Source: Strigops habroptila (Eukaryota; Chordata; Aves; Psittaciformes; Psittacidae). Taken from it: 64,000 nt of DNA. Under the pieces are notes generated by a model. The model worked only from the letters and a program-made list of their open reading frames with translations. It ran no database searches and was not told where the DNA came from. Made by a program: the position numbers and the translations under genes. Shown here one piece after another: positions 1 to 64,000 of the stretch. The stretch spans positions 18,696,402 through 18,760,401 of the forward strand of contig NC_044301.2 in the NCBI RefSeq assembly GCF_004027225.2. The letters run 5' to 3'. Numbering within the stretch: the first letter of the stretch is position 1; every line of letters starts with the position of its first letter.

Positions 1-109
1 ATGGTGATAGAACCATAGCATTTCCACTCCCCATCCCCTGGGATGGTGCTTAGGTGGGTGCTGGCTGGCCCACCCTGGCCCCCAGCCCCAGAGGACTCTC
101 CCCACCCAC

Positions 110-1028
110 CTGGTGTATTTTTGGAAGCCGATTTCCTTGGGGATGGAGAGAGGCAGGATGAGGAGGAAGGCCGTGATGCTGATAGCGAACTTGCAGTGCG
201 TGTACCAGCAGCTGCTCCCAGCTTTCTTGGGCTCTGTCACCAGAGCAGCAATGACTGTGGGGACAACCAGAGTGGTCAGGTTGTCCCCTTCCAGCTGAAG
301 GGACAGCAACGGGTTGGGTTTTGTTCCCCCATGGGACACAGTTACTCTTGTCTTCCTGGTCTCTGATGATGAGGAAAGTGATGCAGGTGCCGAAGGTGTA
401 GATGGCAATGGCCACCTCACACAGCACGCCAGGCACCTTCCCGCAGACGGCCCACACCACCTCCTGGTAGTTGCACTCATTGCTGGCCTGTGAGCAGTAT
501 GCCAGGATGACCAAGCCTCCAATGATGAAAATCAACATGCACTGGGGTGGGGAAGAGACAGGGAGGGGACACTGAGGCAACAGCATGAAGAGGTCCCCAA
601 AGCCACCCCAGGCAGCCACCCCCGAACACACTGAGCATCTCTGGTGCACATCACCCAACAGCTCTTCTTCCCAGGAGCCGGGTCCTCCCCAAGCCCCTTC
701 TGGGGATCCACATGTCACCCCATGCCCCCTCCCTGGGTGGGACAGGGGACTGTTCCTTCCCTACCTCTCACCATCTGCAGTGCGATGCCCACAGCCACAC
801 TGCCGGCCATGCTGAAGGCAGTAGGAAAGTTGAGCAGCCCAGCCCCAAGGGCACAATGAAGACAGCTCCCAAAGCCGACGTGGCCCCCAGACCATTCCCT
901 TGGCTCTCTCCGTTCTTTGTCACCGTCTCCATGCTGGGGCTCTGCAGGAGCCTGGCCCATTCCCTGGCATCGGTGCTCTACTCCCAATCCTTGTAGTCGC
1001 TGTTGATGCTCCCAGTGCCCTGAGCCAC
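110..1028 (-). pseudogene. SLC38A7: SLC38A7 (SNAT7) N-terminal exons, disabled
   Basis: Three minus-strand exons match the lysosomal glutamine/asparagine transporter SLC38A7: 772-1028 (N terminus and first membrane segment), 346-541 (membrane segments with the [10 protein letters not shown] and AIYTFGTC stretches) and 110-254 (ending [11 protein letters not shown]). Splice sites are canonical, and an unusually short intron (255-345) separates the last two. The remaining exons lie left of the window. The first coding exon is broken. The codon in the position of the family start Met is GTG (1026-1028), a TAG stands at 978-980 after DYKDWE, and about 11 nt are missing near 848-852 just before GAGLLNFP, which shifts the frame. 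The next two exons are open; one lacks a codon in the IIIGDQ region. Human SLC38A7 also lies next to GOT2 in this orientation, supporting the identity. I read it as a pseudogene, though assembly error or allelic variation is possible. Confidence 0.85.
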
Positions 1029-1820
1029 TGTCCCTCCCAGGGTGGCACATGCCACCATCCACATCCCACTAGCGCTCCTGCATGAGGCTCCACCGGCTGC
1101 CTCGAGGAGGGTCCTGTGCCAGCGCTGGCTCCATCAGGCAGGGAGGGCAGTGAACGGGCAGGCAGTGTGAGGTGCTTCACTACTCCTAGAAGCAATGAAG
1201 AAGGACATGGTGTTAATTAAGGTCCATTAACAAAGAACAACCTGAGCATCAGATGGGGGCATGGTGGAAATGAGTTCCCTGGGTCTCAGCTCAGTATCAC
1301 AGCATGCACGTGTCCTCACACCAGCAGATACAGCAGAACTCGCCTCTCGTCCCCCAAATGCAGGATGAGGACACTGCTGCCATCAGATGGAGGACTGAGT
1401 AGTGGCTGTGGGGCTGGGGAGCTGCAGCCTCATGGCAGGACTTGCCTTCCTGCAGGCACAAGACCCAGCGTCATGGCTCTCACTTCCTGATTTCCATCCC
1501 CAATTCCTGCAAGCTCTGCAAAAGCCGCAGTGCACATGCTCTTGGATAAAGGTCAAGGCTGGGCTCAACTGGACAACCCAGGCCTGCAGCAGAAACACCG
1601 CGTCACCAGTAAAAGGGCTGGCACCTTCAAGCACACCCCATGGTGCCACCAGCATGAGGCATCTTGGAAGTTTTTGGACCTGAAGACCTGGTGTTTCCAG
1701 CACTGCAGCCCTTGGGGATTGGACAGCCCAGATCTCATCCCAGTGTCTCTGAGCTGGAGATCAACCCTCACAGCCTGGCAGGAATGATCTATGCAGCTAA
1801 GGGAAATCTCTTTTCCAGGG
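1029..1820. other. SLC38A7 5' intron, no recognisable element
   Basis: Single-copy-looking DNA between the first SLC38A7 coding exon and the antisense ERV LTR. I see no exon, repeat tail or open frame worth calling. Confidence 0.5.
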
Positions 1821-2388
1821 TGTCGTGGTTTGAGGCCAGCTGGTAACTCGGAACCATGCAGCTGCTCGCTCACTCCCCCCGCTTCTTCCTCCCCCTGCTC
1901 CCGGAGGGATGGGGAGGAGAATCAGAAGAATGTAACTCCCACGGGTTGAGATAAGAGCAGTCCAGTAACTAAGGTATAATACAAAACCACTACTGCTACC
2001 ACCAATGATAATAATGATTAGTGAAATAACAAGGGGAGAGGATACAATTGCTCACCACCCGCCGACCGATACCCAGCCCGACCCGAGCAGTGATCTGGGC
2101 CTTCCGGGTAACTCCCCCCGGTTTATATACTGGGCATGACATGCTGTGGTATGGAATACCCCTTTGGCTAGTTTGGGTCAGGTGTCCTGTCTCTGCTTCC
2201 TCCCGGCTTCCCCTCCTCCCTGGCAAAGCATGAGACTGAGAAAGTCCTTGGTTGGAATAAACATTACTTAGCAATAACTAAAAACATTGGTGTTATCAGC
2301 GTTGTTCCCAGGCTGAAAGTTAAAAAACACAGCACTGCACCAGCTACTAAGAAGGAGAAAAATGACTGCTATAGCTGAACCCAGGACA
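1821..2388 (-). repeat. Family A LTR (3' LTR of copy A1)
   Basis: 568 bp, beginning TGTCCTGGGTTCAGC and ending CACGACA when read on the minus strand. It has the same layout as the LTRs at 31876, 45466 and 50935, including a TATATAAACNGGGGG promoter-like box and a CTTATC/ATTATT-rich 3' third. Its sequence near the start groups with the LTR subfamily of copy A5. Confidence 0.85.
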
Positions 2389-2816
2389 GTATCCACCCCT
2401 TATTCCATACCATTCATGTCATGCTCAGATCCCACATCTCTCAACACACCATCGCCCCTGTCCCATATATACACATATATATACACCCACACCCACACAC
2501 AGAGAAAGATATCATTCCCTAGTCCATGGACCAATCCCTATAAAATTGCTGAATTCATCCAGTCCATGATGTCAGGCTCCATCTCTTGTAATAGTCTTTC
2601 AGGGCAGGAGGGACGGTGTGTAGTGTTGGGTTGTTACCTGCTGATGATACCGCCAAACTCGTCTGGTCACTGCTGAGCTCGTCTGGTTTCCTCAAAATTC
2701 ATTCTTTGTTGAGGTGATGATTGGAGGGAAGTCAGGGTCAGTTGCTGGCGACCTGAAGATATCTAGCTGGTGGGCTATAAAAGTGTTATAGAGCAGGCAA
2801 CAGCATACAATTGAGT

Positions 2817-5538
2817 TCATTGGCTGATTTCCCCCAAAATCAAATCCCCTTGAGGTACACATCGGACTTCCCCATCTTCCTGCATTACCCACCAAGTATA
2901 TCCAGGTCCCTGAGCAAAAGCAACCCCACGAGTGGGTTTGCCTTTACCTGAAGCAGGTATAACCCAGACTGTCTTCCCTAACAAATTCTTCATGTGAACC
3001 ACAGGAACTTTATCCCCCTCTACAGGACGTAAAAGTTCTGATTGGGCTGGGCCAGCCCTGTTGGCAGATCCCCTAGTGTTGACCAACCAGGTGGCTTTTG
3101 GTAAATGTGTATCCCAGTGTTTGAAAGTCCCACCACCCATTGCTGTCAGGGTAGTTTTTAACAGCCCATTGTACCGTTCAATTTTCCCAGAGGCTGGTGC
3201 ATGGTAGGGGATGTGATATACCCACTCAATGCCATGCTCTTTGGCCCAAGTGTCTATAAGGTTGTTCTGGAAATGAGTCCCATTGTCTGACTCAATTCTC
3301 TCTGGGGTGCCGTGTCACCACAAAACTTGTTTCTCAAGGCCCAGGATAGTGTTCCAAGCAGCAATGTGGGGCACAGCGTATGTTTCCAGCCATCCGGTGG
3401 TTGCTTCCACCATGGTAAGCACATAGCGCTTGCCTTGGCGGGTTGGTGGGAGTGTAATATGGTCAATCTGCCAGGCCTCCCCATACTTGTACTTCATCCA
3501 TTGTCCTCCATACCAGAGAGGCTTTAACCCCTTGGCTTGCTTAATTGCAGCATGTTTCACATTTGTGAATAACCTGGGCAATAGTGTCCATTGTTAAGGC
3601 CACCTCTCGATCACAAGCCCATCTCTATGTTGCATCTCTGCCTTGATGGCCTGAGGTGTCATGGGCCCACTGGGCTAAAAATAATTCACCCTTATGTTGC
3701 CAATCTAAGTCCATCTGAGCCACTTCAATCTTAGCAGCTTTATCCACTTGCTGGTTGTTCTGGTGTTCCTCAGTGGCCTGACTCTTGGGTACATGAGCAT
3801 CTACGTGGCGCACCTTCACCACTAGGTTCTGCACCCGGGCAGTGACATCTTGCCACAATGCAGCAGCCCAGATGGGTTTCCGTGTTGCCAGTTGCTCTGC
3901 TTCCATTCCTGCAACCACCCCCACATTTGCCACCATCCATGAGTCAGTACAGAGATAAAGTACTGGCCATTTTTCTCGTTCAGCAATGTCCAAGGCCAGC
4001 TGGATGGCTTTCATCTCTGCAAACTGACTCCATTCACCCTCTCCTTCAGCAGTTTCTGCATCTTGTTGCAGGGGACTCCACACAGCTGCCTTCCATCTCT
4101 GATGCTTTCCCACAATACAGCAGGACCCATCAGTAAACAAGGCATATTGCTTTTCACTCTCTGACAGTTCATTATATGGTGGGGCCTCTTCAGCATGCGT
4201 CACCTCCTCTTCTGGTGACATCCCAAAATCTTTGCCCTCTGGCCAGTCCATGATGACTTCTAGAATTCCTGGACGACGGGGATTTCCTATTTGAGCTCGT
4301 TGTGTAATTAGTGCGGCCCACTTACTCCATGTAGCATCAGTTGCATGATGGGTAGAGGAGACCCTGCCTTTGAACATCCAGCCCAGCACAGGCAACCAGG
4401 GTGCCAGGAGGAGCTGCGCTTCAGTTCCAATCACTTCTGAGGCAGCTCGAACCCCTTCATAGGCTGCCAGTATCTCTTTTTCAGTGGGAGTATAGCTGGC
4501 CTCGGATCCTTTATATCCCCGACTCCAAAAGCCAAGGGGTCGACCTCGAGTCTCCCCTGGAGCTTTCTGCCAGAGGCCCCAGGTAGGACCATTCTCCCCA
4601 GCTGCGGTATAGAGCACATTTTTCACATCTGGCCCTGCCCAGTCTGGTCCAAGGGCTACTGCATGAACTATTTCTCGTTTAATTTGTTCAAAGGCTTGTT
4701 GTTGCTCAGGGCCCCATTTGAAATCATTCTTCTTCCGGGTCACGTGGTAGAGAGGGCTTACAATCAGACTGTAATTTGGGATGTGCATTCTCCAGAACCC
4801 CACAACACCTAAGAAAGCTTGTGTTTCTTTCTTGTTAGTTGGTGGAGACATTGCTGTTATCTTCTTGATCACGTCTGTGGAGATCTGGCAACGTCCATCT
4901 TGCCATTTTATTCCCAAAAATTGAATCTCCTGTGCAGGTCCCTTGACCTTACTCCGTTTTATGGCAAAACCAGCATTCAGCAGGATTTGGATTATCTTCC
5001 TCCCTTTCTCAAAATCTTCTTCCACTGTATCACCCCACACGATGATGTCATCAATGTATTGCAGGTGTTCTGGAGCTTGCCCCTGTTCCAGTGCAGTCTG
5101 GATCAATCCAGGGCAGATGGTAGGGCTGTGTTTCCACCCCTGGGGCAGTTGGTTCCAAGTGTACTGGACGCCCCTCCAAGTGAAAGCAAACTGTGGCCTG
5201 CATTCTGCTGCCAAAGGGATTGAGAAAAACGCATTGGCAATATCAATTGTGACATACCACTTGGCTGCCTTTGACTCCAGTTCATATTGAAGTTCTAGCA
5301 TGTCCGGTGCAGCAGCACTCAATGGTGGTGTGACTTTGTTCAGGCCATGATAGTGTACGGTTAGTCTCCACTCTCCATTAGACTTTTGCACTGGCCATAT
5401 GGGGCTATTAAAAGGTGAGCGGGTCCTGCTGATCACTCCTTGGCTCTCCAGTCTACGGATTAGCTTATGGATGGGAATAGAGGTGTCTCGGTTGGTGCGA
5501 TATTGCTGCCAGTGCACTGTTGTGGTCGCAATTGGCAC
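2817..5538 (-). pseudogene. Family A pol remnant (RT, RNase H, integrase)
   Basis: On the minus strand the order is reverse transcriptase with LPQGW and a YIDD catalytic box, connection/thumb, RNase H (LFTDGSC and a later TDSW), then integrase with an SDNGTHF core and the PASGKIE glutamate motif. The reading frame is long (3625-5538) but ends in a stop within the integrase zinc region. Further stops break the integrase into pieces at 3315-3581 and 2817-3140. There is no env behind it. The family is ERVL-like in lacking env and in its 5-bp target duplications, although its primer site is lysine-type, so the class assignment is tentative. Not functional. Confidence 0.8.
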
Positions 5539-5589
5539 AGGACACAGGGAAATCTCTTTATTTTTCCCTAGACAGTGTCTCCAAAGACC

Positions 5590-6190
5590 CTTCCGGACCA
5601 GCCCGCTCTTTGCCTGCAGGCTGCTCAAACCCCATGCTTGTGCCGGAAATCCTCTTCAAAGCCTTCGGGGCGTGGGGGGGAACCCCGCAGGCCTGCGCTA
5701 GGGGTCCCCGGGCCGGTGGGTCCGCGACGGCCCCGTTACACCCCGACCCTGCGAGCCGGCGGGTCCACGGCGGCCCCAGTACACCCCGACCCTGCGAGCC
5801 GGCGCCGCTCCGAGGGTGACTCCACAGCTCCACGCCCGCCCCGCTCCGGGAGGGGCAGGTTCCGGGGCCGGTGTGGAGCACCCCGCGATCCCCGGGGATG
5901 CCACAGCAGGTCGCTGGGCTCCCCGCACCCCCCGCTCTGGTTACCCCCGTGTCCCGGCCCGCTCACCACCCACTCCATTCCGCTCCAGCCCCGCTCACCG
6001 CCCGCTCCGCTCCGGCCCCGCCCCACCCGCGGCACACCGGGGGTTGGACCGCGACCCCGCCCGCACCGGGGTGCGGCGGCGGGGCTGGGGGGAGGCAGCG
6101 CTGCTCCGGGTATGGAACGAGGCCCCAGGCGAGGTGCGAGGGCTCGATGCAACCTGGGGAGGTCGCAGCACCGGGGACAACATCAACAGC
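5590..6190 (-). promoter_or_regulatory. CpG island, probable SLC38A7 promoter/first exon
   Basis: A strongly GC- and CpG-rich block unlike its flanks. It lies between the GOT2 3' end and the first SLC38A7 coding exon, where a non-coding first exon and promoter of SLC38A7 would be expected. No TATA box is obvious. The open frames crossing it on both strands reflect base composition. The role is inferred from position. Confidence 0.5.
5718..5803. repeat. 43-bp tandem duplication in the CpG island
   Basis: Two adjacent 43-bp units (5718-5760 and 5761-5803) sharing GGGTCC...CACCCCGACCCTGCGAGCCGGC, with a few differences in the first half. Confidence 0.8.
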
Positions 6191-6219
6191 ATCAGCCACA
6201 GCAGTGGCACGGAAATCGG

Positions 6220-6225
6220 TTTATT
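6220..6225 (-). terminator. Candidate GOT2 polyadenylation signal
   Basis: TTTATT on the plus strand reads AATAAA on the minus strand. It is the first such hexamer I find below the GOT2 stop codon, implying a 3' UTR of about 1.5 kb (6200-7770) that would include a CR1 tail. No transcript evidence. Confidence 0.4.
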
Positions 6226-6422
6226 GCAGGAATCAGAGCAAGCAGAGGGCATCAGGCCATGTAAACAATCATTGCCATACAAGCGCAAACCGTCTTATTG
6301 GGGAGCAGCAGGAGCCTCCAGCCCTCCTCGGGATGTGTGAGCGGCTCCTCTCAGCCTGGCTCTGAGGAGAACACAGCGGCTCTGGGTGGGAATGAGGAAG
6401 GAAGACTGCTCTGCTGAATGAC

Positions 6423-6590
6423 AGAATCATTCTAGGGAATGGTTTGGGTTGGAAGGGACCTTAAAGCTCATCCGGTTCCAACCCCCTGCCATGGGCAGAG
6501 ACACCTTCCACTAGAGCAGGTTGCTCCAAGCCCCATCCAACTTGGCCTTGAACACTGCCAGGGATGGGGCAGCCGCAAGGCCCTGGTGCA
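6423..6590 (-). mobile_element. CR1 LINE 3' tail
   Basis: Starts with AGAATCATTCTAGGG and continues GGTTGGAAGGGACCTTAAAG, then the CTTGGCCTTGAACACTGCC block, which is the reverse complement of the avian CR1 3' end. It falls in the presumed GOT2 3' UTR. The rest of 6230-7770 shows no other recognisable element. Confidence 0.85.
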
Positions 6591-7770
6591 AAGGGGAAAG
6601 GTGCCAGTGTGTGGAGAAAGCTCAGGCAGACTCAGAGTTTATCCCCCCCGCGGTGAATGAGAAACTCCATCGTGCTCCAGTGGTTGAGTACAGGGCTGAC
6701 GGCCTCCAGGAACTCACACAACACCTACACCTTCAACACTGTAGACTTCAACTTCAGCTCCATGACACCAACTCCCACCTGGGGGACTCGCAGCCCACCC
6801 ACTCCATGCTCTTGAGGCACACATGGGAATTGCCCTCCCGCTGCATGGGATCCTCAGGAGATGAGTGTGTCATTGGCCAGACCAGATCCTCTGTGCTGGC
6901 ACATCTCTGAGAGGGAACATCTGATGCGTGTCAGGAACAGGATCCTGCTGTGCAATGACAGGATGAAGTCCCCAGCTCAACACAGCCATGGGGGTGGACC
7001 TCTTGATTCACGGCTTTGGGACCCATACAAGGACTCTGCTCTGCAGGGGGGGCTGCTGGGGTTGGGATGGGGATGGAAGAGGCAGAGACCAACAGAGTGG
7101 TTTTCAGACGAGGTTCTTATTGGGAGGAGAGGGTGAGCAAGTGTTTCACCTCAAGGTACAGGATTGAAGTGAGAAGTGGGCAGGTTTAGAGGAGGGACGC
7201 TGCTCTGCCCCACACACCAATGCCCCTGTGAATTATACCTGAAAGGAGATTCCCAGATGGAAAGAGCAAAGCAGCAATTGAGCTGATTTTAGTAGTGAGC
7301 AGTCCTCAGAGCTTTGGTGCTGCCCAGCCCCAGGTAAGGAGGATGGAGCCTGGTAGAAGCAGGGACTGTGAGGTCAGAGGAGCATGCCTGAGCAGCCCTA
7401 ACACTCAGCCCCCAGGTCCCCTCCCGCTGCATCACAAAGCCTTCTCCTGGAGAACTGAGCATGGGGGAGACTCTGGTACCTCCACTGGTAGGATGGCAGC
7501 ATGAAGCTGGTGCTTCTTCCAGCTCGTGAGGGTGCTGGGGCTGATGGACAGCAGGGGAGAATGGCTGTGACAAGCGGGAGCCAGCAACACTGTCCCTGCT
7601 CCACACTGCAGGGTGGTTTTGACTAGGCTTCTACAACAACTTATCTACAAGATACGTTCAGCAGCAGTGTCGAGTGCTGTGCTTGGATGTATTCTGCTTC
7701 TTTCCTTTCCCTCCCCATCTTCGACTGGTGGGGAAGGGAAAGCTGCCAGCTCCAGGGCACACACCTGTCT

Positions 7771-26232
<18,462 letters not shown>

Positions 26233-26365
26233 GACGGAGAGCGGACACCTCACACCACTGCCACGGCTCCGCGCATGCGGCTCCCCGCGACGGGCGGTAC
26301 CGACACGCGCGCCCTGGCGGACGGGAGGGTTCGCTGCAGCCGGGCCGCCCGGTCCTGCGCCGCGC

Positions 26366-26930
26366 TGGGCTGTACTGGAGAGTATCGGGCTATGCTGGGC
26401 TGCACTGGGGTGTACTGGAGTGTATTGGGCTGTACTGGGCTGCCCTGGGCTGTATTGGACTGCACTGGGGTGTACTGGGCTGGGATATGGAAGTCTGTAT
26501 TGTATCGTACTAGGCTGCACAGCACTGTACTGGGCTGTGCTCAAATGTATAGGACTGTACAGCACCAGACAGGGCAATACAGGTCTGTATAGGGTGTTAT
26601 TGGGCCACACTGGGCTATACAGGACTGTACTGCACCATATTGGGCTGCACAGGTCTGTACTGAGCCATACAGGGCTGTACCGGGCCATACTGGGCTGTAC
26701 CTGGCCATATGGGGCCATACAGGGCTATGCAGGACTGTATTGGGCCATGCTGGGCTATATGGGGGTGTACTTGACTGTATAGGACTGCACTGCACAATAC
26801 TGGGCTGTACTGACCCAAACTGGGCCATACGGGACTGTACTGGGCTGTGCTGGGTTATACATGGCCATATAGGACTACACTGCACCATACTGGGTTGTAC
26901 AGGGCTGAACTGGGCCATACCGGAAGGAGG
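26366..26930. repeat. 10-11-bp minisatellite immediately upstream of GOT2
   Basis: More than forty imperfect units of the type CTGGGCTGTA / CTGGGCCATA over ~560 bp. They start about 130 bp upstream of the GOT2 start codon. It occupies most of the spacer between GOT2 and the 3' end of CALB2. Confidence 0.85.
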
Positions 26931-27054
26931 GGCACAACCCTTGGGGACTCTCCCCCCCATCAGCTGCGTGAGGGTCAGGGTGTGGGTCCCACTGCTCCTG
27001 TCCCCCCAGCCCATGGCTGCAGCAGGAGTGGGCTCTGCTCTACCAGTACTTGAC

Positions 27055-27060
27055 TTTATT
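27055..27060 (-). terminator. Candidate CALB2 polyadenylation signal
   Basis: AATAAA on the minus strand, about 230 nt after the CALB2 stop codon. A normal position for a short 3' UTR. Confidence 0.55.
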
Positions 27061-27289
27061 TGTAAACTCTCTTTGGTCAACCAGAAAAACCTCAAGAAAA
27101 GACCAAAACAACCCCCCAAAATTATATAGATCATGAAACCAACCAGGATAATGGGGCGAAATTAAGAGTTTGCCCCCAAAATTTGGACCCAAGAGCTGCT
27201 GGGGGAGTGCTGCACTGGTGGGTGCTCCCCTGTTGTGCTTGGTTTTTGGGGAGGAGGAGGTGCATGGAGTGGGGTGCGGTGGGATGGTC

Positions 27290-30200
27290 CTACATGGGGG
27301 GCTTACTGCAGAGCACAATCTCCAGTTCCTTGTGGTAGAGCTTTCCCCCATTGGACAGGTTCATGATGTTCTTCCTGTAGTTGGTGAGCTGCTGGATGCT
27401 CATCTCCTGCAAGGAAGGAGGAGAGGGGGGAGGTGGTGGGAGCTGGGGACTCTGTTTCTCCCAGGGGAGCACCCCTAGGTTGGGGACATCCCCCTCTCCA
27501 TGGGTTGGCACCTGGACCAGCATCTCTCCTGGTCCCTGGGGAGCGTGGACACAGCAGGTGGGAGATGCTGCTGGGAGAGGGGAGGATGCACAAGGGCATC
27601 TGGGGGGCACCCAGGCTCTGTCCCCCACTTACTTTCTTATTTTTCTCATACAGGTCTTTCAAAAGTACGTCCAGCTCATTCTCATTGATGAAGCCACTTC
27701 CATCCTGGATAACGAGGGAGAAACATCAGCAGGGAGAAGGACATGAGCCTCACCACCCTGGGCATGGGTGCGGGGGGGCACCCCCAGCACTCACACCCCA
27801 CATTGGAGCAGGAAATTGACCCAACTAAAACCACATGGGTTTGGGTTGGGTTTTTTTTCTCAAGTTGTATTTATTTGGGTCAGTTTCCTGGGATCTGGCT
27901 CCCTACCTTGTCATAGAAGGTGAAGATGGCATTGAACTCCTTCGAGGACCACTTCATCCCCTGGAAAGCAGCATGGGACACCGGGGTGTGAGGGAGGGGA
28001 CAAGGTGCGAGCAGGGAACAGGATTTGTTTAATCTTTAATTATTATTATTATTATTATTAGTTTTATTTTGCCTGAAACTTCAGAAGGAAGTTTTCTTGC
28101 ACAGGCAAAAGTCTGAAAGACAAGAGGGGCAGGATGAGTGGGAAGCAGCAGGGAAAAGACACTTTTTAAACCAAAATGACTCTTGGATACGATGAGGGGT
28201 GATGGTTTTAAACTAAAAGAGGGAGATTCAGGCTGGATGTGAGGAAGAAATTTTGTACAATGAGGGTGGTAAAATACTGGCACAGGTTGCCCAGAGAGGT
28301 GGTGGCTGCCCCATCCCTGGAGACATTCAAGGCCAGGCTGGATGTGGTTCTGGGCAACCTGATCTAGTTGAAGATGTCTCTGCTCCCTGCAGGGGGTTCG
28401 ACTAGATGAGCTTTGAAGGTCCCTTCCAACCCAAACCATTCTAGGATTCTATGACTCTTCGCTCTGAAACACAAGCAAATTAAAAAAGAAAACTCCTCCG
28501 AAGCTGGAGCAGATGTGAGTGTTTCAGGGTGTCTTTCCCTCCCCACCACTTCCTTCTCACCACCCATGACCTTACCAGGACATCTCCGAGAGGCCCGGCT
28601 TCCTGTTGCTGTTCATGTCGAACATCTGCAGCTGCCAGGACACAAGCAGCACCCATCACCTCCTCCTCTCCCTCCCACCCACCGGGGGGTGCTGAGACCC
28701 CGGGGAGAGACCTGCCCTGCCCTGGAAGAACTGTGGTCCCCTGGGATGAGGTCCCACTTATGATCTATGTGTACTCCTGCAGCTTGGGCTCATCGTAGGG
28801 CCGGTTCGCCTTCTTCAGCAGGTCTGACAGGTAGCCCTGGAAGGAGAGGGCTGTGCTGGCTGTCCCCATCCCCAGTGGTCTCAGCAGTGATGCCCCACGA
28901 CCAGGGACCTGGCTGAGCCCAAACCCTGCCCATAGCCCACCTTGAGCTCGTTGGCTTTGATGTAGCCACTGCAATGTGTCATACCTGTGCCAAGCCTGTG
29001 AAGCAACCACCTTGAACGTTGGTGTGGGCTCGTGTCCCATGTTCCCCCCAGCACATGTGTACCCCCCTAAGCGCCACTTAGAGCTTTTCCCACCACCCTG
29101 GAAGAGCTGGTGGTGGTCTCACCAGTGCCACACGTTCTCCCTTGGGGCTGGATACTTTTGGTCAGCCCCAAGCCAAGAGTTCAAGCACTGTTATCCTCAC
29201 CCCAGCATGCAAGGCCAGGCTTTAATACTTGATTGCATCCCCCATTAAACAATAGCACCCACTTAACCCCCTCCATGCCATGGGGTGCTCCTCTTTCAGC
29301 CATCACCTCCACCCTGGGTTCATTTTCCAAGCACATCCCACTCCAACCCCAGCCATGTTTCGGTCCCCATGGGCAATTTCTCTCCTGTCCTGCAGATGGG
29401 TTCACCCTGTGCAAGGGCATGGCGAGGTTTTCGGGTGGCCCAGAGCAGAGTTGTCTGCTTCAGCACATCCCTTGGGCACTAAGGACCAACCACCCCGGAC
29501 TGGGAATATACAAAACCAGCTCCAAATCACTGCAGGTCACCTTGCCTGGAGACTGGGATGAGGTCCCCGGCTGCCCTGAGAGGTGTTCAAGGGATGCTGA
29601 GGACTGGGAAAATTCATCACAGTCCTGCTCTCCCCCCCCCAAACCAGCACCACCTCCCAATGCTGACTTAAAGCCAAGAATTTGGGGGAGATCAGGAGAG
29701 GTTTGGGCAATGCCAGCTCCCAGTTGCACCAGGGAAGCAAATCCCACAGGGAGCCCTGGCACAGCCTGCCCTGCTCACCTCCATGAACTCTGAGCTAGAG
29801 CTCACATGCTGGTGGAAATACAGCAGGAAATTCTCCTCCGTGGGCAGGATCTGGGTCAGCTGCGGGGAACATGAGCATCGGGGGGAGGACATGAGCACTG
29901 GGGGGGGACACAAGCACCAGGGAGGACACGAGCACCCCATGGTCTCTCACCATCACCTCTGCCATCTCAATTTTGCCATTGGTGTTTTTGTTGTACTTGT
30001 GCATGAACTCCTTCATCTTGTCACCCAAGTTGTTGTTCTTTGAGTCCTGCGGGCAAGGAGAGGTGATGGGAGCATTTATCCCCCCTCCCCATGCTGGTGT
30101 TCCCCCTTGTTCCCTCCCGGAGGTGACCCAGTCCTGCTCCTCAGTGCCACTCCCAAAGGAGACAGGTCTGACCTAAGCCTGAACCTTCAGGAAAGAGGGA

Positions 30201-30316
30201 ATGGGAGAAGGAGGGAACAAAACCAGGAGAGGCCCTTACCACACCCACCCCCTTCCTCGTGCTTTCCAGCTCCTGGAAGAAGTTTTCCAGCTCTTTGCCT
30301 TCGATGTAGCCATTTC
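27290..30316 (-). pseudogene. CALB2: CALB2 (calretinin), exons 2-11, disabled
   Basis: Calretinin is a six-EF-hand cytosolic calcium buffer of neurons. Exons in transcript order: 30240-30316 (NGYIEGKELENFFQEL), 29957-30046, 29779-29859 (ILPTEENFLL), 28941-28995, 28760-28836 (RPYDEPKLQEYT), 28576-28631, 28073-28112 (LLPVQENFLLKFQ), 27907-27960, 27633-27704 and 27290-27406 (ending VLCSKPPM). Order and sizes match the family. Lesions: the EF3 exon is 55 nt, not 57, so it shifts frame; TAG replaces the glutamine after EYT (28765-28767) and the donor after it lacks GT; the codon split between 28576 and 28112 reads TG/A, a stop; the donor of the 40-nt exon is GC; the EF5 loop has Arg at the invariant Gly. 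Exons at both ends look normal. Most likely a unitary pseudogene or decayed duplicate. Confidence 0.88.
28190..28458 (+). mobile_element. CR1 LINE 3' tail in CALB2
   Basis: Sense CR1 end (CAGGCTGGATGTGAGGAAGAA, then ATTCTAGGATTCTATGACT) between two CALB2 exons. An (ATT)n run lies just beside it at 28038-28062, close to the GC-donor exon. Confidence 0.88.
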
Positions 30317-31716
30317 CTGGGGAAAGAAAAAAATACAGTAAGATCCCCCCCAGTGTCAGCAGGATGCTCCTGGAGGATGCAGCACTTGTCCCCCTCCGCA
30401 CAGGGACATGGCTCCAAGGTGATTGTGGCAGCAAAGAAGATGATGCCGAGTGTGGTAGAAACCTGGTGATGTCTGAATTTGCAGAGAACCTGGAGGGGAC
30501 AGAGTCCTTGACGTGTCCCCTGCACCCAGTTGAAGGGCACAGGGGACTTTGTCCCTGTCCCCATCCTGGTGTTTGGTGTGTTTTCTGCATCTGCTGCTTT
30601 AATCAGGTAGTTTAACTAAATCTCTCCATCCTGCCCAAGCAGAACTGTCTTCTCTCAGCCTGCTGTAGGGGCCACCAAAAGCAAAAGAGGAGCAGAGACA
30701 AGGCACCCAGCACAGCATCACCATCAGCCCCAAGCTGGGGTCAGCCCAGTGCCAGTCTCCAAGGTGGCTGGGAGCTCAGAAAGGTCCCTGTCCCATGTAC
30801 CCCCCCACCCCTCGCTGCTGCTATCTGTGCTGAGATGTGGTTCCAATGGAACCCGGGGTATCCACAGCCCTTCCCTGACTGCAGGATGGCTCAGCCAGGA
30901 CCCAGCCATGCATTGCTCCTGCAGCATTGGCCTTGGGTGGCTTTGAGGGGTGCCTGGGGTGCCTGGAAGCAGCAGCGTCCTGCCATGGTGGGGGGACTAC
31001 AGCAAGGATAACGGCTCCATGGTGCTGTCCCCTCCCTGCCAGAAATCCTCCCTCCCACCAACATCTGGGCACAGCTGGGGGACACTGCCCTTTACTCCAA
31101 AGTGCCTGGCTGAGGGATAGCCAAGGCTCTTCCTTGTAGATGATATCCCCCCCCCACAATGCCTCCCTATTTCAGCCTCTGGAGGCTTGGACCTTTGTCA
31201 TCACCCACGGGCTCCCCAGCACCATCTTTTCCCTGCTGTGATGGGAACAACCTATCCACATCCTGGCTGGAAGCGCCTGGGGAAGTTCCAGGACACCTTC
31301 CTCTTGACAGCTGTACCCCGATGGATAAGCAACATCCCTCCCAGGATGGGATGAGGGGCTCAGGCGATGTTGGGTGCTGGTGTGAGCCGCTGAGGGGCTT
31401 TGCTTCTGCAGATGTGGGAGAGTCCCAAGCTCCTTTAAATTCAGTTGGGAAATAAAAATCAGCAAGAATTCTGAGCTGGGAAGAAGGACAACACCAAGAA
31501 AAGCCATGGCAAGCAGCAGCTTGGACAGGTCTGATCCATGTCTGCAGAGTGGCGGGGTGCATGGAAAATCCTCTCTGGAGAGCTATGGATGGTCCATGCA
31601 GCTGCACTGTGGAGCCTCCCTGCCATTAAAGGCACCCAGAGGGACATCTCCGGAGCCTTAAGAGAAGCAGGTGAAAGCCCCATCAGAGCTTAAGTGCAGG
31701 GAAGAGCTTGAGCAAG
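30317..31716. other. CALB2 5' intron, no recognisable element
   Basis: Upstream of CALB2 exon 2. I find no exon, CR1 or LTR before the family A LTR at 31717. Confidence 0.45.
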
Positions 31717-32912
31717 TGTCCTGGGTTCAGCTGTAACAGTTTTTTTTTCTCCTTCCTAGTAGCTGGTGCAGTGCTGTGTTTCGGCTTTAGTCTGAGAACA
31801 GTGCTGATAACACACTGATGTTTTTAGTTGTTGCTGAGTAATGTTTACCCCAATCAAGGACTTTTTCAGTCTCATTGTCCTGGGTTCAGCTACAGCAGTC
31901 ATTTTTTCTCCTTCTTAGTAGCTGGTGCAGTGCTGTGTTTTTGACTTTCAGCCTGGGAACAACACTGATAACACCGATGTTTTTAGTTGTTGCTAAGTAA
32001 TGTTTACTCCGACCAAGGACTTTCTCAGTCTCATGCTTTGCCAGGGAGGAGGGGAAGCCGGGAGGAAGCAGAGACAGGACACCTGACCCAAACTAGCCAA
32101 AGGGGTATTCCATACCACAGCACGTCATGCCCAGTATATAAACTGGGGGGAGTTACCCGGAAGGCCCAGATCACTGCTCGGGTCAGGCTGGGTATTGGTC
32201 GGCGGGTGGTGAGCAATTGTATCCTCTCTTCTTGCTATTTCCCTTATCATTATTATTACTGGTGGCAGTAGTAGTGGTTTTGTATTATACCTTAGCTACT
32301 GGACTGCTCTTATCTCAACCTGTGGGAGTTACATTCTTTCGATTCTCCTCCCCATCCCTCCGGGAGCAGGGGGAGGAAGAAGGGGGGGAGTGAGCGAGCA
32401 GCTGCGTGGTTCCGAGTTACCGGCTGGGCTTAAACCACGACACTCATGCTCTGCCAGGGAGAAGGGGCACATGATGCCAGGAGGAAGCAGAGACAGGACA
32501 CCTGACCCAAACTGGCCAAAGGGGTATTCCATACCACAGCACGTCATGCCCAGTATATAAACTGGGGGGAGTTACCCGGAAGGCCCAAATTGCTGCTCAG
32601 GTCGCGCTGGGTATTGGTCAGCGGGTGGTGAGCAATTGTATTGGGCATCACATGGATTTATTGTTTTCTTTTCCTTTTCCCCTTTTAGTTTTATATTCTC
32701 TCCCCTTGTTATTTCCCTTATCATTATTATTGGTGGTAGTAGTAGTGGTTTTGTATTATACCTTAGTTACTGGACTGTTCTTATCTCAACCCGAGGGATT
32801 TACATTCTTTTGATTCTCCTCCCCATCCCTCCAGGAGCTGGGGGGGAAGAAGGAGGGGAGTGAGTGATCGGCTGCATGGTTCTGAGTTACCGGCTGGGCT
32901 TAAACCACGACA
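31717..32912 (+). mobile_element. Nested family A solo LTRs (outer copy A4)
   Basis: The outer LTR is split into 31717-31875 and 32448-32912 by a second complete LTR. The outer flanks GCAAG (before) and GCGAG (after) look like a 5-bp target duplication with one change. The outer LTR carries the older-subfamily start (CTGTAACAGT, TCGGCTTTAGTCTGAG). Confidence 0.85.
31876..32442 (+). mobile_element. Inner family A solo LTR
   Basis: 567 bp from TGTCCTGGG to CACGACA. It is flanked by a perfect 5-bp duplication CTCAT (31871-31875 and 32443-32447), which proves insertion into the outer LTR. Its diagnostic bases (CTTTCAGCCTGGGAACAAC) place it with the LTRs of copy A5. Confidence 0.92.
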
Positions 32913-32955
32913 GCGAGACAGCTCTGTCCACAGGGGGATGAACCCTGGGTCCCTC

Positions 32956-33671
32956 TGTTAGATATATAGAGTAATTAGACTTGTGAGTTGCTTGATTTAT
33001 GTTCCGTTAAGCCTGTTGCTAACAGTTTGAAACTTGCTGAGTTTTTTTTAGTACCGCATAAAAAGTCCTGACAGCAAAGACAGACCTTGGCCGAGCTGGG
33101 TGTCTGCACTCAAGGCTACTGGAAAGTTTGGTAACTAGGACGTGGAGATAAATATATGAGACTATCCAAGCGAAGCAGTACTCCCCAGGCGAAGCAGTAC
33201 TCCCCAGGTTACTTCAAAGCAGAACCTTTAAGATAAGAAACGAAGATGCATACCAGTACCAGTCAGAAAGAGATAAGAAGAATGCTGGTGAAAGCATCAT
33301 CGTTGGAACCTATCCAGGACTCAAAAGGTGAAAAGTACACAGCGAGGAAGACGTCTTACTTCATCTGAGGAAGACTACTTACTTCATCTTGAGACCCCTG
33401 CCCACGACCACCAGGAGGCACTGCGCAAGCGCAGAACATATGGAAATGACTTTTGTACTCATTATAATACGAAGCGGGGATAGGTCATGAATATGTATCA
33501 GCATAGTGGGAAAGGTGATGCATATGTAATACTTTACAGGATAAATTGTGAGCACGTTGTAACGGTCTTCGGAACCAGATTTGGGTGGGTACCCCTGGTT
33601 CCCGGGGCCTCGGAATAAAGCACCACATATAACCTCCTTAGAGTGGTTATGTGTTCTTCTCTCGGCTAACA
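32956..33671 (+). repeat. 5' LTR of element B
   Basis: 716 bp, TGTTAGAT...GGCTAACA. It contains a perfect 19-bp tandem repeat (33170-33188 and 33189-33207), TATAAT at 33463-33468 and AATAAA at 33614-33619. U3 is therefore about 32956-33490, R ends near 33635 and U5 is short. It differs from the 3' LTR at one site near 33538 (G here, A in the 3' copy). Confidence 0.95.
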
Positions 33672-33675
33672 GTTT

Positions 33676-33693
33676 TGGCGACCCAGATGGGAC
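33676..33693 (+). other. Primer binding site of element B
   Basis: TGGCGACCCAGATGGGAC, four bases after the LTR. It does not match the usual Pro, Gln or Trp sites. The closest tRNA 3' end I can recall is tRNA-Arg(CCU), at about 16 of 18; a serine tRNA is a weaker alternative. Confidence 0.6.
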
Positions 33694-34143
33694 CTCGCGG
33701 GCATTGCTGAGGCGGCTCGCGCATCGATTCAGCTCCAGCCGGCACCGAGTGATTCTCGGGGAGCCATCGACCGCGACCGACCTCCGGTGCTCTCGACGGA
33801 CCAACGGCATTGGTAAGAGACGGTGCTTTATTATTTGGTATTGGTACCATTTCCTGGTCTGGTAAAAGCCTGCCTGTTAGACACGGCGAAAGCTGTGCGT
33901 GGTTGGGCTACGGAGCTCCAGGGGAAGCCTAGGCGCCGTCCGTCAGACAGTGGCGAAAGCCCTGCAGGTTCGGCAACAGTGGTCTGGTCTGGTAAACTAT
34001 TTGGTATAAAGCCTGCAGGTTCAGGCAAACAGTGGTCTGGTTAAGTATTTGGTATACTTTCATGGTCTGGTAAAGTATTTGGTATACTTTCATATTTTGA
34101 AATCGAATTTGTCTGTATTAGCCTGTATTGAAATAAGCTTGGA
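33694..34143 (+). promoter_or_regulatory. Element B leader, candidate packaging region
   Basis: 450 nt between primer site and gag. Two hairpins with GAAA tetraloops can be drawn (33882-33897, and 33948-33964 with a T bulge). They are followed by repeated blocks of GGTCTGGTAAAGTATTTGG and GCCTGCAGGTTC (about 33960-34095). Structure inferred by eye. Confidence 0.4.
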
Positions 34144-35748
34144 ATGTCATCAATACCAAAGTCGTCGCCGTTAGGGTGTATTTTGAGTCACTGGAAGGAG
34201 GGGCGGTTTGGACAAGGGATGCAAAAAGGGAAATTAATTGATTACTGTAATGTGTGGTGGACGCAATATAAATTAGAGGATCAAGTCCACTGGCCGGAGA
34301 ATGGAACTTTAGACTATGATACGATTATGCAATTAATGTCATTTTGCAAACGGGAAGGAAAGTGGGACGAGGTCCCATATGTGGAACTGTTCTTTATGTT
34401 AAGGGACAATGATGAATGGAGAAAGGCGTGTGGAATAATGGTTGTTAATACAAAATCGAGTGAGCAATGTAAAGGCTGTGTGGGTGAGAAGAAATGTATG
34501 GGATGCATGGCTGTGAATAATGTTTTGCGACATCAGAAAGATGATGATGATTCTGATTTGTTGATAGCCCCACCAGCCCCGTCAGTCCCACCTGCTTTAA
34601 GAAGCAGGAAAGTAAGGGATGACAGTGATGACGAGAATCTAGAAGTAGATAAAGGATGTGAATGTAGAAAAGAACGGGAATATCCCGTCACCCCAGTTTC
34701 ACATCGGACCCGACAGCGAGATATGCAGGGTAAAGAGGCAAGGATTCAAACGTCCAGTGCATTATTGGCGCCGCTCCGTCAGGGAGTAGGAGCAGAGGGA
34801 CCTGTGTATGTTAAAGTTCCTTTTTCCCCAGGAGATTTGGTGCTTTGGAAACAATCTGCTGGGGCTTATCGAGAAAATCCAAGTAAGGTGGCTAGGGTGG
34901 TAAAAATGATCTTGAAAACCCAGAATCCTGACTGGGATGATATACAAGTATTGCTGGATACCCTGATGGACTCTACAGAAAAAGAGATGGTGCTAAGGAC
35001 AGCGCGAGAACGAGTTAGGGAGGATATCAGGCAGGGTGTCGTCACCGGGACGGTCGATCAGAATTTCCCTATGGAGGATCCTATGTGGGATTATAATACC
35101 GTGGTAGGGATGAGTCGTCTGAAGAGATACCAGGATTGGATAGTGGTTGGGGTACAGAATGCTATGCCAAGAACAATAAATTGGTCAAAGTTATATAATG
35201 TCAGACAGGAAAAGACAGAATCTCCGTCCGTGTTTTTGGAGCGACTTAAAGAAGTGGCCAGGAAATATACGGATCTTGATGTGGAAACGGAACAGGCTAA
35301 GGCTCAGCTGGCTCTAATTTTCCTAGGGCAATCTCAGGATGATATCAGGAAGAAGTTGCAGAAATTAGAGGGTGCTGAATTGCGTGATTTGGATAAGCTG
35401 CTGGAAACAGCCTGGAAAGTATATAATAACCGAGAAAGAGATGGTGTTCAAAGGCAGCAGTGACATCTATTGGCTATAATGCAAAGCAGAGGACAAGGTA
35501 CCCCTGGTAATAGGGGTAGAGGTAGAGGAATGATGCGTGGGCGAGGAAGAGGATTTGGAACACTTAATAATCCAGGGTCAGGATCAGGCAGATTAGGCAT
35601 TAATCAATGTGCCTATTGTAAACAGGAGGGGCATTGGAAAAATGAATGCCCTCAGAGACTGAGACAGAACCCGCAATCTGGATACTCCTTCGGGGAATCC
35701 GAGGTGGCAAAAGCCATGGTTCTGGGAGAATATGGGAGTCAGAGCTGA
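34144..35748 (+). pseudogene. gag: Element B gag, one internal nonsense codon
   Basis: From the ATG at 34144 the frame runs 439 codons to TGA at 35461-35463. It then stays open in the same frame to a second TGA at 35746-35748. The first part has a tryptophan-rich start without a myristoylation glycine, a double CXXC cluster (C109, C112, C118, C121), an acidic/proline linker, and a gammaretrovirus-type capsid (SPGDLVLWKQ). A major-homology-like region (SPSVFLERLKEVARKY) follows. The nucleocapsid lies after the internal stop: a Gly/Arg-rich segment with one CCHC knuckle (CAYCKQEGHWKNEC). The internal TGA would remove nucleocapsid and Pol from the main product, so this copy is probably defective. 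No PPXY or PTAP late motif was seen. Confidence 0.85.
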
Positions 35749-38700
35749 CTAGAATCGGAAAAGGGTGAACCACTAGTGAAAATAAGGCTGGGGGGAGAGG
35801 AGGTACAATTTTTAGTCGATACTGGTGCAACTTATTCTGTGTTAAATGACCTGTATGGGAAAATAGGGGATAAGACTACCACAATAATAGGGGCCACAGG
35901 GAGAGAGGAGGTGCGGTCATTCATGCGACCCCTGGAATTACGGTTTGGGGGAAAGGAATTGATACATGAGTTTCTATACATGCCGGACTGTCCTGTTTCC
36001 CTGTTGGGACGAGATTTATTATCAAAATTAAACGCTAAAATTATTTTTGAAAATGGGGAATTGATTATGCAGGTACCGGAATCACAATCCGGACAGATAC
36101 TAGTGTTAAAGAACAGTCCAAATGCCCGGATACCTAGGGAAGTAGAGGAAGCAGTGATTCCCACAGTTTGGGAAACAGAAATTCCGGGAAAATCAAAGAT
36201 GGCTCAGCCGGTAGTAGTGGAACTGAAAGAAGGGGTGAGACCAGTACGGATAAAACAATATCCCATAAAATTGGAGGCACGATATGGGATAGTTAAAACG
36301 ATTGAGAAATTTTTAAAGTTTGGAATTTTAGAAGAATGTGAATCAGAATATAACACACCAATTTTTCCAGTAAAGAAACCGAATGGTGAATACAGGTTAG
36401 TACAGGACCTAAGGGCAATAAATGAAATAACAAAGGATATCTATCCGGTAGTGGCTAATCCATATACATTGTTGACATCTGTAAAGGAGAAATATAAATG
36501 GTTCACAGTAATTGATTTAAAAGATGCTTTCTTCTGCATCCCCCTTGACAAAGGTAGTAGGAAACTCTTTGCCTTTGAATGGGAAAACCCGCACAATGGA
36601 CGTAAGACTCAGTTAACCTGGACGAGACTCCCACAAGGATTCAAGAATAGCCCGACGCTTTTTGGAAATCAGCTGGCGAAAGAATTGGAACTCTGGGTAA
36701 CTCAAGGGAAAATTCAGGTACCAAGAACACAATATCTCTTATTGCAATATGTAGATGATATATTCATTGCAACTGAACAAGAATCACTGTGCGTACGAGT
36801 AACAATAGAGATCCTGAATCAATTGGGACTAAATGGGTATAAGGTTTCGAGGGAGAAAGCCCAGATTGCCTGCACTACTGTAATGTATTTGGGCTGTGAA
36901 ATCTCCCAGGGACAACGGAGGTTGGGAATTGATCGTATAAAGGCAATTTGTGCTATTCCAGAGCCTCGGAATTTACATGAACTGAGAACATTCCTTGGAA
37001 TGGCGGGTTGGTGCAGGTTATGGATATCGGACTATGGACTGATAGCTAAACCTTTATATGAGGCACAGAAATCTCAGACCTTCGTTTGGGAAGGGTCCCA
37101 AAAGGAAGCTTTTAAGAAGCTAAAAGAAGCGTTAATAAAAGCACCTGCCCTGGGATTACCGGATTTAACCAAGGACTTCCAGCTGTTTGTGCACGAGAGA
37201 CAGAGATTGGCATTGGGAGTTCTGACGCAGAGACTGGGAAGCTGGAAGCGACCAGTGGGATACTTCTCCAAACAGCTGGATCCGGTAAGTGCTGGATGGC
37301 CATCGTGCCTACGAGCAGTAGCAGCAACAGTGACATTAATACAAGAAGTAAGAAAATTGACCTTAGGAAAACATATTGATGTATATGTGCCACACATGGT
37401 AATGACTGTCTTAGAACAAAAAGGGGGGTACTGGCTATCCCCAAGTCGGATGATGAAATACCAGGCAGTATTAACTGAACAAGATGATGTGACTCTAAAG
37501 ACGACTAACTTGTTGAATCCAGCAGCTTTTCTAGGTACAAACACAGAGGACGGCATATTAGAACACGATTGTGTGGAGACGATTGAATATACATATGCGA
37601 CGAGGGCCGATTTGAAGGATGCCCCACTTGAGCAACCTGATCAGGAACTTTTTACTGATGGAAGCAGTTTTGTGGAAGGTGGGGTCCGTTATGCTGGGTA
37701 TGCAGTAACTACACAAAACGCCCTAATAGAAGCAAAAGCTTTGCCCCCAGGGACTTCAGCACAACGGGCAGAGATAATAGCTCTCACCAGAGCTTTAGAA
37801 CTGAGCAAAGGAAAGCGGGTAAATATATGGACTGATTCGAAATATGCATTCGGTGTGGTCCATATACATGGAGCTCTATGGAAGGAACGAGGGCTCCTGT
37901 CCTCACAAGGGACAAATATAAAATACCAAAGGGAAGTTCTGAATTTAATAACTGCTGTGCAATTACCAGAACAGGTGGCTATCATGCACTGTAAAGCGCA
38001 TCAAGGAGGAAGTTCTAAGATAGCCGAAGGAAATACATTTGCGGATCGGATGGCTAGACGAATTGCACGACAGGTACAGACAGTTATGGCTCTGATACCA
38101 ACGAAGGTAAGCCCATTACAGAATTATATGAACCAAAAACCAAGATATTCAGAAGAAGATGTTAAATTGGCTGAATTAGTAAAGGCTCGATTGAACTCGG
38201 AAGGATGGTACGTAACCACTACTGGACAAGTGGTAGTACCACCTGCCATCATGCGGACAATTTTACAAACCGAACATCAAAAATGTCATTGGGGGGCAGA
38301 GGCATTGGTAACATATTTAAAACGAGGAATGATCTCTATACAGATGTTAACAATGGCAAAATCCATAGGATCTAAATGTGAAATTTGTTTGAAAAATAAC
38401 CCAGTAGTCAAGAGGAAAGTAGAAATGGGACACATCAGGGTAGGTATGGAGCCGGGTGACTATTGGCAAATTGATTTTGTGGAATTACCCAAGACACAGG
38501 GATACCGATACTTGTTAGTAGGGGTTGACACTTTTTCTGGATGGCCAGAAGCCTCTCCCTGTCGCACCAATCAGGCTAAGGAAACAGTGAAATGGTTGTT
38601 GAAAGAGATCATCCCTAGATTCGGAGTCCCGTTGGGTATATCATCAGATAGAGGACCGCATTTTACATCAACTATAGTTCAGGAAGTCAGTAAACTGTTA

Positions 38701-39279
38701 GGAATATCCTGGAATCTTCATACCCCATGGAGGCCACAGTCCAGTGGACAGGTGGAAAAGATGAATCAAACAATTAAAAGACAGATAAGCAAAATATGCC
38801 AGGAGGCTAAAATAAAATGGCCACAGGCATTACCAATAGCCCTTTTAAGGATCAGAATTAAACCTAGAAGTGGAATGATGGTAAGCCCATATGAGATCCT
38901 GTTTGGAAAGCCATATGAGGCTCCCCAGCCAAACCCACATGTACATATCAAAGGAACTCAGGATGTACATAATTACGTGTTATCTCTCAGTAGAACTTTG
39001 ATCCGGTTGTGTAGTGCCCTGATCTGGAACCGACCGCTCTCGTTGGAGACTCCAGTACACGAGATCGAGCCAGGAGACCAAGTCTACGTTCGTGATTGGA
39101 GCGAGGAACCACTTAAGGAACGGTGGAATGGACCGTACCTGGTGCTGTTAACTACCTTCACCGCTGTAAAAGTGGAAGGAATTAACTCCTGGATTCACTA
39201 CACTAGAGTGAAGAAAGTCCCGAAACATTGGGAATCAGAAGCCTTAGGACCTACGAAGCTGAGACTGAAATGCAGATAA
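35749..39279 (+). CDS. pol: Element B pro-pol (protease, RT, RNase H, integrase)
   Basis: 1,176 open codons follow the gag terminator in the same frame; there is no start of its own, so expression is expected by readthrough. Order: aspartic protease (FLVDTGATYSVL, near residue 20), RT with TRLPQGFKNSP and a YVDD catalytic box (about residue 330), connection, and RNase H (LFTDGSS; WTDSKYAFGVV). Integrase follows with an HHCC zinc module (HX3H; CEIC), the D,D,E triad (WQIDFVE, SSDRGPHF, SSGQVEKMN) and a C-terminal GPY/F module (WNGPYLVL). No stop or frameshift. Integrase ends only 1 nt before env instead of overlapping it. Confidence 0.93.
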   Translation, partial: LESEKGEPLVKIRLGGEEVQFLVDTGATYSVLNDLYGKIGDKTTTIIGATGREEVRSFMRPLELRFGGKELIHEFLYMPDCPVSLLGRDLLSKLNAKIIFENGELIMQVPESQSGQILVLKNSPNARIPREVEEAVIPTVWETEIPGKSKMAQPVVVELKEGVRPVRIKQYPIKLEARYGIVKTIEKFLKFGILEECESEYNTPIFPVKKPNGEYRLVQDLRAINEITKDIYPVVANPYTLLTSVKEKYKWFTVIDLKDAFFCIPLDKGSRKLFAFEWENPHNGRKTQLTWTRLPQGFKNSPTLFGNQLAKELELWVTQGKIQVPRTQYLLLQYVDDIFIATEQESLCVRVTIEILNQLGLNGYKVSREKAQIACTTVMYLGCEISQGQRRLGIDRIKAICAIPEPRNLHELRTFLGMAGWCRLWISDYGLIAKPLYEAQKSQTFVWEGSQKEAFKKLKEALIKAPALGLPDLTKDFQLFVHERQRLALGVLTQRLGSWKRPVGYFSKQLDPVSAGWPSCLRAVAATVTLIQEVRKLTLGKHIDVYVPHMVMTVLEQKGGYWLSPSRMMKYQAVLTEQDDVTLKTTNLLNPAAFLGTNTEDGILEHDCVETIEYTYATRADLKDAPLEQPDQELFTDGSSFVEGGVRYAGYAVTTQNALIEAKALPPGTSAQRAEIIALTRALELSKGKRVNIWTDSKYAFGVVHIHGALWKERGLLSSQGTNIKYQREVLNLITAVQLPEQVAIMHCKAHQGGSSKIAEGNTFADRMARRIARQVQTVMALIPTKVSPLQNYMNQKPRYSEEDVKLAELVKARLNSEGWYVTTTGQVVVPPAIMRTILQTEHQKCHWGAEALVTYLKRGMISIQMLTMAKSIGSKCEICLKNNPVVKRKVEMGHIRVGMEPGDYWQIDFVELPKTQGYRYLLVGVDTFSGWPEASPCRTNQAKETVKWLLKEIIPRFGVPLGISSDRGPHFTSTIVQEVSKLLGISWNLHTPWRPQSSGQVEKMNQTIKRQISKICQEAKIKWPQALPIALLRIRIKPRSGMMVSPYEILFGKPYEAPQPNPHVHIKGTQDVHNYVLSLSRTLIRLCSALIWNRPLSLETPVHEIEPGDQVYVRDWSEEPLKERWNGPYLVLLTTFTAVKVEGINSWIHYTRVKKVPKHWESEALGPTKLRLKCR

Positions 39280-39280
39280 G

Positions 39281-41320
39281 ATGTCGTGTTATATGTATAG
39301 CACTGTAATTGTGATTTGGTTAGTCTTACCTATAATAATTGTTGGTTCCTTAGAAGTTTCATTAAAAAGGGAGGTGGTGACGTATATTGTTGGACAAAAT
39401 GCCACTCTGTCTTGCAGGTTTACCGTGCCAATGGGAGGAGAACTAATAAGGGTTATCTGGGAAAAGGAATCGGAAAGTTTTGAAGTACCTGAGATAATTT
39501 TCGACAGCAAGGACAAAGGATTAGTAGGGCATGAACAGGAGTTGCAGGAAAATTGGCAATCTAGAAGTAAAGTAATGAACAGGCTCTGGTCACGAAATCT
39601 TACTGAAGGAGAGACTAAATTAAGGATAGCCAATCTGACTGAACAAATGCGGGGAAAATATCGTTGTCTGGTCAAGACAAACAATAGTATAGACTACGGT
39701 GAGAAGATAATATACATTACTAAAACTAGAATCAGACGAGCTATAAAACCGGCCGAATCACCCCAGATAATTCAGGTACCCCAGCGTGATCCGGAAGAAA
39801 ATCTAATGATAGGATTAATCAAAGATTTTGCAAAAATGCAAAATACAAGCAGAATAACGGCATGCCTCCCAATACCAAAAGCAGCTGGAGAACCGATTGA
39901 GTGGGGAATAATAACAATACCACTCCCAGAAGAAGACAAGACAGTTAAGTGTCAGGAGATAGAGGTGATAAAAAACGTAACAAAAACAGAATATGACAGA
40001 AAGGGACTCATGGGCCCTATATTAAAATCATGGTGTGAACAGCAATTAAACTTTCAATTCACACAGAAAGGACCAGGAGTAGGTGAATGTATATATGATG
40101 AAAAAATTGAAGTAAAAACACAGACAAAAGAAATAACCTGGAACTGTCAAACAAAGGACAATTTGGAACAAAATTGGGATACAATTTGGTCACTGAGTAT
40201 TGTACAAAAATTTCGGTATGGTGGAAACACATCTTGGTGTCTCAGATGGTCAGGGAAATATAATATAGCAGGAAATACGAACCTGTTGTCATTAGACAGA
40301 GTCAGTCTAGATACTGTTAAAAATGTTCCTTGGTGGAATTGCACCAGAATAATGGATTGTGATACTGATCCAGAAAAGATTGCAATGCCCCCAATTAGAA
40401 TTGCTTTAAAGGTAGGATGTGCATGCCGAGGATTTAAAGTTGGAGGAAAACCGATACAAGCCCCGGCTGATGGAATAAACTGCAGACATTTGATGATACA
40501 TAGCATGGGACATCTTGTTTGGGCACTCAGTGATGGTACCTGGACCACTCACCTTCCAATAACAGGGCCAGTGCGGGAAATTACCTTAGGACTCCCCACT
40601 TTATGTCCAATCTGGAAACGTTCCCCATTCAGGGGCAAACTAGAAACTTTGCAGATTCGAACCAAAAGAAGTATTGACGATGATATAGACAATATAGATG
40701 ACACTTGGCAAGAGCCTGAGACAGGAGTGAAAGTAGGATGGGCACTTGAATCCCTTTTTGTTCAAATAGCTGCATATCGCAATAGGGAAGCGATTTATAA
40801 TTTAATTGGACAAACTGAGAGATTGGCCAAGGTGACTAAAAAAGGCTTTAGGGATCTAAATTTGCAATTACAGGCAACAACCAAAATGACTCTGCAAAAC
40901 AGAATGGCATTAGACACATTGCTGTTAAAGGAACATGGTGTTTGTGGATATCTCAAAGATAGAATCGATCACTGCTGTGTACATATACCAAACGTAACTG
41001 CAGATATAGAATATGACATTGCTCAATTAGGGAAAATTGAAGAGGAGGCTGACAAGGAAAAGGAAGAAATAAGTCAAAATTGGGTAGGAGCATTATTTGA
41101 TGGATTGGGAATTCACCTTACTGGGTGGATTCATTCCCTCATAGAGACAGTGTGTACCCTATTGCTTGTGTTCCTCGTAATCTATTTGGTATATTTTTGC
41201 ATTCGAAGAGAAATAACCCGGAATACCAGTTGGACACATAAAATCATTGGAGCAGTGACACGAGAATATCCACGACACCCAATAACTCCTCCTCTTACCT
41301 ATCAGGAAACTACTACATGA
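39281..41320 (+). CDS. env: Element B envelope with N-terminal Ig V-set-like domain
   Basis: 679 codons, open throughout. A signal peptide (about residues 1-23) is followed by a stretch with V-set immunoglobulin hallmarks: GQNATLSCRF (C45), a core W60, KLRIANL (about 113-119) and GKYRC (C129). The rest of the surface subunit is cysteine-rich with many N-glycosylation sites. A furin-type RTKR site ends at residue 463. The transmembrane subunit has an immunosuppressive-domain-like LQNRMALDTLLLKEHGVC followed by C555-X9-C565-C566, a membrane span (about 617-641) and a 38-residue tail. There is no hydrophobic stretch directly after the cleavage site, so any fusion peptide would be internal. I do not recognise an Env with this N-terminal arrangement. 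Confidence 0.92.
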   Translation: MSCYMYSTVIVIWLVLPIIIVGSLEVSLKREVVTYIVGQNATLSCRFTVPMGGELIRVIWEKESESFEVPEIIFDSKDKGLVGHEQELQENWQSRSKVMNRLWSRNLTEGETKLRIANLTEQMRGKYRCLVKTNNSIDYGEKIIYITKTRIRRAIKPAESPQIIQVPQRDPEENLMIGLIKDFAKMQNTSRITACLPIPKAAGEPIEWGIITIPLPEEDKTVKCQEIEVIKNVTKTEYDRKGLMGPILKSWCEQQLNFQFTQKGPGVGECIYDEKIEVKTQTKEITWNCQTKDNLEQNWDTIWSLSIVQKFRYGGNTSWCLRWSGKYNIAGNTNLLSLDRVSLDTVKNVPWWNCTRIMDCDTDPEKIAMPPIRIALKVGCACRGFKVGGKPIQAPADGINCRHLMIHSMGHLVWALSDGTWTTHLPITGPVREITLGLPTLCPIWKRSPFRGKLETLQIRTKRSIDDDIDNIDDTWQEPETGVKVGWALESLFVQIAAYRNREAIYNLIGQTERLAKVTKKGFRDLNLQLQATTKMTLQNRMALDTLLLKEHGVCGYLKDRIDHCCVHIPNVTADIEYDIAQLGKIEEEADKEKEEISQNWVGALFDGLGIHLTGWIHSLIETVCTLLLVFLVIYLVYFCIRREITRNTSWTHKIIGAVTREYPRHPITPPLTYQETTT

Positions 41321-41352
41321 GTGAAAATACTTGCAAAAGATGAAGTATTTTC

Positions 41353-41364
41353 AAAGGGGGGAAA
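41353..41364 (+). other. Polypurine tract of element B
   Basis: AAAGGGGGGAAA directly before the 3' LTR, 32 nt after the env stop codon. Confidence 0.9.
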
Positions 41365-42080
41365 TGTTAGATATATAGAGTAATTAGACTTGTGAGTTGC
41401 TTGATTTATGTTCCGTTAAGCCTGTTGCTAACAGTTTGAAACTTGCTGAGTTTTTTTTAGTACCGCATAAAAAGTCCTGACAGCAAAGACAGACCTTGGC
41501 CGAGCTGGGTGTCTGCACTCAAGGCTACTGGAAAGTTTGGTAACTAGGACGTGGAGATAAATATATGAGACTATCCAAGCGAAGCAGTACTCCCCAGGCG
41601 AAGCAGTACTCCCCAGGTTACTTCAAAGCAGAACCTTTAAGATAAGAAACGAAGATGCATACCAGTACCAGTCAGAAAGAGATAAGAAGAATGCTGGTGA
41701 AAGCATCATCGTTGGAACCTATCCAGGACTCAAAAGGTGAAAAGTACACAGCGAGGAAGACGTCTTACTTCATCTGAGGAAGACTACTTACTTCATCTTG
41801 AGACCCCTGCCCACGACCACCAGGAGGCACTGCGCAAGCGCAGAACATATGGAAATGACTTTTGTACTCATTATAATACGAAGCGGGGATAGGTCATGAA
41901 TATGTATCAGCATAGTGGGAAAGGTGATGCATATGTAATACTTTACAAGATAAATTGTGAGCACGTTGTAACGGTCTTCGGAACCAGATTTGGGTGGGTA
42001 CCCCTGGTTCCCGGGGCCTCGGAATAAAGCACCACATATAACCTCCTTAGAGTGGTTATGTGTTCTTCTCTCGGCTAACA
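41365..42080 (+). repeat. 3' LTR of element B
   Basis: 716 bp, identical to the 5' LTR except one base near 41947. AATAAA is at 42023-42028, and the 19-bp tandem repeat is at 41579-41616. Confidence 0.95.
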
Positions 42081-42084
42081 CCTC

Positions 42085-42870
42085 CATCACCCCATTCCCA
42101 TCGGCAGAGGGAAGCGGCCAGGGATGCCGGAGCTCCCACTTGGTGTGGCTGAGCATCATCCTCACCAAGGCCACCATCTCCCCCAATGCCCGAGTCCCTC
42201 CTTGCCTGGGCACCCACTGTGCCCGGGGACACAGGCGAGCTGGATCTGTTGTGTCTTGGAGATGACAGAGCACACCTGAGAGATGTACTGCAGGAAGGCA
42301 GCCGGACACCCACCCCAGGAGCTGCCCATTCCCACTGGGCTACCACCATCCCACCCTCCCCAAGCCCTCAGCTGCTCCAGTGCCAGCTCCAGCTGTGACA
42401 GGTACAGCCATGCCTGTGTCCCAGCACTGTGAGGCTGCAGGAGGGACCCCAACGGGGTGGCCAAGAGGGCGCCGAGCCCAGGATGGGCTCCAGCTCCAGC
42501 AGCACAGCCAGGGATGCTGCATGATGCACTTCCCAGGAGGGTTTTGGTCCCCAAACCCCCTCACAGGGATGGGGACATGGGGAAGGGCAAGAGCTTTCCC
42601 CTGGGCTGCTCATCCCAGTGGGATAAGCCTCTTTCAGGGCTATAAACTATTTTCCCACCAAAACGATGCTGCTTTTGGCATTTCTCCCCCCCCCTTTTTT
42701 GGGGCTGGCAGCGATGGGGACCAGGGGGTGGTATGCCCAGCTGCGACTCCGTGGGGAGGTGACATCCCCGCTGGGGACATGGCCACTGCCACAGCATCCC
42801 CGGGGAGAGGTTTTGTGGGGCTAGGTGGGGAGGGATGGAGCGCTCCAGCCATGGGGGGTCATTCCTCACC
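42085..42870. other. Unassigned spacer right of element B
   Basis: Proline/serine-coding-looking GC-rich DNA with a minus-strand open frame (42162-42554). I could not match it to a protein, and it lacks clear splice borders. Probably CALB2 intron 1. Confidence 0.3.
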
Positions 42871-42884
42871 CAGACCCTCTGTCA

Positions 42885-43000
42885 CCCCCGTCCTCCAGGG
42901 CAATGGGGTGGCCCGGGGCGAGCTCAGCCAGGTGGAGACGCGAGACCTACTGCACACCAACCACCCCCCCCCGTCGTCGCCATCGCCGTCTTTTATACCC
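42885..43000 (-). promoter_or_regulatory. Candidate CALB2 promoter and exon 1 (minus strand)
   Basis: TATAAAAG reads on the minus strand at 42991-42997 within a CpG-rich block. About 60 nt downstream one frame reads LHLAEL, as in the calretinin N terminus, but the residues after it do not match and no good start is in frame. A decayed exon 1 is possible and would put elements A4 and B in CALB2 intron 1. Weak. Confidence 0.3.
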
Positions 43001-43079
43001 CCCGCCGCCGCCCGCCGCCGCCAGGGGGCGCCGCTAACCCGGGACACCGGACGGGCACGGGGGGGAGGAGAGGCAGCGG

Positions 43080-43420
43080 GACAACGGGGTGGGGGTGGGG
43101 CAGGGACAGCGGGGGGAGGACGGGACCAGAACATACTGGGACAGCGGGACAGCGGGACAGCGGGCGGGGGGACACACCGGGACAGCTGGGGAGGAGACAC
43201 CGGGACAGCGAGACACCGGGACAGCGGGGGGGACCGGGACACACCGGGACAGCGGGGGAGGCGGGGACGGGACACCGGGGCACCGAGACACACAGGCAGC
43301 GAACAGCAGCACCGCGGGGCGGGGGGGACGACGGACACCGGGACAATGGGGCAGCGGCACCACAGAGGGGGGGACCAGGACACCGGGACAGGGACACCGC
43401 GGGGGGGTAAACAGACCAGG
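43080..43420. repeat. GGGACAGCGGGACACC minisatellite
   Basis: About 8-10-bp units (CGGGACAGCG, CGGGACACCG) repeated over ~340 bp inside the GC-rich block upstream of the candidate CALB2 promoter. Long open frames here are artefacts of composition. Confidence 0.8.
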
Positions 43421-43454
43421 ACAGCACCGGGCACCATGGGGGGCAGCCGGAGCC

Positions 43455-43810
43455 TTGCCACTTGTCCCTGCCTTGTCACCTACCCCTGTTCTATGTCACC
43501 CATCCTGACTGATGTCACCTACTCCTGCCCCATCACCTATTCCTGCCCCATCACCTACTCCTGCCCTGTGCCACCTATCCCTGTCCTATTTCACCTGCGC
43601 TGCCCGATGTCACCTACTGCTGTCCTGACACCTAGCCCTGCCTTGTCACCCTGCTGCGGCCTGCCGCCTCCTCCTGATGCCTGTCACTCCATCCCTTCCC
43701 CAAGTCCCTGCATCCCTTCCTAAGCCACCCAGCCCTGCCCGTGTCACCCAGCCCTACCTTTGCCACTGCATCCCTGCCCTGTGTCACTGCAACTGTGTGC
43801 CTTGTCACTG
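43455..43810. repeat. CCTGCCxxGTCACCTA minisatellite
   Basis: Imperfect 15-25-bp units containing GTCACCTACTCCTGCCC follow directly on the previous repeat. Confidence 0.7.
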
Positions 43811-45465
43811 CCCCCCTGCTTCACTGGGCTCCTGATGGCAGCTTCATGGACTACAATTTGCTGGTCCTGTCGGGAGGAGCAGGGTAGAGGCAGTGCCACT
43901 GCCACCAAGGGACCATGTGATGGCCACAGCAGGGCAGTCACCCACAACCCATGGCTGGGGTAAGGACATGGAACCAGGACATCCCCCCCATCTTTTGGAG
44001 GAAAACACAAGGAGCCCTTGGATCAAGGCCTTGCCATCCTGCTTGGAGGGTGTCTCCTTGGAGGGACGGGAGTGATGCTCAGCCCCAAAAGGGGCGTTTC
44101 TCACCCCAAATGCCCCTTGCTGCCCACTGGCTCATTGGGGGATTTTCTTTTCCCAACTCTTCCCAGATGACAGGGAAATTTCCAGGCCCAAACAAACAGC
44201 CACACGTGGGGTTTGTCACCGGCTCCAGTGCAGCCTGGCCAGGGGAAGCATTGCCATGGCTACAGGGAGGGGGGGAAATTGATAAATCCAGATCCGGTGA
44301 GAAGGCTCTGCCAATGGAAGTGCTTCGTTAAAGACAGGAAGGCAGCAGGAAAGTTCAGAGCAGGGATGTAATTGGCAGCAGGTAGCTGCTGGGAGGTACC
44401 AGGGGTTCTGCCCATTCTGCCTGGTGCTGGTACCTCTTGGCTAGGAGAAAAGGGTGTGCTCGGTGCTCCCTGAGTGGCAGGGGAAGCAGGTGTGGGGACT
44501 GGAGAGGCTCAGTGTCATGGAGATGGCCCCAAGCCTGGCTTTAACACCATAGGAAGCTGGAGCAGGACAGGATGCCTGACTCCAGGCATGGGAGGAGAGC
44601 CACACTGGGACAGAGAGCAACAGGATGGCCTTTGCCTCCCTCCTGCTACACAATGCAGCCTTCAAGCACGCACAGGGACACTGAAGGGTGTAGTCAGTAT
44701 TCAGCTCACATTTCCTGATGTCTGGTATGGAGATGAGTCCCCAAAAAGCTTCTTTTCCCTATTAGTGGAGCATGACTTTCCCCAGCAGAACCCATTGCTT
44801 CTCTGTCCCTCTCCCTCCAGAGCAAAGTTTTCCTGGGGGCTGAGGGTGGACACTCACTGCCTCTGCAGGGCTGGGTTTAGGGATGTGTTCCTAAGTGTGC
44901 TTGGGCTGGGGAGAGAAGGGGTGCAGGGGTCCCCATTACTGATCCATCATCTACTCTGCAGGGAGCAGAGCACCAGCCCACAGCAGGGATGGCTCTGGAT
45001 CAACAGCCCATTACAGTCACACTGCTCCAGGACACCCAGTCCTACTGCAGAAGATCCAAAGTTGCTCCAAGTTGGCAGCTAGGAGCCAGATTTGGGTTCA
45101 GGCAGTGCCCTGAACCCGCTCCCTGCCATCTCCCTGCATGGGTGTCCAGGCACAGCCAGCAGCAGGAGGGGATGTCCCCTCTTCAGGGGAACAGGCTGGA
45201 TGGTTTCCTCCAGCCTTCACCCATGTCCTGGCTCTTAAACCACCTCCTAGCTGCAAGTACCATCAGATTTTGAAAACAACAGACTATTTCAATGCTTCCA
45301 GAGTCAGGCTTTAATTCAGCAGTGAACCAAGATCATCTCACTGCTGTGACCTGCATCGCTCACCCTTTCTCTGCCTATTCAGCATGGCAGGACAAGTTTA
45401 ATTCCTTCCAGCATATGAAATCCTCGCAGTGAAAACCTAAAGCTTTTGAAAAGAACCAAACCCCC
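43811..45465. other. Intergenic spacer, nothing recognised
   Basis: Unique-looking DNA between the minisatellites and copy A5. I find no exon, CR1 or LTR. Confidence 0.4.
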
Positions 45466-46040
45466 TGTCCGGGGTTCAGCAGTAGCAGTCATTTTTTCTC
45501 CTTATTAGTAGCTGGTTCAGTGCTGTGTTTTTGACTTTCAGCCTGGGAACAACGCTGATAACACCGATGTTTTTAGTTGTTGCTAAGTAATGTTTACTCT
45601 GACCAAGGACTTTCTCAGCCTCATGCTCTGCCAGTGAGGAGGGGAAGCCAGGAGGAAGCAGAGACAGGACACCTGACCCAAACTAGCCAAAGGGGTATTC
45701 CATACCATGGCACGTCATGCCCAGTATAGAAACTGGGGGGATTTACCTGGAAGGCCCAGATCACTGCTCAGGTCAGGCTGGGTATCGGTCGGCAGATGGT
45801 GAGCAATTGTATCCTCTCCCCTTGTTATTTCCCTTATCATTATTGTTACTGGTGGTAGCAGTAGTGGTTTTGTATTAGACCTTAGTCACTGGATTGTTCT
45901 TATCTCAACCTGTGGGAGTTACATTCTTCCGATTCTCCTCCCCATCCCTCCAGGAGCAGGGGGAGGAAGAAGGGGGGGAATGAGCGAGCGGCTACGTGGT
46001 TCCGAGTTACCAGCTGGACTTAAACCATGACAGTTCTCTG

Positions 46041-46058
46041 TGGCGCCCAACATGGGGC
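46041..46058 (+). other. Primer binding site, copy A5
   Basis: TGGCGCCCAACATGGGGC, a 17/18 match to the tRNA-Lys(1,2) site, 8 nt after the 5' LTR. Confidence 0.85.
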
Positions 46059-46182
46059 ACGAAGGGTTAAGATAACGACAGATCTGGCCAGAGTGTGTCT
46101 AATCATATTTGTGATAAGCATGCATTGTTTCGGATTAATAGTCACTCATCACAATGTTGATTTATTGGCTCTCAGAGTTGTT

Positions 46183-46255
46183 AGAATCATAGAATCATAG
46201 AATAGTAAGGGTTGGAAAGGACCTTAAGATCATCTAGTTCCAACCCCTCTGCCAT
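46183..46255 (-). mobile_element. CR1 tail inserted in copy A5
   Basis: AGAATCATAGAATCATAG...CCATG, reverse orientation, interrupting the pre-gag leader relative to copy A3. The bases TTGTT/GTTGTT occur on both sides, suggesting a short target duplication. Confidence 0.85.
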
Positions 46256-46269
46256 GGTTGTTGTGCTTG

Positions 46270-46916
46270 ATCTCAGAGTTTCAGCATGTTGTACTTTACT
46301 TACAGCCACTATTTGCTGTTTTAGTGTTTATTGGCTGGGGGGCCTGGGCTAAGGTTCTTGTTTCACTGTACTTCATGGTAATGACTTGCAATACAATAGA
46401 TCATTGATCATGAAACTGGTCTGGCTTGCGTTCCCAGTGTGGTCATCACCTCTATACTTTGGGAGGCATGTAATGGAATTTTTTAGCAATTACACATCTT
46501 TTTTTTTCTCCTCGGGGGGTCAACCTATGGAGGAGACATTCCCTCACACCCCCCACTCCCCCACCGGGCTATTTACAACAGCATTTGAGAGTTCTGAAGG
46601 TTTTGAATGGCCTTTGAATACCCTTGAGACCTGCCTGCTGATTGTGCTGGGGATCAGCATGTTGGCACACATACGGAGTGTGTTTTACCCATGGCCATCC
46701 CACCCTGGGAACACCCTATTTCGTCTGATCTCGAAAGTTAAGCAGTATCGGGTTCAAATCTGGTCTAGGGTTAGACGACGATATAGGAGGACCACCAAGA
46801 GATTCTCCCTGAGGCTGGACAGTCATGAGTGGCAGGGTGTGTGGGATACTATGGGCAAGCACTTGGGCCAGTGGGCCCCTCCAGTGCTTTGGAACTTCAC
46901 CCCTGAACAAATGTGA
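46270..46916 (+). pseudogene. Pre-gag membrane frame joined to gag start, copy A5
   Basis: Same frame as at 23102-23587: a hydrophobic GWGAWAKVLVSLYF segment (before a 1-nt loss near 46403), NYTSF, a hydrophilic loop and the CLLIVLGISMLAHI segment. Here it continues without a stop through a basic stretch (RVRRRYRRTTKR) into the HEWQGVWD gag block before ending at 46916. This suggests the intact ancestor made a Gag with a membrane-spanning leader. Positions 46693-46752 inside it resemble 5S rRNA. Confidence 0.6.
46693..46752 (+). repeat. 5S rRNA-derived 60-nt segment within copy A5
   Basis: GGCCATCCCACCCTG...CGTCTGATCTCGAAAG...AAGCAGTATCGGG aligns without gaps to nt ~7-66 of vertebrate 5S rRNA, about 48 of 60 identical by my hand alignment. 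It includes the degenerate box A region. The flanks do not continue the match, so this is a fragment, not a 5S gene. Confidence 0.7.
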
Positions 46917-46949
46917 AATCCGGAAAAACTAGTAAAACACTTAAACGAG

Positions 46950-48218
46950 GTGAGCTGTCGTTCTGTTTATACCAGAGAGGGACAAATCATGGCAATGGGC
47001 TGGGGCTTGGCCTATGCCTACAGAGCCCTGCTCAACACTATCCAGCACCTTCAAAGGGAAAAAGATGTCTCTGGATCTGATGGCAAAGCAACAGACAACA
47101 CAGCTACTCCAACTCCAAGCACCATAGCTACACCAACCCCAGTGACAAGTACAGCAGCTACTCAAACTCCGACAGCAACAGACAACGCAGTTGCTGGTGC
47201 TACTCAACCCCCAAGCAGAGCAGCTGCACCAACCCCGACAACAGATACTACAGCCAGTCTAACCCCAGTGAAAGACACTGCAGCCACTCCAACCCTAGTG
47301 GCAGACACTGCAGCCACTCCAACCACAGTGATAGACACTGCAGCTAAACCAAATGACCAATCCGTGCCAATATCGGTTGCCCCTGTAAGCAAGGGGAAAA
47401 ACAAACAAGAGACACAAAGAGCAACCCGTGCAGTGAAGAAAGATGAGGACCCAGTGCACTTACTACGGGGGACAGCATCTGAACAAGAGTTACTACTATG
47501 TGGATCAGAGGAAGATGAAGAAGAAGAAGAGGTGACTTCTCGACCCCGGACCTCAACCAAGCTGCGGAATATGCGAAAAGAATTCACCCGTCTTCCAGGG
47601 GAGCACATTGTCACCTGGTTGCTCTGATGCTGGGACAATGGGGGCAATGGTCACGAACTAGAAGGTAGGGAAGCCAAGCAGCTGGGATCACTTGCTAGGA
47701 AAGGAGGAATTGACAAAGCAACTGTGAAAGAGAAATGGGCCCTCAGCCTCTGGAGGCGGCTCTTGGCAGCTGTGAAGGAAAGGTTTCCCTACAAAGAGGA
47801 TATTACAAGTCGCTCAGCCAACAGGACAATGACAGAGAGAAGCATTCAGTCCCTGAGGGAATCAGCCATTGTAGAGATGATCTGTCGTAGGCCGGATGCC
47901 AGGAATGCACCCATAGATCCAGATGAAGTCGAATGTACACAACCCATGTGGCGGAAACTTACACGGAGTGCACCATCATCATATGCCCACTCATTGGCAT
48001 CACAGGCCTGGAGTGAGGCAGCACCACCAACAGGTGATGAACTGACTTGTCAAATGCAAGAGTTTGAAGACAATCTCACCCCTTCCATCATTTCAGCTGT
48101 GGAAAAACTGTCCCAGGAGGTCAAACAACTGAGAGACGATCTATCCAGCTCCCCATGTGTCCCAACCCATGTCTCAGCAATTAACAGAGGGCACCCTACT
48201 GCCCGAGAGAGAAGATAA
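46950..48218 (+). pseudogene. Family A gag, copy A5
   Basis: The frame 46950-47627 contains LLNTIQHLQREK, a long Ala/Thr/Pro repeat tract (47101-47350) and an acidic EEDEEEEEVTS stretch, and ends in TGA. The next block (47724-48218) carries the capsid-like WRRLLAAVKERFPYK and SIQSLRESAIVEM region and a C-terminal helix. No zinc knuckle was seen. Confidence 0.65.
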
Positions 48219-48288
48219 AGGAGGTACGCACCACGGGCCACCCTATGGTTTTACCTGCAGGATCACGGAGAAGACATGAGAAAGTGGG

Positions 48289-48741
48289 ATGGAAAACCTC
48301 CCTCACTTCTGGAGGAATAGGTGCATGAAGTGGAGAACAATGGTCAAGGATGATCTTCCCACAAAAGTTGCTGCTCCAGTCTCTGGTGAGCAGTTTCCCA
48401 GATGGAGTGGAAGACCTGATTTTACTCCAGCTCCTGTGATAACGAATACTAATCCCTTTCTACAAGACATAAGTGGACAATCTTATGATCACTATTACAG
48501 GGGCCCTGCCTCCAGCCAGATGGAGGAGAGGGACAATCGGGTTTACTGGACTGTGTGGATCAGATGGCCTGGCACATCAGTCCCACAGGAGTATAAGGCT
48601 CTAGTAGGTACCGATGCACAGTGTACCCTGATGCCATCAAGGTATCAAAGGGTGGAACCCATTTGTATTTCTGGAGTGACAGGAGGATCCCAAGAGTTGA
48701 CTGTACTGGAGGCTGAAATCAGCCTGACTGGGAAGGAGTGA
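48289..48741 (+). pseudogene. Family A protease, copy A5
   Basis: Matches the copy A3 protease, but the catalytic DTG triplet is rearranged to GTD near 48601-48620. It stops before RT. Confidence 0.7.
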
Positions 48742-49020
48742 CAAAAGCACCCCATTGTAACTGGTCCAAGGGCTCCATGCATCCTTGGCATAGACTATCT
48801 CAGGAGAGGGTACTTCAAAGACCCAAAAGGGAATAGATGGGCTTTTGGTATCGCTGCCTTGGAAACAAAGTAAATTAAGCAGCTGTCCACCTTTCCCGGT
48901 CTCTCAGAGGATCCTTCTGTTGTGGGGTTGCTGAAGGTGGAAGAACAACAAGTGCCAATTGTGACCACAGCAGTGCACCAGCGGCAATATTGCACTAACT
49001 GAGACTCCCTGATTCCCATC

Positions 49021-50400
49021 CATAAGCTGATCCGTAGACTGGAGAGCCAAGGAGTGATCAGCAGGACCTGCTCACCCTTTAATAGCCCCATATGGCCAGT
49101 GCAAAAGTCTAATGGAGAGTGGAGACTAACAGTAGACTATCATGGTCTGAATGAAGTCACATCACCATTGAGTGCTGCCATACTGGACATGCTAGAACTT
49201 CAGTATGAACTGGAGTCAAAGGCAGCCAAGTGGTATGCCACAATTGATATTGCCAATGCGTTTTTCTCAATCCCTTTGGCAGCAGAGTGCAGGCCACAGT
49301 TTGCTTTTACTTGGAGGGGGATCCAGCACACTTGGAACCAACTGCCCCAGGGGTGGAAACACATCCCTACCATCTGCCATGGGCTACCTGGGTGCAGAAC
49401 CTGGTGGTGAAGGTAGGCCACGTAGATGCTCATGTACCCAAGTGTTGGGCCACTAAGGAACACCAGAACAACCAACAGGTCTAAAAAGCTGCTAAGATTA
49501 AAGTGGCTCAGACGGATTTAGATTGGCAACATAAGGGTGATTTATTTTTATCCCACTGGGCCCATGACACCTCAGGACATCAAGGCAGAGGTGCAACGTA
49601 TAGATGGGCTCGTGATTGAGGGGTGGACTTAACAATGGACACTATTGCCCAGGTTATTCATGAATGTGAAACATGTGCTGCAATTAAGCAAGCCAAACGG
49701 TTAAAGCCTCTCTGGTATGGAGGACGATGGCTGAAGTACAAGTATGGGGAGGCCTGGCACAATGACTATACCACACTCCCACCAACCCGCCAAGGCAAGT
49801 GCCATGTGCTTACCATGGTGGAAGCAACCACCACATGGCTGGAAACATACGCTGTGTCCCACGCCACTGCCCGGAACACTCTCCTGGGCCTTGAGAAACA
49901 AGTCTTGTGGCGACACGGCACCCCAGAGAGAATTGAGTCAGACAATGGGACTCATTTCTGGAACAACCTTATAGACACTTGGGCCAAAGAGCATGGCATT
50001 GAGTGGGTATATCACATCCCCTACCATGCACCAGCCTCTGGGAAAATTGAACGGTACAATGGGCTGTTAAAAACTACCCTGAGAGCAATGGGTGGTGGGA
50101 CTTTCAAACACCAGGATACGCATTTACCAAAAGCCACCTGGTTGGTCAACACGAGGGGGTCTGCCAACAGGGCTGGCCCAGCCCCATCAGAACTTTTACG
50201 TCCTGTAGAGGGGGATAAAGTTCCTGTGGTGCACCTAAAGAATTTGTTGGGGAAGACAGTCTGGGTTATTCCTGCTTCAGGTAAAGGCAAACCCACTCAT
50301 GGGATTGCTTTTGCTCAGGGACCTGGATATACTTTGTAGGTCATGTGGGAAGATGGGGAAGTCCGGTATGTACCTGAAGGGGATTTAATTTTGGGGAACA
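49021..50400 (+). pseudogene. Family A RT fragment and integrase, copy A5
   Basis: RT N-terminal third (49054-49380, LPQGW) is fused by deletion to the last RNase H residues (VRxVDAHVPK) and then integrase. The integrase (49623-50339) retains the zinc-finger HECETC, SDNGTHF and PASGKIE. Several stops. No env follows. Confidence 0.75.
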
Positions 50401-52199
50401 ACAGCCAATGAACTCAAGTATATGCTATTGCCTGCTCTATAACACTTCTATAGCCCATCAGCTAGATGCCCATCTCCACCACTCTAGGCTTTGAAGAGAA
50501 GATATGTGCTGTCATGATCATCAGCGGAAAATAAAGTCATGGGAAAAGCCAGCAGCAGCAGAACTGTTCTCAGGTCACCATCGACTGATCCTGACTTCCC
50601 TCTGAACATCACCCCAACAAAGAATGAACTTTGATGAAACCAGACGAGCTCAGCCGTGACCAGATGAGTTCGTTGGTGTCGTCAGCAGGCAACAGTCCAA
50701 CACTACACACTGTCCCTCCTGCCCTGAAAGACTGTTACAACAGATGGAGCCTGACATCACGGACTGAATGAATTCAGCAACTTTATAGGGATTAGTCCAT
50801 GGACTAAGGAAGGATATCTCTATATATCTCTCTTTGTCTGTGTGTTGGTGTATATATATGAGACAAAAGCGATGGTATATTGAAAAATGTGGGATCTGAC
50901 CATGACATGAATAGTATGGAATAAGGGGTGGCTACTGTTCCGGGTTCAGCAGTAGCAGTCATTTTTCTCCTTCTTAGTAGCTGGTGCAGTGCTGTGTTTT
51001 TTAACTTTCAGCCTGGGAACAACGCTGATAACATTGATGTTTTTAGTTGTTGCTAAGTAATTTTTACTCCAGTCAAGGACTTTCTCAGTCTCATGCTTTG
51101 CCAGGGAGGAGGGGAAGCCAGGAGGAAGCAGAGACAGGACACCTGACCCAAACTAGCCAAAGGGATATGCCATACCACAGCATGTCATGCCCGTTATAGA
51201 AACTGGGGGCAGTTACCCGGAAGGCCCAGATCACTGCTTGGGTCGGGCTGGGTATCGGTCGGCGGGTGGTGAGCGATTGTATTCTCTCCCTTTGTTATTC
51301 CCCTTATCATTATTATTATTGGTGGTAGCAGTAGTAGCTCTGTATTATACTTTAGTTACTGGACTGTTCTTATCTCAACCAGTGGGAGTTACATTCTTCC
51401 GATTCTCCTCCCCATCCCTCCGGGAGTGGGGGGAGGAAGAAGGAGGGGGAGTGAGCAAGTGGCTGCATGGTTCTGAGTTGCCGGCTGGGCTTAAATCATG
51501 ACAATGACAAAAGGCTGGAGGTCATAGAGGGTTTGTGTTTTCCCCCACCTTGCCAAGGAGGCGTGTGACCAGTTTCTGCAGGGCTTCAGCCCGGACCACC
51601 GAGATGTGCAGCGCTTTCTTGTGGTTGGCTTTCTCGTGATTGTCATAGCTCATCACCACTCTGTTGGTGGTGACAGAGATCCCAAAGAATTGGAGGCCAC
51701 AGTGCCTGGCTACAATTACTTCTGGAAGAGTGCTCATGCCTACAGTAGGAGAGAAAAGGACCAGGATGATTCGGGATTTCCACCAAACCAAGATCTCTCT
51801 CCAAGGCTGCACACCACAATCCTACCTACAGCACATGCCCTTGTCTCATATTTCCCCAGTTCTCTATTTCTGAGCTATGTAACAATTAAAGGCTGTGATA
51901 CTTTCAAGGCTGTAATAGCTGTAGCACTACAGTTACAACCCTGCTCAGCACACTAAACCTCCCACATTTGATTCCTGTGTGCTATGTCTCTCTCCCCAAG
52001 ATGTGTCAGACTGCTTGCAGCCTTGCTAAGAGAAGCACTGATGTGCTGTGTCATTTGGCTCTTCTCTTCCTCAGCTAAAAAAAGGTATTGAAAAAAAAAG
52101 TGCCTTTGTGGGAAGCTGAGCTCCTTTCCTCAATGAGTCTGAGTCTGCAGATATTAACGAACAGGCTTCCATGAGCCAGGGGTCAAGCTGGAGAAATCA

Positions 52200-52741
52200 T
52201 ATGGATCTTCTGAGACCCCACTTGGAGTACTGCATTCAGCTCTGGGCCCCCCAACACAAGAGGGATGAGGAGCTGTTGGAGTGAGTCTGGAGGAGGCCAC
52301 AGAGATGCTGCGAGGGCTGGAGCAGCTCTGCTCTGGAGACAGGCTGAGAGAGCTGGGCTTGTTCAGCCTGGAGAAGAGAAGGCTCCTTAAGGGGAGACCT
52401 TAGAGCAGCTTCCACTGCCTAAAGGGGCTACAAGAAAGCTGGAGAGGGGCTTTTGACAAGGGCCTGTAGGGACAGGACAAGGGGGAATGGCTTTAACCTG
52501 CCAGAGGGGAGATTGAGATGAGATCTTAGGAAGAAGCTCTTCCCTGTGAGGGTGGTGAGGCCCTGGCACAGGTTGCCCAGAGAAGCTGTGGCTGCCCCAT
52601 CCCTGCAGTGTTCAAGGCCAGGTTGGATGGGGCTTGGAGCAACCTGCTCTAGTGGAAGGTGTCCCTGCCCATGGCAGGGGGTTGGAATTAGATGAGCTTT
52701 AAGGTCCTTTCCAACCCAAACCATTCTAGGGTTCTATGATC
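52200..52741 (+). mobile_element. CR1 LINE 3' region in PNP intron 5
   Basis: From GAGACCCCACTTGGAGTACTG to the ATTCTAGGGTTCTATGAT tail, sense orientation, antisense to PNP. The rest of the intron (51740-52199 and 52742-53176) is unassigned. Confidence 0.9.
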
Positions 52742-53338
52742 ATGATGCTTACCTTCCATGTATGAGGTTGGGAAGGTATCCATAATTACCATCCCTAAAC
52801 AATCAAGACTCCTATGGAGGGCTGCTGTGTAGGGAAGGGGCACAGTGAAAATCCTTACAGTGTCAGGATTTAAAAAAAGTAATAGAAGATGACTTTCTGA
52901 TTGGGCCCCACTCAGTCCTGCTGAAGTTGAGCCATCTGAGCATGGGAAATAAACACAACATCATGCTGGGATCCCTGTCCTGGGCAGCCATAAGCACAGA
53001 GACTTTCTGCAGATCCACCCTAGGAGCTGCGCTAAGCCACTGCAGAACTAACCAGAAACACAGAGCTCATTTCTCTAGGCCCAGGAGACAGAGAGTCAAA
53101 GACTGAAGAACCTCAGTGTTGAGCAGAATTTTTCAATCCATGTGCCCAACCAACCCTACCAGACCAGGCATCTTACCTACAGCATCCACTCCCAGCGCCT
53201 GCAGCACGCGGCACTCGGCAATGGTTTCATAGGAGGGACCAGCCAGCTGGCAGTATATGCCTTCTTGGGTGAAGCTCACAATGCCCAGCTCCTGAGCACT
53301 CTCCATTGCCAGGCCAAGCAGATCTTGTTCATAAGTAT

Positions 53339-53429
53339 CTAGGGTGAGGTGTCCCTGCCCATGGCAGGGGGGTTGGAACTAGATGATCTTAAGGTCCTTT
53401 CCAACCCTAACTGTTCTATGATTCTATGA
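53339..53429 (+). mobile_element. CR1 tail inserted into PNP exon 5
   Basis: GGTGTCCCTGCCCATGGCAGG through CTATGATTCTATGA. On its two sides the PNP exon reads, antisense, ...MS and DTYEQ..., which are adjacent residues in the family. The element therefore lies within coding sequence. Confidence 0.9.
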
Positions 53430-54981
53430 CATGCAGGGAAACCTCACTCCAAACCTGCAAGTCAGGAAAGGGCACAGCCATGAGAGATTGCTACTGCTAC
53501 CTTCCCTCCATCAGAGTTCAGGGATGCTCATCCTTTGGAGATGAGGGAAATGTTAAGGGCAGACCTGCTACAGATGCAATCTCTCTCATCCCAGCCTTGT
53601 CATCAGGTAATTCTGCCTTCATGACGTTCCTGCTAGATCTAATCACAGCCCTCAGTGTGCAGAGGTTATGGCTCTGGCACTGCTTTCCTACTTCACCAAC
53701 CCCGTTGGAATGGTCTTCCCAAGGACCCCCATCTCCAGGGAGCACTGATGGCCAGTTCTCTCTCCCCAATAACTGCCCATGGTGACTTTTAAACCTCGTC
53801 CATCAGACAGCTGCTGCTCTTTGCTTCTCCTGCACAAGAGCTTGCGGACAGGCTCCCTGTGGCACCAAGTCCCCAAATCCATCCCAGTAAGAGGGTTTGA
53901 GCAGGGCCTGATGGAGCATCAGTTACTACATTTAAAGCTCATCAGCTACTAAACCAGGCTCATGGCCAGGGATGCCCTGTACCATAGCAGCAAGGGCTGT
54001 CCTGTCCCCACATTGACACCCATATGCTTGAAACAGAAAGAGACTTGGATGCACTGGACAAGTCAGATGAGGTTTGAGTCTTTCCCCTTTACTGTCTACA
54101 TTAGACCAGTTTGAAGGACCTCAAGGAATGATTTTCTTTGGAAGGCAGATGAACAAAGTTTCCTAGTCAGAAAATACATCCCAGGAAAGAGCATCCACTT
54201 CTGCAAATGGTTCCTGGCACAGCAAAATCACACCAAGCACAAGCTCAGACACTCCTTTAGGATAGAAGTACAATTCAATTGCTCATTTGAGATGCCCCAG
54301 TAGGTCCTGCCTGCTCCTCAGCTGCCCATCCAAAGCGTGCATGCATCCTGTAGGTCTCACATTGCACCTGCCAGCCCCAGAGAATGGGTATGGGATACTC
54401 AGCAGATGGTATTAGATATTTAAGTTTAGGCAATGACATCCCATTCCAGGTGTCCTCACTTGCAGGGAAATGGGGAGAGTAGCACATGTTGGAGCTCCAA
54501 GGCCATATTTTAGGTACCCTCCATCCTGTGCTTCAAGGCAGAGTCTTTTGCTTCCTTTGGGTCTTAAGATGACAGCTTAGTCCTGCTCCTGAGTGAGTGA
54601 ATCCTACAGTTGACTCAAGGAGAGCAGGAGTAGATGGCAAAGACTGGCATGCTGCTGCTGAGGAAATCTGGGAAGGAAACTCCCAGCCACATTCACCAAC
54701 TCAGTTCAGTAGGAGTGGACCAGGTCCCTCATCTGGGCTGTTAAATCTGCCTGTTTCCATGTTTTTCCAGCTGAACATTTAGGGCAGTAGGTGGCTTATT
54801 TTATGTTTATACACACTAAGTGTTAAATAAACAAAAATCAAACTTTCCCATCTGGTCTAAGGCAATAAGTATTCATCACCATGAAAATTGCTTCTCTTTG
54901 CTGAAGGATGGCCAGCAACGCAGAAGCCAATCTCCAACTCATTAAATTCAGTGCTCAGATTCTTGTAGTACATTCCCTTTC

Positions 54982-55348
54982 TGTGGGAGAGGATGGAAAC
55001 TATTTGATTATTGCCAAAGAGAAGTAACTGCTTGGCTGGAGAAGAAAGAGTTAAAGAAGAAGCAAAGTGCACTGTGTGACCAAGCAGAGCAACCCAGGTG
55101 GACAGGAGCAGAACAGAAAGATAAGGAACTGGTTATTTTGGGACTGTTTGTGAAATGATGAGGAATGTTGAGGAAACAAAACTGTAAACCAGGAACTAAA
55201 TATGATGTGATAAAAATGGCTTGGTATGGGAGTTGGAGCAATAGGCTAAAGATAGCTTTTGCTAGAATGGTATAAAAGCCAGAGCAATAGGCAATAAAGT
55301 GATTCGCTGCATGAAGATGCTTTGAGTCCATGTCTTTCATACGCCACA
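54982..55348 (+). mobile_element. Solo LTR, 367 bp, in PNP intron 4
   Basis: TGTGGGAGAGGATGG...TACGCCACA with TGTGG/CCACA inverted ends. It is flanked by a perfect 6-bp duplication CCTTTC (54976-54981 and 55349-55354). Contains TATAAAAG (about 55270) and AATAAAG about 25 nt later. Same family as 9132-9398. Confidence 0.9.
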
Positions 55349-56418
55349 CCTTTCCACTTCACTTCATTGCCTCTAGTTTTACAATGTTGTGCTTAGATAA
55401 ACCCTTCCCAGTAGCTAAGCTGGACTGGATTTTAGGAGGAGTTTGCTCTGCAATACTTTGAAAGCTGGTTCACAAAGACCTTTTGCCCATTTTGATGCCT
55501 TGGTCAGCAGGACAAAAGTCACCTCCCAGAACACTGCAGTCTTCACCAGGAAGCTGCTTTCGGGAGGCAACACCACAGCTATGCTTCCTTTGAATATTGT
55601 CCAGGTGCAATTGATTGGGAGTTCTCCTCCTGTTCCACAGCAATTATGCAGCTTTAAAAACTCCTCTATGTGGCCTCTGTGCTTTTGGTTATTCTTTCCT
55701 TCAAACCACACCAATACCTATGAAGATGTAAAGATGATCCTCTTCAGATGGGTACTGTCCTCTTGCCATTTGAATCACAGAACAGTGTTTATCTCTCCTG
55801 AGGCAGTTGCTAGCATGTTACATATTTCTTCAGAAGCAGGAACCAGGTCTGGCATTACATCAAGAAGGAACTAACTGTAACAGGAAGCCAGGAAGACCAC
55901 CTTGTTCCCAGCCAGAACTTTCTTTTTGGAAAGATCTCAGGACAGTCCAGATGCCTGCCCTGTAAACATGTCCTTTTTTCAAATGAAGGCAGCAACCCAA
56001 CAACAGATTTAACCATCTCGTTATCTAAACTCACTCTTTGTTCATAAACTACCATCTCCTCCACCCATCCTCTGACTTCACACACCAGGCTTCTCTCATG
56101 CCAGCTTGTTAGGAAATAATTCTTGCTACTTTTATCACTTTTTCACAGTCCAGTCTCTTTCTTTCCTTCCATAAGGCTTTTGGCAGCCTTGGATCTTTAC
56201 TGCTCCCATGTTGACTTTCCTGACATTTGATGTGCTCTCCTTTGCTCAGCCTGAGTCTCCAGTGGATGTGTCCTCATGCTCTTTTTAGCCCCATTCAAGC
56301 ACCAAAGGGCTTCTTTTTCATAAACACTGGTCCATCTATCCCCTCTCAGTGCTATGACCTTGCTGGTGCTGCTTGCCTTCCACCCTACCCGTCTGATAGT
56401 ACCTTGGAAAGGTTTTAG

Positions 56419-56500
56419 GATCATAGATTAATTCTCCCAGGGACCTCAAGGTCATCTAGTCCAACTTCCTGCTCTAAGCAATTTATGTCTGGTGGCAACT
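56419..56500 (-). mobile_element. Old CR1 tail
   Basis: GGATCATAGATTAATT...GGTCATCTAGTCCAACTTCCTG, a diverged reverse CR1 end in PNP intron 4. Flanks 55349-56418 and 56500-57640 show nothing I recognise. Confidence 0.7.
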
Positions 56501-57660
56501 GCAGTCCAGGGGTGAGGATGTGTCATAAGCCCCTCTGTGCCCCATCCATAGGGTAAAGATCCTGCTACTCAGCTACTATAGGAAACCTGATTTCCCGGCT
56601 CAACCAGCAGCAGGTCACTCTCCTGGATCCAGAGGTCTCCTAAGAAGCTGCCAAGACAACCACCTCTCATCAGACTGATGGCTTCAGTGAATACATGATG
56701 TTAACGAAGGCACCCCAGTTTAATGACCTGGCTACAAGGGTGGTTATCAGGACATTTACAAGTTTTATCTTTGCTCTGAGATCAGCTTACTGCCTGGCCT
56801 TTGTTGTATCAGTTCCATCACACCAGAAATGGCTGATGATAAACACAGGCTGGAGACGCTGCAGTTCAGACTGCTCAATTATGAGGAATTAGCACAGAGA
56901 GGGACTGACAAGAAGAGACAGTAGCAGGTCTCTATAGCAGACAGTACAGCTGGCCATGTCAGGAGAGGGATCACAAGCCTCAAGCCTACTTTTATAAAAC
57001 AAAACCTTCTGGAGGTTTGCTTATAAATTCCTTAGAGGCTTGTAAGTGTAAGCAACAGCCAAGGAAGGGTGCTCGGAGAAGGCACAGCACACACAGCTAT
57101 TGCTTTAACTTCTCCCTCGTGGGTACCTGGAGTGTGGGATAATTACTGAATATGATTTAGAAATTAAACTTATATTTAAAAATGTAGCATTGCTCACACA
57201 TAAAGGAAAAACAGACTTTCAGGGTAAGATGCAGCTGCACGTGGTATGCCAGGAATTCACTCCACAGCAGTTCCCGTGGCAACATTGCTTGACGGAGGAT
57301 GGAGCAGAGTGGAGATTCTGCGGCCAAACTCTGTCATAACACCAGCAGAGATGGGAACTAGGTGGTACTTAAAACTGATAAGCTGCATACTTGCTGCCCT
57401 GAGCCAACGGTCTGTCATCTTTTGACAAAATGCTGTCCTTTGTGTGAACTTTGCTTCATTATAATGCATTTTAATACGAAAACACACCTCCACCTCCAAT
57501 GCTACCCGCCTCCAAAGTGAGACCACCCCTCTTTGAGCATGCTCTTTGAATTTTTTGTGGCATATACCTTTAAAAGTGAAGCGAGGAAAATTTACACCAA
57601 TAACAATAAAGGTATGTATGACTAGAGTCACTCAAGCTCCACCTTGAAAATGAAAAACAG

Positions 57661-58220
57661 TATAAAAATGACCCAAAAAGTGGGGGGCTTTAGGGAAGAC
57701 ATCATCGTGGATGAGCCGAGGAAGACCCCATCAGCTGACTACTCTCGACTCCTGGGACCGGTCGACGGGCTGGACCTTTCTTCCCCCCCATAGGGACGCC
57801 TTTGGGTAAGACTTGCACTGTATCCAGTGCTTCCCCGGGAAAATTAGGAATCTCTATATAAAGTTACTTTTTTACTTTTATACTTTAAAGCCAGGCTGTA
57901 TTATTCATAACTTTGTTGCGCGGTTGTATACCTTATTATTTGCACGTGCTTTTGCAGACAGTGTATTTATCACTGGCAATCCACAAGAACCTGTATCTGT
58001 TGCTTTAATAAACTGCACTGTTTAAGTAGCTAATCGTAAATCTCTCATTGAACGTGACCAGCTCCCTCAGTGTGGCCGTGCTAGTTCGTGAGCACGATTA
58101 GACTGAAGGTGCAGTGCACTATTAGTGCATCCGGAATCGTGATTATTCAATATATTGAATGGGACCGGACTGATAGTGGCAAATTGGGCATCACTCAGAA
58201 TCTAAGCCTAGCCGCACCCA
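57661..58220 (+). mobile_element. LTR-like segment, ends unresolved
   Basis: TATAAA at 57661-57666, then GGGTAAGACTTGCACTG, AATAAA at 58007-58012 and a following U5-like tract up to about 58220. No termini or duplication could be fixed. In PNP intron 4. Confidence 0.35.
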
Positions 58221-60320
58221 GCCCCTCTAATATCTGAGGACCAGCTGGAAAGCAAGGGGGTTTATTTTCTGCCAAATTATTTTACCCTTTCATGCAACAT
58301 GGAGCCACACTTTACCTCTCAGTAAATACTTGCCAGCAGGCACATCTGGCAGTCCTAGCCTGCAGCCAGAGGAAGAAAGGATTAGTTGGTAACACAGAGC
58401 TGATGCCTTCTTACCTCTCATCATTTGGACCATGCAGTGGATTCTGCCCTCCCAAGCCAAAATATGCTGATGTAATCTCTAATGAACATGATGTCCCCCA
58501 CTTGGAAGTGGGGATTCAGTCCCCCAGCAGCATTTGTGACAATCAAGATCTCCACCCCCAGGAGAAAGAAGACCCTTATGGGAAAGGTGACCTGCAAGAG
58601 CCAGAGGCATATATGCCATGAGTATCACAATTAGTAGACAGCTACTAGAAGATCTGCAGTATCCCAAGTTGTGGACAGCTTACATGATGCAGAGAAGGGT
58701 CTATATGAGGCTACAAGGAGACATACCTTTTTCTCCAATTTTAAATATTCCTCTAATTTAAATAGAAAGAATTTTAGTGGTTTTAAGCATATTAAAACCT
58801 GATCTTTAAATGAAGACCATTAAAATTCAAGCCCACATTTCCTACAGTTGCATTAAGGTCAAATAAACATAGTACAAAAAGAACATACAGATAGTTTTCC
58901 CTTGCTGCCAAGGTCTTGCAGAAATCAAGCCACTGTGCTGATTGAAGTAACTACTTATGCACATGGACTTGCACATAAGTAGTTACTTCAACTCAATACT
59001 ACAGCTCAATACTTGGAGTGTAATTGATAAACCAGCTTTTTACAGCAGCGATGCCATTTTACAGGACCATAGAGGTTATTTTATTAATTTCATTTTATTC
59101 ACAAGTTCACTTCACTGACCTGCTTATCCAAAATTGAGGAACAACTGGGAACTGGAAAAAAATTGACAAGTTTGATTTTGAGGAGTCAAGAAGGAATCAG
59201 GATATCTGCTACCTCTAAAATGCTAAAGGAGCTGTGAGCAGAAAAGTTTCCTAACTATGGACATCCCTTCTTTAAGAAATTAGATCATTTTAATAGACAA
59301 GCATGTCTGATAAACCTAGTTTTGTATCAAGTGCATTTAAAATAATGTTCCCCCCCTCCCCCAGAAACTGATTGGTGCCAAGTATTACAGTTTATATCCA
59401 AATGCAAACTGACCTAATAAAAAAAACCAAGCACAACACTATCAGCCAGTAAATTAAGATTATTGTGTATATTAATCTGCCTTGACTGATATACCATTTT
59501 CCCCTTGAGTATAGCAGGACTAGCCCCTCTGCATGGCTGTGCAGCATCAGCTTCACCTAGCAGAAGCTGCCTACCTCTTGGTTTGAGCTCCCAATTTTTG
59601 GGGGAGAAATCTCGAATCTAAGCACGATTGCAAGAGCAATGTAAGTTCATGCAAGAGCTAACCTCCTGCAGGTAGATAAAAGCAAGCAGTCCCTTTTGCA
59701 ACTTTTACAGCACATCTCCCCCTGCATGGATGATTTTAAGGAGAACTCACTGTGCTGATAGAGTACCCTTCATAATAGTGGAAACGTCCCTGCCTACACA
59801 CGCAGAGCTGTCCATTCAGCTCCCCAAACACCAATCTGCCAAGATGCCCTGCAAATGGCAATTAATAGTACCATTTCAGGTCTCGAGGTCTTTGACTTTA
59901 GAAGCATTTGTCAGTTGATGATTATACGTTACAGCAGGGCCAAGCGCTGTGAAACCAGGAGCTGAAAGTCAAATAAATATCAGCACAGAAATATGTATTT
60001 TATTACTTTTTCTTACTGTGAACACACATTTCACCACTGAGACTGGTTTGCAGACCAATGCAAAGTGGTGCACATCATTGACTTATCTCTCCATATGGCT
60101 CTATTGCAGGCTGCCGCTGATGGGATGCTGATGCCCTGGGTTGTACTAACCTGTGCTCTGAGGGAAGTGAGGGATGTCCTCATACAGAAAGACTGTCTTG
60201 TTATCCAACACATCAGCCAGACCTCCCAGTCTAGATCCACAGATGATAGCAGTCTTTGGGTGCTAGACAGTGCAGGCACACAACCAATCTGCTGCTTCCT
60301 TATATACCTCATAGCTATTT

Positions 60321-62132
60321 CTACAGAAGGAGAACAGGTCAGTGAGGCTATCAACCCATCCAAAGAACAAGCTTCAAAGGAAAGGTTCAAAGAAAAAGAA
60401 ATTTCACTAAGACTAAAATAATAGGGGCTTCAATGCTATTATTGAAGAGGTTTCACTTTTAATCTCATATTTTACCCCTGGCCACAGGCAAGCATTTGAA
60501 TCCTCTTTACCGTTTTCATTCTATAGTAGAAGAATGGCTCATGATACATAGATCACAGAAATGTCACCACTCCTGTTTCTGAGGGGCTCTGGCATCTCCC
60601 AAGTTACTGAAGGAAAGCAAAAGCACAGTTAGACTGAGAAATTGCAACCTGTGTGTGTGCACAGGGATGTCCAGCCTGTGATGGGGAAATACAAGAGGGT
60701 GGAAGTCCAAGGGCACCTGTACAGCACAGCTGGGATGCTGCACTGATGGAGTACACTGTCCTCTGCAATAGGCAGAATACTGGGGCAAGCATCATCTAGA
60801 GAGAGATGGAGAAGCCAATCTTCATTAGTTTTGAGTGCCACCAGCTCCCAGTGCTTCCTTCCTGGGCTGGTACCACATCTCAAACATCTACCTTCTCAAA
60901 CCCTTGTGGTTTCAGTACAGAAGGCTAAATAGAGATTTTGTTCATCCTCTCCTCTCCCACAGGGTGGGTGGTGGGTCACACCCACTGTCTAATCCTAGGC
61001 AAGAGGCTCAATGATATCAGCCTATGTCAAAACAAGTAAAACCTAGGAATTTGGGCTCCTGGTCTTATGTTGTCTGATTTAAGAGGGGGACTGCTCAAAC
61101 ACCTTGGCAAAAAAATGTCTTATCCAGTATTGAGGCACATTGCTAGAAGGCAAGATAGAAGTTGGCATTACACTGCCAAGGGAGACAACTTCAATTTTTA
61201 GGCCTGTCAGTCCAGTATGCATCAGATAATCGAAACATTTGACAGCAGAATAAGCCCATAACCCTGTTTCAATAGGACCATGTAGATACTTTCCCAAAGT
61301 CAATATCAAGATTGATTGGAAACTCCTCAAAAGCAAGTGCAGCAATAGCATTTCTTGCTAGTGAATCAATCGTTACCATTGATGAGTAGAATTAATGACT
61401 GTATATGGTAGAAGAATGGGTCAGAGTGAACCAACACAGGTAGGGGCAGCAGGTTCTCTATATGAAAAGCTGATCTGCTTATTAAGGGGTGAGAGAATCA
61501 GATACTTCAAGGCTGAAGGTGATGTAAAATTGACTGGAGATGCTGATAAGCATTTTTTTTTTGGTCATGTTGTGATTCTGCTGTCTGCAGCCTTAGAGCA
61601 CATACAGGAAAGTTGTCAAAAAGTGCTGCACCACATGAATGTATGTAAAGCACTTTTTTAGAGCTTTTGTCTGGGAGGAAGGGATAATATAGTCAAGTGG
61701 AGGCTGCATTAATGTCACTTCTGTAGCTTTTGCTTATTTCAGGAGCTGCTCATACACTTGGAAAATTCAGCAACGTGTTATGCAAAATGAACTTTCTCAT
61801 TTCCAGGCTTTTCCTTTGAAAAGTATTTCAGTTAAGTATGACTTTTCATTTTGTGATGCCTATGGAAGTTATTGCTTCTCACTGAATTGCAGGTTTATGG
61901 CAAACTCAGGTATTTTTTACATCGTAGTTTGTAACAAGGAGCATGCTTGATGTATCAGACATTGGACAGGACTTACAGCAGGAGCTAGACAGCTAAGGGA
62001 TGAAAAAGCTCACAGAAGATGCCTGTGCAATAACCACCTGCCTTGTCACTATAAAGAAAGAAAAACAAGTGTATAATTGAGGTCCTTTGTTTGAATAGCT
62101 GATACTTCAGTCAGAGGAACCAGTTGCATGCT
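60321..62132. other. Upstream of PNP exon 2, nothing recognised
   Basis: Exon 1 of PNP should lie here or beyond, but I could not find it. No repeat tail or LTR was seen. The introns 58592-59750 and 59849-60150 are likewise unassigned. Confidence 0.4.
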
Positions 62133-62785
62133 TGTCCTGCGTTCAGCTGTAACAGTTATTTTTCCCCTTAATAGCTGGTGCAGTGCTGTGTTTTCAGCTT
62201 TAGTCTGAGAACAATGACAACACACCGATGGTTTTAGTTGTTGCTAAGTAATGCATACCCCGATCAAGGACTTTTTCAGTGTCGAGGGGCACAAGAAGCC
62301 GGGAGGAAACAGAGACAGGACACCTGACCCACACTAGCCAAAGGGGTATTCCATACCACAGCACATCATGCCTAGTACAGAAACTGGGGAGAGTTACCCA
62401 GAAGGCCCAGATTGCTGCTCGGGTCGGGCTGGGTATCGGTCGGCGGATGATGAGGAATTGTATTGTGCATCACTTAAGTTTATTGTTTTCCTTTTCCCCT
62501 TTTAGTTTTCTATTCTCTCCCCTTGTTTTTTCCCTTATCATTATTATTATTCATGGTAGTAGTAGTGGGTTTGTATTATACCTTAGTTACTGGACTGTTC
62601 TTATCTCAACCTGTGCAATTTACATTCTTTCGATTCTCCTCCCCATTGCTCTGGGAGCAGGGGGGAAGAAGAGGGGGAGTGAGCGAGCAGCTGCGTGGTG
62701 CTGAGTTACCAGCTGGACTTAAACCACAACAGTCATTTGTGGCATGCAACATGGGGCTCAAAGGGTTGAAATAACAATAGATGGT
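62133..62785 (+). mobile_element. Family A ERV, copy A6 (5' LTR and primer site only)
   Basis: LTR 62133-62731 of the older subfamily, then an 8-nt spacer and a degraded lysine-type primer site (62740-62757, TGGCATGCAACATGGGGC). It is cut by a CR1 about 25 nt later. Confidence 0.85.
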
Positions 62786-62866
62786 TTAGTGCAAGGTGTC
62801 CCTGCCCATGGCGGAGGGGTTGGAACTAGATGATCTTAAGGTCCTTTCCAACCCTAACTGTTCAAT
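62781..62866 (+). mobile_element. CR1 tail
   Basis: GTTTAGTGCAAGGTGTCCCTGCCC...CCAACCCTAACTGTTC, sense orientation, directly after the A6 primer site. Confidence 0.85.
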
Positions 62867-62867
62867 A

Positions 62868-63480
62868 GAATCATAGAATCATAGAATCATAGAATAGTAA
62901 GGGTTGGAAAGGACCTTAAGATCATCTAGTTCCAACCCCCCTGCCATGGGCAGGGACACCTCGCCCTAAACCACGTGGCCCAAGGCTCTGTCCAACCTGG
63001 CCTTGAACACCGCCAGGGATGGAGCATCCACAACCTCCCTGGGCAACCCATTCCAGTGCTTCACCACCCTCTCTGTAAAGAACTTCCTCCTTATATCTAA
63101 TCTAAACTTCCCCTGTTTAAGTTTGAAGCCATTACCCCTTGTCCTACCACTACAGTCCCTAAGGAAGAGTCCCTCCCCAGCATCCTTGTAGGCCCCCTTC
63201 AGATACTGGAAGGCTGCTATGAGGTCTCCACGCAGCCTTCTCTTCTCCAGGCTGAACAGCCCCAACTCTCTCAGCCTGTCTTCGTACGGGAGGCACTCCA
63301 GCCCTCTTATCATCCTTGTGGCCCTCCTCTGGACTCACTTCAACAGCTCTATGTCCTTTTTATGTTGCGGACACCAGAACGGTATGCAGTACTCCAAATG
63401 AGGTCTCACAAGAGCAGAGTAGAGGGGCAGGATCACCTCCTTTGACCTTCTGGTCACGCTTCTTTTGATGCAGCCCAGGA
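62868..63480 (-). mobile_element. CR1 LINE 3' region
   Basis: Starts with four AGAATCAT-type repeats, then the CR1 3' UTR. The ORF2 C-terminal remnant follows, in which a 115-codon frame (62966-63313, antisense) includes [20 protein letters not shown] and [10 protein letters not shown]. It lies tail-to-tail with the preceding CR1 and ends where ERV pol resumes. Confidence 0.92.
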
Positions 63481-64000
63481 TCCCCGACTCCAAAAGCCGA
63501 GGGGTTGACCTCAAGTCTCCCCTGGAGCTTTATGCCAGAGGCTACAGGTAGGACCATTCTCTCCGGCTGCAGTGTAAAGCACATTTTTCACATCTTCACA
63601 TCTGGCCCGGTCCGGACTGGTCCAGGGGCTACTGCATGAACTGTCTCTCGTTTAATTTGTTCAAAGGCTTGTTGTTGCTTAGGGTCCCATTTGAAATCAT
63701 TCTTCTTCCAGGTCATGTGATAGAGAGGGCTTACAATCAGACTGTAATTTGGGATGTGCATTCTCCAGAACCCCACAACACCTAAGAAAGCTTGTGTTTC
63801 TTTCTTGTTAGTTGGTGGAGACATTGCTGTTATCTTGTTGATCACATCTGTGGGGATCTGGCGATGTCCATCTTGCCATTTTATTCCTAAACATTGAATC
63901 TCCTGTGCAGGTCCCTTGACCTTACTCCGTTTTATGGCAAAACTGGCCTTCAGCAGGATTTGGATTATTTTCCTCCCTTTCTCAAAAACTTCTTCTGCTG
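63481..64000 (-). mobile_element. Family A ERV, copy A7 (pol fragment, runs off the window)
   Basis: Antisense pol matching 4520-5000 of copy A1: thumb/connection with AFLGVVGFWRMHIPNYSL. A short frame at 63588-63845 is open. The element continues beyond 64000. Confidence 0.8.

Follow-up and report, generated by a model that had tools for sequence, protein, structure and literature searches.

The provirus and its genomic setting

We analysed a stretch of 64,000 nucleotides (the window) placed on contig 25 of the 1.15-Gb genome of the kakapo, Strigops habroptila. It contains a provirus with the following features, in window coordinates.

32956-42080, + strand: whole provirus (LTRs, gag, pol, env and polypurine tract)
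32952-32955, with a copy directly after the 3' LTR: target duplication CCTC, 4 bases
32956..33671, + strand: 5' LTR, 716 bp, from the repeat and base-by-base comparison with the 3' LTR
33676..33693, + strand: probable primer binding site, starting with TGG 4 bases past the LTR
34144..35463, + strand: gag open frame (MA, p30 capsid), Pfam Gag_p30 4.4e-45
35776..39279, + strand: pol (protease, RT, RNase H, integrase, MLV-type C-terminus), Pfam RVP, RVT_1, RNase_H, rve and MLVIN_C
39281..41320, + strand: env, an uninterrupted frame of 679 aa, TLV_coat 2.6e-7
41353..41364, + strand: polypurine tract AAAGGGGGGAAA
41365..42080, + strand: 3' LTR, 716 bp, from the repeat and base-by-base comparison, then CCTC

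The provirus is young, its two LTRs differing by 1 mismatch in 716 bases. It is gammaretrovirus-like in having an MLV-type pol (MLVIN_C match at 1.7e-18), a 4-base target duplication, and a single reading frame for gag and pol, interrupted between the two genes by a stop (35746-35748). Another in-frame stop, at 35461-35463, lies between capsid and nucleocapsid, with the zinc knuckle downstream in the unchanged frame; the provirus is therefore not fully intact. Of the 679 Env residues, 677 are identical in the kakapo protein LOC115604890. Other repeats occupy 1-5.6 kb, 18-25 kb, 45-51 kb and 62-64 kb of the window in several direct and inverted copies, the inverted arms being 84-97% complementary; they probably belong to at least one more ERV family.

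An N-terminal V-set domain in Env

The Env of the window is laid out as follows.

39281..39346, + strand: signal peptide, residues 1-22, hydrophobic from residue 8, with a putative cleavage point
39347..39721, + strand: Ig V-set domain, residues 23-147 (C45, W60, C129)
39728..39739, + strand: putative furin-type site RIRR, residues 150-153, at a conserved position between Ig module and SU core
39740..40669, + strand: SU core, residues 154-463, from an alignment of 17 Envs
From residue 173, + strand: conserved SU block ENLMIGLIKDFAKMQN, the anchor position in the SU core
40658..40669, + strand: SU/TM furin-type site RTKR, residues 460-463
40670..41317, + strand: TM subunit, residues 464-679, with an ISD-like block and CX9CC

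TLV_coat matched TM at residues 524-646 with 30.2 bits (cut-off 22.5). An earlier note on this DNA had described a V-set signature (GxxxTLSC, W60, Leu-Arg-Ile, GKYRC and an 84-residue spacing) at the Env N terminus, and every residue that it named is present: G38-QNATLS-C45, W60, L114-R-I116 and G125-K-Y-R-C129, with 84 residues from C45 to C129. The V-set pattern C - W - YxC is formed by C45, W60 and Y127-R-C129, and its C, W and C are invariant across 12 aligned first domains. N-glycosylation sequons lie at residues 40, 106, 118 and 134.

Profile searches put the Ig assignment beyond chance. On residues 24-149, the Pfam families Ig_3 (8e-6, 26.7 bits; cut-off 30), ig (PF00047; 2.8e-5, 24.8 bits; cut-off 21.8) and V-set (PF07686; 3.9e-5, 24.2 bits; cut-off 26) were all matched, but only ig passed its cut-off, on this segment alone, and the window copy stayed below that for V-set. 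On the whole Env the Ig families were weaker (6.3e-4 to 3.3e-3), all under cut-off. In a genome-wide Pfam scan the V-set cut-off was passed by two sister kakapo Envs, at 32.5 bits against 26 (C25:7455097 and C25:23526816, copies L016 and L015). With an HMM of 14 first domains, all taken from other Envs, the kakapo domain was matched at E 2.3e-11; 500 shuffled versions of it gave nothing better than 0.16.

The full-length Env was modelled poorly (pLDDT 52.5), and a fold search with that model gave no match at E 0.001 or better; we therefore used a model of the Ig domain only. Here AlphaFold predicted the V-set sandwich that the earlier note had anticipated. Its strands have a pLDDT of about 80-88, a segment between strands C and D falls below 50, and strands B and F each carry one of the two cysteines. 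The first 21 PDB rows of a Foldseek search with this model were all PD-L1.

The Ig-bearing Envs of kakapo and other birds

The earlier note had described the module in this one young provirus, but the domain is not private to it: it is old and common to bird Envs. In kakapo it is present at no fewer than 22 loci (from 26 merged rows); contig 25, probably the W chromosome, holds 14 of these. According to the available part of a published study that includes kakapo, bird W chromosomes hoard full-length ERVs (PMC8310711). We examined 21 kakapo copies (20 loci and the window, one partial locus being left out), and 8 have an intact full-length Env frame. Two kakapo copies, L004 and L005, encode intact Envs of 699 aa with Ig and TM parts near-identical to those of the window and 20 additional residues in the SU core; their dS against the window is about 0.11 in the SU core and 0.01-0.05 in Ig and TM, and this raised silent divergence in SU suggests recombination within env.

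Protein searches with the full Env returned 20 and 29 rows, and all organisms named among the matches listed were birds; one Env query found no relative among viral contigs. The relatives are annotated as uncharacterized, hypothetical or Ig-like. An Ig family was matched at E 1e-3 or better in 13 of 20 Pfam-scanned relatives, 10 of the 20 exceeding a curated Ig cut-off. In the alignment they have in common an SU core starting EN(L/V)xxGL and, where complete, TM. The TM cysteine motif is CX9CC, not CX6CC, in the window Env and in every relative with any CXnCC, and a scan of 18 proteins, several of which are incomplete, found no CXXC in SU.

Ahead of this common SU core lie 0 to 3 Ig domains. 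Songbird Envs have one, two or three by alignment reading, a cuckoo model has a complete last and a truncated first domain, and a mousebird fragment holds the end of the first domain and two further ones. Ammospiza and Prinia members (P0003, P0005) are Ig-less but retain a hydrophobic N terminus, a brief linker and the furin-type motif; such Ig-less proteins could be annotation products. A protein from Anas (P0004) has the common SU core and gave no Pfam Ig match in the stretch before residue 553, where the module would be expected; that stretch also ends in a furin-type site, RDKR. Songbird-type Envs (P0009, P0006, P0026, P0028, P0031, P0033, P0041) carry before the hydrophobic signal a conserved N-terminal extension with basic residues, residues 1 to about 65, with a consensus of about MGRxxxxDxDxLHGSxxRRNRQLDPLHSGQE. 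Kakapo Envs lack this extension, which resembles a long leader and could have a separate function.

Domain correspondence and changes in domain number

The HMM of 14 first domains from other Envs matched the first domain of P0039 at 2.8e-13 and the older kakapo copy L019 at 1.1e-6; second and third domains came lower than that of P0039, at 2.4e-7 and worse, and the truncated cuckoo first domain was absent among the matches listed. An HMM of four third domains matched the second Ig domain of L019 at 3.6e-9. By these profile matches, the single kakapo domain corresponds to the songbird first domain, and the two-domain kakapo copies add the songbird third. Both domains would thus go back to an ancestor shared by parrot and songbird viruses, or have moved between these two groups.

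Comparison of one-domain (window, L015) with two-domain kakapo copies (L017, L019) showed the second domain as a single clean, in-frame gap of 285 bases (95 codons), outside which substitutions and small indels separate the two groups. In a midpoint-rooted core tree of 25 sequences, single-domain members stand beside three-domain members, with clade support of 86-100, and the Ig-less relatives lie on a branch of their own. This juxtaposition of single- and three-domain members suggests that domains were lost repeatedly, subject to the caveat that some of them are gene models.

The songbird second domain (about residues 171-278 in P0026) is tryptophan-rich with extra cysteines, and its PDB search gave no clear relative (best E 0.16); the songbird third domain matched CEACAM- and titin-type domains in the PDB. 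The second domain of P0006 resembles the first (2.4e-7 with the first-domain HMM), and the songbird middle domain reads as if a first domain had been duplicated and then remodelled. P0019 was excluded from the second structure alignment owing to a truncated, misaligned first domain.

Resemblance of the first domain to B7 proteins

Against the PDB, a 12-sequence profile of the first domain found B7-H3 V domains as its best single domains (1.9e-10), followed among the single-domain matches listed by PD-L2 and PD-L1; multi-domain DIP-alpha, CEACAM and MDGA1 chains interleave with these B7 rows by whole-sequence E. When the kakapo domain was searched as a single sequence, its best PDB match was butyrophilin 2A1.

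We then scored all 144 kakapo V-set loci (146 Pfam V-set rows minus 2 Env copies), a set drawn from 150 of 466 first-look candidates, so that host V-sets may be missing from it. The 12-sequence profile placed PD-L1 (3.9e-13), B7-H3 (1.9e-11) and a further B7-type exon, L095 (5.1e-9), at the top of the 144 listed, in the same order as in an earlier subset of 110 loci; PDB matches at 1.3e-34, 1.1e-87 and 4.9e-17, respectively, identify these exons. With a 14-sequence profile built without kakapo, PD-L1 and B7-H3 were again the top two of the 144 listed, and the third B7-type exon was fifth. A profile of kakapo copies only ranked L060 (5.6e-4) and L042 (2.1e-3) ahead of L095, with PD-L1 7th and B7-H3 19th; on these sequences it is too divergent to choose, and does not single out B7. 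The window domain alone had L081, L060, L095 and PD-L1 at the top, at 3.9e-4 to 8.6e-4, and B7-H3 10th; L081 is the exon best matched by the B7-H3 exon itself. A poorly resolved Ig tree with host V-sets (57 rows, 77 columns) did not place the viral domains with B7, and we counted it neither way.

A host-gene search with the query region yielded 1 of 93 candidates, the kakapo Env itself, and the songbird first domain gave five weak matches in the kakapo genome (E 2.49 or worse), of which four were kakapo Envs and the fifth a frame interrupted by stops.

The B7/butyrophilin-type look proposed in the earlier note is thus borne out by the predicted fold, the PDB profile matches and the top three of the 144 loci listed. 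Its idea that a host receptor domain was captured fared less evenly: similarity of the family profile to B7 speaks for it, but kakapo-only profiles do not single B7 out. The segment, compared with other avian Envs and host genes, is shared but not universal, with 0-3 domains, and B7-similar at the level of the family profile. Short of proof, a B7-family origin of the first domain is the most likely reading of these sequence comparisons, and host capture is suggested by the similarity. Because the window V domain runs into the SU core with no constant-type domain, the window Env bears a B7-like V domain and is itself no B7 protein.

A furin-type motif separates the module from the SU core

Within 30 residues before the SU anchor, RxxR occurs in 28 of 32 proteins, compared with 18 of 256 control windows; for RxxR or [RK]x[RK]R the counts are 31 of 32 and 19 of 256. 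P0037, P0038, P0040 and P0044 were omitted from the count as copies of P0023, three of them sharing the 60 residues before the anchor and P0044 being judged on 40. The Ig part of the window Env contains only its two disulfide cysteines. Lacking a spare cysteine, it would, if cut, be held non-covalently or shed.

In the well separated pair of window and L015, dN/dS was 0.44 for Ig, 0.25 for SU and 0.14 for TM; the Ig domain is constrained, less so than SU and TM. Ig ratios for the close pairs (1.4 against L004 and 0.83 against L005) come from 6 and 8 changes, respectively, too few to weigh.

Discussion

On balance, we favour the view that these gammaretrovirus-like bird Envs carry one to three Ig domains as an N-terminal module, its first domain being B7-derived, and that this module is a furin-separable accessory for attachment or immune modulation; we think this somewhat more probable than its negation. 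The course of events that we infer, comprising capture, actual cleavage, shedding, a receptor and a function, would begin with a host B7-family V domain of PD-L1/B7-H3-like type giving rise to the ancestor of the Env first domain. Acquisition of the module would predate the divergence of parrot and songbird viruses, unless recombination carried it from one lineage to the other, and whole Ig domains would have dropped out later. Furin-type cleavage of the precursor, in the secretory pathway, would yield three parts, the Ig module, SU core and TM. The module may then bind a leukocyte surface receptor, one of the B7 counter-receptor type, and, on the spike or after being shed, serve attachment to lymphoid cells, blunt immune signalling, or both.

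A different role would make the Ig domain the main receptor-binding domain, in the MLV-type position, with the furin-type cut loosening it and so triggering fusion. The N-terminal place is indeed like that of the receptor-binding domains of gamma-type Envs, the dN/dS of the Ig domain lies above those of SU and TM, and the Ig-less relatives, being on a separate branch, may use another receptor. Yet some relatives run from the signal through the furin-type site and SU core to TM without an Ig domain, domain number varies among near relatives, and the window copy has no cysteine that would retain the domain after cleavage; we consider this role possible and rather doubtful. That Ig-less Envs keep a complete SU core and TM suggests instead that the module is accessory and not a fusion-triggering receptor-binding domain.

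The origin of the module may also be argued otherwise. Retroviral receptor-binding domains can have an Ig-like topology, and the module could be such an ancestral domain of a gamma-type Env that shows a canonical V-set sequence and never came from a host. Its age within the Env family and the failure of kakapo-only profiles to single out B7 would agree with that. However, the family profile is more similar to B7 than to the remaining host V-sets, the furin-type motif sets the module apart from SU, and no retrovirus-named row appears among the 50 viral Foldseek matches listed, several of which are nameless, so we judge a non-host origin improbable. Many relatives are automatic gene models, some of them isoforms, as might be expected if a host Ig exon had been joined to an ERV env by assembly or gene-model error. 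For kakapo this is refuted by an uninterrupted Env frame between near-identical LTRs, the recurrence of the domain across loci, 8 of the 21 examined being intact and full-length, and the corresponding domains in other birds; we give an artefact practically no credence.

With gamma-type Envs (the MLV, FeLV, ALV and HTLV kind), the window Env has in common the SU/TM furin-type site, an ISD-like block and TLV_coat, alongside an MLV-type pol. It differs by its N-terminal Ig module with a furin-type motif of its own, by CX9CC in place of the typical CX6CC, and by an SU without CXXC. The SU of alpharetroviruses likewise lacks CXXC. Typical gamma-type Envs have CX6CC in TM and CXXC in SU, according to the available part of one source (PMC9967133). 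The V-set fold is common to the host B7 V domains (PD-L1/CD274, B7-H3/CD276, PD-L2 and butyrophilins), which are the best family-profile matches; identity to B7 and butyrophilin chains is about 13-28% in the structural alignments listed, and a retroviral Env follows the V domain where B7 proteins have a constant domain. Foamy virus Env is cleaved by furin into leader, SU and TM. Three-part processing would be alike if the kakapo motif is used, but the first part of the foamy virus Env is a membrane-spanning leader and not an Ig domain. Poxvirus, herpesvirus and adenovirus proteins found by Foldseek (BFVD) also have Ig folds, but belong to DNA viruses and are not retroviral fusion glycoproteins. 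Several Ig proteins of DNA viruses derive from immune-gene capture.

As the earlier note had supposed, no Env built like this one emerged from the literature searched: by title or abstract start we found no description of an Env with an Ig module, in a search whose scope lay mostly outside subscription journals. In the available part of a review on recombination in Env (PMC10536682), songbird TgERV-F is named, and neither immunoglobulin nor Ig domain occurs as a term. Automatic annotation conceals the Ig-bearing Envs.

When a retrovirus picks up a host gene, it usually loses a viral one, and CrocERV31 of crocodilians incorporated a nectin-3 host mRNA at the cost of env, as described in the available part of one report (PMC4299795). 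Both CrocERV31, as far as that part describes it, and the kakapo provirus have host-type Ig-superfamily domains, but in kakapo the Ig domain is fused in frame to a complete Env. Host-type Ig domains sit inside a complete Env here, and they are common to parrot and songbird viruses. The changes in number by whole domains, ahead of a conserved furin-type motif, offer a natural series for asking what benefit an immune-receptor domain brings to a retroviral Env. More tentatively, the Env could come with a checkpoint ligand of its own. A PD-L1/B7-H3-like V domain, captured from a host and placed at the Env tip, might be released by furin as a separate subunit and engage PD-1/CD28-type receptors of lymphocytes; one precursor would then provide both targeting and immune suppression, and an Ig number of 0-3 would act as an evolvable knob in bird retroviruses. 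The module is a candidate for immune-checkpoint mimicry by a retrovirus.
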